DNA of 64,000 bases, from positions 1,240,910 to 1,304,909 of the forward strand of contig NZ_NJER01000001.1 in NCBI RefSeq assembly GCF_002753895.1, written 5' to 3'. Positions 1 to 64,000 of the stretch are shown piece by piece (within the stretch, counting starts at the first letter, position 1; each line of letters starts with the position of its first letter). A program made the translations under genes and the position numbers. This DNA comes from Halobacteriovorax sp. JY17 (GTDB lineage Bacteria > Bdellovibrionota > Bacteriovoracia > Bacteriovoracales > Bacteriovoracaceae). The notes beneath the pieces are model-generated. The model saw only the letters and a program-made list of their open reading frames with translations, was not told where the DNA came from and ran no database searches.

Positions 1-45
1 GAGTCCTAGAAAGAGAAATACTCCAACAGCAATTAGAGAACCCAT
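1..45 (-). CDS. Start of a membrane protein cut by the window edge
   Basis: An ATG at 45-43 on the minus strand overlaps the TAA stop of the upstream gene by one base (TAATG), a common operon junction. The 15 codons that remain encode a very hydrophobic start (MGSLIAVGVFLFLGL), consistent with a first membrane helix or signal sequence. A purine-rich AAGAG lies just upstream. The rest of the gene is outside the window, so no family can be named. Confidence 0.5.
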   Translation of the reverse strand, partial: MGSLIAVGVFLFLGL

Positions 46-359
46 TACTCTACTCTTACCGCTGTTCCATAGCAGTATAGCTCCGCTGCTCCTTGGGCGA
101 CTGATGATGTCGAAAAGCGAATATTTACAATAGCATTGGCTCCTGCATTCTTCGCGCTCATGATCATTCTATCCATTGCTTCTTTTCTAGACTCGTTTAA
201 GAGCTCGCTATACCCTTTGAGTTCTCCGCCAACAATATTCTTAAGTCCAGCCATGATGTCACGACCTAGGTGCTTCGCTCTAACTGTTGAACCTGAGACA
301 AGTCCACAATATTCTGCGATATTTTTTCCGGGAATAGTTTCGATATTTGATAAAATCAT
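45..359 (-). CDS. YbjQ/UPF0145 family protein
   Basis: A 104-residue protein matching the small YbjQ (UPF0145) family in length and features: a YCGLVSGSTV segment near residue 17, a central basic helix with ESRKEAMDRM around residues 57-66, and the GANAIVNIRF strand near residues 74-83. Members form ring-like oligomers and have been called heavy-metal-binding domain proteins, but no biochemical role is established. It is probably cytoplasmic, as no signal peptide is seen. Its stop overlaps the start of the next gene on the same strand, so the two are probably cotranscribed. Confidence 0.8.
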   Translation of the reverse strand: MILSNIETIPGKNIAEYCGLVSGSTVRAKHLGRDIMAGLKNIVGGELKGYSELLNESRKEAMDRMIMSAKNAGANAIVNIRFSTSSVAQGAAELYCYGTAVRVE

Positions 360-422
360 TTCATCTCCTAATATAAGTCTATTAGAAAATGGTAAAGGAA
401 TTATCTTGAGTTAACTAGATAG

Positions 423-448
423 AAAAAATGGCCAAGGAATCTTGGCCG
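423..448 (-). terminator. Rho-independent terminator after the secreted protein gene
   Basis: Perfect 7-bp arms GGCCAAG (430-436) and CTTGGCC (441-447) close a 4-base loop. Read on the minus strand the hairpin is followed by ATTTTTTC, a U-run. It begins about 10 bases after the stop codon of the minus-strand gene that ends at 457. Confidence 0.8.
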
Positions 449-456
449 GATATTTC

Positions 457-1170
457 TTAAAGGTCACAATCGAGAGCGGTAATAGTCTTTTCAAAAGGAA
501 GATTACTTCCAAAGAGTGATTTCTTCTTAGAAACCATTGTAAAGTTCGCCATATCAATATCATTAAAGAGTCCGCATGTATCGTCAGAATCAAGAGAAAC
601 TCCTCTAAACGCAAGGCCTACTAATTCTCTATCATTAGAGATTAGTTCTTTCTTTTTATTTTCAACTGAGCAAAGAGAGATAGTTACGTTAAACCCAACA
701 ATATTTCTTCCATTGTAAACTTCTTCGATCATTACTAAATCATTTTGAAAAGATTTTCCAATATAAGGCTTCTCTTCTCGAGTTGACGGAAGTCTTCCCT
801 CTTTAGGAAGATTCATTCCAAAAATAAATTGAGCGTCCTCTACTTCTGAATACATTGGATCATTTTGTACGAAGAATCTCTGATCTTTCTTAAGTCGTCC
901 CTTAGATTTAGTATTTGAAGCGAAATCATTCTCACCACATTTATTCTTCTCTTTTAAAGAAGAGAGAATCTGTTCGTTCTTACTCAAAGACGGCAGTGAC
1001 TTATTAAGCTTCTTTATATTTTCTTCAATTTCTTCAGAATTAGATGAATGACTAACTTCACAGTTAATACAATCTTCCGAAGCAAGTGATCTAGAGTTTG
1101 AACCAAAGAGACTTGGCCCTATTGAAATCGCTGATAAAAGCATTAAAGCTACAAATTGTAGGTTTCTCAT
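457..1170 (-). CDS. Secreted protein of unknown function
   Basis: A 237-residue protein with an N-terminal signal peptide: basic MRN, a hydrophobic stretch to about residue 22, and a likely cleavage near SRSLA-SE at residues 27-31. The mature part has a CINC pair near residues 34-37 and four further scattered cysteines, so disulfides are plausible in the periplasm or outside the cell. I recognise no family. The start has a strong GGGGGATAT ribosome site, and the gene ends at a clear intrinsic terminator. It stands alone between the helicase gene and ybjQ. Confidence 0.7.
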   Translation of the reverse strand: MRNLQFVALMLLSAISIGPSLFGSNSRSLASEDCINCEVSHSSNSEEIEENIKKLNKSLPSLSKNEQILSSLKEKNKCGENDFASNTKSKGRLKKDQRFFVQNDPMYSEVEDAQFIFGMNLPKEGRLPSTREEKPYIGKSFQNDLVMIEEVYNGRNIVGFNVTISLCSVENKKKELISNDRELVGLAFRGVSLDSDDTCGLFNDIDMANFTMVSKKKSLFGSNLPFEKTITALDCDL

Positions 1171-1297
1171 ATATCCCCCTCAGAATAATTTTATATACTC
1201 TTATAAAGCAAGATATATGCCGAAAAAAACAACATATTTTCAAGCGCTTAGATGTAATCTAAATGAATAAAACTTAGACACTGTCTTATAGGCAGAC

Positions 1298-1326
1298 AAA
1301 AGGTACCACGTACCTAATGTTATGAG
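1298..1326. repeat. GGTACCACGTACC hairpin repeat, copy 1 (half element)
   Basis: These 29 bases are identical to 12771-12799. The core GGTACCACGTACC folds as a 6-bp hairpin (AGGTAC/GTACCT) around a CAC loop. The copy sits 8 bases beyond the 3' end of the helicase gene. A separate 5-bp inverted repeat TGTCT/AGACA (1282-1298) abuts it. The inverted second half seen near 12.8 kb is absent here. Confidence 0.7.
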
Positions 1327-1333
1327 TTGTGCG

Positions 1334-2551
1334 TTATCTCTTCTTCTTAGACTTTGATTTGGGCCTAGCTTTTTTCTTTTTAGAGTGAGGGTCTTTAGTG
1401 TTTAATTCTGTAAAGTAAGGGTGATCTGTGACGACAGGAATTTTCTCGTTAATCTTAGACTCTATACTTTCCAGAAGTTTCCACTCAGAAGATACACAGA
1501 ATGTTATTGCAACGCCTACACCTCCTGCCCGACCAGTTCGACCAATACGGTGAACATAATTACTAATCTCCTCCGGAAGAGAGTAATTAATAACGTGAGT
1601 GATGTCTAAAATATCAATTCCTCTTGCAGCAACATCAGTTGCAACAAGAAGTCGAATTTCCCCCATTCGAAAAGACTCTAGAGCTATTTCTCTTTGAGCT
1701 TGAGACTTATTACTATGGAAGGAACTACAAGAAATTCCATTCTCCAAAAGTTCTTCGACTAAGATATCTGCTCCAATTTTTGTTTTACTAAAGAGCAGAA
1801 CTTTGGAAAGTTCCTCGTTCTCTAAAAGATGTAGGAGTAGATTAAGTTTATTCTTCTTATGAAGAGGATAAAGCCTTTGTTCAATTTTCTCTACTACAGT
1901 AGATTCAATATCAACTTTAACTTTTACTGGATCGACTAAAATCTCTTTTGAAAGTCGTTCAATCGACTTGGGCATTGTTGCAGAAAATAGGGCCACTTGT
2001 TTTCTAGCAGGAAGGTAAGAAATAATGGCCTTAACATCATGAAGAAAGCCCATATCTAACATCATATCTGCTTCATCAAGAATAAATGTTTCGACTTCAT
2101 CAAGAGAGAGACGATTAGATTCTATGAGATCAATTAGTCGTCCAGGTGTTGCCACTAAAATATCAACGCCATCTTTTAAACTTTCAACTTGGTTCGCTCT
2201 TCTCGCTCCACCAAATACAACCAGAGAAGACACTCCATCAATATCTCCAAAGTCTTGTACAAACTTCTCAATCTGAGAGGCAAGCTCTCTTGTGGGAGTT
2301 AAGACTAGAGCGCGAATATGAAAAGGAGAAACTTCTCGGGGTTCACTTACAATCTTATTTAAAATAGGTAAGCAAAAAGCAGCCGTTTTACCAGATCCTG
2401 TCTTAGCGATTCCAAGAAGATCATTCCCTGTTAAAAGATACGGAATTGCTTTCAATTGAATAGGACTAGGTTTTACAAAACCAAACTCATTCAGAGTTTC
2501 TTTAATCGAAGGAAGAAGGTTTAATGAATTAAAAGTATTTGTATCTTTCAT
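1334..2551 (-). CDS. DEAD-box ATP-dependent RNA helicase (RhlE-like)
   Basis: A 405-residue helicase that unwinds RNA duplexes during ribosome assembly or mRNA turnover. The motifs run in family order: Q motif PSPIQLKAIP near 29-38, Walker A AKTGSGKT at 49-56, PTREL near 86-90, ATPGR near 134-138, DEAD at 159-162, SAT near 195, and HRIGRTGR near 335. The C-terminal 20 residues are almost all Lys, Arg and Ser, a typical RNA-binding tail of RhlE-type enzymes. It is a single-gene unit; the only signal downstream is a palindromic repeat with no clear U-run. Which DEAD-box subfamily it belongs to (RhlE, CsdA, SrmB) cannot be settled from motifs alone. Confidence 0.92.
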   Translation of the reverse strand: MKDTNTFNSLNLLPSIKETLNEFGFVKPSPIQLKAIPYLLTGNDLLGIAKTGSGKTAAFCLPILNKIVSEPREVSPFHIRALVLTPTRELASQIEKFVQDFGDIDGVSSLVVFGGARRANQVESLKDGVDILVATPGRLIDLIESNRLSLDEVETFILDEADMMLDMGFLHDVKAIISYLPARKQVALFSATMPKSIERLSKEILVDPVKVKVDIESTVVEKIEQRLYPLHKKNKLNLLLHLLENEELSKVLLFSKTKIGADILVEELLENGISCSSFHSNKSQAQREIALESFRMGEIRLLVATDVAARGIDILDITHVINYSLPEEISNYVHRIGRTGRAGGVGVAITFCVSSEWKLLESIESKINEKIPVVTDHPYFTELNTKDPHSKKKKARPKSKSKKKR

Positions 2552-2572
2552 AGTTCTATCAATCTCTAAAAT

Positions 2573-2598
2573 AAAAAAGGCCCACGAAGTAGGCCTTT
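2573..2598 (-). terminator. Intrinsic terminator of the nqr operon
   Basis: Arms AAAGGCC (2576-2582) and GGCCTTT (2592-2598) enclose a 9-base loop. On the minus strand the second arm runs into a six-U tract. It lies about 30 bases after the nqrF stop codon and before the helicase start. Confidence 0.85.
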
Positions 2599-2625
2599 AG
2601 TATCAAACTTTTTTAACAATTTTAA

Positions 2626-3852
2626 TCATCCACCAAAGTCATCAAGCATGATATCGTCTCTCTCAACACCTAGGTCAACGAGCATATCAATCACACATTG
2701 GTTCATTATTGGAGGCCCACATAGGTAGTACTCGCAATCCTCTGGGGCAGGGTGATCTTTAAGGTATTCATCATGTAAAACTTGGTGAATAAATCCTTTA
2801 TAACCTTCCCAGTTATCTTCTGGTAGAGCATCAGAAAGCGCACAGTGCCACTTAAAGTTTTCATTCTCACCTTGAAGCATATCGAAATCTTCAACGTAGA
2901 ACATTTCTCTCTTAGAACGAGCTCCGTACCAGAAAGTAATTTTTCGATCTGTTTTGATTCTCTTTAATTGATCAAATAAGTGAGATCTCATCGGCGCCAT
3001 ACCTGCACCACCACCAACGAATACCATTTCTTTCTTAGTGTCACGGGCAAAGAATTCACCAAATGGTCCAGAGATAGTAACTTTATCACCTGGCTTACAG
3101 TTAAAAATATAAGAAGACATCTTACCTGGAGGAGTTCCCTTAGGCGCTCTTGGAGGTGGAGAAGCAATACGCACGTTTAGCATAATCATCCCTTCTTCTT
3201 CAGGATAGTTTGCCATTGAGTACGCTCTAATAGTTTCTTCTGGTTCAGTCGAGATATTATCCCAAACTTTAAAAGTGTCCCAGTCACTTCTATACTCTTC
3301 TTCAATATCGAAGTCTTTATAATCAATTGTTAAACCTGGAGGTCTTTCAATTTGAATAAATCCACCTGCTTTAAATGGTACCGACTCTCCTTCAGGAAGA
3401 TCAAGAATAAATTCCTTAATGAAAGTTGCAACGTTATGGTTAGATCTAACCGTACATTCCCACTTCTTAACACCAAAGACTTCGTCTTCAACTTCAATTT
3501 CCATATCTTCTTTTATAGAAACCTGACAAGCAAGACGACAACCATCTTTCGCTTCTCTCTTTGTGATATGTGATAATTCTGTTTCTAGAATTTCTCCACC
3601 ACCAGAGTGAACGTGAACTTTACATTGTCCACAAGTACCACCACCACCACAGGCAGAAGATACAAATAATTTTTGATCAGCAAGCGCGTTTAGTAACTTT
3701 CCACCAGCTGGGATTTCAACAGTTTTTTCACCGTTAATGCTCAGTTTAATATTCCCAGAACTCACTAACTTTGACTTTGCAAAGAGAATGATGAGCACTA
3801 GGGCCAAAACAACGGCGGTAAACATTAAAACGCCAAGTATAATTTCATTCAT
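2626..3852 (-). CDS. nqrF: Na+-translocating NADH:quinone reductase subunit F
   Basis: The 408-residue electron-entry subunit of the NQR sodium pump. It oxidises NADH and passes electrons through FAD and a 2Fe-2S cluster. One N-terminal membrane helix (about 4-24) anchors it. The plant-type ferredoxin ligands are Cys68, Cys74, Cys77 and Cys109. A ferredoxin-reductase module follows, with RAYSMANYP for FAD near residue 210 and a C-terminal YYLCGPP for NADH near 375. Length and cysteine spacing fit characterised NqrF proteins. It is the last gene of the operon, directly before the terminator. Confidence 0.97.
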
Positions 3853-3876
3853 AGTTATGACCTTTCTTTATAATAC

Positions 3877-4488
3877 TTAAAGTTGAATACCTGAGAATGA
3901 GAGAAAACCTAAGGCCATAAGACCTACAGTAATAAAAGTAATCCCTAATCCTCTTAGTCCATGAGGTACGTCACTGTACTTCATTTTCTCTCTAATACCT
4001 GCAAGTGCTGCAATAGCAAGGGCCCAACCAATTCCTGACCCAATTCCATAAACAGTACTTTCCGCAAAGTTATAATCTCTTTCCACCATAAATAATGAAC
4101 CACCTAAAATGGCACAATTCACTGTAATAAGCGGAAGAAAAATCCCTAAAGCTGTATAAAGCGCTGGAAAAAATTTATCGAGAATCATCTCTAGAATTTG
4201 AACCATCGCTGCAATCACACCGATATAAGAAATTAGACCTAAGAAAGATAGATCAAACCCTGTAATACCGGCCCACTTAAGAGCATTTTCTTTTAAAAGA
4301 TAAGTATAAAGCAGGTTGTTTACAGGAATAGTAATTGTCTGAACTACCACTACTGCTACACCAAGACCAATTGCCGTTTTAACTTTCTTAGATACTGCTA
4401 AGAAAGTACACATTCCAAGAAAGAATGAAAGAGCAAGGTTTTCAACAAATACAGATTTTATAAATAAACTTAAATAATGTTCTAACAT
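3877..4488 (-). CDS. nqrE: Na+-translocating NADH:quinone reductase subunit E
   Basis: A 203-residue polytopic protein with about six helices, from the NqrE/RnfA family. NqrD and NqrE together form the membrane part of the pump and hold an iron centre between them through conserved cysteines. Here Cys27 ([13 protein letters not shown]) and a cysteine in VNCAILGG near residue 120 are the likely ligands. It follows nqrD by three bases and precedes nqrF by 24. Confidence 0.96.
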
Positions 4489-4491
4489 CTC

Positions 4492-5109
4492 TTACTCCTT
4501 CTCAACCTGATCAGTCTTCCAAGTTCTTAGGGCCCAGATAAATAATCCGATCAAAAAGAATGCACTTGGAGCAAGTAGCGCCATACCATTCGTTTGGTAC
4601 CAACCACCCTGACTTGTCGTTTTCAGAATTTCAAAACCAAGAAGCTTTCCACTTCCAAGTAATTCTCTAAATACTGCAACAAAAATTAAAACAATACTGT
4701 AACCAAGACCGTTTCCAATTCCATCTACAAATGAAGTGATTGGACCGTTCTTCATGGCGAATGCTTCTGCACGCCCCATTACAATACAGTTTGTAATAAT
4801 AAGACCAACGTAAACTGACATTGATTTTGCGACATCGTAAACGAATGCTTTTAAAAGCTGATCCGTTACAATTACGAGAGAAGCAATAACCGTCATCATC
4901 ACAATAATACGAATACTTGAAGGAACGTGGTTTCTAATTATTGAAACAAAGAATCCTGAAAAAGCAGTAACGAGAGTAACTGCAATACACATTACAAGAG
5001 CTGTCTCTAACTTCGTTGTAACAGCAAGTGCAGAACAAATCCCAAGGATTTGAAGAGCAATTGGATTGTCATCAAAAAGTGGAGCAAATAGTGTTTTCTT
5101 GAGGCTCAT
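4492..5109 (-). CDS. nqrD: Na+-translocating NADH:quinone reductase subunit D
   Basis: A 205-residue integral membrane subunit, homologous to NqrE and RnfE. Its cysteines in [11 protein letters not shown] (near residue 25) and [12 protein letters not shown] (near 110) match the family's iron-ligand positions. Its ATG overlaps the nqrC stop by one base (TAATG), so translation is probably coupled. Confidence 0.96.
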
Positions 5110-5870
5110 TACTTGATCCCTCCATCTCTAAATTTAGCGAGGAATGGCCCGTAAGCATCATCTCCTAACCAATATTGAATTGTACCAGACACACCAACAG
5201 AAGTAAGGGTCGCTCCAGAGAGACCGTCAATTTCTGTCTCAGACTTAGCCGCACCTTTTACTACTTTTAGTACTGGTTGATAATCTTCGCCGAGGGCCTT
5301 CTTACCATTCCAAGTCGCTTGCCAACTTGGGTTATCAATCTCACCACCAAGACCTGGAGTCTCACCGTGAGCATAGAACCCTATTCCTTTTACAGTAACT
5401 GTATCCGGAGCAAGAGCTAGGAAGCCATACATTGTTGACCAAAGCCCTTTTCCATGAACAGGGAGAACGATCATTGTCACTTCACCAGCTTCCTTAATAA
5501 GGTAAGCTTTCGCTACTTTTGCTCTAAATCTAATTTTACCTGCATCAATAGCTGAATCAATTCTCTTATTTTCTTTAGCATCTTTAGCTGCTTTCTTTTG
5601 ATCGTAGGCTTCAACATCACCTTCAACAACTTCACCAGTTGATAGATCAACTAAGAGAGATTGAACGTTTGCATAAGCGGCGTTAATTTCTTCTTTTGTT
5701 GCATTCTTATCCACTAGGCCAGAAGCAATCAGAAGATTCTTCTTAACATCTAATTTCTTATTTGCTTCTTGAGCAGGCTTCAAAGCTACTGCGGCACCAG
5801 ATACTAGAACTGAGCACACAATACAAAGAAGAAATGCAACAAGTAGTGTTTTTCCTGTTTCGCTTTTCAT
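5109..5870 (-). CDS. nqrC: Na+-translocating NADH:quinone reductase subunit C
   Basis: A 253-residue subunit with one N-terminal membrane helix and a periplasmic FMN-binding domain. The motif SGATLT near residue 218-223 carries the threonine to which FMN is attached covalently by the flavin transferase ApbE in this family; no apbE is in this window. A GTG lies three bases before the ATG, but AGGAGG is correctly spaced only for the ATG at 5870, so I use that start. It lies 9 bases after nqrB. Confidence 0.95.
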
Positions 5871-5879
5871 CACTCCTCC

Positions 5880-7085
5880 TTAAGCCTTAATTCGCGCTTG
5901 TCTCTTCTTGATATGACCATTGACGACAAACCAGTCAATCAACGGAGCAAAGCAATTTGAGAAAAGAATTGCGAGCATTACACCTTCTGGGAATGCAGGG
6001 TTAACAACACGAACTAGAATAACCATTAGTCCGATCAATCCTCCGTAGAAGAATTGACCTTTAAAAGTCATTGAAGCCGACACTGGATCAGTGGCCATAA
6101 ATACTAGACCAAAAGCAAATCCACCGATAACAAGGTGCCAATGCGGAGCAAGTCCAAACATTGGATTAGTATCAGAACCAATTTGATTGAAAATAAATGC
6201 GAAGAACATTGCTGAAACAAGCATAGAGAGCATAATTCTCCATGAACCAATTCCAGTAGTAATTAGGATTACACCACCAATCAAACAAGCAAGAGTTGAA
6301 GTCTCACCCATTGAACCTGGCATAAATCCCAAGAAAGCATCCATCCAACTAACAGAGATAGCAGACATTCCACCAATAGCAGCTTGACCAAGAGCAGTTG
6401 CTCCAGTGAAACCGTCTACAGCTGTCCAAACAGCGTCACCTGAAATTTCTCCAGGGTAAGCAAAGAAGAGGAATGCTCTAGCTGTAAGAGCTGGGTTTAA
6501 GAAATTCTTCCCTGTTCCACCAAATACTTCTTTACCAAAAACAACACCAAACGAAATACCAACAGCAACTTGCCATAGAGGGATCGTAGGAGGAAGAATA
6601 CAAGGAAAGAGAAGTCCTGTTACTAGGAAACCTTCATTAATCTCATGCTTTCTTACTGTTGCAAATATCACTTCCCAAAATCCACCGACAATATTTGTCA
6701 CTAGAAATACAGGAGCAAAAAATAATAATCCATAAACAAAGTTGGAGACACAATTTGTTGGGTCAAACCCAAGCCCAAGAGCAGCCATGATGGCCCCTCT
6801 CCATGAATCAACAACAGAGATACCTTGAGCTGCTAAAACTGTGTTCGCTTGAAGACCTGTATTATAACAAGCAAAAAGTAAACAAGCTGTTAGTGCCATT
6901 GCCACAGTTGTCATCGTTCTTTTGAGATCAATCCCATCACGAACGTGTACTGATCCTCTACTCACTTCACCAGGTGTGTAGATAAAAGTGTCTATCATTT
7001 CATACATTGGATAGAACTTTTCTAACTTTCCACCTTTAACAAAGTGATGATGTTGAGAATCTAGAAAACCTCTTAAAGCTTTCAT
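5880..7085 (-). CDS. nqrB: Na+-translocating NADH:quinone reductase subunit B
   Basis: A 401-residue membrane subunit from the NqrB/RnfD family with about ten helices, believed to contain the sodium pathway and the quinone-related flavins. The covalent FMN site is seen as [10 protein letters not shown], with Thr230 the acceptor. [15 protein letters not shown] near residue 197 is also typical of the family. The start codon follows the nqrA stop directly. Confidence 0.97.
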
Positions 7086-8426
7086 CTAACCTTCCTTCTC
7101 AATAGTTGTTAAATTTTTTCTAAGTACTGGACCGAAATCTTTTTTACCAATGCTGGCAAAAGTACAAAGCGCCAAATCTTCCTCATCAAGCTCTAAACAA
7201 CCAAGTTGTTGAGCTCGCTCAGTATCATTAGTAAGAAGAGCTCTTAATAATTGAGTTGGAAGAATATCTAAAGGTATTACCTTCTCGTACATTCCAACTG
7301 GAACCATCGCTCTTAATGAACCATGAGTCGTTGTTGTCATGCTAAATTTCTTAGAAGGTGTGAAGAACTTAGATAAAAAAGTTCTTTTGATAGAAAACTT
7401 ATCAAAACCAGGTGACTGCCAACCAAGAAATTCTCTCTCGCGCCCTTCGGCTAAAATCGAAATTTGATTGTGGTAACGTCCAAGGTAGAGAAATGAATCT
7501 TCTGCTTTTCTACCATTTAATACTGAACCAGAAATAATTCTAAGCTCACCATCAAGTGTTTCATTAGCTACGATATCTAAAATATTTGCACCTAACTGAG
7601 TAGTTAAAAGCCTTGGGTTCTTAGCTTTTGGTCCTGCAACAGCAATTACTCTTTCAGTCCAAAGTTTACCAGTTGTAAAGAGTTTACCGATAGCGATAAC
7701 GTCTTGGTAACCAGCGTGCCATACGAATTTACTTTCATGAACAGGATCTAGGTGATGAATATGTGTTCCAACTAATCCAGCAGGATGTGGTCCAGCAAAC
7801 TCATGCGTAGAAGCGCAACTCGGAGCCTGAATTTTTGATCCAGATGCCTTAGCGACAAAAGTCTTTCCATCAGTAAGTTTAGAAAGTGCTTCAACACCGG
7901 CCTTAAAATCTTCTTCGTACTGACCAATCACTTGTTCAGGGTTTGGAGATAGTGGATTAGTGTCCATCGCATTAATGAATATAGAGTGTGGCTTATCTTC
8001 AAGCATTGCTACTTTTGAAAATGGTCTCATTCTTAGAGACGTCCACAGACCAGACTCAAGAAGCAACTTCTTAACTTCATCAAAAGAAAGGTCAGAGACA
8101 CTCTTTTGTTTGTAAGATTCAAATTGAACTTGTTCAATTCCTGTTACTTCGATAACGATAGTTTGAAATGCACGTTTTGCACCTCTGTTGATCTCTACTA
8201 CTTTTCCGTTTGCCGGAGAAGTAAATGCTAATCCTTCATTCTTCTTACACTCAAAAAGAACTTGACCAGCTTTAACAGTGTCGCCAATTTGAACTTTCAT
8301 TGACGGCTTCATCCCAACGTAGTCGGGACCTGTTAAGGCCACTCTTTTAACTTGCGGACCAGCTTCGATTGTTTGTTTAGGGACTCCCGTTAAAGGAACG
8401 TCTAAACCCTTCTTAATACGAATCAT
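7086..8426 (-). CDS. nqrA: Na+-translocating NADH:quinone reductase subunit A
   Basis: A 446-residue soluble subunit on the cytoplasmic face and the first gene of nqrABCDEF. It starts [14 protein letters not shown] and has a biotinyl-like N-terminal domain ([17 protein letters not shown] near residues 69-85), followed by [18 protein letters not shown] near 222-239, both diagnostic of NqrA/RnfC proteins. The 176 bases upstream (8427-8602) are very A+T-rich and should hold the operon promoter, but I could not choose one convincing -35/-10 pair. Confidence 0.97.
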
Positions 8427-8602
8427 GGTAGTAATAACCCCGTTAAAACGTTAATATGTTTAGCTTTATAACTATATAAAAAAAATAGACTTTGATTTTT
8501 TATACTCCTACCAATTCGATATGTAACTAGTTCATAATAAAGAAATCAAAAAAATAATTTTCTTAATATTATTTTAAATAAAATAAATTTTCCTACTTAA
8601 AT

Positions 8603-8625
8603 AAAAAAGGTGCCGTAGCACCCTT
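8603..8625 (-). terminator. Intrinsic terminator of the channel-exporter operon
   Basis: Arms GGTGC (8609-8613) and GCACC (8618-8622) enclose CGTA. On the minus strand the hairpin runs into TTTTTT. It ends the five-gene minus-strand operon whose last gene stops at 8651. Confidence 0.85.
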
Positions 8626-8650
8626 ATCCATCTTTGAATATACGAAGAAG

Positions 8651-9139
8651 TTATGCTGCTAATAGACAGCACTTCTTGTACTTCTTCCCACTACCACAAG
8701 GGCAAGGGTCATTTCTTCCAACTTTTGGCCCAGCGCGCCTAACCGCGTCTCTAAGAACATCACCTTCAACAAAGAACCATGCGTCATCTTCAAAAGTAAA
8801 AGTCGCTCTCTCGTGGTGCACAACTTCCTTATCCCCCACTACATAAGTGGCCTTGAACTCAACCATTCCGTCGTTATCTCCGGCCTGACCTTTTTGTGTT
8901 TCGATAATATCTAACTTCTTCCAATCACTTTCTTTTGACCAGATATCAATTTCTTCTTTATTCAATTCTCCGCGGCTCGCTTTATCTTGAGTGGCTATTA
9001 TATAGTCCACTTCATGCTTAGCGAATGCTGAGTAACGAGAGCGCATTAATTGCTCTGCTGATTCTGCTTTCTTCGAACCACTATGTAATGGCCCACAACA
9101 TTTTTCATATTCTACTTCGTGACCGCAAGGACAGCTCAT
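8651..9139 (-). CDS. YchJ family protein with SEC-C zinc motif
   Basis: A 162-residue protein with a cysteine cluster at each end. The N-terminal one is [19 protein letters not shown]. The C-terminal one is the SEC-C motif, [18 protein letters not shown], also found at the tail of SecA, where it binds zinc. The middle, with [17 protein letters not shown] near residues 31-47, is the NTF2-like YchJ core (UPF0225). The biochemical role is not established. It is the last gene of the operon and is followed by a clear terminator. Confidence 0.88.
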
Positions 9140-9174
9140 GTTTTCTCCTGATTTTTTGATTACTATACTACTCT

Positions 9175-9837
9175 TTAAAATCTAAAAAGTAAGTCAGTAA
9201 AAAATGTATTTTCTTCTTTAAAATGAAATTTACTCTCCAAAATTCTCGAAGAGACAAAGGTAAAGTGTTTCTTAATTTCTTTTTGGTACCAAGACTTAGA
9301 ACGCCTAATAGCATACTCATCTTTAAATTCGAGATCTTCAATTTGACGATCAAGTTCTTTATTAGTTGGCACACTAAAGTAGAGATACTTCACTCTCTTT
9401 GAAAGAATTGGAAGAATCTCTCTAATTTCTTCATCTGTCAGATATTGAAAAACAGAAGTACAAATTCCTAAATCAAAGTGCTTCTTAAATCTCGGGTCTT
9501 TACACCAAGATAGGATATCCATTTTATAAAGTTTTAAAGATGTTGAATCCACTGGAGCTATATTTCTTTTTTCAACTGTTTCAAAGACGTGGGCCGATGG
9601 TTCGATCCCCATCGCTCTATAAGGAATAAACTCTTTCATTACAGCTTCAAATAGATGACCTAATCCAAACCCTAAATCCACAACACTACTAATGTCTATG
9701 TAGTCCAAATCAAGAGTGGCCTTAATATACTTGGCATGATTTTCAGCATTACCTATTCCATCCATTTCGTCTGGAGAAGAATAATTCACATCCCAATACT
9801 CTTTATCAAAGCCTTCACTTCCCTTCTTTATTGTCAC
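9175..9837 (-). CDS. Class I SAM-dependent methyltransferase
   Basis: A 220-residue protein with the SAM-binding motif [16 protein letters not shown] near residues 52-66, an acidic motif II (GIEPS near 78) and [16 protein letters not shown] near 123-138. The substrate cannot be told from sequence. Its start overlaps the stop of the MATE exporter gene by four bases (ATGA), so it is translationally coupled to the exporter and may modify what is exported or simply share regulation. Confidence 0.75.
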
Positions 9838-11159
9838 CCAAGAGCTCCATTAAATTTCTTTGTTCCAATGTAACCAATAAAGACTCGGTACGCCCCTAGC
9901 GCTATGAGTCCAAGCCATATGGTTAAAAGGTTTTCACTATAGAATGAATATATAATAAACGGCAGGAAAGAAAAAATAAAGCCGTAGAATATTTGTCTTC
10001 TAACAAAATCAAATCTCCCAAGCCCAAAGAGAAGTCCATCATAAACATAAGTAGCACATAAGAAGATCTGAGAGAGAGCAAGATAAGGCCACACCTTAGA
10101 AATAATATCTAAGACTAACTCGTCCTCTGTAAAAATCCGAAGAAGTTTATTCTCAAAAAAGAAGTAAGTAAGAGCAAAAGAAACTCCAAAGAAAAGAGAA
10201 AGTTTTAAGAGATTCTTCTTCATAAGAGTAAAGCTCTTAAAGTCTTTAGTCGCTTGAAACTTTGCCGCTAAAATATTTCCGCTTAAAGCAAGCCCATCAG
10301 TTAGAAAAGAAGAGAAAAGCCAAAACTCTAAAAGTATTTGATGGGAGGCAAGAGAAGCATGCCCGAGTCTTGCCGCACTCTTAGTACAGAGAAAGAAACT
10401 CCCCGTAAGAATAATTGAACGGCAAAACATATTGAGAGAGTTTCTTCCAAAACTCATAACTTCTCCTCTTAGAGGAGAGCCTACCAATTTTCTAACTTGA
10501 ATTTCCCTTATTCTTAGCACAAAAAGAAGAGCTAAGAGCGCTGTAAAAATAGCTCCTATAACGGAGCCCCACGCAACCGCAGAGAGTCCAATATTTGTAT
10601 GATAGAGTAAGTACCAAGAGAGCCCAGAGTTTATGATTGTTGAAAAAGCAATGAGTATGAAACACACTTTAACTCTTTCAAATCCACGAAGTATTGAGAT
10701 TAAAGTTCCGCCCAGAATTAAAAATGGTTGACCAATAAGCCTCACATGAAAGTATGAAAGAGCGAGGGGCTTAAGCTCTCCCCTGGCCCCTACAAAATCA
10801 AATAAAGGACTACTACAAAAGTATAAAATCAATGAAGAGAAAACTCCAACGACGAGCGAGAGAAGTAGAGCGACTTTCACCCTACCATGTAATTGCTCAC
10901 TATTTTCAAGAGAGTAGGCTTCGCTCACCGATTGAATTGAGGTGTGAATAAGAAAGTTAAAAACCCAAGTGAAAGAGCTTAGAATCACCACCCCTAGAGA
11001 AAGCGCCGCCAACCAGGTGGTATTCATATTTCCAATAAGGGCCGTATCAATAATTCCAGTTACTGGCTCAAGCAGGGAGCCAAAGATATTTGGAAGAGAG
11101 AAAAAGAAAAGCCCACCTAAGGTGAGCTTAATTCCACTTGAATTTAACTTACTACTCAT
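9834..11159 (-). CDS. MATE family multidrug/metabolite exporter
   Basis: A 441-residue protein with about twelve membrane segments in two similar halves, as in Na+- or H+-driven MATE (DinF/NorM-like) exporters. The N-terminal half shows PNIFGSLLEPVTGIIDTALIG near residues 24-43, a family signature. The substrate is unknown. With the NQR sodium pump encoded next door, sodium coupling is plausible but not shown. It overlaps both neighbours by 1-4 bases in the channel/SirB/MATE/methyltransferase operon. Confidence 0.9.
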   Translation of the reverse strand: MSSKLNSSGIKLTLGGLFFFSLPNIFGSLLEPVTGIIDTALIGNMNTTWLAALSLGVVILSSFTWVFNFLIHTSIQSVSEAYSLENSEQLHGRVKVALLLSLVVGVFSSLILYFCSSPLFDFVGARGELKPLALSYFHVRLIGQPFLILGGTLISILRGFERVKVCFILIAFSTIINSGLSWYLLYHTNIGLSAVAWGSVIGAIFTALLALLFVLRIREIQVRKLVGSPLRGEVMSFGRNSLNMFCRSIILTGSFFLCTKSAARLGHASLASHQILLEFWLFSSFLTDGLALSGNILAAKFQATKDFKSFTLMKKNLLKLSLFFGVSFALTYFFFENKLLRIFTEDELVLDIISKVWPYLALSQIFLCATYVYDGLLFGLGRFDFVRRQIFYGFIFSFLPFIIYSFYSENLLTIWLGLIALGAYRVFIGYIGTKKFNGALG

Positions 11160-11512
11160 TAAAGAGGCTTATTAACCGCAAAGTAAATAGCTATAAAGAA
11201 TAATGTAACGAGTCCCCAAAAAGCTTTTGGCTTAATATCTTTTGATAATCTCTTCGCAAGCACTGGTCCTGCAATTGCAATAATAAGCCAGATCATCATT
11301 TTAATCATAACCCATCCAGGAAAACCTTCCCCGTGTGAAACTCCCATACGAGCGAGTAGGCCCATTCCTGAAACAAGTATTAATAAACTTGTAATTCCTG
11401 TAATAATTTTAATGTGCTTTGGCTGAGTAGAGTAATAACCTACAGCAAGTCCTGCAACAGTTAATAGAATACAGAGAATGTGAATCACTTTGTACACTTC
11501 GTAAGAGATCAT
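11159..11512 (-). CDS. SirB-like four-helix membrane protein
   Basis: A 117-residue protein of four predicted membrane helices. The pattern is KVIHILCILLTVAGLAVGYY at the N-terminus, a short GISHGEGFPGW-like loop (VSHGEGFPGWVMIKMMIW near residues 57-74), and a final helix ending AVNKPL. This resembles the SirB2/SirB family, whose function is unclear. His11 and His59 could be ligands or channel residues. Its stop overlaps the MATE start by one base. Confidence 0.6.
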   Translation of the reverse strand: MISYEVYKVIHILCILLTVAGLAVGYYSTQPKHIKIITGITSLLILVSGMGLLARMGVSHGEGFPGWVMIKMMIWLIIAIAGPVLAKRLSKDIKPKAFWGLVTLFFIAIYFAVNKPL

Positions 11513-11533
11513 AGAGTTTCCTTTTCTTTCAGT

Positions 11534-11977
11534 TTATTTCTTATCGTTTTGATCTAGATTATCGACGATATTTTTCAACTCTTCAACAGATTTAGAGATT
11601 TGTTCTTCCTCTGTAGAGATTCCTCTATAAAGTCCTCTAAAGCGCTTAGCGTAATCACCGAGAACTGCATTGGCAAAGAGAGCTGTATAAATAGCAAACA
11701 TAGCGGTTCCAAGGAGCATTAGTAGAATTCCAAAGACCTTTCCTGGAACCGTGACTGGCACAACATCTCCGTAGCCCACAGAAGTCACTGTTGAAAAACA
11801 CCACCAAATAGCATCCATAAAGTGATTCAGATTAGGGTTAACCCCTTTTTCAATAAAGAAAATGATTCCCGAACAAAAGAAGATAAAGAGATTTCCTATT
11901 ACGGTTAAGCCAATAAATTCAACAGAAGTGACTAGTTCAAAAATTCTCTTAAAAATGATTTTATTACTATTGGTCAC
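11534..11977 (-). CDS. Two-helix potassium channel
   Basis: A 147-residue protein with two membrane helices (about 22-42 and 78-105) around a pore loop with the K+ selectivity filter TSVGYGD at residues 65-71. That is the minimal KcsA-like pore architecture. A short cytoplasmic acidic tail follows, with no RCK or cyclic-nucleotide domain. The start is GTG at 11977, behind a purine-rich AGGAAAAGAGAG. It is the first gene of a five-gene operon and may set membrane potential or K+ flux in a marine cell. Confidence 0.88.
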   Translation of the reverse strand: MTNSNKIIFKRIFELVTSVEFIGLTVIGNLFIFFCSGIIFFIEKGVNPNLNHFMDAIWWCFSTVTSVGYGDVVPVTVPGKVFGILLMLLGTAMFAIYTALFANAVLGDYAKRFRGLYRGISTEEEQISKSVEELKNIVDNLDQNDKK

Positions 11978-12022
11978 AATTGCTCTCTTTTCCTAATTTG
12001 TTTTGTTAAGTAAAATAGTAAT

Positions 12023-12766
12023 ATGGGACTAACAGACAATTCAAAGAAAAAAGACAACAAGGTATATCGCGGTGCATACAAATACCTACGAAATACAAAT
12101 ATTTACTGCGAAGAGAATTTCGAAGTTTTTAAAGAAAAGAGTGACTCAAGTATGCTCTTTCAAAGTCAGGTCATCTCGCGAACTTCTACCGGTGAAGTTT
12201 TAAATATTACTGTCGACTTCAAAATCAATAAAGATTATATCCCTACTCTTGTTATTATTAATAAGGTTCTAGGAAATGATAATGTTGTAGAGACCTTCTC
12301 CTTTAATAGTAAGAATAATACGATTAAGTACACTTTTGAAAATGCTACTGATTCTAAGAGCGTTGTTTTAAATACAACTCCAAAATTCTTTATCTCCACG
12401 CCTGCAGTTTGCACAAGCATGCTCTATCTTCGTTCAAAGAAGTTTGACCCAACAGGAAAGAATATCTACAACGTTCTCTCTAGTTCAAATCAGTGGAGCT
12501 TTGAGAATGAACCAGAGTTTAATGCAATCACAGTTAGGCGCATGAATCAGTCAAGCGAGACAAAGACGATTGATGGCAATAGTGTTCAAGGAGTCGATTA
12601 TAAAATTGAGGAGCAGGCCGACAGTGATGAATACGACAAGACAACACCAAATCTCCGATGTTTTGTCAGCCAACACGTGACTATCCCCTACTTCCTAGAA
12701 GACGGGCACGGAACAAAAATTGAAATCAAATACCTAAATAATCTCTCTGAACGAGAACTCGACTAA
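12023..12766 (+). CDS. Hypothetical protein
   Basis: A 247-residue, probably cytoplasmic protein with no signal peptide and no membrane helix. It starts with a Lys/Asp-rich segment (KKKDNKVYRGAYKYL) and appears beta-rich, with alternating polar and hydrophobic strands and many Asn, Ser and Thr. No family was recognised. It is transcribed divergently from the K+ channel operon, 45 bases away, and its stop codon is followed within five bases by a palindromic repeat. Confidence 0.7.
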   Translation: MGLTDNSKKKDNKVYRGAYKYLRNTNIYCEENFEVFKEKSDSSMLFQSQVISRTSTGEVLNITVDFKINKDYIPTLVIINKVLGNDNVVETFSFNSKNNTIKYTFENATDSKSVVLNTTPKFFISTPAVCTSMLYLRSKKFDPTGKNIYNVLSSSNQWSFENEPEFNAITVRRMNQSSETKTIDGNSVQGVDYKIEEQADSDEYDKTTPNLRCFVSQHVTIPYFLEDGHGTKIEIKYLNNLSERELD

Positions 12767-12770
12767 CCCC

Positions 12771-12861
12771 AAAAGGTACCACGTACCTAATGTTATGAGG
12801 TTTGCGTCGAAGCCTCTTAATTGACTCAGTACTCATAACGTAAGGTACGTGGTACCTTACG
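12771..12861. repeat. GGTACCACGTACC nested palindromic element (complete)
   Basis: The left half (12771-12799) is identical to 1298-1326. The right half is its imperfect inverted copy. Three nested pairings are visible: a left hairpin AGGTAC/GTACCT with a CAC loop; an outer stem GTTATGAG (12792-12799) with CTCATAAC (12832-12839); and a right hairpin (12839-12861) with perfect 10-bp arms around a GTG loop. It lies between convergent genes and includes the TAA stop of the minus-strand gene at 12857. A REP- or MITE-like unit is the simplest reading; it could also end transcription from both sides. Confidence 0.75.
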
Positions 12862-13387
12862 GGCCCTTACATGACTTTTGCAATTCGTAGTTCTTACTTA
12901 AGGCCTTTTGAACAAAACGGCAGGCCAGCGTAATATTAAACTTCGGCTTTAGGACTTCTTTCTCTAATAAGCGACTTGCTTCCACAATATTATCTTCAAG
13001 TTTAGTAGTAACTTCCGGGGAACATCCATCCGCTTCGATATAAGGGGAGACAATACTTATCGCTCTCTCTTCTTTTAAATTTGAATCAAGAGAAAGATTC
13101 AAACCTTCAGCAACTTTCTCTAACGTGCAGAATTTAAATTTCTCTCGCTTTAGATACGTTAATACACTTTCAATATTTTCATTTTTGCAAACCTCATCGT
13201 AATCGTAAACATTTCCAACGAAACCTATAAAATCCTTATCATTATTTAGCTCATAGAAATACTGCTCTCCATAGGTCGATAACATGTCTTTAAGTTTAAA
13301 AGTTGCAGCAAACGAAGCCCCTTCAGTACAACTTACAGACCAAGCATTAGTTGATATTAAAAAGAATAGAATGATTAATTTCTTCAT
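12857..13387 (-). CDS. Secreted protein of unknown function
   Basis: A 176-residue protein starting MKKLIILFFLISTNAWS, a clear signal peptide probably cut near ...NAWS-VSC. The mature part has six cysteines (for example CTEG, VCKN, KFCTLE, ADGCSPE), suggesting disulfides in the periplasm. An upstream in-frame ATG at 13408 would add seven residues; I prefer 13387 because it gives a canonical signal peptide, though neither start has a good ribosome site. The stop codon lies inside the palindromic repeat. No family was recognised. Confidence 0.6.
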   Translation of the reverse strand: MKKLIILFFLISTNAWSVSCTEGASFAATFKLKDMLSTYGEQYFYELNNDKDFIGFVGNVYDYDEVCKNENIESVLTYLKREKFKFCTLEKVAEGLNLSLDSNLKEERAISIVSPYIEADGCSPEVTTKLEDNIVEASRLLEKEVLKPKFNITLACRFVQKALSKNYELQKSCKGP

Positions 13388-13510
13388 AGAGAGAGTATAT
13401 ATGAACATAGACTCTCTACAAAGATTCAGCTAGTTGGCGAAAGAGACGCGGCTTAAAAAGTGGTCATATTCCCACGAGAAAAAGAGTAAGTATTACTTTC
13501 ATTGGAATAC

Positions 13511-16402
13511 CTACTGAATAACGAAATCTTTTACTTGCTCACAAGCAGCGTCTAAAGAAGTCCTTTCAATTTGATAGGGCTCCATAAGCTTCAAGAGCTG
13601 TTGCATAGTTCGCCCCTTCCACGAGCGAATTCTTGAATCCACAACAATCACCCCACCAATATCACTCTCTGTTCTAAGAAGACGTCCAAGTTTTTGATGA
13701 AGGGATCTCGTTCTATGAGAAAGATAGTAGTCAGTGAATTCGTTTCCAATATTTGATTCGTAGAAGTCTCTTCTATCTTGAATCACAAGGTCCATTCGAA
13801 GATCAGGAATTTTATCGACAAAGACAAATTGGAGCGCGTCCCCAGGAATATCAATTCCCTCCCCAAATGATTCCATTCCAAGAAGAATTCCAGACTCAGA
13901 ATTTTTAAAATCTTCTACAACATTATTTCCCATCCCCTGAATAAAGAGTGGAATCTCCCCATCAAATTCTTCAAGGAGAAGCTCTCTAGCGACTTCAAAT
14001 CTTGAACGAGCTGAAAAGAGCAAAAGACTTCGACCTTTAAGATCTCTAATTAACTTTGAAACCTTCTTGAGCGTCTGTGGCACAAAACTCTTATCCCAAA
14101 TAGGAAGAGTATCATCACAGAGAAAAACCTTTGTCTTATTCTTATAATCAAATGTCGCCGGAAGATAGAAGCCAGACTTAAACCTTCTCTCAGGCTCTAG
14201 GTATGAGTAACCTGTCGCCCACTCAATACCACGGCTTCCCTGATCACCTTTATCATTTCCAAGAGTCGCCGAAGTAAAGACAACCGAATCAGAAATTTCA
14301 AGAAGACCTTGATGAAGGACTTTTCCGACATTCACAGGCGATGCACTCACACTTAATCCATACTCTCCGTGATACTTTAAAGACTTTGTATAGCCCTCTT
14401 TTTCAACAGGTTGATCAAGTGCGACTTCAAGAGCTTTTTGAACATCATCTAGAACTCCCACAAATTTTTCAAATCGCGTAAAGGCCACAATTTGATTTTC
14501 ATCTGTAAGCTCTTTCACGTCCCATCTCGAATGATATGGTAATAAGTAATTATTAAGGTTCGTAATAATAAAACGAATAGAATCGAGATGATTATAAATA
14601 GCCATTCCCAATTCATCTGTTCTCTTTCTATTGATCATCGGAGCTTCATTCCAGAATATATCGGTATACTTTGGACGCTTTTTAAAATAGCTCTCAACCA
14701 CAGTCGGCAAACCATTTAGATGGTCTTGGAGAAGTTGTTGAGTATTAGTGATCTCGCCTCTGATATTAGTTATAACAGACGTACTCTCACCTTCAGTTGT
14801 TTCATGTTGAGCAAGTAGGTAGAAGAGTGAGCCAATTCCCTGGGAATGAATGAGTGCCTTATTTAGAGAATTTAAATCTGCTTCTGTGACTTCATAAGTG
14901 AATGCACTCGTTGTCTCACCTTCAACCTTATGAGCTTCGTCTACAACTACATAGGCCGGTCTTGGAAAACTTCTAGGCCATGAAAACATTAGAGCGTGAT
15001 TTCCAATGATAATATTAGCATCTTTCGCTTCTCTTAGTCCTTTTATGTAAGAGCAGTCTCCCTTGAATGGACAACTCTGTCCCGTACAAGATCTAAAATC
15101 TACTGTGATATCATTTTCTTTCGTGGAGAAATCTTCAATCTTTCTCTTCATTACAAAGGGAAGGTCTCCTCTCGTAATTTGATCATCAACATGCGCTCTT
15201 GAGTTATAGAAGAACACTAGATCAAAGAACATATCCGTATACTTTTCTTTAAAGTCTTTTGTATTTGTCAGTAAGTCTTCTTCCTCAACACTTTGCCTAA
15301 AGAGAAGTTCACAGAGATGATTTCCAGATCCAATAAGTTGCCTTACTTTCAACTCATCATCATTGAGTCCAAGAAGTTTTCTAAGCTGAGGAACATCTTT
15401 TGAAACCGCCTGATGTTGGAGCGTCTTGGTTCCTGTGGCCACTAGGACTTGCTTTTGTTCAGAGAGAGCAAAGAGGGCCGAAGGAATGAGATACCCTAAC
15501 GTCTTCCCTGTTCCTGTTGGCGCTTGAATGAGCGAGTGAATTTTATTCTTAAATGACTGCCCCACTCTTAAGGCCAATGTTTCCTGAGATTCTCTATAGC
15601 GATAAAACGGTGTCTTTTGCTTTACGCTTTCTTCGTCTCTAAAAATATTTTTAATATTATCACCGCTAAAGTCGAGAGAGAATAACTTCTCACCAGCGTC
15701 GATTTTTTCATTTACAGGATGAAGAGTTTGCCAAGCAATATCACAGTGAGAATCCAGCTCAAGCTCTACACTCTCAGCAAGTTCTAAGAGTTCATCATCA
15801 CTTAGACAGAAGAATTTATAATACCAGTAATCAGTTAAATTATATTTCTTAAATAAGCTATCCACTGTGGCCTGTAGAGCAGTATCTTTTCTAACAGTCG
15901 CAACGGCAACAAGGAGAACTTTTAAAAGATCTACTGAATCTTGAAAACCTCTATGCTCTTCACTATCGGCAATTTTCCAATCACAAATAAAGTTCTCTAA
16001 TTTAAGCGAAGACATATTTGGAAAAAGAAGAGACAGAAAGTAGAGACTGTCTTCATAACTTTCTCTTCCTGAACCATCATCAATCTTTGCGAAATGATCG
16101 CTTAGAAACGATCTTTCAAATTCAGCATTATGAGCAATCAAATGATGACCGAAGACATCCATAACTTCCGGAGAAACAACCTGCCAGCTCGGCGCATTTA
16201 TAAGCATTTTAGAGTCAATGCCTGTGAGCTTCTTTATAAATTGAGAGAGCTTTCCGTCGTATTGAACAAGAGAGCTATACTTTCTAATAAGAGTTGTTCC
16301 CTCATACTGAAGATAGCCTACGTCAATAATTTGATCGTAACTTGGATCAATCCCCGTTGTTTCAATATCAATTACTGCCCAACGCCCAAGAGGATGTGTC
16401 AT
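13511..16402 (-). CDS. dinG: Exonuclease-DinG type Fe-S helicase fusion
   Basis: A 963-residue protein. The N-terminal DnaQ-like 3'-5' exonuclease domain shows VIDIETTG near residues 10-17, HNAEFERSFL near 90 and HRGFQDSVDLL near 150 (DEDDh pattern). The C-terminal part is an XPD/DinG helicase with Walker A APTGTGKT near 295, a DEAH box (VVDEAHKVE), and a Cys set (HLC, then CTGQSCPFKGDC) fitting the 4Fe-4S cluster. The family unwinds DNA 5'-3' and acts on R-loops and stalled forks. ATG at 16402 is chosen over a TTG at 16414 because TTGGAG is the ribosome site and would lie on top of that TTG. Confidence 0.9.
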   Translation of the reverse strand: MTHPLGRWAVIDIETTGIDPSYDQIIDVGYLQYEGTTLIRKYSSLVQYDGKLSQFIKKLTGIDSKMLINAPSWQVVSPEVMDVFGHHLIAHNAEFERSFLSDHFAKIDDGSGRESYEDSLYFLSLLFPNMSSLKLENFICDWKIADSEEHRGFQDSVDLLKVLLVAVATVRKDTALQATVDSLFKKYNLTDYWYYKFFCLSDDELLELAESVELELDSHCDIAWQTLHPVNEKIDAGEKLFSLDFSGDNIKNIFRDEESVKQKTPFYRYRESQETLALRVGQSFKNKIHSLIQAPTGTGKTLGYLIPSALFALSEQKQVLVATGTKTLQHQAVSKDVPQLRKLLGLNDDELKVRQLIGSGNHLCELLFRQSVEEEDLLTNTKDFKEKYTDMFFDLVFFYNSRAHVDDQITRGDLPFVMKRKIEDFSTKENDITVDFRSCTGQSCPFKGDCSYIKGLREAKDANIIIGNHALMFSWPRSFPRPAYVVVDEAHKVEGETTSAFTYEVTEADLNSLNKALIHSQGIGSLFYLLAQHETTEGESTSVITNIRGEITNTQQLLQDHLNGLPTVVESYFKKRPKYTDIFWNEAPMINRKRTDELGMAIYNHLDSIRFIITNLNNYLLPYHSRWDVKELTDENQIVAFTRFEKFVGVLDDVQKALEVALDQPVEKEGYTKSLKYHGEYGLSVSASPVNVGKVLHQGLLEISDSVVFTSATLGNDKGDQGSRGIEWATGYSYLEPERRFKSGFYLPATFDYKNKTKVFLCDDTLPIWDKSFVPQTLKKVSKLIRDLKGRSLLLFSARSRFEVARELLLEEFDGEIPLFIQGMGNNVVEDFKNSESGILLGMESFGEGIDIPGDALQFVFVDKIPDLRMDLVIQDRRDFYESNIGNEFTDYYLSHRTRSLHQKLGRLLRTESDIGGVIVVDSRIRSWKGRTMQQLLKLMEPYQIERTSLDAACEQVKDFVIQ

Positions 16403-16509
16403 GTGTGTCTCCAAAAATAACTTCAGTTTGTGTGCTATAAATGCTTATAGATATTGGCAATATCATCATTTTATTTTAGTCTGTGAAGCTTAAATGACAA
16501 GGAAAGCTT

Positions 16510-16896
16510 ATGAACACAGCGCCAATTTTTCAAATTCAATCGATTTTGATTCTATCTCTTATGATATTGGGTATTTACCTTAGAAGAAAAAGAAAGACTC
16601 ACGTAAAAATAATGTCAGCCGTCATTATTTGGGATATCCTACTTATATTACAAATTGAACTAACAAGAAGCGCCATAGCAAAAGCTGTCCAAGTTATGAC
16701 TAACCCTTGGATGCTTAAAGTTCATCTCTTCTTCGCAATTGGTTCAGTTGTGCTATATATACTAATGATTATCACAGGAAGAAAGCTTCTCTCTGGAGAT
16801 ATCAAAATCAGACCAAAGCATAAAACCCTTGGTTGGACAACGTTAGTATTTAGAATTTTAACACTTGTGACGAGCTACTGGGCCGTTTCAAGATAA
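16510..16896 (+). CDS. DUF420-like four-helix membrane protein
   Basis: A 128-residue protein with four predicted helices (about 10-24, 35-52, 70-88, 106-124) separated by basic loops. Histidines in KVHLFFAIG (near residue 73) and PKHKTLGW (near 101) recall the DUF420 family of small, possibly haem- or copper-linked membrane proteins. The ribosome site AAGGAA sits in the loop of an AAGCTT/AAGCTT inverted repeat just before the ATG. It is followed at 15 bases by bolA and probably heads that operon, which adds nothing certain about its role. Confidence 0.6.
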   Translation: MNTAPIFQIQSILILSLMILGIYLRRKRKTHVKIMSAVIIWDILLILQIELTRSAIAKAVQVMTNPWMLKVHLFFAIGSVVLYILMIITGRKLLSGDIKIRPKHKTLGWTTLVFRILTLVTSYWAVSR

Positions 16897-16911
16897 GCAA
16901 TAGGAATACAT

Positions 16912-17166
16912 ATGAATTTTGAAGAATTAACAGCTCTTATACAATCAAATATCGAAGACGCAAAAGTTCAGATCACGGATCTAACTGGCTCTCAAGATCA
17001 CTTAGGGCTACTAGTGGTAAGTGATGTATTTGCAGGAAAGATGCTTATTCAACAACACCAAATGATTATGGATATTTTAAAAGAAAAACTAAAACAAGAA
17101 ATTCATGCAGTTCAAATTAAGACAATGACTCATGAACAAGCGAATACTCAAGGTATTCAACTATAA
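16912..17166 (+). CDS. bolA: BolA family protein
   Basis: An 84-residue protein with the BolA fold pattern: VQITDLTGSQDHLGLLVVSDVFAGKMLIQQHQMI, then a C-terminal HAVQIKTMTHEQA. The invariant FxGKxxxxQHQ segment is seen as VFAGKMLIQQHQ near residues 38-49. BolA proteins bind a shared 2Fe-2S cluster with CGFS glutaredoxins and act in iron-sulfur trafficking. The next gene, 10 bases on, is exactly such a glutaredoxin, which supports the call. Confidence 0.9.
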   Translation: MNFEELTALIQSNIEDAKVQITDLTGSQDHLGLLVVSDVFAGKMLIQQHQMIMDILKEKLKQEIHAVQIKTMTHEQANTQGIQL

Positions 17167-17176
17167 GGAGTTAATT

Positions 17177-17569
17177 ATGAGCAATGATAATCCATTTAAT
17201 ATTTTAGGTTCAGATAAAGTACCACAAGAGGGAGCAACGGCCGTAACAGAAACGAGTGCAGCAAGTGACCTTAACGAAAGAATCAAGGCACTAATTGGTT
17301 CAAGTGATATCTTTCTCTTTATGAAAGGAAATGCGGCCATGCCACAGTGTGGTTTCTCTGCCAACTCAATAGCAATTCTTGATGCACTTAATGTTAAGTA
17401 CAATACTTTTGATATTCTTTCAGATATGGATATCAGACAAGGTGTAAAAGAATTTTCAAATTGGCCAACGTACCCACAACTCTACTTCAAGGGACAACTT
17501 GTTGGTGGAAACGATATCATTACAGAGATGTATCACTCAGGTGATCTAGCTCAAGTTCTTGGAGCGTAA
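17177..17569 (+). CDS. grxD: Monothiol CGFS glutaredoxin (Grx4/GrxD type)
   Basis: A 130-residue protein with active-site PQCGFS (Cys58), plus WPTYPQLYFKGQLVGGNDI near residues 94-112, all typical of Grx4 proteins that carry and transfer 2Fe-2S clusters. The first 30 residues are an unstructured-looking extension (NPFNILGSDKVPQEGATAV) not found in short GrxD proteins. Start ATG 17177 is set by AAGGAG six bases upstream. It pairs with the adjacent BolA protein for cluster transfer or iron sensing. Confidence 0.93.
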   Translation: MSNDNPFNILGSDKVPQEGATAVTETSAASDLNERIKALIGSSDIFLFMKGNAAMPQCGFSANSIAILDALNVKYNTFDILSDMDIRQGVKEFSNWPTYPQLYFKGQLVGGNDIITEMYHSGDLAQVLGA

Positions 17570-17776
17570 GTGAAAAAATTTGAAGATCTAGCAGAATGGT
17601 CACCAAAGAAAATGAGAACTCTTAGAAACAATCTAAATAATAGATTGGAAAGTTATAAGACCTCGGGAGATAATGCAAAACCTCTCCAGACAAGTCACGC
17701 TCTCTACGGTCTTTCAGAAGAAGGCTGTCAAGAGCTCCTAAAGAAAGTCACAAAACTTTTAAAGACACAAAAATAA
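17570..17776 (+). CDS. Small basic hypothetical protein
   Basis: A 68-residue protein starting at GTG directly after the glutaredoxin stop, with GGAG six bases upstream inside that gene. It is rich in Lys and Leu, with a helical N-terminal EWSPKKMRTLRNNLNNRLESY and a C-terminal EEGCQELLKKVTKLLKTQK. No family was recognised. Its position as the last gene of the DUF420-bolA-grxD operon, before a strong terminator, argues that it is expressed. Confidence 0.6.
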   Translation: MKKFEDLAEWSPKKMRTLRNNLNNRLESYKTSGDNAKPLQTSHALYGLSEEGCQELLKKVTKLLKTQK

Positions 17777-17782
17777 AATAAG

Positions 17783-17808
17783 AAGGGAGCATTTAGCTCC
17801 CTTTTTTT
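17783..17808. terminator. Bidirectional intrinsic terminator
   Basis: Arms GGGAGC (17785-17790) and GCTCCC (17796-17801) enclose ATTTA. A T7 run follows on the plus strand, and an A-rich stretch precedes it, giving U's on the minus strand. It separates the bolA/grxD operon from the convergent yebC gene. Confidence 0.85.
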
Positions 17809-17816
17809 ATTCCTAC

Positions 17817-18566
17817 CTACTCTTCCAACATCGATTCATCAAACTCACAATTATGATAAACCTTTTGAACATCGTCGTTATCTTCTAAGACATCAATTAA
17901 CTTCATGAAAGTTGGGATATGTTTTGGATCGAGCTCTTTATTAGTAGTAGCAATTCTTTCAAGCCCCGCCTCCGTGGCCTCAATTCCAAGTTCAGAAAGT
18001 TTATTAGATGCATTACCAAAGTCTTCCATTGCCGTGGTGACAACGATGAACTCTTCATTTTCAAAGTCCACATCCTCAGCTCCACCGTCAATCATCTCCA
18101 TTAGAAAGTCATCATTTTCCATCTGAACTTTAGACTTTTCAATCGAGAAAATTCCTTTGCGCTCAAAAATAAATTGTAAGCACCCATCCTTTCCAAGAGA
18201 TCCATTATACTTATTAAATGCAGCTCTTACAGAAGAGACTGTTCTTGTATTATTATCAGTGGCCGTTTCAACGAAGACAGCGACACCATCTGGTCCGTAA
18301 CCTTCAAAAGTTGTTTCGACGTAATCGTCTCCCCCAACGCCTGCGGCCTTATCTATCGCTCTTTGAATGGTATCTTTTGGAAGATTTTGTCCTCTCGCAT
18401 TTTGAAGAGCAAGGCGAAGACGTGGATTCATTTCAGGATCGGAACCACCACCAGTTTTCACTGCGACAGTTATTTCTTTAATTAATTTTGTGAAGATCTT
18501 TCCTCTCTTCGCATCTTGGGCACCCTTTCTATGTCTAATATTCGCCCATTTACTATGTCCTGCCAT
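17817..18566 (-). CDS. yebC: YebC/PmpR family protein
   Basis: A 249-residue protein with the hallmark start MAGHSKWANIRHRKGAQDAKRGK and RLALQNARGQNLPKDTIQRAIDKA near residues 50-73. Length is typical of the family. It was annotated as a transcription regulator (PmpR), and more recent work links YebC proteins to helping ribosomes through difficult stretches such as proline runs. An AGGAG ribosome site precedes the ATG. It appears to be a single-gene unit. Confidence 0.95.
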   Translation of the reverse strand: MAGHSKWANIRHRKGAQDAKRGKIFTKLIKEITVAVKTGGGSDPEMNPRLRLALQNARGQNLPKDTIQRAIDKAAGVGGDDYVETTFEGYGPDGVAVFVETATDNNTRTVSSVRAAFNKYNGSLGKDGCLQFIFERKGIFSIEKSKVQMENDDFLMEMIDGGAEDVDFENEEFIVVTTAMEDFGNASNKLSELGIEATEAGLERIATTNKELDPKHIPTFMKLIDVLEDNDDVQKVYHNCEFDESMLEE

Positions 18567-18648
18567 AGTTAATACTCCTAAGTATATTTAAATAACTTTA
18601 GGATACTAGCAAGAATGAGACGAAAGGAAAACTGAGAGGAGATCGAAA

Positions 18649-19029
18649 TTACTTTGAAGTAAGCTCTTTTTCTATTTCTTTAATTAAGTCATCTAGATCG
18701 AAAGGCTTAGAAAAGAATTTCTTCGCACCTGCATCAATTGCATCTTTTATAGAAATATCGGCCTGCCCTGAAACAAAGAAGAAATCGGGCCTAATGTCTG
18801 CACTCATAGAATTCACTTCATCGAGAACAGCCATTCCATTGCCGTTTGGCATTTTATAATCTGAAACAATAATATCGAAGTGATTAGAGCGAATTTTCTC
18901 TATAGCATCAACACCACAGTCAGCTGTCATAGTCTTGTAGCCATAGTAGTTAAACTCTTCTTCCATGAGTTCTAAAATGTCTGGTTCATCATCGACGATG
19001 AGAACTTTATAGTTTCCGCGCTCTATCAT
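18649..19029 (-). CDS. Single-domain response regulator
   Basis: A 126-residue CheY-like receiver with no output domain. Acidic residues at DDEPD (13-14), phospho-acceptor Asp57 in IIVSDYKMPNG, and the conserved Lys in FFSKPFD near residue 107 are all present, so it should be phosphorylatable. No histidine kinase is nearby. It lies 12 bases after the CFI-box-like secreted protein gene on the same strand and is probably cotranscribed with it. A motility or developmental signalling role is possible but not shown. Confidence 0.9.
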   Translation of the reverse strand: MIERGNYKVLIVDDEPDILELMEEEFNYYGYKTMTADCGVDAIEKIRSNHFDIIVSDYKMPNGNGMAVLDEVNSMSADIRPDFFFVSGQADISIKDAIDAGAKKFFSKPFDLDDLIKEIEKELTSK

Positions 19030-19041
19030 ATAAAATTTATT

Positions 19042-20277
19042 TTACTCGGTAATGATACTTTTGGAAACCTTAGAAGCAAGAAATCTTACCATTAAAATAC
19101 TCCCTAAAATATAGACCCCAAAATTAAAAAAGAAGTAAACACAATAGGCAAACCCACGTATTAAAGCCTGTAGCCAAGGACGGCCCAGAATAAACGGGAC
19201 GTACTGCGGGGCAGTATCATAATAAAAGCCGACGAAATCCTGGCCTAATTTTACCTTAAGAAGATATTCATCACGGATATATCGAAAGTAGTTTAGAACA
19301 TAGTGTTGCTCCATAAATCCTGCCGAAATAAAGTAGCATTGATTCTTTTCTAAAAACTCTGCAATTTTCAAAGGAGTTGCACTCATTGTTGGAGACAGAG
19401 GAGTATAGAATCCATAGAAGTCTCTAACTGCAAAAGAAATATTATACAGCCTACCATTATCTAAATTCTTAGCTTCAAAACTTCCACTAGCTGCAGCTGA
19501 CACATCATCGTCAATTGAGAGAATCTCATTAATGCCTGCGAGCCCAAACTTACTATTATAACTACTGATATCAAAGATTGCGATGTCTCTAAAATCATTT
19601 TGGATAGCAGAAATTGTATAGTTCAACTTTAGTCTCTCGTCCCCTTTCTCAAGGTCAGTAAGAGTTGTTGTCACTGTTGAATCATAGACACGACCACTAA
19701 TATTCAATTCAACAAAGAGACCGTCAGTTCCGCTAGTAGGATCAGAAATTGAAGTATCAACAGCGAGCTGAGAGAGCGTAATATAAGAAGTCACAGTAAT
19801 CGGAGCAGTTAAAGCTGATGTACAATCTATTTCAGTAGAATTACATATTGAAGCCATTGAAAAACTAGAAACAACGTCTTCACAAGTTGAGCTTGTGCTA
19901 CATCCAATAGAAGATCTTCCAACGAAGAGATAATTGGTACTAGAGTCATCTTTAACATACAGAGTTGGATAGAGAACATTGGTCGTGTCTGTATTTACAA
20001 TGTCTATAGTTGTATTGAGAGTTTGTGTACTATTGGCCTTAAATAGTGCCGTTTTTAAAATATGGTTACTCGATTGAGTTGTTCCCGAACCTGAGAGAGG
20101 TATATACAACTTAAGAGGAGCACTCGATGAAGTTCCATCCCCTCCTAAAGTATTGTAGACGGAATAAATATTTCCAATATTAACAACTGGCGTTGTCGTA
20201 TCAGACAATCTTACAGTGCTGGCCGAAACAGAATAGAGAGAGAGTGCGCACATAACGCTTAATAATAAATATTTCAT
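19042..20277 (-). CDS. Secreted protein with CFI-box-like C-terminal region
   Basis: A 411-residue protein: signal peptide (MKYLLLSVMCALSLYSVSAS), about 290 residues of Thr/Ser-rich beta-type sequence, then a C-terminal module at residues 314-411. That module starts CYFISAGF, continues LNYFRYIRDEYLL and GQDFVGFYYDTAP, and ends in hydrophobic helices (about 358-388) and a basic tail. It closely resembles the CFI-box C-terminal domain of large deltaproteobacterial surface proteins (usual start CFIATA..G). The N-terminal part is probably periplasmic or surface-exposed, anchored by the C-terminal helices. The ligand is unknown. A response regulator gene follows at 12 bases. Confidence 0.6.
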   Translation of the reverse strand: MKYLLLSVMCALSLYSVSASTVRLSDTTTPVVNIGNIYSVYNTLGGDGTSSSAPLKLYIPLSGSGTTQSSNHILKTALFKANSTQTLNTTIDIVNTDTTNVLYPTLYVKDDSSTNYLFVGRSSIGCSTSSTCEDVVSSFSMASICNSTEIDCTSALTAPITVTSYITLSQLAVDTSISDPTSGTDGLFVELNISGRVYDSTVTTTLTDLEKGDERLKLNYTISAIQNDFRDIAIFDISSYNSKFGLAGINEILSIDDDVSAAASGSFEAKNLDNGRLYNISFAVRDFYGFYTPLSPTMSATPLKIAEFLEKNQCYFISAGFMEQHYVLNYFRYIRDEYLLKVKLGQDFVGFYYDTAPQYVPFILGRPWLQALIRGFAYCVYFFFNFGVYILGSILMVRFLASKVSKSIITE

Positions 20278-20362
20278 TCTCTAGATTATCTCAGTAATTT
20301 ACGACTTTCGTCAAATTTATTGCTCTTGTCAGCTAAAGCTAAGCGTGGAATATTACTTAATT

Positions 20363-20863
20363 ATGAAAACATTTATCATTATGACCACATTACTCCTTCT
20401 TCAGTCTTGTCTTAAGCCAGAAGAAGTCGAAAATAAGTCTCAAGTCGTAAAGTCTATGGGCGAAACTATCGCTAAACAATATTCTGACATCAATCATCTC
20501 TCCATTGAAGATTTTCAAGCTTTAAGCAAAGAAAGCTACGTTCTGATTGATATTCGTTCGAAACCAGAAATAGAGATTAGCTATATTCCAAATTCAATTA
20601 CACAGAAGTTTTTCGAAGAAAATTTAAGTAATTACCAAGGAAGAAAAGTTATTGTCTACAGCACTATTGGGCCAAGAAGTTCTAAGTACGTTCGAATTTT
20701 AAGAGATAAGAAATTTGATGCTTACAATTTACAAGAAGGAATACTAGGCTGGGCCCATCGTAAACTTCCCCTCCTTGAGTCAGGTAATGAAACTCATCGC
20801 CTTCACGTCTACACAGACGCTTGGAATTTTGCACCAAAGGGCTATGAAGGAGTTTACAAATAA
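20363..20863 (+). CDS. Rhodanese-like lipoprotein lacking the active-site Cys
   Basis: A 166-residue protein with a lipoprotein signal (MKTFIIMTTLLLLQSC, lipid on Cys16). A rhodanese fold follows, with YVLIDIRSKPEIEISYIPNSI near residues 59-79 and VIVYSTIGPRSSKY near 96-109. Active rhodaneses have Cys where this one has Ser100 (STIGPRS instead of CxxGxRS), so sulfur transfer is unlikely and a binding or structural role is inferred. Start ATG 20363 is preferred to a GTG at 20345 because it begins the signal peptide. It is the first gene of an operon and overlaps the next start. Confidence 0.75.
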   Translation: MKTFIIMTTLLLLQSCLKPEEVENKSQVVKSMGETIAKQYSDINHLSIEDFQALSKESYVLIDIRSKPEIEISYIPNSITQKFFEENLSNYQGRKVIVYSTIGPRSSKYVRILRDKKFDAYNLQEGILGWAHRKLPLLESGNETHRLHVYTDAWNFAPKGYEGVYK

Positions 20864-21717
20864 GCGCTCTAGTTTCAATTAACGGAAAAATCACTTCTTC
20901 TAAAGAGGCTTCTATTTCGGTTTTTGACCGAGGCTTTCTCTATGGAGACTCTATTTATGAAGTTACTCAAACTTTTAATAGAAAGATTTTTAAATTAGAA
21001 GATCACTTTGAAAGACTACTCTACAGTGCCATGAAAATGGATATGCCACTAGATTTCTCAATGGAAGATTTAGAAAAAGATCTCATTGCTGTTTTAGATA
21101 AGCTCAATACAAGTAATGCTTACATCAGAATAGTTGTGACAAGAGGTGAAGGTGAAATTGGACTAGACCCAGCACTTGCCACTAAGAATAATGTCATCAT
21201 CATTGTAAAAGAATTACCACCCAATCCTAGCTGGTGGTATACCGATGGTGTACACATGATTATTTCACACACAATGAGAAATCCAAAGAATGCCATTGAC
21301 CCTAGAATCAAGTCTGGAAATTATCTCAATAATGTCATGGCCATGAATGAAGCCAAAAAGGCCGGTGCTTTTGACGCCATTATGTTAAATGGAAAAGGCG
21401 AAATTACAGAGGCCACCACATCAAATATTTGGGTGATAAAAGACGGTGAAATCATCACTCCACCGATCAAGGCGGGACTCCTCGGTGGAATCACGAGAAA
21501 GTCCCTCTTAAAAATTGCCGCAGAAAACTCTTATAACGTGAGTGAGAGAAATTTTGACGAGGACTTCTTAAAGTCTGCAGACGAATGTTTCTTAACTAGT
21601 ACTACAAAGCTTCTAGTTCCCATTACAAAAGTTGATAATCAATCTATTGGAAAGGGGAAGCCCGGTTTAATGACATTGGAGTTGCTTGAACTCTACAAGA
21701 AGACAAATGGTATTTAG
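20860..21717 (+). CDS. Class IV PLP aminotransferase, apparent AUA start
   Basis: A fold-type IV aminotransferase (branched-chain or D-amino acid type) of 285 residues. It shows LVSINGKI at the N-terminus, ISVFDRGFLYGDSIYEV near residues 22-38, the region of the catalytic Lys in RIKSGNYLNN near 150, and GEITEATTSNIW near 182. The reading frame has no ATG, GTG or TTG between the stop at 20845-20847 and the internal ATG at 21031, which would delete conserved sequence. ATA at 20860 overlaps the previous TAA and has AAGGAG seven bases upstream, so I take it as the start. Substrate preference cannot be told. Confidence 0.85.
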   Translation: MSALVSINGKITSSKEASISVFDRGFLYGDSIYEVTQTFNRKIFKLEDHFERLLYSAMKMDMPLDFSMEDLEKDLIAVLDKLNTSNAYIRIVVTRGEGEIGLDPALATKNNVIIIVKELPPNPSWWYTDGVHMIISHTMRNPKNAIDPRIKSGNYLNNVMAMNEAKKAGAFDAIMLNGKGEITEATTSNIWVIKDGEIITPPIKAGLLGGITRKSLLKIAAENSYNVSERNFDEDFLKSADECFLTSTTKLLVPITKVDNQSIGKGKPGLMTLELLELYKKTNGI

Positions 21718-21725
21718 GAAGAATT

Positions 21726-22388
21726 ATGGAAAATAAAGCACAGACTAATGCTCGTAAACTTTTACAAATTCTAGCAGAAGATAAGTATAAAAAGAGACGT
21801 GCTCCTTTCATTATGGGAATGGGAGTCTTAGCCCTCATCCTTGTGACATATACTTTCTTTAGTAATACTCACAAAACGCAGGAGAGCTATCTCATCAGTA
21901 GAGCAGAGAAATTAAGTTTTAAAGACATTGATGGCGCTTTAAAAAAAGGTATCAACTTTGAATCACTCGGTGACCAGAAAAAACATATTCTCTTCTACCT
22001 AGCAGAAGGTCCTTATTCGCTAGAAATTCTCAGTTATTTAAAGAAATCGGGAGTCGACTTCAAGGCTAGAAATTCAAATAGTAGAAACTCTTTAGAAGAT
22101 ATCCTCCTAAACTTAAAACCTACTAATAAAAATCTAGAAGATTACTTCTACGCAAATATTTCAACACTTATCAGCTTAGACCTAGCGGTTAGTAATGAAG
22201 TGATCAAAGAAGCATCTGAGATGTGTGAGAAAAGCTCTCTCGCAACTTGTTTAAAAATGGCCTTCTACTTCAAGGCCATAGGAAGAGCTGACTTAGCAGA
22301 GAGCTACGCTACAAGGTCTTGCTACACTTCTAAAGATGACTCTATCTGCGCCATTGCTAAAAATAATATTTTAAAGGACTCAAAATGA
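21726..22388 (+). CDS. Single-pass membrane protein, possibly repeat-containing
   Basis: A 220-residue protein with a basic cytoplasmic N-terminus, one membrane helix (about 29-43, FIMGMGVLALILVTYTF) and an extracytoplasmic remainder. That part reads like short helical repeats: an ankyrin-like stretch near residues 60-115 (ILSYLKKSGVDFKARNSNSRNSL) and a Sel1/TPR-like end with paired cysteines. It starts 8 bases after the aminotransferase and overlaps adenine deaminase by ATGA. No specific function is recognised. Confidence 0.65.
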   Translation: MENKAQTNARKLLQILAEDKYKKRRAPFIMGMGVLALILVTYTFFSNTHKTQESYLISRAEKLSFKDIDGALKKGINFESLGDQKKHILFYLAEGPYSLEILSYLKKSGVDFKARNSNSRNSLEDILLNLKPTNKNLEDYFYANISTLISLDLAVSNEVIKEASEMCEKSSLATCLKMAFYFKAIGRADLAESYATRSCYTSKDDSICAIAKNNILKDSK

Positions 22389-24136
22389 TTCAATCAAAGA
22401 ATACTCAGCAACTCACTAGAGAAGAACTCAAGCATGTACTAAGTGTTGCGAGAGGTGATGGCGAAATTGATATTCTCATTAAGAATGTAAAAGTTATGGA
22501 TCTTGTAAATGGTGGTATCAATGAAAGCGCTATTGCCATCGCAGGAAAAACTATTGCGGGAACTGGTCTTGAATATCTAGACCAAAAGGCCAAGAGAACT
22601 ATCGATGCCAAGGGAGCCGTTGCTGTTCCAGGTTTTATTGATGGACATCTTCACATTGAATCTTCAATGATGCATCCTTTTGAATTTGAAAGACTGACTC
22701 TTCCTCTTGGAACAACTACTGCCATTTGTGACCCTCATGAAATAACAAATGTAATGGGAGATAAAGGCTTTAGCTGGTTTCTAAGATGTAGTGAACTCAT
22801 GAAACAAAATCTCTTCGTACAGGTTAGCTCATGTGTTCCTGCCCTTCCAGGATTTGAAACAAATGGTGGACCTTTTCCTCTCGAAAAGATGAAGGCCTAT
22901 AAATCCCATCCAAATGTTTTAGGACTTGCTGAGATGATGAACTTCCCAGGAGTCATTAACGCATTCGATGAAGTGCTAGATAAGGTGGAAGAGTTTCAAG
23001 AGATGAATTTAGATGGTCACTGTCCACTAGTTCAAGGAAAAGCTCTTAATGCTTATATTGCGGCAGGTATTCAAAATTGCCACGAAACAATTACTCAAGA
23101 AGAAGGTAGAGAGAAACTATCAAAAGGCATGGCCCTCATTATTAGAGAAGGCTCTGTTGCAAAGAATTTAAAAACTCTTGCCCCTCTTGTAAATGACTTT
23201 AACTCTTGTCAGTGCCTTCTTTGTACTGATGATCGAAATCCTTATGAAATTTTTAACGAAGGTCATATCAATTATCTCGTGAAGAAAATGATAAATGAAA
23301 TTGGAATTGAACCTCACGTTGCTTACAGGCTAAGTTCTTATTCAGCAGCAAAACACTTTGGACTTAAGAGGCTAGGACTCATTGCTCCGGGCAGACAGGC
23401 CGACATCGTCCTTCTTAGCGATTATAAGAATGTAGAAATTAGTGAAGTCTTTATGAAAGGTCTTCCAGTTAAAGAGCATAAGATTGAAGAATCATTAAAA
23501 GAAAACTTAGAAAAATCAAAACCTCCTATCGAAAATACAATGAAGAGAAGCCCTCTCTCTCCTACTGAGATAAAGTTTGAATTTTCAAAAGGAACCTATA
23601 ACGTCATTGAAATTGTAAAAGATGAAATTATTACTAATCACTTAAAAGTTAAATATGACGGCACTAAATTTGAGTCCGATGATATTAGAAAAATCTGTGT
23701 TATTGAGAGATATGGAAAAGGTGTAAAGCCTGCACTTGGACTCGTTAAAGGCTCCGGATTATCCAGTGGCGCTATTGCTTCTTCAGTTGCTCACGACTCT
23801 CATAATATTATTGTGATAGGTGCCGATGAAAGCGACATGACCATTGCCGCCAACAAGCTCATCGAAATGGGAGGTGGTTTCTGTGTTGTAAAAGACGGAA
23901 AAGTCACAGCTTCTCTTGCTCTTCCAATTGCAGGGCTTCTAAGTTTAGAAACCGCGGAAGTCTTAACTGAGGGCATTATTGAACTTAAAAAGGCCTGTAA
24001 AGAAGTTGATGTTCATTTAAATGAGCCTTTTATTCAAATGGCATTTCTCGCCCTTCCAGTTATTCCATCGCTTAAAATCACTGATAAAGGGTTAGTTGAT
24101 GTGACAAAGTTTGAGTTTATAGACTTAAAAGACTAA
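22385..24136 (+). CDS. ade: Adenine deaminase
   Basis: A 583-residue amidohydrolase of the Ade (AdeC) family, which converts adenine to hypoxanthine and ammonia for purine salvage. Metal-site motifs include GHLHIESSMMHP near residues 87-98, DPHEITNVMG near 117-126, and CTDDRNPYEI near 281. The C-terminal region has VGGGF-like MGGGFCVVKDGKV near 498, typical of the family. Length is usual. It is translationally coupled to the upstream membrane protein. Purine salvage fits a predator that feeds on prey nucleic acids (inference). Confidence 0.93.
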   Translation: MIQSKNTQQLTREELKHVLSVARGDGEIDILIKNVKVMDLVNGGINESAIAIAGKTIAGTGLEYLDQKAKRTIDAKGAVAVPGFIDGHLHIESSMMHPFEFERLTLPLGTTTAICDPHEITNVMGDKGFSWFLRCSELMKQNLFVQVSSCVPALPGFETNGGPFPLEKMKAYKSHPNVLGLAEMMNFPGVINAFDEVLDKVEEFQEMNLDGHCPLVQGKALNAYIAAGIQNCHETITQEEGREKLSKGMALIIREGSVAKNLKTLAPLVNDFNSCQCLLCTDDRNPYEIFNEGHINYLVKKMINEIGIEPHVAYRLSSYSAAKHFGLKRLGLIAPGRQADIVLLSDYKNVEISEVFMKGLPVKEHKIEESLKENLEKSKPPIENTMKRSPLSPTEIKFEFSKGTYNVIEIVKDEIITNHLKVKYDGTKFESDDIRKICVIERYGKGVKPALGLVKGSGLSSGAIASSVAHDSHNIIVIGADESDMTIAANKLIEMGGGFCVVKDGKVTASLALPIAGLLSLETAEVLTEGIIELKKACKEVDVHLNEPFIQMAFLALPVIPSLKITDKGLVDVTKFEFIDLKD

Positions 24137-24140
24137 GTCT

Positions 24141-24169
24141 TTACCACGCACTTTATCGGTGCGTGGTAA
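24141..24169. terminator. Hairpin between convergent genes
   Basis: A perfect inverted repeat with 11-bp arms (24141-24151 and 24159-24169) and a 7-base loop lies between the stops of adenine deaminase and the convergent hypothetical gene. Neither side has a clean U-run, so it may be a weak or factor-assisted terminator or simply block read-through. Confidence 0.5.
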
Positions 24170-24177
24170 TATCACTT

Positions 24178-24687
24178 CTATTGAATCTTTTCGTTTAAAA
24201 GGTGAAGAAGTAATTCTTCCTTATCTAATTTCAACTTATTTTCTTTTAGATACTTGTTTAACTTCTCTTCTAAAAGTCTGCTCGAAGCTATTTTTTGAAT
24301 CTGAAACTTATCCTCTGCTGAGAAGCCCTTCGTCATCACGTAGTTAAAAATGTCTTTAATTTCTACTTCACTTCCAAGCTCAGCGAGAGTAGCAAAAACA
24401 AGCTCCGCTTCTTCAGTTTCATTCTTATTAAATTGAATTATATACTTCTTTGGGGTTTGAAGAATTTTCTCTTCAATTGGTTTAGTAGCGGTCTTCGCTT
24501 TTACAGCTTTCTTTTTTACTGTTGGCTTAATGCTCTTTAGAATTTTCTTGCCCTGTATTTCTATATCATCCATATCATCATCTAAAACTGAGTCAGAAAA
24601 TTCAAAGCTTCCATCAGTATCCATTCCGATAATACCAATTGCTTCTAGTTCTTTCTTTTTAATGTCCTTAATAGACTCATAGTTCAT
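24178..24687 (-). CDS. Hypothetical protein, lysine-rich
   Basis: A 169-residue, probably cytoplasmic protein in three parts: an acidic segment (DDDMDDIEI near residues 37-45), a Lys/Ala/Thr-rich linker reminiscent of histone-H1-like tails (PTVKKKAVKAKTATKP near 55-70), and a helical C-terminus with repeated Glu/Lys/Leu. No signal peptide and no known family. The basic linker could bind nucleic acid, but this is only composition. It is transcribed alone, convergent with adenine deaminase. Confidence 0.6.
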   Translation of the reverse strand: MNYESIKDIKKKELEAIGIIGMDTDGSFEFSDSVLDDDMDDIEIQGKKILKSIKPTVKKKAVKAKTATKPIEEKILQTPKKYIIQFNKNETEEAELVFATLAELGSEVEIKDIFNYVMTKGFSAEDKFQIQKIASSRLLEEKLNKYLKENKLKLDKEELLLHLLNEKIQ

Positions 24688-24767
24688 GATTACTCCTTCA
24701 ATCCTTGAATAGTTTTAAATTATTTTAACATGAAGGAAAATTTTCTAATAGACACATATGGCCAAGT

Positions 24768-25154
24768 CTAATTATTGATTGAAACGTTGGCACTTACTTT
24801 TACACCAAGTGGTTTTAGCTCATTTGCCAATTCTTCAAATTTTAGGCAAGCGCGGTCACTCCAGTGCATTGTGAGACTGTCATAGAAGACTTGCACCATA
24901 AATGTTGTAGATTCGCTTCCCTTTCTCTCAACTGATTTTGCGTCTATCTCTAGGATTTTTGAAACGATCTCTACAACTTCTAGAAGAACTTCTGCCTTCA
25001 CTTTTTCAAAGTGAATATTAAAGGCCACACAAACCTGATCATCAGACTTATCGATTAAGTTTTGAATCGGAAAAGTATCTAGGAGCTCTTCATTAATGCC
25101 AACAAGGCCTAAGTGGGAGATCAATAGGTTCTTCTGTATATCTAGAATTTTCAA
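24768..25154 (-). CDS. Hypothetical protein
   Basis: A 128-residue, apparently cytoplasmic protein of mixed alpha/beta pattern, with no signal peptide or membrane helix. Visible features are a central VKAEVLLEVVEIVSKILEID helix and a C-terminal VKVSANVSINN strand. No family was recognised. It is divergent from rpsD, with about 240 bases between the starts that hold the rpsD promoter and leader. Confidence 0.55.
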   Translation of the reverse strand: MKILDIQKNLLISHLGLVGINEELLDTFPIQNLIDKSDDQVCVAFNIHFEKVKAEVLLEVVEIVSKILEIDAKSVERKGSESTTFMVQVFYDSLTMHWSDRACLKFEELANELKPLGVKVSANVSINN

Positions 25155-25268
25155 GAATTCTCCATATATCTCAACAAATATTAATGTACTGCCAATAAAA
25201 TTTAGCGTAAATAGCTGAAAATGGCAAAGATTATCTATTACTTTCGAAGGTTTAAGAGCTCTTTTGCG

Positions 25269-25297
25269 TTGACAGTACTTCGTAAATTAGATAAAAA
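25269..25297 (+). promoter_or_regulatory. Likely sigma-70-type promoter of rpsD
   Basis: A perfect TTGACA -35 box (25269-25274) is followed after 17 bases by TAAAAA (25292-25297), a 4/6 match to TATAAT. This predicts an mRNA leader of about 90 bases before the rpsD ATG, which contains the structured element at 25321-25376. Confidence 0.55.
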
Positions 25298-25320
25298 CAT
25301 CGGACACGTATTCCAGAATT

Positions 25321-25376
25321 TGACGCGGGGTCTTAATATTAAGATGTGATACGTGATCGCCATATACCCCAAGTCA
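25321..25376 (+). promoter_or_regulatory. Structured rpsD leader, possible S4 autoregulatory element
   Basis: TGAC (25321-25324) pairs with GTCA (25373-25376) and GGGGT (25327-25331) with ACCCC (25366-25370), separated by a 2x2 internal loop. Inside lies a self-complementary CTTAATATTAAG. The element ends eight bases before the AAGGAG ribosome site. S4 is a known leader-binding autoregulator in other bacteria; no sequence match to those elements was tested here. Confidence 0.4.
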
Positions 25377-25395
25377 CACAGTTAAGGAGTCTGAA

Positions 25396-26022
25396 ATGGC
25401 AAAAGCAACTACGGGAAAATCTCGTTTTAAAATCCAGAGAGCACTAGGTCTTGAACTTCCAGGTCTAGGTAAAGCTGGTGCACTAGAAAGAAGACCATAC
25501 GGTCCAGGTGTTCACGGTAACAGAAGAAAGAAAATTTCTGACTATGCTGTTCGTCTAAAAGAAAAACAAAAGCTAGTTTACCACTACGGTCTACGTGAAA
25601 AGCAACTTGTTGCTTATGTTAAACAAGCGAAGAAAAACCAAACAAAGCCATGGATGGAAACACTTCTATCTACTCTTGAGTCAAGACTGAACAACGTTCT
25701 TTTTAGACTTAACTGGGCACCTTCAATGTCTGCAGCTTCTCAAATGGTTGCTCACGGACAAGTAAAGGTTAATGGTAAGAAAGTTGATAAGTCTTCTTTC
25801 ATCGTTAAAAAAGGTGATGTAATCACTCTATCTGATAAAGGTTACAACAACCAACTTTACAAAGGTTCAATTGAGTCTCCAAGAATGGCCACTGTTCCAG
25901 CTTGTTACAATATTGAAGCTGACAAGAAGAAAGGTACTATGATCGACCTTCCTCTTCCATCTGACATTCCATTTGAATTCGAACAACAATTTGTGATCGA
26001 ATATTACTGGAAAGTTAAGTAA
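25396..26022 (+). CDS. rpsD: 30S ribosomal protein S4
   Basis: A 208-residue primary 16S rRNA-binding protein that nucleates 30S assembly. It shows the S4 N-terminal domain (SRFKIQRALGLELPGLG), RRPYGPGVHGNRRKKISDYAVRLKEKQK near residues 33-60, and the S4 RNA-binding domain LESRLNNVLFRLNWAPSMSAASQMVAHGQVKVNGKKVD near 93-130. No zinc-finger cysteines are present (a C-minus form). It stands alone with its own promoter and terminator rather than in the alpha operon, and AAGGAG precedes the start. Confidence 0.98.
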   Translation: MAKATTGKSRFKIQRALGLELPGLGKAGALERRPYGPGVHGNRRKKISDYAVRLKEKQKLVYHYGLREKQLVAYVKQAKKNQTKPWMETLLSTLESRLNNVLFRLNWAPSMSAASQMVAHGQVKVNGKKVDKSSFIVKKGDVITLSDKGYNNQLYKGSIESPRMATVPACYNIEADKKKGTMIDLPLPSDIPFEFEQQFVIEYYWKVK

Positions 26023-26046
26023 TTTCAAAAAAAGTTACAAAATACG

Positions 26047-26074
26047 AAAGGCCTCGAAAGAGGCCTTTTTTTTT
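26047..26074 (+). terminator. Intrinsic terminator of rpsD
   Basis: Perfect 9-bp arms AAAGGCCTC (26047-26055) and GAGGCCTTT (26060-26068) with a GAAA tetraloop are followed by a run of nine T's in total. It lies 25 bases after the rpsD stop. Confidence 0.95.
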
Positions 26075-26093
26075 GAAAGAAATTAACAAGATA

Positions 26094-26897
26094 TTAAATC
26101 TGCTTATCACCCTTATTGATTCGAGTCTTTGGCAGAAGGATTGAGTGAGGCTTCACTGTTACTTTCTCTCCCACAACAACATCCCCCATTATAGAAGCTT
26201 TTAACCCTATTGTTGCTCCCTTTCTAATAATTGTTGGAGCAATAACAAGGTAACCTCCCTGAGCGTAATGAGCAAAGAGGGTTGCCGAACCACCAATAGT
26301 AACATTGTCTTCTAAAGTAATTAAGCAAGGATCTGAAATATTAGTTGTGTTGATCATTACTCCCTTTCCAATTTTCATTCCCATCATTTTAAAGAAGAGA
26401 ACATTGATCGGAGTAGGAGTAACAAGATCTAAGAATGTATAGCGCACTAACTGAACAAGAGCATTATGGTAGTACCAAGGAAGAGATTGGAGAGAGTACC
26501 ACCCTCCTCTCCAAGGCTTAAGTTTTAAAAACATAATTTTATTAAAGAAAGGAACGACAAAAATAATAGAAATTCCATAGAGCAGATAAGCTCCAGCAAG
26601 AGACAAAGAAATAAAGAGAGGTTTAAAGAAATGAATATGGTTGTAAGTAAACTCAACCAATAAGTAGCCCGGCAAAATGGAGAAGCCAAGACAGAAAATA
26701 TAGGCAACTCCAATGGGGAGCATGGCTAGACCAAAAGATAGAGCTTTGAATTTTCTAAGAAAGCTCTCTAACAATCCTCCAACCCCTTTCAAGTCAGAAG
26801 TTGTAGAATGAACATTCACCCGATTAGACTTCTTCTTCCCCTCATCACCAATATGGGGAATATCTTCTTCAATATGTGATTTATTTCTCTTTATCAT
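26094..26897 (-). CDS. Membrane-associated left-handed beta-helix acyltransferase
   Basis: A 267-residue protein. Residues 1-45 are polar and acidic/basic, followed by two or three membrane helices (about 54-80 and 92-120). A hexapeptide-repeat domain follows from about residue 175 (GKGVMINTTNISDPCLITLEDNVTIGGSATLFAHY), ending VVVGEKVTVKPHSILLP. The fold is that of acetyl- or acyl-transferases acting on sugars or amino acids; the membrane part resembles C-terminal modules of some NRPS-like proteins. The substrate is unknown. No ribosome site is visible before the ATG. The gene follows the NadD-like gene by 21 bases. Confidence 0.72.
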   Translation of the reverse strand: MIKRNKSHIEEDIPHIGDEGKKKSNRVNVHSTTSDLKGVGGLLESFLRKFKALSFGLAMLPIGVAYIFCLGFSILPGYLLVEFTYNHIHFFKPLFISLSLAGAYLLYGISIIFVVPFFNKIMFLKLKPWRGGWYSLQSLPWYYHNALVQLVRYTFLDLVTPTPINVLFFKMMGMKIGKGVMINTTNISDPCLITLEDNVTIGGSATLFAHYAQGGYLVIAPTIIRKGATIGLKASIMGDVVVGEKVTVKPHSILLPKTRINKGDKQI

Positions 26898-26918
26898 AGG
26901 AGAAATTATATCATGATT

Positions 26919-27743
26919 TTATTTCTTTGCTCTAAGTTCTGTGGAACTCAATGACATAAAGTCATGCTCTCCCAATATCTCGACTCTTAGATTAGGATTT
27001 ATTGCCAAAATTTCTTGGATAGCTCCCTCTATTTCAGTCTGTGAATGATTTCTATTTAAGACAAAAATACCTTCTAAAGAGTTGGCCAATTTTTCAACCT
27101 CTTTCCATTTTAGAAAAGTACAGAAATTATCGTCACCAATGAGAAGAAACTTCTTAGTAAACTCCGCTCTAGGGAGCCAGTCAACAGTTGGGTTTGGTTG
27201 CTCTAGTCCGTAAAAGCCAGGAAAGAGAGAGAACTGCGTTTCTTCAAACCTTCTTGCTAGCTCCATAAAAGATTTAAAGAAGCAATCTATCTCCATCTCT
27301 TCTTTCCAGGGATTACGATCTGGAACTATAACAACATTTTCAGATGGACATCTTCTAAGACATTCAGAATGTCCTTCGTGCCATGGATTGAAACTCCCAC
27401 CAAAGAAAGTGATAGTATCGTGATTAAAGCTTTCTTTTAAAAATAACTTTGGAAGAGGAGATTTTTCTCTTAAGAAGATTGGAAATAATTCTCCAAGACC
27501 TTCGCATACAATAGCCCCATCCCCTTTTGCAAAGTGAGAGATCGAAAGTAGCTCTCTCCACTTTAGTCCCTTAACTTCACTTGCTTCACTTTCATAAGAA
27601 AAGAAAGACCTTACACCTTCACGTTTAGAAAGCTCTTTCCCTCTAATATCTAAATGACTTGGTAGCGAAGGATTCTCTCCATCCTCTACTAAAATAAATA
27701 ATTTAGAATCTATTGTTGAAAAAAATGTAAATGCTTTACGCAC
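26919..27743 (-). CDS. NadD-like nucleotidyltransferase with N-terminal extension
   Basis: A 274-residue protein whose second half is a nicotinate-nucleotide adenylyltransferase type domain: FFGGSFNPWHEGH near residues 113-125, VVIVPDRNPWKEE near 135, WLPRAEFTKKFLLIGDDNF near 195, and a C-terminal SLSSTELRAKK matching the ISSTxIR motif. NadD makes NaAD in NAD synthesis. Residues 1-110 are an extra region that I do not recognise. GTG at 27743 is used: AAGGG lies ahead of it and it overlaps the rarD stop by 8 bases; a TTG two codons earlier is the alternative. No other NadD was seen here, but NAD-specific activity is not proven. Confidence 0.72.
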   Translation of the reverse strand: MRKAFTFFSTIDSKLFILVEDGENPSLPSHLDIRGKELSKREGVRSFFSYESEASEVKGLKWRELLSISHFAKGDGAIVCEGLGELFPIFLREKSPLPKLFLKESFNHDTITFFGGSFNPWHEGHSECLRRCPSENVVIVPDRNPWKEEMEIDCFFKSFMELARRFEETQFSLFPGFYGLEQPNPTVDWLPRAEFTKKFLLIGDDNFCTFLKWKEVEKLANSLEGIFVLNRNHSQTEIEGAIQEILAINPNLRVEILGEHDFMSLSSTELRAKK

Positions 27744-28623
27744 TCGCAACCCTTTGAGTTCTAGTAGAAGTAACTAAGTCAAAAGTATATATGATAAGCG
27801 CACCCCAAATCAAACTAAATGCATAAGCGTGTGATTTCGTAAAAAGTTCTCCGTAAACGAAGACAGCTAATATGAATTGAAGAGTTGGTGCAATATATTG
27901 TAGCAGACCTACGCTAATCAGAGGAATTTTCTTTACTGCATAATTGAAAGTCACAAGTGGTATTAAAGTAACAATTCCCGCAAGAGCTGCAAGAAATTGC
28001 TCACGGCTACTCACTTTGAAAAAAGATAGTCCCGCACCACTAAATTCTTTATAAAAGAAGTAGATCAAAATGGGTGTTAATGAGAGGAGCATTTCAAAGA
28101 ATAACCCCTCCATAGAAGGAATATTCATTCTCTTTCTTAAAAGTCCGTAGGTACCAAAAGTACAGGCTAAGAATAAAGAAATATCAATACGCCCAACTCC
28201 ACTTGAAAGAAGAATGACGAGGCCAAGAAAAGCAAGTACAACCGCAACTCTCTGCCTAGGCCTAAGTGTTTCCTTGAGAATAAAAACCCCAAGAGCAACA
28301 TTAATCAGAGGATTAATAAAGTAACCAATACTCGCCTCTAGAACATGTCCGCTACCTACGGCCCAAACGAAGACAAACCAATTAGAGAATATTAGCCCCG
28401 TTGTAAGATAGAGAGATTGTCTCTTCTTCTTTGTATCAATACATGCTTTAAGATTTCCCCAAGGCTTTTTGAATAGAATATAAACTAAGAATGTGAGAAC
28501 ACCCCAAAATATCCTATGACCTAAGAGCTCATAGGAATCAAATGCAGATAACTCTTTCCAATACAGAGCAATTAATCCCCAAAAACCAAAAGAAAATATA
28601 CCTGCAAGATAACCACTATTCAT
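27736..28623 (-). CDS. rarD: RarD-type drug/metabolite transporter (EamA)
   Basis: A 295-residue protein with ten predicted membrane helices in two EamA repeats. Family signatures are FSFGFWGLIALYWKELSAFDSYELLGHRI near residues 10-38, SNWFVFVWAVGSGHVLEASIGYFINPL near 80-106, and PLVTFNYAVKKIPLISVGLLQYIAPT near 222-247, all very typical of RarD. RarD proteins are permeases of uncertain substrate, with chloramphenicol sensitivity named in E. coli. It heads a minus-strand operon with the NadD-like and acyltransferase genes. Confidence 0.92.
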   Translation of the reverse strand: MNSGYLAGIFSFGFWGLIALYWKELSAFDSYELLGHRIFWGVLTFLVYILFKKPWGNLKACIDTKKKRQSLYLTTGLIFSNWFVFVWAVGSGHVLEASIGYFINPLINVALGVFILKETLRPRQRVAVVLAFLGLVILLSSGVGRIDISLFLACTFGTYGLLRKRMNIPSMEGLFFEMLLSLTPILIYFFYKEFSGAGLSFFKVSSREQFLAALAGIVTLIPLVTFNYAVKKIPLISVGLLQYIAPTLQFILAVFVYGELFTKSHAYAFSLIWGALIIYTFDLVTSTRTQRVASA

Positions 28624-28721
28624 GCTTAATTTATAGCAATTTCCAATCGTGAGGACTAGAGAAATTAGTTTTACAAGATTACTTTACATGGTACTTTACC
28701 TATAAGAGGTAAATAAGATTC

Positions 28722-29063
28722 ATGAAATTTTCAACAACAATAGAAGGGATTGATTTTAAGATTGAAATCAATAGAGACGAAAACTATAGGCCCTTTAACC
28801 CACTTTCAAGCTTTACCATACAAGACTTAGACGATCTACGAGAAGACCTCATCCGCGTCTACTCCATTGAAGTAACTACAACAAAGAAAGGTGAATCCCT
28901 AAAACACTATACAACTGGCCTTCTGATGTCATCTGACGAGGAGGAGATTCCAGAAGAATTAGAGGAAGCCCTTGCAGACTTTGGCATTATTGATCACATC
29001 CTAAAGCAGTGGAAACTAAGTGATTCCAACAACTTAAAGCCAGAGTGGGCCAAGGTTGATTAA
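28722..29063 (+). CDS. Hypothetical protein
   Basis: A 113-residue acidic, probably cytoplasmic protein with a two-strand start (KFSTTIEGIDFKIEI) and a Glu-rich stretch (DEEEIPEELEEAL near residues 74-86). It has no signal peptide and no recognised family. The AAGAGGT ribosome site (28704-28710) lies inside a 7-bp hairpin, TTTACCT/AGGTAAA (28695-28713), which could limit translation. It is divergent from rarD. Confidence 0.55.
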   Translation: MKFSTTIEGIDFKIEINRDENYRPFNPLSSFTIQDLDDLREDLIRVYSIEVTTTKKGESLKHYTTGLLMSSDEEEIPEELEEALADFGIIDHILKQWKLSDSNNLKPEWAKVD

Positions 29064-29163
29064 CTGTCAAAAATTCTAACACTGCAGTAATCATTTCACC
29101 ATTCCTAGAAGCTTGTCCAAGATTTCGCTATAAATAAGTATTAATTTATTTATAGGAAAATCA

Positions 29164-30621
29164 ATGAAAAAAAGTCTCTGTCTACTCATTCTACTTCTTT
29201 GCTCTTCAAATATTTGGAGCTCTGAGCTTGCACGCTTTGAGGAGAACTTAGAAAGAGTCGTTATAAGTAGAGATAAGTCCGAAGACACTCATCAGAAAAT
29301 TTATGAGCACACCCTAAACTTAGGTTCTTATAGTCTAGAATACCTATGGAATAGACCAAATGGTAATGGACTCTTTTTATATATTATCAAAGAGAGCTGG
29401 CAAGTATACTTAGAAGAAAGTGCTCCTTATCGTAGGGATCTTAAAAAGTCTCTAGATACAGTTTCAAGTCCAAAAGAATCACTGCGCGCCCTTCAGCTTA
29501 TTGAAAGAACTCAAGCACTCTACGATACCTATATGAATAATACTGAACTAAGACATATTCTTTTAGATCAATCTAATATTCTAAATAACTCCATCACAGA
29601 GTTCTTTAAAGAGGTTCTAGCTCATAAAGTGAATGAAGCACTTCCTGTTCTAATTAATAGAGCAAAGAAATTATCTGAGAAGGAAGAAAGTGCTTCTATT
29701 ATTTTATACAAGAGCAGTAGAAAAGAAGACCTATCAAACTTTGCAAGTCTGAAGAATTACTTTAGTGATTATGTTTCGACAATTCTATCAAGAACAACTT
29801 CAGGACTCAGCTCAGGGTTTGGCGCAATCGCAGGACCTATTGAATGGGGAGATGGTGGACAAATTAGAGATGATCAAGTTGCAAAAGATAAGATACTAAG
29901 AGGATTAAAACCTCTAGATATTATTTTTGAAAAGAAGTCTTATAAGCTAACAGACTATACTATTCCTGGTTATTGGGGACACAATGCTGTTTGGATAGGA
30001 ACCAAAGATCAACTCATTGAAATGGGTATTTGGAACGCAAGAGAGCTCGATCCATTTAGAGAGCAAATTGAAAAAGGCAATTCTATTTTTGAAATGAGAA
30101 AATGGGGAACAACTTTCGCAGAGTTTAACAAATGGATGGATCTAGATGATTACGCCCAAGTAAGAGTGAAAGGAATTTTAAAGAGATCTACTAAAGAAAT
30201 TTTAAAGGTTTATAAAATACTCGCAGAACAGATTGGAAAGAATTATGACTTCTCTTTCAATGCTGACACTGCTTTTAAAATTACCTGTTCTGAAATTATT
30301 TATCTCTCATACGGAGATGTGAAATGGCCTCTAGACTATATTCTAGGAAGAAATACTATTACTCCAAATGGAATGGCCGAAGCTATCTTCTATGAAAACT
30401 CTCCTCTCGAATATATCACTTTCGTTAAGGGTGATAGAAAGAATGGAGCCAAATTCTATACAAAGCAAGAATTCGGAAATCTTATGAACTTCACAATGCT
30501 TCCAAATGGCTCATTTGTTCAAAGATATAAGCAGTGCAGTGTCAAGCATGAGAGAAATCATAGACGTGCAATTAAATTAGTAAATAAATGTATAAATAAA
30601 ACTCGAACTCTTAGGCTGTAG
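29164..30621 (+). CDS. Secreted YiiX-like permuted NlpC/P60 cysteine hydrolase
   Basis: A 485-residue protein with a signal peptide (MKKSLCLLILLLCSSNIWS). After a 230-residue helical domain of unknown role comes a circularly permuted papain-like domain: LKPLDIIFEKK near residues 249, WGHNAVWIG with His273, a long insertion, then ITCSEIIYLSYGD with Cys375. In YiiX/YebB-like members the His comes first and the Cys last, as here. Substrates are often amide or ester bonds in cell walls or lipids. It begins a plus-strand operon with two more hydrolases and probably acts in the periplasm. Confidence 0.75.
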   Translation: MKKSLCLLILLLCSSNIWSSELARFEENLERVVISRDKSEDTHQKIYEHTLNLGSYSLEYLWNRPNGNGLFLYIIKESWQVYLEESAPYRRDLKKSLDTVSSPKESLRALQLIERTQALYDTYMNNTELRHILLDQSNILNNSITEFFKEVLAHKVNEALPVLINRAKKLSEKEESASIILYKSSRKEDLSNFASLKNYFSDYVSTILSRTTSGLSSGFGAIAGPIEWGDGGQIRDDQVAKDKILRGLKPLDIIFEKKSYKLTDYTIPGYWGHNAVWIGTKDQLIEMGIWNARELDPFREQIEKGNSIFEMRKWGTTFAEFNKWMDLDDYAQVRVKGILKRSTKEILKVYKILAEQIGKNYDFSFNADTAFKITCSEIIYLSYGDVKWPLDYILGRNTITPNGMAEAIFYENSPLEYITFVKGDRKNGAKFYTKQEFGNLMNFTMLPNGSFVQRYKQCSVKHERNHRRAIKLVNKCINKTRTLRL

Positions 30622-30637
30622 CGATCATAATAAGAGC

Positions 30638-31597
30638 ATGAATAAGGAATTTCCAGAAGCTATTGAAATACAGCAATTAATTTTGAATAGGCCATCGATT
30701 GCAAGTGTAGAAGTCATTCAGACTATCTCATTTAAAGGCTTAGATTATCCTATACACCAATTTAAAGTTGGAAACGCTCCCAACTCCTCTCCTACTCTCG
30801 TTCTAGTTGGAGGAGTTCATGGCCTAGAAAAGATTGGCACCCATGTTGTTATCTCTTACCTAAATTTTCTCTTCGAGCAATTAAAATGGAATAAGGATTT
30901 ACAAAATTTCTTTGATCAATTTAACCTCGTGGCCATTCCCATAGTTAACCCTGTTGGAGTCGCTCACAATAAAAGATCTAATGGTAATGGTATCGACCTT
31001 ATGAGAAATGCTCCAGTAGATGCGACAACCAAATCGCTCTTTCTCGTAGGTGGTCATAGAATTAGTCATCTCCTCCCTTGGTATAGAGGCAAGAAGAATA
31101 CTCCTATGCAATTAGAGTCAGAGACTCTTTGCAAAGTTATAAAAGAAATCATTAGTAAAACAAATAAGTGCCTTGTCATTGACTTTCACTCAGGCTTTGG
31201 ACTTAAAGACAGACTTTGGTATCCCTATGCAAAGAGTTCAGAGACTTTCCCTGCGATCGAGCAAGTTAATAAAATTCAAGAAGTCTTTGATCGAACAATT
31301 CCACACCACATTTATCAAATAGAACCCCAATCGGATCAATACACAACCCATGGAGACCTCTGGGATTACTTATTTGATTGGAAGGAAGAGAATTTTAAAG
31401 AACATGACTTCATTCCATGGACTCTTGAAATGGGCTCGTGGAATTGGTTAAAGAAGAATCCTATACAAATCTTTTCTAAACTAGGTTTTTTCAATCCCAT
31501 AAAGAATCATCGCTATGATAGAACGATGAGAAGACATTTATTATTAATTGATTTCTTTTCAAATATAACAAAGAATTGGGAAGTATGGAAAAAGTAA
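30638..31597 (+). CDS. M14-type zinc carboxypeptidase / deacylase
   Basis: A 319-residue zinc hydrolase. The ligands HxxE are in GGVHGLEKIG (His61, Glu64), with His184 in VIDFHSGFG as third ligand. NPVGVAHNKRSNGNGIDLMRN near residues 104-124 matches the substrate-binding Asn-Arg segment of M14 carboxypeptidases. A glutamate in PWTLEMGSW near 265 is the likely catalytic base. No signal peptide is seen, so it may be cytoplasmic. It is distant from classical carboxypeptidases and closer to DUF2817 or succinylglutamate-desuccinylase types. It lies between the YiiX-like gene and an alpha/beta hydrolase in one operon. Confidence 0.78.
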   Translation: MNKEFPEAIEIQQLILNRPSIASVEVIQTISFKGLDYPIHQFKVGNAPNSSPTLVLVGGVHGLEKIGTHVVISYLNFLFEQLKWNKDLQNFFDQFNLVAIPIVNPVGVAHNKRSNGNGIDLMRNAPVDATTKSLFLVGGHRISHLLPWYRGKKNTPMQLESETLCKVIKEIISKTNKCLVIDFHSGFGLKDRLWYPYAKSSETFPAIEQVNKIQEVFDRTIPHHIYQIEPQSDQYTTHGDLWDYLFDWKEENFKEHDFIPWTLEMGSWNWLKKNPIQIFSKLGFFNPIKNHRYDRTMRRHLLLIDFFSNITKNWEVWKK

Positions 31598-32334
31598 ATT
31601 GGGTCCTACTGAGAGGACTAGCAAGAGAAAAAGGCCATTGGGTTAACTTTGATACACAAATGAAAGATGCTTTTCAAGGCGAAGTTCTCTGCCTTGATTT
31701 ACCAGGTGCAGGAGACTCTCTCCACGAAGCCGTTCCTCTAAGTATAAAAGGAATGACTGACTTCATTAGGGCCAAGTGGTTAGTGCAAAGAGGGAATGAA
31801 AAGAAGTGGTCACTTCTTGCAATTTCTCTGGGAGGAATGATTGCCATGGATTGGTGTGCGAGGTACCCAAAAGACTTTGAACTACTAGTTACGATTAATT
31901 CTTCAACTAAGAAATTATCACTTCCCTTTGAAAGAATATCTCCCCTAGCAATAAAGTCTCTGGCCAAAACAATCTTTATTAATGATCCCCATAAAAGAGA
32001 GGAACTTATTCTTAATCTTATTACGAATCATGATAATGTAGATCAATCCATTGCAAAGGAATGGGGAGAGCTTGCAAAGAAGAGACAAATTAAGATTAGT
32101 AACTTCTTTAAGCAACTATTTGCTGCTTCAAAATTTAATCTTCCAAAGAAAATTCAAACTCCTTACCTCGTGCTCGCCTCTGAGAATGATCGATTTACAA
32201 ATTGTAAGTGTTCAAAGAAAATTTCGAAATACTTCAATGTTCCAATTCACCTCCACCCTACTGCTGGACATGACCTCCCCATTGATGATGGAGAATGGAT
32301 TATTGAGAAGATTAGAGACTTTAAAAAAAGTTAA
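31585..32334 (+). CDS. Alpha/beta hydrolase
   Basis: A 249-residue hydrolase-fold protein with nucleophile Ser81 in LLAISLGGMIAMDW (the G-x-S-x-G elbow begins with Ala), LDLPGAGDS near residues 38-46, a catalytic Asp in ASENDRFTN near 200 and His in TAGHDLPIDD near 228. This resembles BioH- or MhpC-type esterases, but the substrate is unknown. ATG 31585 is chosen over TTG 31576, with GGGAA upstream. It overlaps the M14-like gene by 13 bases, so expression is linked. Confidence 0.8.
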   Translation: MEKVNWVLLRGLAREKGHWVNFDTQMKDAFQGEVLCLDLPGAGDSLHEAVPLSIKGMTDFIRAKWLVQRGNEKKWSLLAISLGGMIAMDWCARYPKDFELLVTINSSTKKLSLPFERISPLAIKSLAKTIFINDPHKREELILNLITNHDNVDQSIAKEWGELAKKRQIKISNFFKQLFAASKFNLPKKIQTPYLVLASENDRFTNCKCSKKISKYFNVPIHLHPTAGHDLPIDDGEWIIEKIRDFKKS

Positions 32335-32900
32335 TAACAAGTACTTTCGTAGCGATAAACTTTCTTAATTAGAGTTTTCTGACCCAGAAACTGAGAAATA
32401 ATTTCACCCGTTTCATCGACATTTAGATTGAGCGTAATTAATTTCTGATGAATATTATTACTAAAACTAACTTCTTTCACCCCATTTCGAGAACGATATT
32501 CTATCCGACAGTTTCTATCTTCATCACAGGTAGTATATCTCTCGACCCAAGAACAATCCTCTTGCTCCCTAATAAGCTCCCCTTGAAATATAGTCGTACT
32601 GATCTTGGCATACACTCCATACTCTTGCCCTACTTGAGAAGAAGTCAGGCGTATTTCTCCCGCATAATCAGGAAGAGCTTGGTCTTTAGGTATTTTAAAG
32701 TCAAAGGAATGGTCTAAATACTCTATAGTAAAGAGTCGCTTAGACTTAAGAACTAAATTTACTGGAACAAGACCAGTAGTTAGCTCAATCTCTTCCCCAC
32801 CGTCTAATAAGGAGTAGGTAGTAAAATTATGTAACCCACCCTCAAGTGAGTTACACGATTGGAATACAAGAATTAAAAGAAATAATAAATACTTCTGCAA
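32331..32900 (-). CDS. Lipoprotein of unknown function
   Basis: A 189-residue protein starting at TTG with a lipoprotein signal (MQKYLLFLLILVFQSC, lipid on Cys16). The mature part looks beta-rich, with CSWVERYTTCDEDRNCRIEY near residues 119-138 containing three clustered cysteines. No family was recognised. It starts seven bases after the upstream secreted-protein gene, so both are probably one transcript. The 3' end slightly overlaps the convergent hydrolase gene. Confidence 0.6.
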   Translation of the reverse strand: MQKYLLFLLILVFQSCNSLEGGLHNFTTYSLLDGGEEIELTTGLVPVNLVLKSKRLFTIEYLDHSFDFKIPKDQALPDYAGEIRLTSSQVGQEYGVYAKISTTIFQGELIREQEDCSWVERYTTCDEDRNCRIEYRSRNGVKEVSFSNNIHQKLITLNLNVDETGEIISQFLGQKTLIKKVYRYESTCY

Positions 32901-32906
32901 TGGATC

Positions 32907-33263
32907 TTATCTTACAAATGCAAAGCAATTGGCGGAAATAGTTGGTCCATTATTCAAAGGCCCTGTAAAAACCTGTGATGTTTGACTTCTCACTCTACAA
33001 TTGTAGCGACAATCGAAAGTTCTCTTTGCAAGTTCAACTTGCCCAAATCTATTTCTAAAGTAAATGTCGTAAGTATAATTCATCACACGGATTGGTCTAT
33101 AAGAATCATTCCACAATTCACAAGTGAGTGTCGGACCATAGATAACATGTCCTTGAATAACTCTACCTCTCGACTTATCAGACTCTACTTCTTCACTAGA
33201 AAATGCTTCTACGCAAAGTAGAAGAATACTAAAAACCGCGACTAACCTAATTAGCTTGGCCAT
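32907..33263 (-). CDS. Small secreted cysteine-containing protein
   Basis: A 118-residue protein with a signal peptide (hydrophobic to about residue 19, cut near VEAFS-SEE). The mature 95 residues carry four cysteines (LTCELW, TFDCRYNCRVR, ANCFAFVR), enough for two disulfides, and a basic/aromatic beta-type pattern. GGAGTTTGAT precedes the ATG. No family was recognised. It is cotranscribed with the downstream lipoprotein. Confidence 0.6.
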   Translation of the reverse strand: MAKLIRLVAVFSILLLCVEAFSSEEVESDKSRGRVIQGHVIYGPTLTCELWNDSYRPIRVMNYTYDIYFRNRFGQVELAKRTFDCRYNCRVRSQTSQVFTGPLNNGPTISANCFAFVR

Positions 33264-33327
33264 ATCAAACTCCTTTTTGATTAAATATATATTTATTATG
33301 AGAACTAATAGATTAAATGAGAAATGA

Positions 33328-33365
33328 AAAAAACTGATAAAGCCTCACTTTTGAGAGTGAGGCTT
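33328..33365 (-). terminator. Intrinsic terminator after the small lipoprotein gene
   Basis: Perfect 10-bp arms AAGCCTCACT (33340-33349) and AGTGAGGCTT (33356-33365) enclose six bases. On the minus strand the hairpin is followed at a short distance by a run of T's. It lies 9 bases after the stop at 33375. Confidence 0.75.
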
Positions 33366-33374
33366 AGAGATTAA

Positions 33375-33638
33375 TTATTGGCATTTACCTTTTTGAACAT
33401 AGTTATTCTTTATCCGCATAACTTGCTTCTTGCTATACCAATGCTCGTTATGAGGTTCACCGTTAACAGAGAGCCTGTACCAGTTCTTGTTCCTTGAATG
33501 ATGCTCCACCGTGCATACTGGCTGATTGAGAGAGGCTACATGCCTCTCGGCCAATGCTGGTGAGTTTGAAGCAACATTTCCACTAGAACAAGACGCGAAC
33601 ATTAAACCCATAGCACTAAGTGCTAAAATCTTTTTCAT
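33375..33638 (-). CDS. Small lipoprotein, paralogue of the one at 36634
   Basis: An 87-residue lipoprotein (MKKILALSAMGLMFASC, lipid on Cys17). After a Ser/Ala-rich linker, the last 45 residues form a compact domain: CTVEHH, then YRLSVNGEPHNEHWYSKKQ and a final GKCQ. The same pattern (CSLEKH, YQVKINGKKINSHWYLKE, NKC) is found in the protein at 36634-36876 on the other strand, so the two are homologous. The paired cysteines probably make one disulfide. Function is unknown. It is monocistronic with its own terminator. Confidence 0.7.
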   Translation of the reverse strand: MKKILALSAMGLMFASCSSGNVASNSPALAERHVASLNQPVCTVEHHSRNKNWYRLSVNGEPHNEHWYSKKQVMRIKNNYVQKGKCQ

Positions 33639-33826
33639 TTTATTCCCCTTGTTTTCTGTAATTGACCTATCGATAATTCAAGAGAAATACTTTAGTATTT
33701 TAATCAAATACTCTCGTTTTAATTATTTTTAGAAAAATTTCGCCTTTTTCGTGACCATTATGGTCTTTTAATGTAAATATATTAGGTAATTATCTTTAAA
33801 TTTATTGTTATATGAGGAATGACTCT

Positions 33827-34060
33827 ATGAGTAATGAGAATGTAAAAGTTTATGAGACATCAATAGTTCCAAAAGGTGAAGTTATGGTTCCCGCCAGAAA
33901 TCACGAAATGGTGGCGACATCTCTACAAATTGAAGTAGTTCACATTCTGGTATTTTTCATAATCCTCTTTGCTATTTTTGCTGGACTTTGGAAATCTGCG
34001 GTTAAGGCCGAGAAAGATGAAGAAAATAGAGCAAACTCTACTGGTTTAAATCACAAGTAA
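33827..34060 (+). CDS. Small single-pass membrane protein
   Basis: A 77-residue protein with a polar N-terminus of about 40 residues, one membrane helix (about 36-58, VVHILVFFIILFAIFAGLW), and a short charged Lys/Glu tail. The ATG at 33827 has GAGGA nine bases upstream, so it is preferred to the ATG at 33812. Its stop is one base from the convergent dtd stop. No family was recognised. Confidence 0.6.
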   Translation: MSNENVKVYETSIVPKGEVMVPARNHEMVATSLQIEVVHILVFFIILFAIFAGLWKSAVKAEKDEENRANSTGLNHK

Positions 34061-34061
34061 G

Positions 34062-34496
34062 TTAGAATTCTAGAAAGAAGGTCACTGGCCCATCATTGCC
34101 TATAGTGACCTGCATATTTTCCCCAAAAATCCCTTTTTTCACAACGATACTCCGCTCTAATAGATTGCAGAATTTCTCAAAGAAATTATTAGCAAGTTCT
34201 GGCTCCATGGAATTATCAAAACTAGGTCTATTGCCTTTCTTTCCAGGCCAAGAGAGTGTGAATTGGCTGACGGCTAAAATTTCTCCACCAGACTTAGATA
34301 TATTCTCATTCATTCTTCCCTCAGAATCCGAAAAGATTCTTAAATTTAGTATTTTTTCAGCAGCTTTTTGGACTGATTGATCAGTATCACTCTTTTCCAT
34401 ACAAACTAAAAGTACCATTCCCTTAGGAATAGTACCTACGACTTCATTATTTACAGTGACTGAGGATTGGAGTGATCTTTGAACGACTATCTTCAT
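34062..34496 (-). CDS. dtd: D-aminoacyl-tRNA deacylase
   Basis: A 144-residue enzyme that removes D-amino acids (and glycine) from mischarged tRNA, preventing their use in protein. It begins MKIVVQRSLQSSVTVNNEVVG and shows the active-site SQFTLSW near residues 78-84, followed by GKKGNRPSFDNS near 86-97. The final NDGPVTFFLE is also diagnostic (family: NDGPVT). No chaperone or partner is needed. It is eight bases downstream of the FHA protein gene and may share its transcript. Confidence 0.95.
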   Translation of the reverse strand: MKIVVQRSLQSSVTVNNEVVGTIPKGMVLLVCMEKSDTDQSVQKAAEKILNLRIFSDSEGRMNENISKSGGEILAVSQFTLSWPGKKGNRPSFDNSMEPELANNFFEKFCNLLERSIVVKKGIFGENMQVTIGNDGPVTFFLEF

Positions 34497-34504
34497 ACTT
34501 TAAC

Positions 34505-35464
34505 TTAAGAAGCTACTCGGCTCTTTTTATACTTTAACATATCCGAATACTCTTCTTGGAGATTCTTATAATTATCAAATTCACTTTTAACTTTTCTTTG
34601 GAGATCCGCCTTCACTTCATCTAAATTCTTGGCTCTAAAAAATTCAAGCTCTTTTGAAAGTTTCTCTTCAACAATTTCATCATTTTCAAGACATTCAAAA
34701 ATTAATTCGAGCCTCTTTACCTCTTCTACTTTACTTTGAATTTCTTCGATATCTTTCTTCCAATTATTAATTTTTTCCTGAGCTTCCCTAATAGAATTAT
34801 TAATCTCATTTATTGAGAAATTAAAGCTCTTATGATCTTCTTCAATTTTTATCTTATCTTCGTACTTTGCATTCCTTAGCTCTTGTCTACTATTTTCAAT
34901 TTTCATCATCAAGCTGTCATATTCTTTAGAGACTGCATTTCTGTTTTCAATCTCAGTTAAAGCTAATCTTAATGCTTGCTCATATTCATCAACTAAGGCC
35001 TTTGACTTCTTTAATTCAGCAAGAGGATTTCCCTTCTTATTACTTCCAAGAGAAAGGTTGATTCCTTTATAGTCTGAAGGCTCTCCAAGCATTTCATCAA
35101 CAATATCTGCCGTATTTGAAATCGTCAGAGTTCTTGTTATTTCTGGAATGTGGAAAGTCTCTATTGGCTCAAAAAAGAAGTAGAATTGCTGTTCACCAAA
35201 CTTTACCTTATCTTTAAGAGATAATTTCATTTCTTGATTAGGCGAAACTTCGGCACCATTTAGCTTTGTTCGATTTGAAGACTCAAGATCGATGATATAA
35301 ACATCATCTTTCTTAACGACGACCTTAAAATGCACACCACTCACTCTATGATCGATAACAGAGTAGTCACACTCCTTATTTCTTCCAAAAGTCATATTAT
35401 CACTTAACTCTATGACTACTTCTTTAGTTGAATCAAAAAAGAATGGTACTGCTTTATCTGACAC
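34505..35464 (-). CDS. FHA-domain protein with coiled-coil tail
   Basis: A 319-residue cytoplasmic protein. The N-terminal FHA domain shows MTFGRNKECDYSV near residues 23-35, RVSGVHFKV near 40-48 and DLESSNRTKLNG near 58-69, the phosphothreonine-binding loops. Residues 145-315 are almost all charged heptad-like sequence, a long coiled coil. Such proteins act as phospho-dependent scaffolds, and secretion and cell-cycle roles are common. It starts at GTG behind GGGAGG. No Ser/Thr kinase is in this window, so its partner is unknown. Confidence 0.85.
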   Translation of the reverse strand: MSDKAVPFFFDSTKEVVIELSDNMTFGRNKECDYSVIDHRVSGVHFKVVVKKDDVYIIDLESSNRTKLNGAEVSPNQEMKLSLKDKVKFGEQQFYFFFEPIETFHIPEITRTLTISNTADIVDEMLGEPSDYKGINLSLGSNKKGNPLAELKKSKALVDEYEQALRLALTEIENRNAVSKEYDSLMMKIENSRQELRNAKYEDKIKIEEDHKSFNFSINEINNSIREAQEKINNWKKDIEEIQSKVEEVKRLELIFECLENDEIVEEKLSKELEFFRAKNLDEVKADLQRKVKSEFDNYKNLQEEYSDMLKYKKSRVAS

Positions 35465-35678
35465 GGTGGAAATCCTCCCAAATGGTAAAACTAATAATAT
35501 ATCTTATATATTAGTATATAATTCTATCGGTCATTCTCCTGTATAATTTAGAAAAGAATCATAAGACGTTGTTTTTTCATTGATTATTACTAATTGGTAA
35601 GCAAAGAACAATTGGCATTACTAAATAAAATACCCTTTTATGTCGATAAACTAAAGAAAAGATATTTCTGGAGAAGTA

Positions 35679-36656
35679 ATGAGATTCCTAACTCTTACAC
35701 TAATTTTAAATATACTCCTCTTCCAAGTATATGGCGAAGAGCTTGAAGTCGGCCAAATCATTCTCATAAAGGGAGAAGCCAGTGTCCAAAGAAATAATGC
35801 AAAGTCTCCACTAAGTAAGGGCTCCTTTCTAAATGAACTTGATATAGTAACAACAGGAGAGAAGTCCCTCATTAAGATTTCATTCTTAGATAGAACTAAC
35901 CTTATTCTTGGCCCCAATAGTGAGCTTCAAATTAAGAAGTACTCTAAGAAAGATCGAAGAAATATTTTTAATTTTATTAGGGGAAATTTCCGGGCTAAAA
36001 TTCAAGAAAAGGTTTCAGAAAATCAAAGCGTACAATTTCTAGCGAATCAAGTTTCTGTAGGAGTTAGAGGAACAGAGTTTTTAGCCAATTCCTATATCGC
36101 AAATGCCAAAGGTGTTTCAGATGTGGCCCTTTTAGAGGGAAATTTAAAAACAACAATTGCACAGACACAAGAGTTTACTCTAAAAGCTGGAGAGGCCATC
36201 AATACCAATACTTATCAACTCTCTAAAGAAGTTAGAAGACTTGATCCTAAAATTGTAGAGAAGTTATTAAGTGACGAACTAAGCCTTCTTCCAAATTTAG
36301 CCGATGTCACGGGAAAAATTAAAGAAATGAAAGACCTCTTTCCTGACATAAGCGCCTCCTCTCCCCCTCTTCCAAAAGTAGGAGTTGCGATAGGTAGTGC
36401 AACTGGTGCTCTTGGACTAATTCTTGGTGGAAGTGAAGATGAAAAAGAAAAAGAAGAAAAAGAAAAAATTAAAATACAAGAGAGAAGAAACTTAAAGAAA
36501 GAGCCTTCTGATATTAGAGATGCAATTCTTAGAAGAGAAGAACTCAGGGCCGATAATCAATGCTTCTACTGGTTTTATAAGTCACTTCCAGGAAGTGGTG
36601 AGTTAGAAAGATTTAGAAGAGAGAGAGACTGTGATGAATTTGACTATGATTTATAA
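35679..36656 (+). CDS. FecR-domain secreted protein
   Basis: A 325-residue protein with a signal peptide (MRFLTLTLILNILLFQVYG) and a FecR domain at about 24-180: LEVGQIILIKGEASVQRN, LNELDIVTTGEKSLIKISFLDRTNLILGPNSELQIKKY, and VSVGVRGTEFLAN near residue 125. This fold is found in periplasmic signal and surface proteins, often anchoring or sensing. A glycine-rich segment near residues 235-250 could be a short membrane stretch, followed by a Lys/Glu-rich helix and a C-terminal region with two cysteines. CTGGAGAAG precedes the ATG. It overlaps the next small lipoprotein gene. Confidence 0.75.
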   Translation: MRFLTLTLILNILLFQVYGEELEVGQIILIKGEASVQRNNAKSPLSKGSFLNELDIVTTGEKSLIKISFLDRTNLILGPNSELQIKKYSKKDRRNIFNFIRGNFRAKIQEKVSENQSVQFLANQVSVGVRGTEFLANSYIANAKGVSDVALLEGNLKTTIAQTQEFTLKAGEAINTNTYQLSKEVRRLDPKIVEKLLSDELSLLPNLADVTGKIKEMKDLFPDISASSPPLPKVGVAIGSATGALGLILGGSEDEKEKEEKEKIKIQERRNLKKEPSDIRDAILRREELRADNQCFYWFYKSLPGSGELERFRRERDCDEFDYDL

Positions 36657-36876
36657 AACTCTAACCTTTTTAACTATTACTCTATTTATCACAAGCTGTG
36701 GTTCGGCTAAAATTATTCCAACAACTGATACTTGCTCTCTTGAAAAGCACTGGGAAGATAGCCTCTACCAAGTAAAGATCAATGGAAAAAAAATAAACTC
36801 TCATTGGTATTTAAAAGAAGATGCTCTAGACATCACTAAGCAATTAGCAAAAGAAAATAAGTGTATGTCTCATTAG
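36634..36876 (+). CDS. Small lipoprotein, paralogue of the one at 33375
   Basis: An 80-residue protein with a lipoprotein signal (hydrophobic stretch to FITSC). The mature domain matches the protein at 33375-33638 in order and spacing: CSLEKH, YQVKINGKKINSHWYLKE, NKC. The start overlaps the FecR gene by 23 bases; ATG 36634 is used, though GTG 36631 and ATG 36646 are also possible. Function is unknown, but the shared pattern suggests a small periplasmic domain family. Confidence 0.65.
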   Translation: MNLTMIYKTLTFLTITLFITSCGSAKIIPTTDTCSLEKHWEDSLYQVKINGKKINSHWYLKEDALDITKQLAKENKCMSH

Positions 36877-37919
36877 ATTGAAAGTAGTTGACACTGATCA
36901 AGATGAATATCAAAGCGTATAGATCTCTTTAACTCAACCTTATCTGAATGAGTTGCAAGAATTTTAAACTTTTCAATCCCTTCGATTTGAACCCATACCT
37001 CAAAGCTTGCGCCCATGTGGATAATCCTCTTTACTTTGCCTTTGTACTTTCCATTTTCAGATATATAACAGGCTTCAGGACGAATGAGAGTATAAGCAAA
37101 GTCACCTTCTTTAATTCTTGAATCAAAGCACTTAACTTTAAAGCTGTCTAATTTATTACTTTGCGTATAATTCTCACCTTCTATCTTCAAAACACTTCCG
37201 GCCATAAGGTTTACAGAGCCAGTGAAGCTTGCCACCCATGCATCGCTTGGCCTTGTATAGACCTCTCTTGCCGAAGAGTATTGCTTAATTATTCCGTCAT
37301 TTAAAACCATAATTTTATCAGAATGGGAAAAGGCATCTTCAAGATTGTGAGTCACGATGAGAGCGGAGATTTTTCTCAGTTTTAAAATTTCTACGAGTTC
37401 ACTCTTAATTTCATCTCTTAGACTTCTATCCAGATTAGCAAAAGGCTCATCCAGAACAAGGAGTTTAGGATGAGTCACGAGGGCCTTTGCCATCTCCACT
37501 CTACTCTTTTGACCAGTAGATAATTCACTTGGAAATTTATGGTCTTTATATTGTAGCCCAAAGACCTCAATCATATCTCTAATCGCATGATGTCTCTTCT
37601 CTTCATTTTCTTCAATTAAATGAACTCCAATATTCTCAAAGACCGTCTTATTATTATCAAGAGATAGCTCTTGAGGAACATAGGAGAGAGATGCTTTAAA
37701 AGAATTTAAATCTCTTCCATCAAGAAATGTAATGTCCCCCTCATCACTTGAAATAATTCCAGCAATCATTTTTACGAGGGTACTCTTTCCAGTCCCACTT
37801 GGACCAATAATGCTTACAATTTCGTTACTCATTAATTCAAAAGATAGATCCTCAATCGCCGCAATAGATTTATGATCAAATGATTTTCTTAAATTTCTAA
37901 CTTGAAGTAATGGCCTCAA
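36873..37919 (-). CDS. ABC transporter ATP-binding protein, orphan, TOBE-type
   Basis: A 348-residue ATPase with Walker A GPSGTGKST near residues 39-47, signature LSTGQKSRVEMAKALV near 132-147, Walker B LLVLDEPF near 154-161 and the H-loop VTHNLED near 189. A C-terminal region of about 110 residues fits a TOBE domain, as in FbpC, PotA or CysA importers. No permease or binding protein gene lies beside it, so its partners are elsewhere. Its stop is a few bases from the convergent lipoprotein stop. It overlaps the YbaK-type gene by 4 bases. Confidence 0.87.
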   Translation of the reverse strand: MRPLLQVRNLRKSFDHKSIAAIEDLSFELMSNEIVSIIGPSGTGKSTLVKMIAGIISSDEGDITFLDGRDLNSFKASLSYVPQELSLDNNKTVFENIGVHLIEENEEKRHHAIRDMIEVFGLQYKDHKFPSELSTGQKSRVEMAKALVTHPKLLVLDEPFANLDRSLRDEIKSELVEILKLRKISALIVTHNLEDAFSHSDKIMVLNDGIIKQYSSAREVYTRPSDAWVASFTGSVNLMAGSVLKIEGENYTQSNKLDSFKVKCFDSRIKEGDFAYTLIRPEACYISENGKYKGKVKRIIHMGASFEVWVQIEGIEKFKILATHSDKVELKRSIRFDIHLDQCQLLSI

Positions 37920-38389
37920 AGAATGTCCTTACTAAATTTACAGATTACTGGTTCTACTAATTTCTTATAGTCTTCAATATCTAAGATAAACGACTTTGTC
38001 AGTACTCCTGCATTGAATGCGATAGACTTATTGAGAAATATTGATTCGTCTATGTAGAGATCAAAATCTTGTAGAGGTCTTCCAAATGGAGGTAGCGCCC
38101 CTTTCACTACTGAGCACTTCTCCATTAACTCTTGCGCATGAGCAAAGCGTAGTTTCTGAGAGCCTAAGATCTTTCTAATTTTATTAGAGTCTGCTTGCAG
38201 GGCCGCCGAAATGACAAAGAGTTTAAACCCCTGCTTATCTTTAAAGAGTAGTGTCTTTCCACCAATTTCAATTTTCTCACCGCGAAGCTCTGCCGACATT
38301 TCACACGTTTCTGCCGCTGCATGATCAACTTCTTTATAAGTGACTGAATTCTCTTCTAGGAATTTTCTTATTTGCTCTGTCTTATCCAT
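37916..38389 (-). CDS. YbaK-type aminoacyl-tRNA editing protein 1
   Basis: A 157-residue YbaK/ProRS-insertion domain protein, the family of free-standing deacylases that clear mischarged tRNA. It shows the typical LRGEKIEIGGKTLLFKDKQGFKLFVISA pattern near residues 36-63 and FAHAQELMEKCSVVKGALPPFG near 84-105, where GxxPPFG matches the substrate loop of this family. A TTG two codons upstream is an alternative start. It lies upstream of the orphan ABC ATPase and overlaps it by four bases; this looks like chance operon membership. Confidence 0.75.
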   Translation of the reverse strand: MDKTEQIRKFLEENSVTYKEVDHAAAETCEMSAELRGEKIEIGGKTLLFKDKQGFKLFVISAALQADSNKIRKILGSQKLRFAHAQELMEKCSVVKGALPPFGRPLQDFDLYIDESIFLNKSIAFNAGVLTKSFILDIEDYKKLVEPVICKFSKDIL

Positions 38390-38437
38390 GGCCAAAATTA
38401 CACAATGGGCCAGAAACTGTAAAGAAGCACTCTAAAT

Positions 38438-38466
38438 TTGACACATTTTAAAAAGAGATGAATAAA
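38438..38466 (+). promoter_or_regulatory. Likely promoter of menB
   Basis: A perfect TTGACA (38438-38443) is followed after 17 bases by AATAAA (38461-38466; 4/6 match to TATAAT). It lies 25 bases before the menB ATG and just ahead of the AAGGAG ribosome site. Confidence 0.55.
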
Positions 38467-38491
38467 GGCAATTACATTTAAGGAGAACAAA

Positions 38492-39385
38492 ATGGTTTCA
38501 GATATTTTTAATCCAGAACTTTGGACAGAAGTTCCTGGTTTCAACTTCACAGACATAACTTATCACCGCGCTAAAGACCAAGGTACTGTAAGAATTGCTT
38601 TCAACAGACCAGAGGTCAGAAATGCATTTAGACCACAAACTGTAGATGAACTCTATCACGCCCTAGATCACGCGAGAATGAGCTCTGACGTAGGTTGCGT
38701 CCTAATCACAGGTAATGGTCCTTCACCTAAAGACGGAGGCTGGGCCTTCTGCTCTGGTGGCGATCAGAGAATCAGAGGAAAGGATGGTTATAAGTATGTT
38801 GGCGATGAAGGCCAACAAGATCCAGCAAAACTTGGACGACTTCATATTCTAGAAGTTCAGCGACTCATTAGATTTATGCCTAAGGTTGTTATCGCCGTTG
38901 TACCTGGTTGGTCAGTTGGCGGAGGACATTCTCTACACGTGGTTTGCGATATGACTATTGCAAGTAAAGAGCATGCTGTCTTTAAGCAGACAGATCCTGA
39001 CGTTGGAAGCTTTGACTCTGGTTACGGCTCCGCTTACCTAGCAAGACAATGTGGACAAAAGAGAGCGAGAGAAATTTTCTTCCTAGGTCTTAACTACTCT
39101 GCTCAGGAAGCTTTCGATATGGGAATGATTAATAAAGTTGTTCCTCATAACGAACTCGAAGATGTTGCTCTTGAATGGGGAAAATTAATAAACTCTAAAT
39201 CGCCTACTGCCATGAGAATGTTAAAATTTGGTTTTAACTTATTAGATGACGGTCTAGTTGGTCAGCAGATATTTGCAGGTGAGGCTACAAGGCTCGCTTA
39301 TGGAACTGATGAGGCCAGAGAAGGAAGAGACGCTTTCCTAGAAAAGAGAGATCAAGACTTCTCAAGCTTTCCTTATCACTTCTAA
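38492..39385 (+). CDS. menB: 1,4-dihydroxy-2-naphthoyl-CoA synthase
   Basis: A 297-residue crotonase-fold enzyme of menaquinone synthesis that closes the ring of o-succinylbenzoyl-CoA. MenB-specific signs are NRPEVRNAFRPQTVDEL near residues 40-56, GGWAFCSGGDQRIRGKDGY near 85-103, the VVPGWSVGGGHSLHVVCD oxyanion region near 138-155, and TDPDVGSFDSGYGS near 169-182. AAGGAG and a good promoter precede it. No other men gene is in the window. It implies that menaquinone is the quinone here, although NQR usually feeds ubiquinone. Confidence 0.95.
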   Translation: MVSDIFNPELWTEVPGFNFTDITYHRAKDQGTVRIAFNRPEVRNAFRPQTVDELYHALDHARMSSDVGCVLITGNGPSPKDGGWAFCSGGDQRIRGKDGYKYVGDEGQQDPAKLGRLHILEVQRLIRFMPKVVIAVVPGWSVGGGHSLHVVCDMTIASKEHAVFKQTDPDVGSFDSGYGSAYLARQCGQKRAREIFFLGLNYSAQEAFDMGMINKVVPHNELEDVALEWGKLINSKSPTAMRMLKFGFNLLDDGLVGQQIFAGEATRLAYGTDEAREGRDAFLEKRDQDFSSFPYHF

Positions 39386-39430
39386 TTTCAAGTAGATAAA
39401 AAGTGTTTTGACGCAGATGTTCAATGTAAA

Positions 39431-39464
39431 GATTATCACCTAATGGCCAAAGAGGGTGATAATC
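39431..39464. promoter_or_regulatory. Perfect inverted repeat upstream of the serine protease
   Basis: GATTATCACC (39431-39440) and GGTGATAATC (39455-39464) form 10-bp arms around a 14-base spacer, 15 bases before the protease ATG. No U-run follows. It could be an operator, a leader hairpin, or a weak terminator of menB. Confidence 0.45.
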
Positions 39465-39478
39465 ACTACATTTCACTC

Positions 39479-40360
39479 ATGAAAAAAGCCTCACTCTTTT
39501 TAATTCTTCCTCTAATTTGTCTTAAGATAAATGCTGGTCCTTTTAAAGTAATCTATGGCGAAGATGATCGCTACGAACCCTTTGAGCTTGAAAATAGTAG
39601 AATAGAAGAGGCTTCAAAATCTGTTGCTGCGATTATTTCAAATTATTCCTTAAAGAAAATTGGAGAAAAAACAGAATTAGTTTCTCTAACGTTAGAAGAT
39701 ACAATCGAATATTGCCCAAGCGTACCTTTTAAGAACCAAATTATCTCCGCTTCATGCTCATCTGTTCTTATTGCCCCTGACGTAGTTCTTACGGCGGGTC
39801 ATTGTATTAAAACTGATTGGGACTGTAATTCAAAATCATTTGTCTTTGATTACAGAATTGATCTACTCGGAGAGAAAGAAGGTCCTTATAAGCGCTACCG
39901 AATTCCAAACTCTAATATCTATAAGTGTTCAAAGATTTTAGAGAGAAAGCTAGTTAAAGATGAAACACTAGAAGATTGGGCGATAATAAAATTAGACCGA
40001 AAAGTTACTGATAGGACTCCCCTCAACTATAGAAAGTATGGAAAAATGGACCCTGAGACAAAACTTTCACTAATTGGATTTCCAAGTGGCCTTCCTTTAA
40101 AGGTGGCAACCAACGGGAAAATAAGAAGCGATATTGCTCCACACTACTTCGTTGCCGAACTAGATGCCTTTCACATGAACTCAGGTTCTCCGGTTGTTAA
40201 TGAAGAAACTTTAGAAGTCGAAGGAATCCTTGTAAGAGGAGAAAAAGATTTTGTAAATAGACTTGGATGCTACGATCTCATGATCTGCAAAGAGGGAAAT
40301 TGTCGTGGCGAAGATGTTTCTAGAATTACAACAATTCCTTTTGAAAAGTATATTTATTAA
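39479..40360 (+). CDS. Secreted trypsin-like serine protease (S1B type)
   Basis: A 293-residue protein with a signal peptide (MKKASLFLILPLICLKINAG) and a trypsin-like fold. The triad is His108 (TAGHCI), Asp166 (LEDWAIIKL) and Ser235 (HMNSGSPVV). NSGSP rather than GDSGGP points to the V8/glutamyl-endopeptidase or S1B-like group. A cluster of cysteines (CSSVL, CYDLMICKEGNC) may form disulfides. ATG 39479 begins the signal peptide; an in-frame ATG at 39443 would add a polar leader and is rejected. A digestive or prey-directed role is likely for a predator (inference). Confidence 0.82.
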   Translation: MKKASLFLILPLICLKINAGPFKVIYGEDDRYEPFELENSRIEEASKSVAAIISNYSLKKIGEKTELVSLTLEDTIEYCPSVPFKNQIISASCSSVLIAPDVVLTAGHCIKTDWDCNSKSFVFDYRIDLLGEKEGPYKRYRIPNSNIYKCSKILERKLVKDETLEDWAIIKLDRKVTDRTPLNYRKYGKMDPETKLSLIGFPSGLPLKVATNGKIRSDIAPHYFVAELDAFHMNSGSPVVNEETLEVEGILVRGEKDFVNRLGCYDLMICKEGNCRGEDVSRITTIPFEKYIY

Positions 40361-40686
40361 AGAAAGAACTTCACGCCATCAGTCCACTTAAAAGAGTCTA
40401 CATTATCAGTCGTGACTTCGTGAGCAGAAATCTCTTGAAAATCTTCCATCACCTCAAGACGTTCAACATGAGAGCCCCATGAATTAAGCTCTTTCAATTC
40501 TAATAAATCATTTTTAAGCTTGTAAACTTCGTTGGTCTCCCCCTCAACACTACAAGTGACGAGACCTCTATCTTCAGTGTTATTTGTGGCTCCTGCGACC
40601 AATCCACGCCTATGACAAGACCTAATAAAGGTCTGCCTAAACATTATTCCCTGAACCTTTCCAAATACTTTAAAACTTTCTTTCAT
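40357..40686 (-). CDS. Acylphosphatase-like protein
   Basis: A 109-residue protein with the acylphosphatase loop FGKVQGIMFRQ (Arg17 binds phosphate) and GATNNTEDRGLV near residues 32-43, where the catalytic Asn would be Asn35. The family hydrolyses acyl phosphates such as acetyl phosphate or 1,3-bisphosphoglycerate. It is longer than the usual ~90 residues by a C-terminal tail. ATG 40686 has AAGGTG upstream; an earlier in-frame TTG would add 11 residues with no ribosome site. It is convergent with the protease. Confidence 0.8.
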   Translation of the reverse strand: MKESFKVFGKVQGIMFRQTFIRSCHRRGLVAGATNNTEDRGLVTCSVEGETNEVYKLKNDLLELKELNSWGSHVERLEVMEDFQEISAHEVTTDNVDSFKWTDGVKFFL

Positions 40687-40737
40687 ATCACTCACCTTAG
40701 CTTTGCTAAATAGTATCAAAGTGTATAAATTTAAGAA

Positions 40738-41433
40738 ATGAATTTAACAAATATCCCCTTACATTCTAGTTGGAAAATATTACTAAAAGATGAATTTAAA
40801 AAAGAATATTTTAAAAATTTAGAAAGTTTTCTTACCCAAGAAGAGCAAAACCAAGAAGTTATTTATCCACCAAAAGAAAATATTTTTGAGGCCTTAAATC
40901 AAACTCCTTTAAATAAAGTAAGAGTAGTTCTAATCGGGCAAGACCCATATCACGGAGAAGGGCAGGCCCATGGACTTAGCTTCTCCGTTTTAGAGGAAGT
41001 TAAAATCCCTCCTTCACTTCGAAATATTTATAAAGAAATTGCTGACGACCTAAAGCTTGAAATTCCACTCCATGGAAATCTTACCAGTTGGGCAAGACAA
41101 GGAGTTCTTCTTTTAAATGACGTGCTGACAGTTAGAAAATCTGAAGCGGCTTCTCATCAAAAGAAAGGATGGGAAATATTCACGAACAAAATCATTGAGC
41201 TCGTTGATAGTGAGTGCGAGAATGTCGTGTTCATTCTCTGGGGAAGCGGCGCTCAAAAGAAAGCAAAGAAAGTAGATACAACAAAGCATTTTATTATAAA
41301 GTCTGTTCACCCCTCTCCTCTATCGTCTTATAGAGGCTTCTTTGGCAGTAAACCTTTTTCACAATGTAATCACTATTTAAGAACTAATGGCTTAGAAGAA
41401 ATTAATTGGAATATTAATGATAACAACAAATAA
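40738..41433 (+). CDS. ung: Uracil-DNA glycosylase
   Basis: A 231-residue family 1 enzyme that removes uracil from DNA. Its motifs are GQDPYHG near residues 67-73 (catalytic Asp69), GLSFSV near 80, LLLNDVLTV near 123 and HPSPLS near 197-202 (minor-groove loop). Length is typical. It is the first gene of a plus-strand operon and overlaps the ABC ATPase gene that follows by 17 bases, though function is unrelated. Confidence 0.97.
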   Translation: MNLTNIPLHSSWKILLKDEFKKEYFKNLESFLTQEEQNQEVIYPPKENIFEALNQTPLNKVRVVLIGQDPYHGEGQAHGLSFSVLEEVKIPPSLRNIYKEIADDLKLEIPLHGNLTSWARQGVLLLNDVLTVRKSEAASHQKKGWEIFTNKIIELVDSECENVVFILWGSGAQKKAKKVDTTKHFIIKSVHPSPLSSYRGFFGSKPFSQCNHYLRTNGLEEINWNINDNNK

Positions 41434-42409
41434 ATTAACGAAGAGCTTCAAGAGCTATAAAAAGAAACCTGGCTTTATGGGTTCTGTCGAATCTCTCTAC
41501 AAAAGAGATTACACTCTAAAAAATGCAGTCGAAGGTTTTGACCTAGACATACCAAGTGGACAAATTGTTGGGTTACTCGGGCCAAATGGTGCGGGAAAAA
41601 CAACTCTGATGAAAATGTTTACGGGAATTATAGTTCCCTCAAACGGAGAGATAAACGTTCTAGGACATAATCCAAGCGAGAGAGAGAAATCTTTTAGAAA
41701 GAAAATAGCCCTCGTGATGGGACAGAAGTCTCAGCTTTGGTGGGATATTCCTGCAATGGACTCCTTTCTTCTTTTGCAAAAGTATTATGAAATTCCAGAA
41801 GAGGAATTTAAAATAAAAATTGAGCACATGAGTAGAATTTTAAAAGTCAAAGATCTCTTGCATATTCACGTGCGAAAACTCTCCCTTGGAGAGAGAATGA
41901 AAATGGAACTCATGGCCTCTCTTCTCCACTCTCCAGAGGTAATCTTCTTAGACGAGCCCACTATTGGACTAGATCTTGTAGCACAGGAGAGCATTAGACA
42001 ATTTATAAAAGATTATCACCAAAAGAATAAGTGTACGATAATTCTAACTTCTCACTATATGGCCGACGTGCAAGAGCTCTGTTCTCGAATTGTTCTCATT
42101 CTCGGAGGGAAGAAGGCCTACGATGGCGCTATAGAAGAATTTGAAAATATACTCGGGCATGAAAAGAGAGTTTCTTTTCACTTTAAGAATTCTGTAGATA
42201 AAACAAGCTCTCTCTTTTCGAATTATAGACCTGAGTGGAGCCTTTCAGATTTAAAAGTTGAACTCTTAATTCCTGAAGAAGAACTTAGATCAGCTAGCTC
42301 AAAGATTATTCAAGAATTTGAAGTGACAGATTTTAATACGGAAATTCTTCCCATAGAAAAAGTGATGAAGACCTTAATCGAAAATCCAGAGATACTCAGT
42401 GATAAGTAA
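41417..42409 (+). CDS. ABC-2 type exporter ATP-binding protein
   Basis: A 330-residue ATPase with Walker A GPNGAGKTT near residues 54-62, signature LSLGERMKMELMASLL near 155-170, Walker B VIFLDEPTIGLD near 176-187, and H-loop TSHYMAD near 210. A long N-terminus (SYKKKPGFMGSVESLYKRDY) precedes the ATPase core. This is the NatA/YbhF-like class that drives ABC-2 exporters. The next two genes encode its permeases. Confidence 0.93.
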   Translation: MITTNKLTKSFKSYKKKPGFMGSVESLYKRDYTLKNAVEGFDLDIPSGQIVGLLGPNGAGKTTLMKMFTGIIVPSNGEINVLGHNPSEREKSFRKKIALVMGQKSQLWWDIPAMDSFLLLQKYYEIPEEEFKIKIEHMSRILKVKDLLHIHVRKLSLGERMKMELMASLLHSPEVIFLDEPTIGLDLVAQESIRQFIKDYHQKNKCTIILTSHYMADVQELCSRIVLILGGKKAYDGAIEEFENILGHEKRVSFHFKNSVDKTSSLFSNYRPEWSLSDLKVELLIPEEELRSASSKIIQEFEVTDFNTEILPIEKVMKTLIENPEILSDK

Positions 42410-43208
42410 CTTCCCTAACCTATCTAAGTGGCTTCAGACAATCCGTATTTCGTGGTCCACACAAACTGCTTACAGGTTTAATTTCTTTCTACAAGTGATT
42501 GGCCCCTCACTAGTATTCTTCTTTATAAAGTATAATCTCTGGTCTTCTATTTATAATGGGACTCAAGATCTAATCATACAAGGCTACTCTTTTTCTCAAA
42601 TGATTAACTATCACGCCTGGAGTTTAGTGGTTTCTCTCATTGCAGGAGGATACGCCTCCCATAACCTTGCAGAAGATATACGAATGGGAAGAATTTCTAC
42701 TTACTTAATTTATCCATTTAATTTTTGGGAATTTCATACGGCTTCATTTATTTCATTTCAATTCTTACAGACTTTTATTTCAGGAATAACGATTCTCTCA
42801 ATATTCTTACTAGGAATTTTTGAAAGTATTACCCTAGTAACTTTATTCAATGGCTACATCTTTTGCTTTCTTGTTAGCCTTATGTGGTTCACCCTTCAAT
42901 ATATGACGGGAATTCTCTCATTTTGGCTTGAGGAAACTTGGATACTCAGAGTACTCCTTCAAATTATGTCTGCATTTCTCTCTGGAGCTATTCTCCCACT
43001 AGAACTTTATCCTGCATGGGCAGTGAAAATTTTAAATTACACTCCATTTCCTTATCTGAGCTACTACCCGATTAAGATCTTTCAAGGAAAACTTCCTCTT
43101 CTAACGACGGCTCCACTTATTATCATTGGCTGGACAATACTCTTTGCTCTTATTAATAAGTTGATTTGGAAAAGAGGAATGAAACTCTATACTGCGGCGG
43201 GAATGTGA
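42399..43208 (+). CDS. ABC-2 type permease, DUF990-like, subunit 1
   Basis: A 269-residue protein with six predicted membrane helices, starting at GTG (42399) inside the ATPase gene end. Visible motifs are AYRFNFFLQVIGPSLVFFFIKYNLWSSIYN near residues 22-50 and LSGAILPLELYPAWAVKILNYTPFPYLSYYPIKIFQGK near 194-230, shared with the second permease family. Such pairs export lipids, peptides or drugs; here the substrate is unknown. The start overlaps the ATPase stop by 11 bases. Confidence 0.85.
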   Translation: MISNFPNLSKWLQTIRISWSTQTAYRFNFFLQVIGPSLVFFFIKYNLWSSIYNGTQDLIIQGYSFSQMINYHAWSLVVSLIAGGYASHNLAEDIRMGRISTYLIYPFNFWEFHTASFISFQFLQTFISGITILSIFLLGIFESITLVTLFNGYIFCFLVSLMWFTLQYMTGILSFWLEETWILRVLLQIMSAFLSGAILPLELYPAWAVKILNYTPFPYLSYYPIKIFQGKLPLLTTAPLIIIGWTILFALINKLIWKRGMKLYTAAGM

Positions 43209-43999
43209 TAAGAGAAATCAGACACCACTTAAGTGTGTACAGAAAGTTTGTTAGCACTAGCTTTTCTCAGTCAATGAGTTTTAGATTAAATTTCTTTCTA
43301 CTTATATTGATGGATATTTTCTTCTACTTCTCAAGCCTAATGACAGTCAGCTTCATCTTTGATCATGTTCAAACTATTGGCCCATGGAATAAAGACCAAC
43401 TCATGTTCTTCATTTCATTTATGTTGTGTATTGATCACCTTCACATGACTCTAATTAGTGAAAGTTTTTGGGTTCTATCTAGAGATATAAAATCAGGAAA
43501 TATGGACTTTACTATTTTAAAGCCTATCAGCTCTATCTTCACCTGCTTCTTTAGACATATAAGAACATCGAGTATTTGTAATACTGCTGTCGTCTGGGCC
43601 TGTCTCATCTACTTCGGAAGAAGAGTTGAGCTAGATCTCATCTCTTGGATCTCACTACCCGCACTTGTCTTATTAGGCTTTACCTTACTTGCAATTCTAG
43701 AATTCATAATTTCAACAAGTATGTTTTGGATGACAGAAGGCATGGGTATTAATTTTCTACGAATGCAATTTCAAAATTTAAGTCGGTGGCCTAACTTTAT
43801 TTACTCTTCACTCTCACGAAAAGTTTTCACAATCGCAGTGCCAATACTTTTGATTGGCTCAGCTCCCGTACACTTTCTCTTTGATCACTCCGCATGGGAT
43901 TATTTAATCTATCTCATCATAGCGATCATAATTAGTTTCGGAGTCTTACAATTTATTTGGAAAAAGGCAATTAATCAATATGAGTCAGCTTCAAGCTAG
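43205..43999 (+). CDS. ABC-2 type permease, DUF990-like, subunit 2
   Basis: A 264-residue protein with six predicted helices, similar in design to the previous permease, with which it should form the heterodimeric membrane domain. It has FSQSMSFRLNFFLLILMDIFFYFSSLMTVSFIFDHV near residues 18-55. GTG at 43205 overlaps the previous stop (GTGA) and mirrors the GTG start of subunit 1; a longer in-frame start inside that gene would give a non-hydrophobic leader and is rejected. It ends the exporter operon. Confidence 0.85.
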   Translation: MIREIRHHLSVYRKFVSTSFSQSMSFRLNFFLLILMDIFFYFSSLMTVSFIFDHVQTIGPWNKDQLMFFISFMLCIDHLHMTLISESFWVLSRDIKSGNMDFTILKPISSIFTCFFRHIRTSSICNTAVVWACLIYFGRRVELDLISWISLPALVLLGFTLLAILEFIISTSMFWMTEGMGINFLRMQFQNLSRWPNFIYSSLSRKVFTIAVPILLIGSAPVHFLFDHSAWDYLIYLIIAIIISFGVLQFIWKKAINQYESASS

Positions 44000-44010
44000 G
44001 TCTTATATGG

Positions 44011-44070
44011 GGCCTCGGGCACGATATGCGCTGCTAATTTGTACCCGAGGCCTTAATGAGGATTGCTCCT
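44011..44070 (+). promoter_or_regulatory. Two tandem hairpins after the ABC exporter operon
   Basis: The first hairpin has perfect 9-bp arms GGCCTCGGG (44011-44019) and CCCGAGGCC (44044-44052) with a 24-base loop, unusually G+C-rich for this genome. The second is GAGGA/TCCTC (44057-44070) with a TTGC loop. There is no U-run. They could form a rho-dependent end, mRNA 3' protection, or a small RNA. The rest of the 285-base gap (to 44284) is A+T-rich and includes a perfect TATAAT at 44204-44209 without a well-placed -35. Confidence 0.5.
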
Positions 44071-44284
44071 CAAGATAAAATTAATTTTTGTGAAAAACTT
44101 CTATATCTAATATTTAGCAGGATAATCCACCGCATACAAGAGAAACAACTTAAAGATTTCTTGATAATTATGAGATTTGACTATCTAAATAGCTGATTAT
44201 TCATATAATCTTTAATATACATCTTAAGTTTATCTATACTTCATTCACACTTTCTCACTAAGATTGGCATATAAGGGGGTTTCT

Positions 44285-44788
44285 ATGACAGTACCAAAGA
44301 AACTTACAGCATACGTAGACTCCAAGAAAGTGAAGTATTCACACATACTACACCCCGCAGCATACACAGCAGAAGATGTTGCTCACTCCATCCATTGTCC
44401 CAAACATCAACTTGCAAAAGTTATCGCTATTCATGCTGATGACAGAGAATACCTTGCGATACTCCCGGCCAGTGACAAGTTAGATATAGCACATCTTGAA
44501 ATGGAACTAGGAGCAAAGCATGTCACCTTATTTTCAGAGACAGAATTAAAGACAGCATTCAATGACTGCGAAATAGGAACAACTCCTATCTTTGGTCATC
44601 TCTATGGAATGGATATTATAGCTTCGACGAGCCTACTAGAAGATTCGGAAATCTACTTCAATGCTGGCACACATACTGATGCAATGAAATGTTCGCTAGA
44701 GGATTTTATCAGAATTGAAAGACCCGTGTTCGCAAATATATCTAAGCTGCACAAGGACAACTTTGTCTGTAAAGACCTAGATTACTAG
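44285..44788 (+). CDS. YbaK-type aminoacyl-tRNA editing protein 2
   Basis: A 167-residue YbaK/EbsC-like deacylase domain protein. Typical signs are HPAAYTAEDVAHSIHCPKHQLAKVIAIHADDREYLAILPASDKLDIAHLEMELG near residues 22-75, and a C-terminal IYFNAGTHTDAMKCSLEDF near 135-153. It is clearly different from the copy at 37916 and probably edits another mischarged amino acid. ATG 44285 has the ribosome site AAGGGGG; a TTG at 44264 is rejected. It stands alone. Confidence 0.78.
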   Translation: MTVPKKLTAYVDSKKVKYSHILHPAAYTAEDVAHSIHCPKHQLAKVIAIHADDREYLAILPASDKLDIAHLEMELGAKHVTLFSETELKTAFNDCEIGTTPIFGHLYGMDIIASTSLLEDSEIYFNAGTHTDAMKCSLEDFIRIERPVFANISKLHKDNFVCKDLDY

Positions 44789-44842
44789 CCTTTTCGTGAC
44801 AATTTCCCCTAAGTATGGAAAAATATCTCCAAAGGGGAAATT

Positions 44843-45214
44843 ATGTCACAAGAACTCGATAACTTTAAAGAACAAGTTTTAAAAAACCTGCGCAATCACG
44901 GATATCCAGAAAAGAGTATTTCTTTTCCTTTAGAGAAAATGTACGAAGTTGCAGACAATAAAGGACTCAGTTTCAATAAAGTTTTAGATGTATTGAAAGA
45001 GGAAGGTCATCATAGTGAACTTACTGTAGACAAGGTAGTTTTCTATAAGTTTGAAGATGAGGTTCTTGATGATAACTTCATGAATCAGGCCCAAGATATG
45101 ATGGCGAATATGACTCCAGAGCAACTTGAATCTATTCAAGAAATGATTCTTGGTATGAGCCAAGAAGATAAAGAGAACCTTTTAAAGAAAGGTAAAGATA
45201 TGGGGATAATCTAA
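44843..45214 (+). CDS. Hypothetical protein
   Basis: A 123-residue, probably cytoplasmic protein, helical throughout and acidic. Its second half is Met- and Gln-rich (NQAQDMMANMTPEQLESIQEMILGMSQEDKENLLKKG), recalling small helical bundle or STI1-like segments. No family was identified. AAGGGGAAATT precedes the ATG. It is ten bases upstream of truA and probably cotranscribed with it. Confidence 0.6.
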   Translation: MSQELDNFKEQVLKNLRNHGYPEKSISFPLEKMYEVADNKGLSFNKVLDVLKEEGHHSELTVDKVVFYKFEDEVLDDNFMNQAQDMMANMTPEQLESIQEMILGMSQEDKENLLKKGKDMGII

Positions 45215-45224
45215 ATTATCCTCT

Positions 45225-46043
45225 ATGAAATACTTCTATAATATTGAACTCTTTTACGATGGCCAAAACTACTTTGGCTGGCAAAAACAAAAAGAGTTCA
45301 ATACCATTCAAGGGACTCTTGAAAAATCCCTTAAAGAAATTACAACTTCAAAGAAAATTAGAACTATGGGTTCTAGTAGGACAGATACGGGAGTTCATTC
45401 TAGAGCAAATATTTGCTTTGTCCAAATAGAAGAAGACTTCAAACCTATTGATCTACTCGAAGGGCTCAATAGAACTCTCCCCAATGATATAAGAGTGAAG
45501 CGTTGTGAAAGAACTTATAATCACTTCAAGGTCATCTACTTTGCGAGTAAGAAAGAATACGTCTATATTTTTAAAAATGAAAAAAAAGATTTAGAGTCTC
45601 CCTACTTTCATAATATTCAAGAGAAATTAGACTTAGAAAAAATGCAGGAAGCCGCAAAGTTATTTGTCGGTACTCACGACTTCACAAACTTCTGTTTTAA
45701 GGCCGCAAAGAATTCAGAGAAAGTAAGAGAAATATATCGCTGTGAAATTGTAGAGGACCAAAGAATTATACAAGAGAATGACTGTGCTCATTCTTTTGCC
45801 TTAATCATCGAAGGAAGTGGGTTTCTAAAACAGATGGTTCGAATAATCATGGGAACTCTTATCAATATTGGTCTTGGAAAAACTAGTACAGAAGATATTC
45901 TTGAGTCTCTTCAAACGACAGAGTTTAGAAAGACAGGATTTATTAGTCCAGGCTCAGGACTCTACTTAAATAGAATAGACTTTATACGTGACCCCTTTAA
46001 AGGGCTTAAGTCAAAGAAGAAGAAAAATGAAGAGATTCAATAA
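45225..46043 (+). CDS. truA: tRNA pseudouridine synthase A
   Basis: A 272-residue enzyme that makes pseudouridine at tRNA positions 38-40. Catalytic Asp54 is in GSSRTDTGVHSRAN. YDGQNYFGWQKQ near residues 11-22 and FLKQMVRIIMGTLINIGLG near 208-226 are family segments. It overlaps the methyltransferase gene downstream by 17 bases. Confidence 0.95.
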   Translation: MKYFYNIELFYDGQNYFGWQKQKEFNTIQGTLEKSLKEITTSKKIRTMGSSRTDTGVHSRANICFVQIEEDFKPIDLLEGLNRTLPNDIRVKRCERTYNHFKVIYFASKKEYVYIFKNEKKDLESPYFHNIQEKLDLEKMQEAAKLFVGTHDFTNFCFKAAKNSEKVREIYRCEIVEDQRIIQENDCAHSFALIIEGSGFLKQMVRIIMGTLINIGLGKTSTEDILESLQTTEFRKTGFISPGSGLYLNRIDFIRDPFKGLKSKKKKNEEIQ

Positions 46044-46776
46044 ATTCATTAATAATTTATTTTTTTTAAAGAATGCTCCAGAAGTTTTTGCAAGAACTTA
46101 CATGGACATTAATAAGTCAAAATCTTATAAATCCTACTGCCAAGAACTCCACGGCGTAGACTTCTCCTGCTGGAATACTCTGAGTGTAAATCAGAGAGAA
46201 TTCCTAGAAGAAGAACTTCAAAGAATGAAGCCTTCCACTCTCTTAGATATTGGTAGTGGTAATGGGGAGTTGACGAAGTACTTAAGCTCTAAGTTTCAAC
46301 TAACTGCAACGGGTATTGATTTCTCAATATGCCCAGAGAAAACAAAGTCGGCCCAATTTATAAGAGGAAAATTTCTAGAACACTCTTTTTCTTCCAAATA
46401 TTCTACTATTATACTCATTGATTCATTCTATATGATTAATAATTACAAGAAGTACTTTAAGAAGCTACTTAGTCTCCTCGATTCTCATGGAAAAATTATC
46501 ATCATCTTCACATTAACCATGGAAGAATTTGAGAATTCAAAAGTTTTAAAAGCAATAAAAAGTCTACATTTAGAATACTCTCTTACAGATTTTACGAAAG
46601 ATGACTTCAACTTTTGGAAGTCCTCTAAAGATCTCTTAGAAAAATATAATGACTTATTTGTAGATGAAGGTTATTTCAATCTCTGGAATATAAAAAACAA
46701 AGAAGCCGACAAAAACATTCAACTACATGATACTTGTAATACTAGTCGCTTAGCTCTTATTATTAAGAGAGGCTAA
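46027..46776 (+). CDS. Class I SAM-dependent methyltransferase
   Basis: A 249-residue protein with SAM motif I LLDIGSGNGELTKYL near residues 73-87, ATGIDFS near 97, and IILIDSFYMINNYKKYFKKLLSLLDSHGKIIIIF near 128-160. It resembles small-molecule or protein methyltransferases, but no specificity is visible. ATG 46027 is preferred to the longer GTG at 45988, which lies further inside truA. AAGAAG precedes it. Operon with truA and the gene at 44843. Confidence 0.72.
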   Translation: MKRFNKFINNLFFLKNAPEVFARTYMDINKSKSYKSYCQELHGVDFSCWNTLSVNQREFLEEELQRMKPSTLLDIGSGNGELTKYLSSKFQLTATGIDFSICPEKTKSAQFIRGKFLEHSFSSKYSTIILIDSFYMINNYKKYFKKLLSLLDSHGKIIIIFTLTMEEFENSKVLKAIKSLHLEYSLTDFTKDDFNFWKSSKDLLEKYNDLFVDEGYFNLWNIKNKEADKNIQLHDTCNTSRLALIIKRG

Positions 46777-46833
46777 TTTTTCTATCTCAAAGAACCCCCC
46801 CTCTCATTGTATACTTCTACTAAGGAGTTACCT

Positions 46834-47394
46834 ATGAGTACAATCGATAGCAATTACGACCATTCCCAAGAAATCAGACAGCTCGAATCAAGAAGAAGAG
46901 AGCAATTTGACGAACTCAAAAATAGCTACGAAGAACAACTCGACTCTAAAGAGATTGCACATGATGATAAAGTTAATAATATTGTGGATACCTACGAAGA
47001 AGACAGAATTAATACGGCAAAGTCTTATGATGTTCAATTAGGGGGTGCCAGTAATGATATTAAAGAAAAAATTGTAGAAATCAAAGCAAGACATAAGAAA
47101 GAAATTGATGAACTCAAAGAAGGATTTAAAGAAGAGAGAATTCAAAGTAGAAATGAATTTAGAACTGAACTTCAAAGAGTGAGTAAGAACTTCCAAGAAA
47201 TTTTAGAAAAGAAAGATCACGAGTTAAATCAAGTGAAACTTACTAATTCAAAACGTCTTGAAAAATCTAGTAAGAGAAATCTTAAAGATATTACAAGTAT
47301 CAACGAAAGCTATAAAGAAAAAATCGATGAGCTCCAGCAAAAACAAAAAATCGAAATCGAGCGTCTGGCCAAGAGATATAAAGGATTAGCCTAA
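46834..47394 (+). CDS. Coiled-coil protein of unknown function
   Basis: A 186-residue protein that is almost one continuous charged alpha helix (Glu, Lys, Arg, with heptad spacing) from about residue 10 to the end, so a long coiled coil is predicted. No signal peptide or enzyme motif. The ATG at 46834 follows AAGGAG with good spacing; a longer in-frame start is not needed. Its stop codon overlaps the stop of the convergent DUF4105 gene. Confidence 0.68.
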   Translation: MSTIDSNYDHSQEIRQLESRRREQFDELKNSYEEQLDSKEIAHDDKVNNIVDTYEEDRINTAKSYDVQLGGASNDIKEKIVEIKARHKKEIDELKEGFKEERIQSRNEFRTELQRVSKNFQEILEKKDHELNQVKLTNSKRLEKSSKRNLKDITSINESYKEKIDELQQKQKIEIERLAKRYKGLA

Positions 47395-49256
47395 TAGTAG
47401 ATCCCTACTCCAAAGAGATAGCTCTGATAGGTCGCCTTGTTAATATTTTCAATGTCGCTGAAGTGGGTCCCTTCTAATTTTATAGAAATTCTTTTAGAAA
47501 TATTTGAACTCAACTGTAATTTCGTTTGTAAATAATCTCTATGAATCTTCTCTTTAGCTTCTAAGAGCGAGTAAAAGTAACTACTCTCCAAGATTAATTT
47601 CGTTTGAAAGAGATTCACCCCAATATTAATTTTCACATTAGGTCCAACTTTAAGTTTATTTTTAAAGCTACTATGTCCCTCTATTCGCGCTCCAGTTAAA
47701 ATACTAAAGAGAAAGTACTCACTATGCTTAGAAAGCCCCATATCCAAATTAAAACTTCCCTTATAAGAGTTTATCTTTCCCTCTTCGTATAGAGGAGTCG
47801 CCCTTAAATCTAGACTCCACGAAGTATTGGTATCTAGAAATTTAAAATCGGGTAAGCTTTGAATTTCAGCAAATAGAAATTCATTTAGGACTAAATCTTT
47901 TTGACTATGATTAAACTTTGCACTCAATTTAAATAATTCTATATGCGACCAAGGCTCATAACCTTCAGAGGGATCAATAAGAGCATGAAATGTCGGTCTA
48001 AAAGTTAGAATGCTAGTCTTTGATGAACCTTCCTTTCCATACATCAAATCAATTCGTCCAGGAAGATGTCCCTCCTCTGGAGCTGAAGGCGTCTTCGCAG
48101 TAATCTCTTTTGACTTTCCTTTCTTAGAACTAAGAGAGAGTATTCTTTTTTGGGCCTGCTGAAATTCACTAGAAACCTTATTCTCATGATCATGTCTTAT
48201 GTAATCGTAGTAGTGAACTAGAGAGCTAAGGGTTTCTCTATCTCCAATCTCTGACTCTTCATCTAGAATTTTAGAAAAGCTATCCCTTTGTAAATTGCTT
48301 AAAGAATCGTATGATGCAAAGAATTGCTTTCTAAGAGAAGGATAATAAGAAGTTTTTTCTACTAAGTGACTATCAACTAGAACGCGAAGAAAATCAGTAG
48401 GAAGCGAGTATCCACTCATCTTCTTATCAAGATCAATATTAGTCACAAGACTTAGAATTCGGACTAAGACGGAAGTACAATTCTCATCAAAGAAGTAATA
48501 GTCAAAATTAGCATTGGCATAGAGCTCCCATATATGATTAACAAGTGCATCTACTTGGGGCTTAGTAAGACTCAATTGATAATCCCAAATATCTCTCGAC
48601 TCTACTTTAGAATATTCTCTTAGAGTTTGATAGAAAGGTTGAACATCAACTATTCCCTTGTAGCCTCCAAAGAGACCTTTTATAGCATAGAGAAGCCCTG
48701 GCTTATCATCGGCCTTAGCAGAGAAGGCCACCACGTAGTTGAACATATCCTTACTTAGTGACTCATTTCCTTTCTTATTAAATTTTAAAAAAGTATGACC
48801 AAACATAGACGAGGGATTATTTACAAAAGAAGAAGCAAAGACAAGAGAGAGACTCTCCCCTACAACTGCACTCTTCCATCTTTTAAAGTGAGGACACTTT
48901 GGACTTTTGAAATTTATTTCTGGAAAATTCTTCTTTATAAAATTAAAGCGCTCAGGAAACGCGCATTGAGCGGGGATTTTCTGGGGAGTATAAGTATTTT
49001 CAATACTTTTGAATGCTTTAATATTAGCAGCAAGCTCTTTGGCTAAATCATGCTTTCCATTCTTTGCAAGAAAGAAACTCTCAGAGTCAGCAAGAGACTC
49101 AGTTTTAAAAAAACCACCCTGAAAGTGAATTAATCCTTTCCAGTACTTGAATGTTGAAACTTTTTGAATTTTATCTTGAAGTAAATCACTGGCCCTTAGA
49201 TTCAATGAATTGAGGGCCAGTGTTATAAAAAGTGATATTCTTAGATAATTTGACAA
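47391..49256 (-). CDS. DUF4105 (Lnb-like) secreted protein
   Basis: A 621-residue protein with a signal peptide (MSNYLRISLFITLALNSLNLRA). Residues 110-280 match a DUF4105 region with SLVFASSFVNNPSSMFGHTFLKFN, YYFFDENCTSVLVRIL near 250 and a YDYIRH segment; DUF4105 is thought to be a papain-like peptidase relative. The last 220 residues alternate hydrophobic and polar like outer-membrane beta strands, ending FGVGIYY. The start is TTG at 49256, overlapping the upstream DUF3015 gene by 16 bases. Substrate and exact location are unknown. Confidence 0.75.
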   Translation of the reverse strand: MSNYLRISLFITLALNSLNLRASDLLQDKIQKVSTFKYWKGLIHFQGGFFKTESLADSESFFLAKNGKHDLAKELAANIKAFKSIENTYTPQKIPAQCAFPERFNFIKKNFPEINFKSPKCPHFKRWKSAVVGESLSLVFASSFVNNPSSMFGHTFLKFNKKGNESLSKDMFNYVVAFSAKADDKPGLLYAIKGLFGGYKGIVDVQPFYQTLREYSKVESRDIWDYQLSLTKPQVDALVNHIWELYANANFDYYFFDENCTSVLVRILSLVTNIDLDKKMSGYSLPTDFLRVLVDSHLVEKTSYYPSLRKQFFASYDSLSNLQRDSFSKILDEESEIGDRETLSSLVHYYDYIRHDHENKVSSEFQQAQKRILSLSSKKGKSKEITAKTPSAPEEGHLPGRIDLMYGKEGSSKTSILTFRPTFHALIDPSEGYEPWSHIELFKLSAKFNHSQKDLVLNEFLFAEIQSLPDFKFLDTNTSWSLDLRATPLYEEGKINSYKGSFNLDMGLSKHSEYFLFSILTGARIEGHSSFKNKLKVGPNVKINIGVNLFQTKLILESSYFYSLLEAKEKIHRDYLQTKLQLSSNISKRISIKLEGTHFSDIENINKATYQSYLFGVGIYY

Positions 49257-49711
49257 TTTCTTGAAAGCTCCTGATCACCTTGAACAGTCTGAAGAATATT
49301 CTTTAGAGCTGTTGTTGGAGTCGTTGATAATTCAGGATAAATCTTATCAAAGTTTTTTTGAATTTTTGAATTAAATTCAACAGAATTTCCACAACCAATA
49401 AGTCCAGAGAAAGCTGTCAGGTAGCTTCCCTTTCCAAGAGCGATTTCTTTTTGGAGTTGGTAGTAATTTGATTCTGCAAAGTGAATGATCTTACTCTCAT
49501 TCTTTACAATACTGTGTTGCGCACATCCTGAAGTTCCAAAAGTCATTCCAATTGTACTTGAAAATGTTGCGTTGATAAAAGTTCTCGTGAATGATGAAAT
49601 AAGAGAGTTCTTCTTTAGTACGGCCCAACCAAGCCCACAACCAGACGATGAATCTCCAGCAAACGCGTGTGTAGAAATAAGTAGAGCACCGATAAGTAGT
49701 ATTTTTTTCAT
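49241..49711 (-). CDS. DUF3015-like secreted protein
   Basis: A 156-residue protein with a signal peptide (MKKILLIGALLISTHAFA). The mature part shows SSGCGLGWAVLKK near residues 23-35, GMTFGTSGCAQHSI near 52-65, and GLIGCGNSVEF near 101-111, the spaced Gly/Cys pattern of the DUF3015 family. Function is unknown; it is likely periplasmic. ATG 49711 follows GGAGG and begins the signal peptide; an ATG at 49801 would add 30 residues and is rejected. It overlaps the DUF4105 gene downstream, so the two are cotranscribed. Confidence 0.72.
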   Translation of the reverse strand: MKKILLIGALLISTHAFAGDSSSGCGLGWAVLKKNSLISSFTRTFINATFSSTIGMTFGTSGCAQHSIVKNESKIIHFAESNYYQLQKEIALGKGSYLTAFSGLIGCGNSVEFNSKIQKNFDKIYPELSTTPTTALKNILQTVQGDQELSRNCQII

Positions 49712-49777
49712 TTTTCCTCCGTGAAAAAATAATTCCTTAGAAATTATACCTATTAAAATGAAAAACTGAAATAATTT

Positions 49778-49808
49778 TAATTTATTCCCCCCAACAATCA
49801 AGTTGGGG
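49778..49808 (-). terminator. Intrinsic terminator after the peroxiredoxin-like gene
   Basis: CCCCAAC (49789-49795) and GTTGGGG (49802-49808) form 7-bp arms around a 6-base loop. On the minus strand the following stretch is T-rich. It lies 10 bases after the stop at 49819. Confidence 0.65.
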
Positions 49809-49818
49809 AAATACCAAG

Positions 49819-50442
49819 TTATTTTAACTCTTTAGCAGCATTTAAAATAATCGACTCTTTAAGTCTGATTTTGTAATTAGGATGAATATAATTAAAAACA
49901 ATCTCACCCTTAGAATTTATAAGATAAACTCCTGGAACAGGAAGGATATGGTGTGACTCCCCTGAAGCCTTATCCAAGTTGATTCCATACCCTAAGTACT
50001 TTTTATTAGTTTTATCATCAACTCTAAAGGCAAGACCAAATGCTTTTGCTGCATTAGCGCTACTATCAGAGTAAAGAGTATAGGTTAATTTATTCTTTGA
50101 GATACTTTCTTTTAGAGAAGCTGGTGAATCAGGACTAATTCCCACAATCTCCCAACCTAGTTTATTCAAATTCTTTTCAATTTTTCTTAGTCCTTGTAGT
50201 TGAAGATTACAATAAGGACACCATCCTCCTCGGTAGAATACGAGGACAGTATTCTTTCCTTGTAATTCTTTATTTAAATCAACCTCTACACCATCTATAT
50301 TTCTAACCATTGAATTTGGAACGACTGCCCCATTGATAATTGGAGAAACTTCATAAGCGTTACTTACAACTGCTTCTTTTTTCATATTTGTTGAAGCACA
50401 ACTCACAGTAAAAAGTAATCCTAACAATACTAGAAATCTCAT
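49819..50442 (-). CDS. Peroxiredoxin-like (AhpC/TSA) lipoprotein
   Basis: A 207-residue protein with a lipoprotein signal (MRFLVLLGLLFTVSC). A thioredoxin-fold domain contains VLVFYRGGWCPYCNLQLQGL near residues 67-86, with a CPYC redox site, and VYLINSKGEIVFNYIHPNYK near 172. It is AhpC/TSA-like and should reduce peroxides or disulfides in the periplasm. ATG 50442 follows GAGGAG and overlaps the COG0523 GTPase stop by 4 bases (ATGA), so it shares that operon, which may be zinc-regulated. Confidence 0.8.
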   Translation of the reverse strand: MRFLVLLGLLFTVSCASTNMKKEAVVSNAYEVSPIINGAVVPNSMVRNIDGVEVDLNKELQGKNTVLVFYRGGWCPYCNLQLQGLRKIEKNLNKLGWEIVGISPDSPASLKESISKNKLTYTLYSDSSANAAKAFGLAFRVDDKTNKKYLGYGINLDKASGESHHILPVPGVYLINSKGEIVFNYIHPNYKIRLKESIILNAAKELK

Positions 50443-51803
50443 TTCGTCTCCTCGACTATACAATTTTTAAGGCCGGCCTCTAAGCTCGAACCAATTAAAC
50501 CTTTCCCTATAAATACAATTTTATTCACTCTACTTGTTGTTTCTTCCCAGTCTCTTCCATGATCAAACTTTAAAGAAGAATACACCCCTTGAAAGAGAAC
50601 TCTCTGAGGATTACCAAAGAAGTGCAACACTCCCTTAGATCTATAGATTTCATCTTTGTACTGGGTATAAAGTACATTTAAAAACATTTCAAATGACTGG
50701 GGGTTTAGCGCTCCTTCAAATTCCAAAGAAATAGAATTCACTTCATCACCATGGGAGTGCTGAGCTTTCTTATAGGACTTACTATTTTCAAAAGAGATAA
50801 CTTGATTTTCTCTGTTGATAATCTCAACCTGTAAATGACTTGGGTCATCAGTGAAAAAGAAAGCATAACTTCCATCAAACTCTATATCTAAAATATTTCT
50901 TCCATCGTGGGCCCCTTCAAAATCTAAGAGAGTGTGCTCATCGACACTAATATTTGCCCCTCTCTTCGCTCTTCTTTGAGGCGAAAAGAAAATAGAAGAA
51001 GCGTAGCTAGTCATGCGATCAGTAAATTCAGCCTCATCAACTTTAAAGAAAACTACTTTCTCATTATGATGAACGTGCCCGATATTGAGTTTATAAAATC
51101 CGGCCTTAAGAGTTACAATCCCCCCCCAGCTAAATGGATACTCTACTCCCGAAGTCTTAGGCATTGTCTTCTCTATTACAGAGAGATCAAATGATCTCGT
51201 CCCCATCACCTTATTTAAATCTACTTTCGCCTCAATTGTTTCAATTAATGTGACGTGTGGATTTCTCTTTGAAATATCATTCTTTATTTCTTCTAATTCT
51301 TCTTTAGAAGTCATATCAACTTTATTTAAAAGAATCGTTTCACTAAAAGCAATTTGATCATAGAAAGCAATCTGCTCGCTATGCTCGAACTTATCGACAT
51401 TCTTTCTAAAGTGGCCACTATCAACAAGACCAATAACAGAGTCGAGTGTAAAAGACTCGCTTAGAATATCTGATGAAAAGAAGGTTTCAATAATTGGACC
51501 GGGGTTTGCCATTCCCGTAGCTTCGATAACAATATGCTCGAAGTCCTTAGACTTTGCTAATAACTTCGTAAGAGACTCGACAAGGTCTCCTCTCATAGAA
51601 CAACAAATACAACCATTGCTCATTTCGACTAAGAGATCTTCAGAGCCTGTCAAAATTTCTTCATCTATTCCTACTTCACCAAACTCATTTTCAATGACAG
51701 CGATCTTCTTTCCATGATCTCCATTTAAAATACTATTAATGAAAGTTGTTTTTCCGGAGCCCAGAAACCCTACAACTAATGTGACTGGAATGAGTTCTTG
51801 CAT
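50439..51803 (-). CDS. COG0523 (CobW/YjiA) G3E GTPase, putative zinc chaperone
   Basis: A 454-residue G3E GTPase. Residues 12-20 (GFLGSGKTT) bind the phosphates, CICC at 65-68 is the metal site of the family, and LVEMSNGC near 58-65 is conserved. The C-terminal half holds the CobW C-terminal domain. There is a histidine cluster (HVHHNE near 235 and HSHGDE near 345), often metal-related. A Fur/Zur-like regulator is divergently encoded 94 bases away. These features support a zinc-allocation role under low zinc, but cobalt or other metals are not excluded. Confidence 0.87.
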   Translation of the reverse strand: MQELIPVTLVVGFLGSGKTTFINSILNGDHGKKIAVIENEFGEVGIDEEILTGSEDLLVEMSNGCICCSMRGDLVESLTKLLAKSKDFEHIVIEATGMANPGPIIETFFSSDILSESFTLDSVIGLVDSGHFRKNVDKFEHSEQIAFYDQIAFSETILLNKVDMTSKEELEEIKNDISKRNPHVTLIETIEAKVDLNKVMGTRSFDLSVIEKTMPKTSGVEYPFSWGGIVTLKAGFYKLNIGHVHHNEKVVFFKVDEAEFTDRMTSYASSIFFSPQRRAKRGANISVDEHTLLDFEGAHDGRNILDIEFDGSYAFFFTDDPSHLQVEIINRENQVISFENSKSYKKAQHSHGDEVNSISLEFEGALNPQSFEMFLNVLYTQYKDEIYRSKGVLHFFGNPQRVLFQGVYSSLKFDHGRDWEETTSRVNKIVFIGKGLIGSSLEAGLKNCIVEETK

Positions 51804-51882
51804 AGCAATATGTCCTCTAATATTTATTCGTTCTTGAAATATTCTACCTTAAAATCAAGTGGTGGCTAGTCTGCTGATTATT

Positions 51883-51890
51883 TGTTAACA
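51883..51890. promoter_or_regulatory. Possible operator palindrome before the Fur-family gene
   Basis: TGTTAACA (51883-51890) is a perfect 8-base palindrome in an A+T-rich setting, 7 bases before the ATG of the Fur-family regulator and in the intergenic region shared with the COG0523 gene. Its core resembles half of the dyads used by Fur-family repressors; it is too short to assign without binding data. Confidence 0.3.
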
Positions 51891-51897
51891 TAAATCC

Positions 51898-52314
51898 ATG
51901 AATGAGAAAGATATAAAGAAAATAATTAAAGAAGCTGGCCTTAGTTTTACAAAGCCAAGGGCCGCTATATTAAAGCTACTTACAAGAGAACATGGTCCGT
52001 ATTCTGCCGATGAAATTTTTGAAAAGCTTGAAGATGGACTCTGCGATAGGGCCACACTCTTTAGGACTCTCAAGCAATTTAAAGAGAGTAATATTCTAAA
52101 TAGTATTCGATTTGACGAAGATTTCGCCCGTTATGAATTCAATCACCCAGGGCATCATCACCACCATATAATTTGTAAAGATTGCTCAAAAGTTATAGTT
52201 CTAGATCACTGCTTCGTTGAAGAGATTGATCAAAAAATAGAGTTGATGGGTTACAAAGATGTGGAACACAAACTAGAATTTTTCGCTATATGCCCAAATT
52301 GCCAAAATAAATAA
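51898..52314 (+). CDS. Fur-family metalloregulator, probably Zur
   Basis: A 138-residue winged-helix repressor with LSFTKPRAAILKLL near residues 15-28, DRATLFRTLKQF near 50-61, and a His-rich dimer metal site in NHPGHHHHHIICKDC (82-96). Two CxxC pairs (Cys93/96 and Cys132/135) fit the structural zinc of Fur proteins. The flanking COG0523 GTPase and MerC genes favour zinc (Zur) over iron, as inference. It is divergent from the GTPase gene. Confidence 0.83.
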   Translation: MNEKDIKKIIKEAGLSFTKPRAAILKLLTREHGPYSADEIFEKLEDGLCDRATLFRTLKQFKESNILNSIRFDEDFARYEFNHPGHHHHHIICKDCSKVIVLDHCFVEEIDQKIELMGYKDVEHKLEFFAICPNCQNK

Positions 52315-52722
52315 CTAACAGTGCTTACAGAGAGAATCTTTAAAATTAAAAAAGTGTCCTGTAACAAGAATTAAGCCTGAAACTATATTCACTATAATTT
52401 CAATTTCGTGAATATGCCCTATAGAAGAACCGCTCTCAACAACCATGTGAAGCAACATTGCAATGAATAGTCCTGATAGGCCAATTACTCCAAGAGTAAG
52501 AGGTCTAACTTTTTGAGTGTGCTTATATGTTTTAAGAAAACTTATTAGAGCTATTGGGGCAACTAAGAGAAAGAGAATTATATGAATGAGTTCGCTATGA
52601 AAGTACTCACCAAGGGCCGGTGCGGCCATAAGAATAAATGGAGTTGCTAAGCAGTGAACACAGCAAGATAGAGAGAGCATAATCCCTAGTTTATCCATTC
52701 TTTCTTGTTGTACATGATTCAT
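52315..52722 (-). CDS. MerC-domain membrane protein
   Basis: A 135-residue protein with four predicted membrane helices. The first contains the metal motif CCVHC (Cys20, Cys21, Cys24) in SLSCCVHCLATPF, and the C-terminus ends CKHC. This matches the MerC-domain family, originally mercury transporters, but no other mer gene is here. MerC-like proteins occur in zinc regulons, so zinc or another soft metal is the likelier cargo (inference). Its stop is next to the convergent Fur-family stop. Confidence 0.8.
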   Translation of the reverse strand: MNHVQQERMDKLGIMLSLSCCVHCLATPFILMAAPALGEYFHSELIHIILFLLVAPIALISFLKTYKHTQKVRPLTLGVIGLSGLFIAMLLHMVVESGSSIGHIHEIEIIVNIVSGLILVTGHFFNFKDSLCKHC

Positions 52723-52744
52723 CTCTTACCTCTTCAGTAAGAGA
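52722..52744 (-). promoter_or_regulatory. Hairpin at the merC start codon
   Basis: Arms of 8 bp (TCTCTTAC at 52722-52729; GTAAGAGA at 52737-52744) include the first base of the ATG and leave the GAAGAG purine stretch in the loop. This may modulate initiation; stability is modest. Confidence 0.35.
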
Positions 52745-52792
52745 GTTATACTCAGAATCTTATTTTTATGCAACTAGATTGCAAAAAATATA

Positions 52793-53380
52793 TCACTTTT
52801 TCCAATATTTCTGTAAAAACTGGTCTCTGCCCGAGTTAAACCTATAGAATTTATAGCGAATTGGACTCTTCTTGTAGAAGTCTTGATGATATTCCTCGGC
52901 CGGATAGAAAACCCCTGCTTTAGTTATTTCTACCACTATTTCTTTCTTAAAACGCTTACTCTCAGCGAGCTGAAGCTTCGACTTCCTCGCCAATTCTTTC
53001 TGACTTTCATTATAGTAGAAAACCCCTGGTCGGTACTGGCTCCCTCTATCTACAAATTGCCCTTGATTATCAGTTGGATCTATATTGCGCCAAAAAACAC
53101 TTAGAAGCTTCTCATAGCTTACCTTATTCGCATCAAAGGTAACTTCTACAGCCTCTGTATGCCCCGTCCCTCCCGAACTTACCGCCTTATAAGTTGGACT
53201 AGTACTCTCTCCACCAATATAGCCAGAAGTTGTCGACAGAACTCCTTCAAGCTTGTCAAATGGCCCTTCCATACACCAAAAGCACCCGCCAGCAAAAGTG
53301 GCCTTCCTAATATCTTCCTTAGCACTAGCAAGGTGAGCTGCGCCCAAGAATAGCAATATTACGATTAGGATATTCTTCAT
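52793..53380 (-). CDS. msrA: Peptide methionine sulfoxide reductase A, secreted
   Basis: A 195-residue MsrA that repairs oxidised methionine. Catalytic Cys33 is in GGCFWCMEGPFDKLEGV, and YHQDFYKKSP near residues 163-172 is conserved. A signal peptide (MKNILIVILLFLGAAHLASA) precedes the domain, so it works in the periplasm, unlike the cytoplasmic form of many bacteria. AAGGAAG lies before the start. It is a single-gene unit. Confidence 0.95.
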   Translation of the reverse strand: MKNILIVILLFLGAAHLASAKEDIRKATFAGGCFWCMEGPFDKLEGVLSTTSGYIGGESTSPTYKAVSSGGTGHTEAVEVTFDANKVSYEKLLSVFWRNIDPTDNQGQFVDRGSQYRPGVFYYNESQKELARKSKLQLAESKRFKKEIVVEITKAGVFYPAEEYHQDFYKKSPIRYKFYRFNSGRDQFLQKYWKK

Positions 53381-53506
53381 AATTCTTCCTTTTCTAGTTC
53401 AATACTTTAGACATTATAAAGTATTCTAAAGTTTAGTGAAGTTCACTTTAATTTTGTGACAATTTATTGATAGAATCTTAGCTTATCCACTACTTAAGGA
53501 TTTGAT

Positions 53507-54553
53507 TTGAAAGTCTTCATTTTAATTGCCAGTTTATTTGTCATAATGCCAGTCTGGGCAAAAGCTCAACCGCGAGTTGTCTTTGTTTCCCCAGACCCAA
53601 AAGATACAAAGAATGAGTTTTGGACCATTACAACCTATCAAGTTCAAAAGGCAGCAAAGGACTTAGGTGTTGAACTAGAAGTTCTCTACTCTAACTCTCA
53701 CCCCTCCTACTATTTTAAAGAAATTGAAAAAATTGTGAATAGACCTAAGGAGTTTAGACCTGAATATATTATGATCCTTCCAATTAAGAGCAATATTTAT
53801 GACTCTTTAAAACTCTTAGCCGCTACTGATATAAAAGTAATGCTCGTAAATATTGAATTAACGAAGAAAGATCAAAAAGAAATTGGATCTCCAAGAGATA
53901 AGTTTAAGAATTGGATAGGAAGCTTCTTTCCTGACGAAGAGCAAGCTGCAACACTAGTAGCAAAGGAAGTTGGAAAGCATTGCAAAGAAGGAAGTGATAT
54001 TGTTTCAATAAATGGAACACATCTCTCAAATGCATCCCTTATCAGAGAGCAAGTATTTGCAAAGGTAGCAAAAGAACTTGGACAGAATTTACGACAATCG
54101 CTCTATGGAAACTGGAAGAAAGATCGAGTGAGAAAAATGCTTCCCTATATCGAAGGCCGCTATCCAAATATTTGTGGTTTCTTAGTGGCCAGTGACTTCA
54201 TGGCAGAAGCAATTCAAGAATCTAGAAAAGGTGGTTATCAAGTTTGCTCAATTGACTGGACTTCAAGCGGAATAAAAAATGTCATGGACAAGAAACAACT
54301 CTGCTCTGTTGGTGGTCACTACTTAGAATTGGCCTTTGCTCTCGTCGCCCTCTTTGACTATCATAAAGGAATAGACTTTAAGAATGACTTCGGACTTACT
54401 TATAAAAGTCCTTTCCATCTTGCGACTATTAAAAATGCAAAGAAAATTTATCAAAAATTTATCTTAAATAAAGATTCACTAAATTATAAGAATTATTCAA
54501 AATTCTATACCAAAAAGACGAAGTATAACTTTAATATTTTACAAGGTATTTAG
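53507..54553 (+). CDS. Periplasmic type I sugar-binding-like protein
   Basis: A 348-residue protein with a signal peptide (MKVFILIASLFVIMPVWA). The fold of LacI/ribose-binding relatives is suggested by PRVVFVSPDPKDTKNEFW near residues 22-39, YIMILPIKSNIYDSLKLLAATDIKVMLVN near 89-117, and the C-terminal ICGFLVASDFMAEAI near 223-237. The start is TTG behind AAGGA. No ABC permease lies nearby, so it may be a sensor for a kinase or serve transporters elsewhere. It is followed by a clear terminator. Confidence 0.72.
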   Translation: MKVFILIASLFVIMPVWAKAQPRVVFVSPDPKDTKNEFWTITTYQVQKAAKDLGVELEVLYSNSHPSYYFKEIEKIVNRPKEFRPEYIMILPIKSNIYDSLKLLAATDIKVMLVNIELTKKDQKEIGSPRDKFKNWIGSFFPDEEQAATLVAKEVGKHCKEGSDIVSINGTHLSNASLIREQVFAKVAKELGQNLRQSLYGNWKKDRVRKMLPYIEGRYPNICGFLVASDFMAEAIQESRKGGYQVCSIDWTSSGIKNVMDKKQLCSVGGHYLELAFALVALFDYHKGIDFKNDFGLTYKSPFHLATIKNAKKIYQKFILNKDSLNYKNYSKFYTKKTKYNFNILQGI

Positions 54554-54558
54554 AAGAA

Positions 54559-54589
54559 GCCCTAGAATTCACTAGGGCCTTTATTTTTT
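54559..54589 (+). terminator. Intrinsic terminator of the binding protein gene
   Basis: Arms GCCCTAG (54559-54565) and CTAGGGC (54572-54578) with an AATTCA loop are followed by a T-rich run (54580-54590). It lies six bases after the stop. Confidence 0.9.
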
Positions 54590-57364
54590 TTAACCTACAA
54601 CAATATTAACAATTTTCTTAGGAACAATAATTTTCTTCTTAATTTCTTTTCCTTCCAGCCATTTTTGAATTTCATCACTTTCAAGGACAAGTTTCTCAAT
54701 TTCATCTTTAGTAGCATCTAGAGAAATGTCCATAAGAAATCTCATCTTTCCATTAATTGAAATAGGATATTTATGAGTACTCTCTACTAAGTATGACTCA
54801 TTAAGTTCAGGAAGTTTAGCAACAGAGATACTTTCAGTATTTCCAAGTTCTCTCCAAAGCTCTTCACAGAAGTGTGGAGCAAAGGGAGAAAGAAGGACAA
54901 TTAAGTCACTTAGAATTTCTCTCTTGTTACATTTCAGTTTTGCCAGATCGTTCACACAAATCATAAATGCCGACACAGAAGTATTAAAAGAGAATGAATC
55001 AATATCTTCATTTACTTTCTTAATACAAGTGTGAAGAACTTTTAATTCTTCTGCTGTTGGAGCATTGTCAGAGAGAGTAAGCTTCTCTTCTTGATAGAAG
55101 AGATTCCAAACTTTCTTTAGAAATCTATGAACTCCCTCAATACCATTTGTATTCCAAGGTTTTGCTTGTTCCAGAGGCCCTAGGAACATCTCGTAGAGTC
55201 TAAGTGTATCGGCTCCATAATTTTCTACAATAGTATCAGGGTTTACAACATTGAACATGGACTTACTCATCTTTTCAACGGCGTATCCACAATTGTAAAC
55301 CTCTTTACCGTCGTGATTCTCTGTTACAAAAGTCGCTGTTTTAAATTCAGGTCTCCAAGCTTTGAAAGCTTCCATATCTAATTGATCGTTATGAACAATA
55401 TTTACGTCCACATGAATTTCTTGAGTATCATACTTATCTCTAAGACCAAGAGAGATGAATTCATTTGTTCCCTTAACTCTATAGACAAAGTTAGAGCGCC
55501 CTTGGATCATTCCCTGGTTAACTAATCTCTTAAATGGTTCTTCTTTGCAGACGTAACCAATATCAAAGAGAAATTTATTCCAGAAACGAGAATAGATTAA
55601 ATGCCCTGTCGCGTGCTCCGCTCCACCAATATAGAGGTCAACATCTTGCCAGTAATTATTTGCCTCTTTTGAAACAAGACCTTCTTCGTTATGAGGATCC
55701 ATATATCTAAGATAGTAGGCAGATGATCCCGCAAAGCCAGGCATAGTAGACATCTCGAGAGGGTGACCATCTTTTGTCTTCCAATTCTCAGCTCTTCCAA
55801 GAGGTGGTTGTCCATCTTCTGTTGGAAGAAATTTATCAACTTCAGGAAGTTGAAGCGGAAGGTCTTCAAGGCTAAGTGGAGTTGGTACTCCGTCTTTAAA
55901 GTAAATCGGGAATGGCTCGCCCCAATATCTCTGTCTAGAGAAAATGGCATCTCTAAGTCTAAAGTTTGTTTGCTTCTTTCCAATTCCTCTTGCATCAACT
56001 TCTGAAATCATTTTAGCAATGGCCTCTTTGACAGAAAGTCCATCTAAGAAATCAGAATTCATCATTGTTCCATCTTTAGCGTCATACGACTCTTCAGAGA
56101 TATCCCCGCCTGAAACAACTTGAGTAATAGGAATATTAAAATGTTTTGCAAATGCGTAGTCTCTTGAATCGTGAGCTGGAACTGACATTACAGCACCTGT
56201 ACCATAACCGCCAAGAACGTAGTCACCAATCCAAATTGGGATTTCTTTTCCAGTAAATGGATGAATACAATAAGAACCAGTAAAGACTCCTGAGACACGC
56301 TTTACATCAGCAAGTCTATCTCTCTCACTTCTCTTCTTAGTTGCTGCAAGATAATCTTCAACTTCGCTTCTCTGCCCTTGCGTTGTGACCAAGTCAACGT
56401 AGTCACTTTCAGGAGCAAGAACCATGAAGCTCACACCAAAGATCGTATCCGCTCTAGTTGTAAAGACTTCTATTTTCTCGCTACTATCTTTTATCGCGAA
56501 TTTAACTTCTGCGCCTACGGACTTTCCTATCCAATTCTTTTGCATCTCTTTTAGAGAATCTGACCAATTGAGCTCATCTAGTCCATCAAGAAGTCTTGGA
56601 GCGTATGCAGAAACTCTTAAGCACCACTGTTGCATCTTCTTCTGCTCTACAGGATGAGAGCCACGAACAGAGAGACCGTCTTTTACTTCATCGTTAGCTA
56701 GAACTGTTCCAAGGCCTGGACACCAATTCACCGCCGTCTCTGCAAGAAATGCTAGTCGGTAATTTTGAAGAGTATTCTCTCTATCTTTCTCATTTAAGTT
56801 CTTCCAATCATCAGCGCTAAAAGCTTCCATCTCACTACAGTGAGCATTTACTCCAGCACTTCCCTCTTTAGAAAGTTTTGAAATTAATTCACTTATTGGC
56901 TTCGCTTTATTTTCATCAAGATCATAGTAGTGCTCAAACATTTGAATGAATGCCCACTGAGTCCATTTATAATACTTTGGATTACAAGTTTGAACTTCTC
57001 TATTCCAGTCGTAAGAGAAACCTATCTTATCTAACTGCTCTCTATATCTAGCAATATTTTCTCTTGTAGTATCTGCAGGATGTCTTCCCGTTTGAATGGC
57101 GTACTGTTCGGCAGGAAGTCCAAAGGCATCGTAGCCCATTGGGTGGAGAACATTAAAGCCCTCTAGTCTCTTAAATCTCGTAAAAATATCTGAAGCGATA
57201 TAGCCAAGAGGATGTCCAACATGAAGACCTGCTCCCGAAGGATATGGAAACATATCTAGAATATAGTACTTTGGTTTTGTGCTATTTTCTTCGGCCTTAA
57301 AAGTTTGATTATCATTCCAATACTTCTGCCATTTAGCTTCAATTTCTTGAAAATTATAACTCAT
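54590..57364 (-). CDS. leuS: Leucyl-tRNA synthetase
   Basis: A 924-residue class I synthetase. The HIGH motif is in [16 protein letters not shown] near residues 40-55 and KMSKS in [12 protein letters not shown] near 700. The large editing domain is present ([19 protein letters not shown] near 305 and ENHDG-type threonine-rich part). It is somewhat longer than E. coli LeuS (860). It ends a few bases from the convergent binding-protein terminator, and a small secreted-protein gene with a GGTACC repeat lies upstream. Expression is probably single-gene. Confidence 0.97.
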
Positions 57365-57439
57365 TGCAACATTCCTTTGGAGTTTACTTTGAAATAGAGA
57401 ATTTTAAAGGGCAAATTGTACAGGAAAAGGGACAGGAAG

Positions 57440-57470
57440 CCAAAAGGTACGTGGTACCTTTTGGTTTTTT
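57440..57470. repeat. GGTACGTGGTACC hairpin repeat, copy 3 (compact)
   Basis: Perfect 11-bp arms (57440-57450 and 57454-57464) enclose a GTG loop; a T6 run (57465-57470) follows on the plus strand. The core is the reverse complement of GGTACCACGTACC at 1.3 and 12.8 kb. No plus-strand gene ends here: the neighbours are the minus-strand leuS start and the minus-strand gene ending at 57479. Confidence 0.7.
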
Positions 57471-57478
57471 CTTAGAGA

Positions 57479-57742
57479 CTAAAGTGGGCTACAAGTTTGT
57501 AGGCAAATCGCTCTTTGAGTTGCTTCAGGAAGAGTTGAACAGTACTTCTCACAAGCTGGAACAGACTTGCTGTAACCATTGTTATAATCAATACAGTCAG
57601 CTAGTACATAGTCAAAACAGTAGTTAAAGTCTTGAGATTCTTTACAAGCTTCTTGAGCCTGAGCAACGCAAACTTTGTATACTGAAGCCGAAGCTACAGA
57701 AGTCATTAAAGTTAAACCTAAAATTACTATTAGTTTTTTCAT
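57479..57742 (-). CDS. Small secreted cysteine-rich protein
   Basis: An 87-residue protein with a signal peptide (MKKLIVILGLTLMTSVASA). The mature 68 residues contain eight cysteines (VCVAQ, EACKE, NYCFD, ADCID, PACEKYC, ICLQTC), probably disulfide-bonded in the periplasm. No family was recognised. The GGTACGTGGTACC hairpin lies about 15 bases after its stop. Confidence 0.7.
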   Translation of the reverse strand: MKKLIVILGLTLMTSVASASVYKVCVAQAQEACKESQDFNYCFDYVLADCIDYNNGYSKSVPACEKYCSTLPEATQRAICLQTCSPL

Positions 57743-57838
57743 TTTCCACTCCTATTAAATTATAAAAGTGGTTTCTACTGAAAATAGGAGACTTCGCCAA
57801 TAAGCCGTGAAGATTTTTCTTAGTCTAAATAGTTTTAA

Positions 57839-58939
57839 TTAAACGAGCACGTCAAAAGATGTTGGATCTAAAACAAGTTCCCCCATCTTCTCTTTCAACC
57901 TAATGAATTTGACGATTTCATCTTGCGCCTTATTTATTGCCGATGGGGATTTAGGCTGATCAAGTTTATAGAGAAACTCTTCTCTCATTGTGTCAGTCAC
58001 TTCACTGATAAGGTCATAGATCAATTCTTTTGAAGATAATCTTAAAGACGCTGCCAATAAGTCTAAATTCACTTGAAGAAGAAAAGTTCTCTTCATTTCA
58101 AGAGTTAGGTAGCGTAATCTATCTATATTTTCGTTCTGCTCTCGAATATTATTGGCCAAAGCAAAGTTTTCTTCAGAAATTTTCCTAAGAACTTTCTCTT
58201 GCTCTACTTCACTTAGGCCATTAAAAGTAGAAACCTCAAGCCCCTTTTGTTTTAACTGCTTCTTAGAAATAACAGAACTAATTGATTTATAGGTCACACT
58301 CTCAAGAGAGACCGAAAATTTAACACCTATCTTAACAAGATTTGATTCTGACTCAGTTGAAACACTATAAGGAGTCAGATAGCAAACCTCAGCAAGTAGA
58401 CCTGTATCTAAATTTTGATCTGTAATCGACGTGATATAAAGACTATCACCTATTGATAGTTTGCTTGCTTCACTTTCATGAAGAACCATCCCTAGACCTT
58501 GAACAGATAGATCTTTCAATATACATGAAAGACTTTCAACATTTTCATCACTTCCAACTTTGAAAGAAACATTTTTAAAGTCTTGATACTTAAATAAGAA
58601 CCTCTCAACAGTCCTTCTCTCTTTCATCATTAACTCTACAGGAGTTTTCATAATGACTTTTAGACCTTCAGACTTAAAAGCATCTTTCTTAAATAGAGCA
58701 TCCCCTTTGGCATAGTGAACAAATAGAGGTTTGTCTTTCGTAATTTTATAATCTGCATTTCTATAGCTATCTTCTAATTCAATTACAGTATTGGAATCAG
58801 TCACTTCAATTAAAGAAGCTTGAAATTTTATTTTCTCTTCGTCTCGACTCTGCCAAACAGTAACCTCATCTCCGCTCTCCATTATTTGCAGTAACCTCGA
58901 TTTAATTACATCTTTTCTATATGTAGACCACATTTTCAT
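57839..58939 (-). CDS. PilZ-domain protein
   Basis: A 366-residue cytoplasmic protein. A PilZ-like domain spans about residues 100-215 with the c-di-GMP signature: ERRTVERFLF (RxxxR) and DLSVQGLGM (matching D/NxSxxG). An N-terminal YcgR-like segment precedes it, and the last 140 residues are helical (FNGLSEVEQEKVLRKISEENF) and may be an output. ATG at 58939 is preferred: GAGG lies six bases upstream, while a GTG at 58951 overlaps it. It probably links c-di-GMP level to motility or surface behaviour. Confidence 0.82.
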   Translation of the reverse strand: MKMWSTYRKDVIKSRLLQIMESGDEVTVWQSRDEEKIKFQASLIEVTDSNTVIELEDSYRNADYKITKDKPLFVHYAKGDALFKKDAFKSEGLKVIMKTPVELMMKERRTVERFLFKYQDFKNVSFKVGSDENVESLSCILKDLSVQGLGMVLHESEASKLSIGDSLYITSITDQNLDTGLLAEVCYLTPYSVSTESESNLVKIGVKFSVSLESVTYKSISSVISKKQLKQKGLEVSTFNGLSEVEQEKVLRKISEENFALANNIREQNENIDRLRYLTLEMKRTFLLQVNLDLLAASLRLSSKELIYDLISEVTDTMREEFLYKLDQPKSPSAINKAQDEIVKFIRLKEKMGELVLDPTSFDVLV

Positions 58940-59003
58940 AAAAAACCTCACTCCTTAAGCTATTCTATTCTCTCAGATTTTAGAGAAATTTAAAGAGAGA
59001 ATA

Positions 59004-60941
59004 TTATTTTAGCCACTGGATAAAGAAGTTAAGCGTATGGCCAGTACTTAGAGTTCGATTGGCCCTCTTCTTCACACCGTGTCCTTCATCAGGAAAGAGA
59101 ATAAGAGATGATTTTACTCCATTTTTCTCTAGGGCCCTTTGAAATTGAATAGCCTCACCTGCAGGAACTCTAGGGTCGTTGGCTCCTTGAATAATAAGTA
59201 ATGGCGACTTCACTTTATTTAGGTAATTTATAGGAGAGAGTTTCTCAAGTACTTCACGGTCACTCTTCAAATTTCCATACTCCGTCTCTCTCAAATATCT
59301 TCTGTATTCTGCTGTATTTTCTAAGAATGTGACAAGACTGCTCATTCCAACTCTTGCAACACCTGCATCGAAATGATCTGCAAAAACAGTCATTCCATAG
59401 AGAGTTGAGTAGCCTCCATAAGATCCTCCAGTAATACCTACCTTTGGTACTACCCCATTCTTGGCCCAATGCTTCTTGATGAAAATGGAGCTATCTCTAA
59501 TATCTGTAATAACATTCAATCTCTTTGCGCCGTTATCTGAATTCAACCATTCTTTTCCATAGCCACTAGAACCTCTGACATTTGGCATAACGTAGATAAA
59601 CCCTCTCTTTGTGAAGAGTTCAGCTCCTGGACTGAATCCAGGCTTAGATTGAGACTCAGGGCCTCCATGAAAAGAAATAATCACAGGACAAGTCTTCACT
59701 TCGCACTCCTTTGGTCTTTTTACAAACATAGGAATTTGAGTTCCATCTGCAGCAGGATAATATTCAAGAGACCAATTAGTATAGTGGCTCGTATCAAGTT
59801 CAGGAGAGCTTGGAATCGTCCACTCTTGCATTGTTCCTTTCTTCCAATCGTAGACGTAACTTACGCGCGGCCTATTGTAGAAAGCTTGACTAAAAATTGT
59901 ATAGCGAGAGTCTCTTGTTGTAGAACCAAAGAAAGTATGAGTGGCCTTACTAAAATCAGGAAGCTTTATAGGTCCATAACTCTTTCCATTAATAGCTTTG
60001 ATTTTATAATATCCCTGATCATTGTAGCGCAGGAGAATGCGGGAGAAGTCTTTAGCAATAGAAATACTATTTATATCCATTTCTAACTTTTCAGTTATCG
60101 CCTCAAAATTCTTTCCATCGTAGGAATAGAGTCTTTTAAAATTATCAAATTTATTTGTTAAGACTAAGAATTTACCAGTTATATGAGAGTATCTAAGATA
60201 GTAACTCTCCTCTTCTCCTTGACCTAGTAACGGTGTTACTTTCTTAGTTCTTCTATTGAAGAGATAGAACTCTCTAGCAATATTTCCGAGAGCATGACCT
60301 AGGATCATTTCACCATTCTGACCGAGCTCAACAATGTACCAATAACCTTCTCCTTGATAGAGAAGCTCTCTCTTCTTAGAAGTAATATCGTACTCGTAAA
60401 TCCCCCAAGTTGTTGGCGCTATATCATTTGCTCTATAGTAGATCTTGCTTCCATCTTCACTTTGGTCTAGATAGCTGACCTTTATTTTCTTTTCACCAAA
60501 AATTTTAATAAGCTCTCCACCATTTCTTGCATCTTGAAGAAATAGACTTGGATACTCATCGCCCCCATGATCTCTAGAGAGAATAAGACGTTTCCCATCA
60601 TTAGTTATATCTTCGAGAGAAGTTCCATTCTCTCCTCCAGTCATTTGAATTGGGAAAGATTTTGGCCCCTCGATTTTCCAAATTTGCCGAACCCCTGTCA
60701 CAGACCAAGAGAAGAACATCTCTTTCCCGTCTGGCGTCAATTGCCCTAGTCCGGTTGAGCGGATTTCATTTTCCGCTTCTATTTCTGTAGAAAGATTTTT
60801 AGGAATTGCAGTTGGTGCGTACTTGGATAAAGTCTTCGCATCAATGGCCTCAACACCGTGACCAGAGTAGCCCATTTGTGTTCTTTTTTCACAAGAGAGA
60901 ATTAAGAGGCACAAGGCCATTAAGATAAATTTACCAAGCAT
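59004..60941 (-). CDS. S9 family prolyl oligopeptidase-like lipoprotein
   Basis: A 645-residue serine peptidase or esterase with a lipoprotein signal (MLGKFILMALCLLILSC, lipid on Cys17). A beta-propeller part (about 45-390) is followed by an alpha/beta-hydrolase domain with Ser507 in GGSYGGYS, Asp589 in QGANDPRVP and His621 in DEGHGVK. S9 members cleave short peptides, often after proline. Here it is probably anchored in an outer or inner membrane leaflet. The ribosome site GGAG lies inside a perfect 15-bp hairpin just before the start, so its translation may be regulated. Confidence 0.9.
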   Translation of the reverse strand: MLGKFILMALCLLILSCEKRTQMGYSGHGVEAIDAKTLSKYAPTAIPKNLSTEIEAENEIRSTGLGQLTPDGKEMFFSWSVTGVRQIWKIEGPKSFPIQMTGGENGTSLEDITNDGKRLILSRDHGGDEYPSLFLQDARNGGELIKIFGEKKIKVSYLDQSEDGSKIYYRANDIAPTTWGIYEYDITSKKRELLYQGEGYWYIVELGQNGEMILGHALGNIAREFYLFNRRTKKVTPLLGQGEEESYYLRYSHITGKFLVLTNKFDNFKRLYSYDGKNFEAITEKLEMDINSISIAKDFSRILLRYNDQGYYKIKAINGKSYGPIKLPDFSKATHTFFGSTTRDSRYTIFSQAFYNRPRVSYVYDWKKGTMQEWTIPSSPELDTSHYTNWSLEYYPAADGTQIPMFVKRPKECEVKTCPVIISFHGGPESQSKPGFSPGAELFTKRGFIYVMPNVRGSSGYGKEWLNSDNGAKRLNVITDIRDSSIFIKKHWAKNGVVPKVGITGGSYGGYSTLYGMTVFADHFDAGVARVGMSSLVTFLENTAEYRRYLRETEYGNLKSDREVLEKLSPINYLNKVKSPLLIIQGANDPRVPAGEAIQFQRALEKNGVKSSLILFPDEGHGVKKRANRTLSTGHTLNFFIQWLK

Positions 60942-60944
60942 TTT

Positions 60945-60987
60945 CTATCTCCATTTATATTTTTTTAATTATTATAAATGGAGATAG
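60945..60987 (-). promoter_or_regulatory. Hairpin hiding the ribosome site of the S9 peptidase
   Basis: A perfect inverted repeat of 15-bp arms (60945-60959 and 60973-60987) with a 13-base A+T loop lies directly before the minus-strand start codon at 60941. The GGAG ribosome site (complement of CTCC, 60949-60952) is inside the arm nearest the ATG. The 3' arm ends 3 bases from the ATG. No U-run follows on the minus strand, so a terminator is less likely than control of translation. Confidence 0.65.
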
Positions 60988-60998
60988 GCAGATGTCTA

Positions 60999-61430
60999 TT
61001 ATTCTATGGCACAAGATTTCTTTTGAACGCTAAAGAACTCTCTTTGGTTCAAGAGATTGGCCTTAGACTTTTCTATTTTTAATTGAAGATTTATTTTGGA
61101 TAACTCTTTCTTATCAAAAATACTTTCGCAAATAAGATCGCTCAATTCGACATACTTAATTAAGAATTTAAGAACTTTCTTCTTACCAGCTTCATTTTCA
61201 CTAGCAGAGGCCATGTAACTTACATCTTTAACAGCTTTTGTGTATTCACTAATTTCAGTCAACCCTAGCGTTGCAGCCGTTCCATAGATTCGGTCAACCA
61301 TCTGCCCGACTTCTTCAAATTTAGAACTATCAGCTAACTTAGTCTCAATTAGTGAAGATATAGAGACTGTCATTGAGTTCCTAATCTGCTTTATTTCATC
61401 AACAAAGAATGTCAGCATTTCAGTGTCCAT
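60999..61430 (-). CDS. HPt-like helical protein lacking the phospho-histidine
   Basis: A 143-residue, all-helical, cytoplasmic protein. It has an HPt-like segment MVDRIYGTAATLGLTEISEYTKAV near residues 44-67. HPt domains have HxLKG; here the His and Lys positions are Asp46 and Tyr49, so phosphotransfer by this route is unlikely. It may act as a phosphorylation-independent binding partner, or the likeness may be accidental. Its stop is about 10 bases beyond the hairpin that precedes the S9 peptidase, and it is on the same strand. Confidence 0.55.
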   Translation of the reverse strand: MDTEMLTFFVDEIKQIRNSMTVSISSLIETKLADSSKFEEVGQMVDRIYGTAATLGLTEISEYTKAVKDVSYMASASENEAGKKKVLKFLIKYVELSDLICESIFDKKELSKINLQLKIEKSKANLLNQREFFSVQKKSCAIE

Positions 61431-61590
61431 AAGTATTATCCGAATTAAAGGTTTGTCTTAGTATAATTACTATCGGAAGAAAAAATTAACTATTAACTTA
61501 ATTTAATTAGTAAACCTATTTTTACAATTACTTAAACTTCTAATCTTAAGATTTGTGGCAATTTTTCTTGCTAATAAAAATGCCTCTAAA

Positions 61591-62652
61591 ATGAGTAAAA
61601 AAGACGTAACTTATTGTAAAGAATCCCAAATAGGCTTACAAATACGTATGGCGAAAACTCTCGAAAGAGTGAGAGCAAATAGCTCGCTCTTAAATACACC
61701 TCTTTGTCTCTTAGCACTTCAAATAAAAGGAAGTCTCGCAGAGGAATGTATTCAAATTGTTCGAGAAGAACTAAAAATAAAAGGAATCAATTTTCATTTT
61801 CATTTTTGGATTTCAGACGATTGGTTTTGCGCTGATGGTATCCCTGGAATTGCTCTGCCTTTCTATCTCTTTAATAAAGAAATCTCAAAACTTGAAAAAG
61901 AAAGAATTGGCTTTATTGAAGGTAGTACAAAGATTGAATGCTTAAAATTAATAAGACATGAAGTTGGTCACGCAATAGATAATGCTTATAATTTAAGAAA
62001 TTGCCAAGAGAGAGAGAATCTTTTTGGAAGAAGTTCTCTTAAATATCCAAAAGACTATATCAGAAAGCCTTTCTCAAAAAACTATGTAAAACACATAAGA
62101 GAAAATTACGCCCAGGCTCATCCTGATGAAGATTGGGCCGAAACCTTTGCTGTGTGGTTAGATCCAAAGTCTAATTGGAAAGAGAAATATAAGAATTGGA
62201 AAGCGCTAGAAAAGCTTAATTATGTAGACAAAACTATGAAGTCCATCAGAGGAAAGCGTCCACTTTTAAAAAATAAAGATACTGTCGATGAAATTTCCAC
62301 ATTAGGAATTACGCTTAGAACTTATCTTAGTAGAAAAGAAAAAATAAAAAGTAAGTACAAAGCTCCAATCTTTGGAAAGAATTTAAGTAAAGTCTTTAGC
62401 CCCGGTCGAAAGAATAATGCGCTTAGTTTCATTACTTTAAATGAGAGAGAGCTTTGCATAAGAGTTGCAAAAAATACGAATCAGTATCATTATATAGTTA
62501 GAGATGTTTTAAAAGAGCTCAAAGGTGAATGTAGAGATAAGAGCCTCACTCTTAAAATGCCTATCTCTCAAACGAGAGAAACTCTTATACAGTTACTAAG
62601 TAAATCAACTCTACACTACGTTAAGCAAGGAAAGAATAAGGTCATCATGTGA
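61591..62652 (+). CDS. Putative zinc metallopeptidase (Peptidase_Mx type)
   Basis: A 353-residue protein matching the Peptidase_Mx (PF15887-like) pattern: FHFWISDDWFCADGIPGIALPFYLFNKE near residues 70-97, LIRHEVGHAIDNAYNLR with the zinc site HEVGH at 123-127, YAQAHPDEDWAETFAVWLDP near 170-190 with the likely third ligand Glu, and LEKLNYVDKTM. No signal peptide is seen, so it is cytoplasmic. A GTG at 61555 would add 12 residues; neither start has a clear ribosome site. It is translationally coupled (GTGA) to the ATP-grasp gene after it. Confidence 0.8.
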   Translation: MSKKDVTYCKESQIGLQIRMAKTLERVRANSSLLNTPLCLLALQIKGSLAEECIQIVREELKIKGINFHFHFWISDDWFCADGIPGIALPFYLFNKEISKLEKERIGFIEGSTKIECLKLIRHEVGHAIDNAYNLRNCQERENLFGRSSLKYPKDYIRKPFSKNYVKHIRENYAQAHPDEDWAETFAVWLDPKSNWKEKYKNWKALEKLNYVDKTMKSIRGKRPLLKNKDTVDEISTLGITLRTYLSRKEKIKSKYKAPIFGKNLSKVFSPGRKNNALSFITLNERELCIRVAKNTNQYHYIVRDVLKELKGECRDKSLTLKMPISQTRETLIQLLSKSTLHYVKQGKNKVIM

Positions 62653-63659
62653 AAATACTCGTTCTAATGCATAAAGACCTTGTCCCCCCTGAAGATATTC
62701 AAGAGAAAGATTTTAATAAAGATGAAGTCCCATGGATAACTGAATACGATGTGATCAAAGCACTTAGAGAGCTGGGACATAGCGTTTTCCCTTGTGGTGT
62801 CATTAGTGATTTAAAAGTCATAAAGAACGCTATTGATGAATTTAAACCCACTCTCATTTTCAATTTACTCGAAGAATTTGATGGTGAAGTTCTCTTTGAT
62901 CAAAATGTTGTGAGTTACTTAGAACTACTTAGAGTGCCCTACACAGGATGTAATCCTCGAGGGCTTATGCTTGCTAGAGATAAAGCACTCACCAAGAAGA
63001 TTCTTCTCTTTCACAGATTGAAGACCCCTCAGTTTCAAGTCTTTCCAAAGAATAAGAAAACGAGAAAGTTAAAGCACTTAGAATACCCTCTCATTGTAAA
63101 ATGTTTAACAGAGGAAGCTTCCCTTGCCATTGCCAAGGCTTCAATTGTTTACAACGAAGAAAAACTCAGAGAGAGAGTTCAATATATAAATCAAAAAATA
63201 GGTGTCGATGCCATCGTTGAAGAGTTTATTGAAGGGCGTGAGTTCTATGTTGGAGTAATGGGGAATTATCAAATAAAAACTCTACCGATATGGGAATTAA
63301 AATTTGAAAAAGTCGAAAAGCCTGAAAAGGAGCTCTATTCTAATAGAGCGAAGTGGAATAATAAGTATAGAGACCGAAAAGGAATTAAAACAGAGCACGC
63401 AGAACTTGATACGGAGACAGTGAAGAGAATTCAACATATTTGTAAGAAAGCCTACAAGCACTTAAACCTAAATGGCTATGCTAGAGTTGACCTTAGAATG
63501 AATAGTAATGGAGACATTTACATCATAGAAGTTAATCCAAATCCAAATATTGCCCGCGAAGATGAATTTGCCTCTAGTGCTGCTCATAGAGAAATTCAAT
63601 ACACAAAGCTTATTACTCAGATTTTAAAGCTTGCAAAGTCTTGGGCAAAGAAAGTCTAA
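62649..63659 (+). CDS. ATP-grasp ligase, D-Ala-D-Ala ligase-like
   Basis: A 336-residue ATP-grasp enzyme. It has NLLEEFDGEVLFDQNVVSYLELLRVPYTGCNPRGLMLARDKALTKKILLFHRLKTPQ near residues 75-130, FIEGREFYVGVMG near 195-207, and metal-binding GYARVDLRMNSNGDIYIIEVNPNPNI near 276-301. These are D-alanine-D-alanine ligase family motifs, but sequence is divergent enough that a peptide or other amide bond could be the product. The start is GTG at 62649, overlapping the metallopeptidase stop. Cytoplasmic. Confidence 0.85.
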   Translation: MKILVLMHKDLVPPEDIQEKDFNKDEVPWITEYDVIKALRELGHSVFPCGVISDLKVIKNAIDEFKPTLIFNLLEEFDGEVLFDQNVVSYLELLRVPYTGCNPRGLMLARDKALTKKILLFHRLKTPQFQVFPKNKKTRKLKHLEYPLIVKCLTEEASLAIAKASIVYNEEKLRERVQYINQKIGVDAIVEEFIEGREFYVGVMGNYQIKTLPIWELKFEKVEKPEKELYSNRAKWNNKYRDRKGIKTEHAELDTETVKRIQHICKKAYKHLNLNGYARVDLRMNSNGDIYIIEVNPNPNIAREDEFASSAAHREIQYTKLITQILKLAKSWAKKV

Positions 63660-64000
63660 GCTCTTTTTTTCTTTAGAACTTCTTCTATTTTTGAAAGTAA
63701 TTTTTGTTCGTCGAAGGGTTTGATGAGATATTGAGAGACTCCTCGATTAATGGCCTCTACAACATGGTAGCGATCAGTATCAGAAGTCACCATAACAAAG
63801 GGAATTTCATTAAAGTCAGCATTTCTCTTTAGGTAGTCTAGAAAATGAATACCATCAAGTTCTGGCATTTCCCAATCAGCTAAGACCATATCAACTCTTT
63901 GATTCTCTAGGAAGGCCTGTTCTATAAAGTCAACTGCACCTACTCCATTAACTTCTTCATGGATATTTCTAAATCCATTCTTTCGAAGTAAAGTTGTAAT
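63656..64000 (-). CDS. Response regulator, cut by the window end
   Basis: The 3' 114 codons of a CheY-like receiver gene run off the right edge; the start is not in the window. Seen are the phospho-acceptor Asp in MVLADWEMPELDG, VTSDTDRY, and LIKPFDEQKLLSKIEEVLKKKRA at the C-terminus. The domain ends right after the receiver, so it is probably a single-domain or C-terminal receiver. It is convergent with the ATP-grasp gene, overlapping stops by four bases. Confidence 0.85.
   Translation of the reverse strand: MTTLLRKNGFRNIHEEVNGVGAVDFIEQAFLENQRVDMVLADWEMPELDGIHFLDYLKRNADFNEIPFVMVTSDTDRYHVVEAINRGVSQYLIKPFDEQKLLSKIEEVLKKKRA

Follow-up and report, generated by a model that had tools for sequence, protein, structure and literature searches.

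Where does translation begin in a gene whose reading frame offers none of the usual start codons until its conserved domain is already under way? The question arises at a class IV aminotransferase gene in the window, by which we mean the whole 64,000-nucleotide stretch of DNA analysed here. The window comes from the 3.47 Mb Halobacteriovorax-like genome (G000) of a predatory marine bacterium; Halobacteriovorax marinus 36_234_T64 and the Bacteriovoracaceae MAG UBA3083 are among its named relatives matched by sequence. The features at the locus, in window coordinates, are as follows.

20363–20863, + strand: rhodanese-like lipoprotein gene, from ATG 20363 to stop TAA 20861–20863, with lipobox-like LLLLQSC; PF00581, E 2e-8
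20845–20847, + strand: in-frame TGA closing the aminotransferase frame on its 5' side, read from the sequence; not shared by every relative
20847–20852, + strand: Shine-Dalgarno AAGGAG, within the C-terminal codons of the rhodanese gene and 7 nt from ATA
20860–20862, + strand: predicted AUA start codon, the same in 10 orthologues from two clades; position 1 of the family profile
20860–20863, + strand: ATAA, overlap of the predicted AUA start with the UAA stop, counterpart of the common ATGA
20860–21717, + strand: class IV PLP aminotransferase gene, 285 codons; Pfam PF01063, E 4e-62
21031–21033, + strand: first in-frame ATG, not the start; the Pfam match begins 5' of it
21726–22388, + strand: protein of unknown function, probably with a single membrane segment; order conserved in the genus
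22385–24136, + strand: adenine deaminase gene; order conserved in the genus

The aminotransferase frame reads TGA(20845) AGG AGT TTA CAA ATA(20860) AGC GCT CTA GTT TCA ATT AAC GGA. Direct codon reading from the TGA up to ATG 21031 found no ATG, GTG, TTG or CTG, confirming a statement of the earlier note, and the note's description of ATA 20860 as overlapping the upstream TAA, with AAGGAG seven bases off, is exact. At the ATAA, the predicted start of the aminotransferase gene overlaps the stop of the rhodanese gene by 4 nt on the same strand. The remaining ATH codons in the frame are ATT 20878, ATC 20890, and ATT at 20914, 20953 and 20986.

The match to the PF01063 profile (210.6 bits against a cut-off of 28.5) places the protein in class IV. 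The nearest NCBIfam models are PRK08320 (branched-chain transaminase subfamily) and ilvE_I, each scoring below cut-off, and the protein stays short of the branched-chain aminotransferase thresholds of both TIGR01122 (228.5 bits, cut-off 245.55) and PRK08320 (288.8 bits, cut-off 363). We rejected initiation at ATG 21031, which deletes conserved domain sequence: it would cost 57 residues, including FDRGFLYGDSIYEV, which is retained in nearly all orthologues, and HFERL, which presumably contains the arginine for the PLP phosphate, as expected from the fold. Both the orthologues and the Pfam match extend upstream of this ATG, bearing out the claim that the conserved N-terminus lies 5' of it. In the alignments to PRK08320 and PRK06680 (NCBIfam), profile position 4 falls on residue 8 of P0001, the translation of the aminotransferase open reading frame, indicating that profile position 1 corresponds to residue 5, the ATA codon.

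The rhodanese gene lies directly 5' of the aminotransferase gene in the genus (g1) and also in genera g3, g14, g16 and g35. Its mechanically assigned open reading frame starts at GTG 20345, which is probably too early; a start at ATG 20363 gives the lipoprotein signal MKTFIIMTTLLLLQSC. Between the rhodanese gene and a divergent gene, the intergenic stretch at 20300–20350 of the window is near-invariant in the genus (GTCAA...TTGCTCTTGTCAGCTAAAGCTAAGC), and looks like a promoter region.

We read the orthologues of the aminotransferase gene in about 70 genomes of the family. All five genomes of the genus (G000, G043, G044, G045 and G046) have ATA at the site, as ATAA or ATAG; the earlier note had looked to relatives for an ATG here, and the genus has none. 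ATA is also found in G002, from the sister genus g3, whose protein is 56% identical, and in four of the five genomes of a separate genus, g16 (G048, G049, G050 and G051). This gives 10 orthologues with ATA, and an eleventh, G039, has ATT behind GAAGGGG. A Shine-Dalgarno-like purine run (AAGGAG, GGGAG, AGGAG or AAGGGG) occupies the same place in all of the AUA relatives. Most of the AUA orthologues have no ATG, GTG or TTG in frame between the upstream stop and the conserved N-terminus; G049 and G044 are less clean cases, since they have an in-frame ATG and TTG, respectively, 13 codons 5' of the ATA. With the exception of G039, the genomes without ATA carry a usual start, which is mostly ATG and is TTG, within TTGA, in G037 and G038.

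The AUA genomes fall into two separated clades on a maximum-likelihood tree, requiring at least three changes, and AUA persists among proteins that are just 56–82% identical. Two neighbours of AUA genomes carry ATG. In G047, which groups with the g16 AUA genomes, the site reads CCATGA where theirs reads CCATAA, a single A/G transition. In G003, the sister of G002, the rhodanese gene ends CCT TAA, which precludes ATA, and an ATG lies about two codons further on. The invariance of the ATA alone is weaker evidence than it appears, because its TA is shared with the stop codon and its first A with a rhodanese wobble base. Judged from the aligned sequences, AUA at this site across 10 orthologues in two clades is beyond chance.

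The same comparison bears on whether the ATA is a sequencing error or the gene is dead, as a single base change would restore ATG. The identical ATA in nine further assemblies excludes a sequencing error, settling a concern about the base that the earlier note had raised, and a pseudogene is hard to reconcile with a full-length open frame that is 82% identical to its nearest relatives and changes mainly at wobble positions. We therefore give practically no weight to either possibility.

We next consider where the coding frame changes, using pairwise differences among six AUA genomes counted by aminotransferase codon position. In the five codons 5' of the ATA, there were 24, 13 and 14 differences at positions 1, 2 and 3, respectively, position 1 being the rhodanese wobble position. 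From the fourth codon past the ATA onward, there were 118, 69 and 199 differences, an excess at the aminotransferase wobble position. This shift of the wobble excess from the rhodanese frame to the aminotransferase frame indicates that the coding frame changes at the ATAA overlap. The first two codons past the ATA vary freely, and the codons of L-V-x-I-N-G behave like coding sequence. The latter observation argues against a start at another non-standard codon, such as AUU 20878, AUC 20890 or a codon of the CTA/TTA type: ATH codons do exist downstream of the ATA, but the conserved L-V codons that precede AUU 20878 behave as coding, codon 20878 itself drifts between ATT and ATA like an ordinary isoleucine codon, and no candidate has a Shine-Dalgarno sequence at proper spacing. 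We consider a start at any of these codons very unlikely.

Slightly less likely still is a −1 ribosomal frameshift at the rhodanese stop, which would yield a rhodanese–aminotransferase fusion and remove the need for a separate start. The direction in which the two frames overlap fits a frameshift, but there is no conserved slippery site, the rhodanese gene ending in TAC AAA TAA in the genus, TAC CCA TAA in G002, and otherwise in g16. Moreover, the two proteins are separate in relatives that have an ATG start, and fusion to a lipoprotein would mislocate a PLP enzyme. A start at AUA 20860 was inferred from the lack of another start, the Shine-Dalgarno sequence, the family profile, and the natural experiments among relatives. 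With conservation in its favour and the alternatives excluded, the earlier note's claim that AUA 20860 is the start is strongly supported, and on these sequence comparisons we conclude that it is very probably the initiation site.

We propose that translation of the aminotransferase would begin at AUA 20860, decoded by ordinary initiator fMet-tRNA. Ribosomes finishing the rhodanese gene would terminate at UAA 20861–20863; the AAGGAG helix would hold the mRNA, and either the terminating ribosomes or fresh 30S subunits would initiate one base back, on the AUA. Translation of the aminotransferase would then be coupled to rhodanese termination. Searching by anticodon-arm pattern turned up one initiator tRNA gene, an ordinary one that carries the anticodon CAU; AUA would therefore be read via a third-position mismatch, and an unusual initiator tRNA was ruled out. 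Predicted RNA folding at the ribosome-binding region was no more stable than that of shuffled sequences (z ~ +1). By analogy with the AUA starts measured in S. aureus, the weak AUA probably lowers aminotransferase output, acting as a natural brake that would keep the ratio of enzyme to rhodanese low, and control by IF3 is possible. Taken as a whole, the explanation that combines an AUA start, termination coupling and reduced output appears likely to us.

In E. coli, the AUU start of pcnB holds the level of a cellular enzyme low. The aminotransferase resembles pcnB in having a non-AUG start on a cellular enzyme gene, and differs from it in that the codon is AUA rather than AUU. The earlier note's analogy with infC is apt, as infC of G000 itself starts with AUU. 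Ribosome profiling in S. aureus has located conserved AUA starts at infC and ccpN, and the ccpN AUA start is also conserved in B. subtilis (PMC13009471). In the same study, S. aureus non-canonical starts gave ~10% of the output of AUG, with reporter output for ccpN at ~10% in RPMI and up to 30% in BHI (PMC13009471). Like infC, which starts with AUU as in E. coli or with AUA as in S. aureus (PMC13009471), the aminotransferase gene combines an AUH start with a strong Shine-Dalgarno sequence and conservation across species; unlike infC, which is autoregulated through IF3, it encodes no translation factor and has a start that overlaps a stop. It shares with ccpN of S. aureus and B. subtilis the conserved AUA and strong Shine-Dalgarno sequence, but ccpN encodes a Firmicutes transcriptional repressor, and the available part of the report describes no stop–start overlap there (PMC13009471). 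Translational coupling is established for ATGA or TGATG stop–start overlaps (PMC6728339). The −4 ATGA overlaps of that report (PMC6728339) have the geometry seen here, with the Shine-Dalgarno sequence inside the upstream gene, whereas here one base is changed, giving ATAA with a UAA stop and an AUA start. We found no AUA start within a stop–start overlap in the literature searched, which is weak evidence of absence. The AUA start is of a known kind; the lineage, the gene and the AUAA stop–start geometry are new.

The purpose of the AUA, as distinct from its position, is contested by neutral drift, in which a change of the rhodanese stop from TGA to TAA turned ATGA into ATAA and the strong Shine-Dalgarno sequence made the poor start tolerable, with no regulatory role. 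Stop-codon usage is consistent with drift: among 686 screened genes in the first 800 kb, TAA accounts for 430 stops, TAG for 185, and TGA for just 71. Drift is also favoured by the single transition that separates the ATGA and ATAA forms, as seen in G047, and by the two additional class IV aminotransferases encoded in G000. Pressure towards TAA is not irresistible, however, as TGA has been kept in 37 overlaps with a usual start in the same 800 kb (17 ATGA, 14 GTGA and 6 TTGA, taking each in-frame triplet as a true start), suggesting that such overlaps are generally stable in G000. The endurance of AUA in two separated clades, despite the divergence of the proteins, also argues against drift. 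We regard drift as a real possibility, somewhat short of an even chance.

To place the AUA among other non-AUG starts in the genome, we compared G000 with G043, a syntenic genome of the genus, over 1.2 Mb and 1,024 pairs of orthologous open reading frames, looking for conserved coding sequence 5' of the first ATG, GTG or TTG in both. Five of the 1,024 genes appear to show this pattern, namely the aminotransferase gene, infC, and the three below, for which the alignments were judged by eye and the calls are less certain (coordinates of G000).

C1:1046596–1047030, − strand: YqaA-like membrane protein, probable AUU start; AUU in G043, AUC in G045
C1:1400478–1401029, + strand: M23-like peptidase, probable AUC start, kept in G000, G043 and G045
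C1:574423, + strand: secreted protein, probable AUU start (AAGGAGTAGGTT ATT AAG AAA), same in G043

The infC gene, encoding IF3 (C1:989510–990052, − strand), has its AUU start behind TTGGAGGTGATTT and retains it in 11 of the 11 family genomes in which the frame was read; its unaided recovery by the screen serves as a positive control. The YqaA-like gene has a nearby ATG instead in G044 and G046, and the start of the M23-like peptidase gene overlaps the 3' end of the preceding gene. Two further pairs, a131/a1146 and a76/a1058, were dropped by inspection as probable shadow open reading frames. A GDPD-like gene at C1:1044561 (+ strand) and an open reading frame at C1:908153 (− strand) were also set aside: both start upstream, at ATG, in G043, and the G000 copies look broken. 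In each of these two G000 copies, the N-terminus is cut by a stop, consistent with broken genes or assembly errors. From these alignments, four conserved AUU/AUC starts, including that of infC, probably exist besides the aminotransferase AUA. A more speculative idea, which we think unlikely, is that the AUA, AUU and AUC starts of the Bacteriovoracaceae mark a small group of genes, several of them stop-coupled, that are deliberately throttled and whose output would shift jointly with IF3 level or growth state (attack phase versus growth in prey).

It is difficult to demonstrate an AUA start in nature, and gene callers limited to ATG, GTG and TTG overlook such starts; they would annotate this aminotransferase with 57 residues missing, among them part of the conserved domain. 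The same genomes seem to contain a handful of other conserved starts at AUU or AUC. The overlap of start and stop in AUAA gives a direct handle on whether termination–reinitiation can use AUA, and the occurrence of AUA in two lineages, alongside ATG relatives that differ by a single base (G047) or start nearby (G003), provides a ready natural experiment on the retention of a poor start codon in this family.
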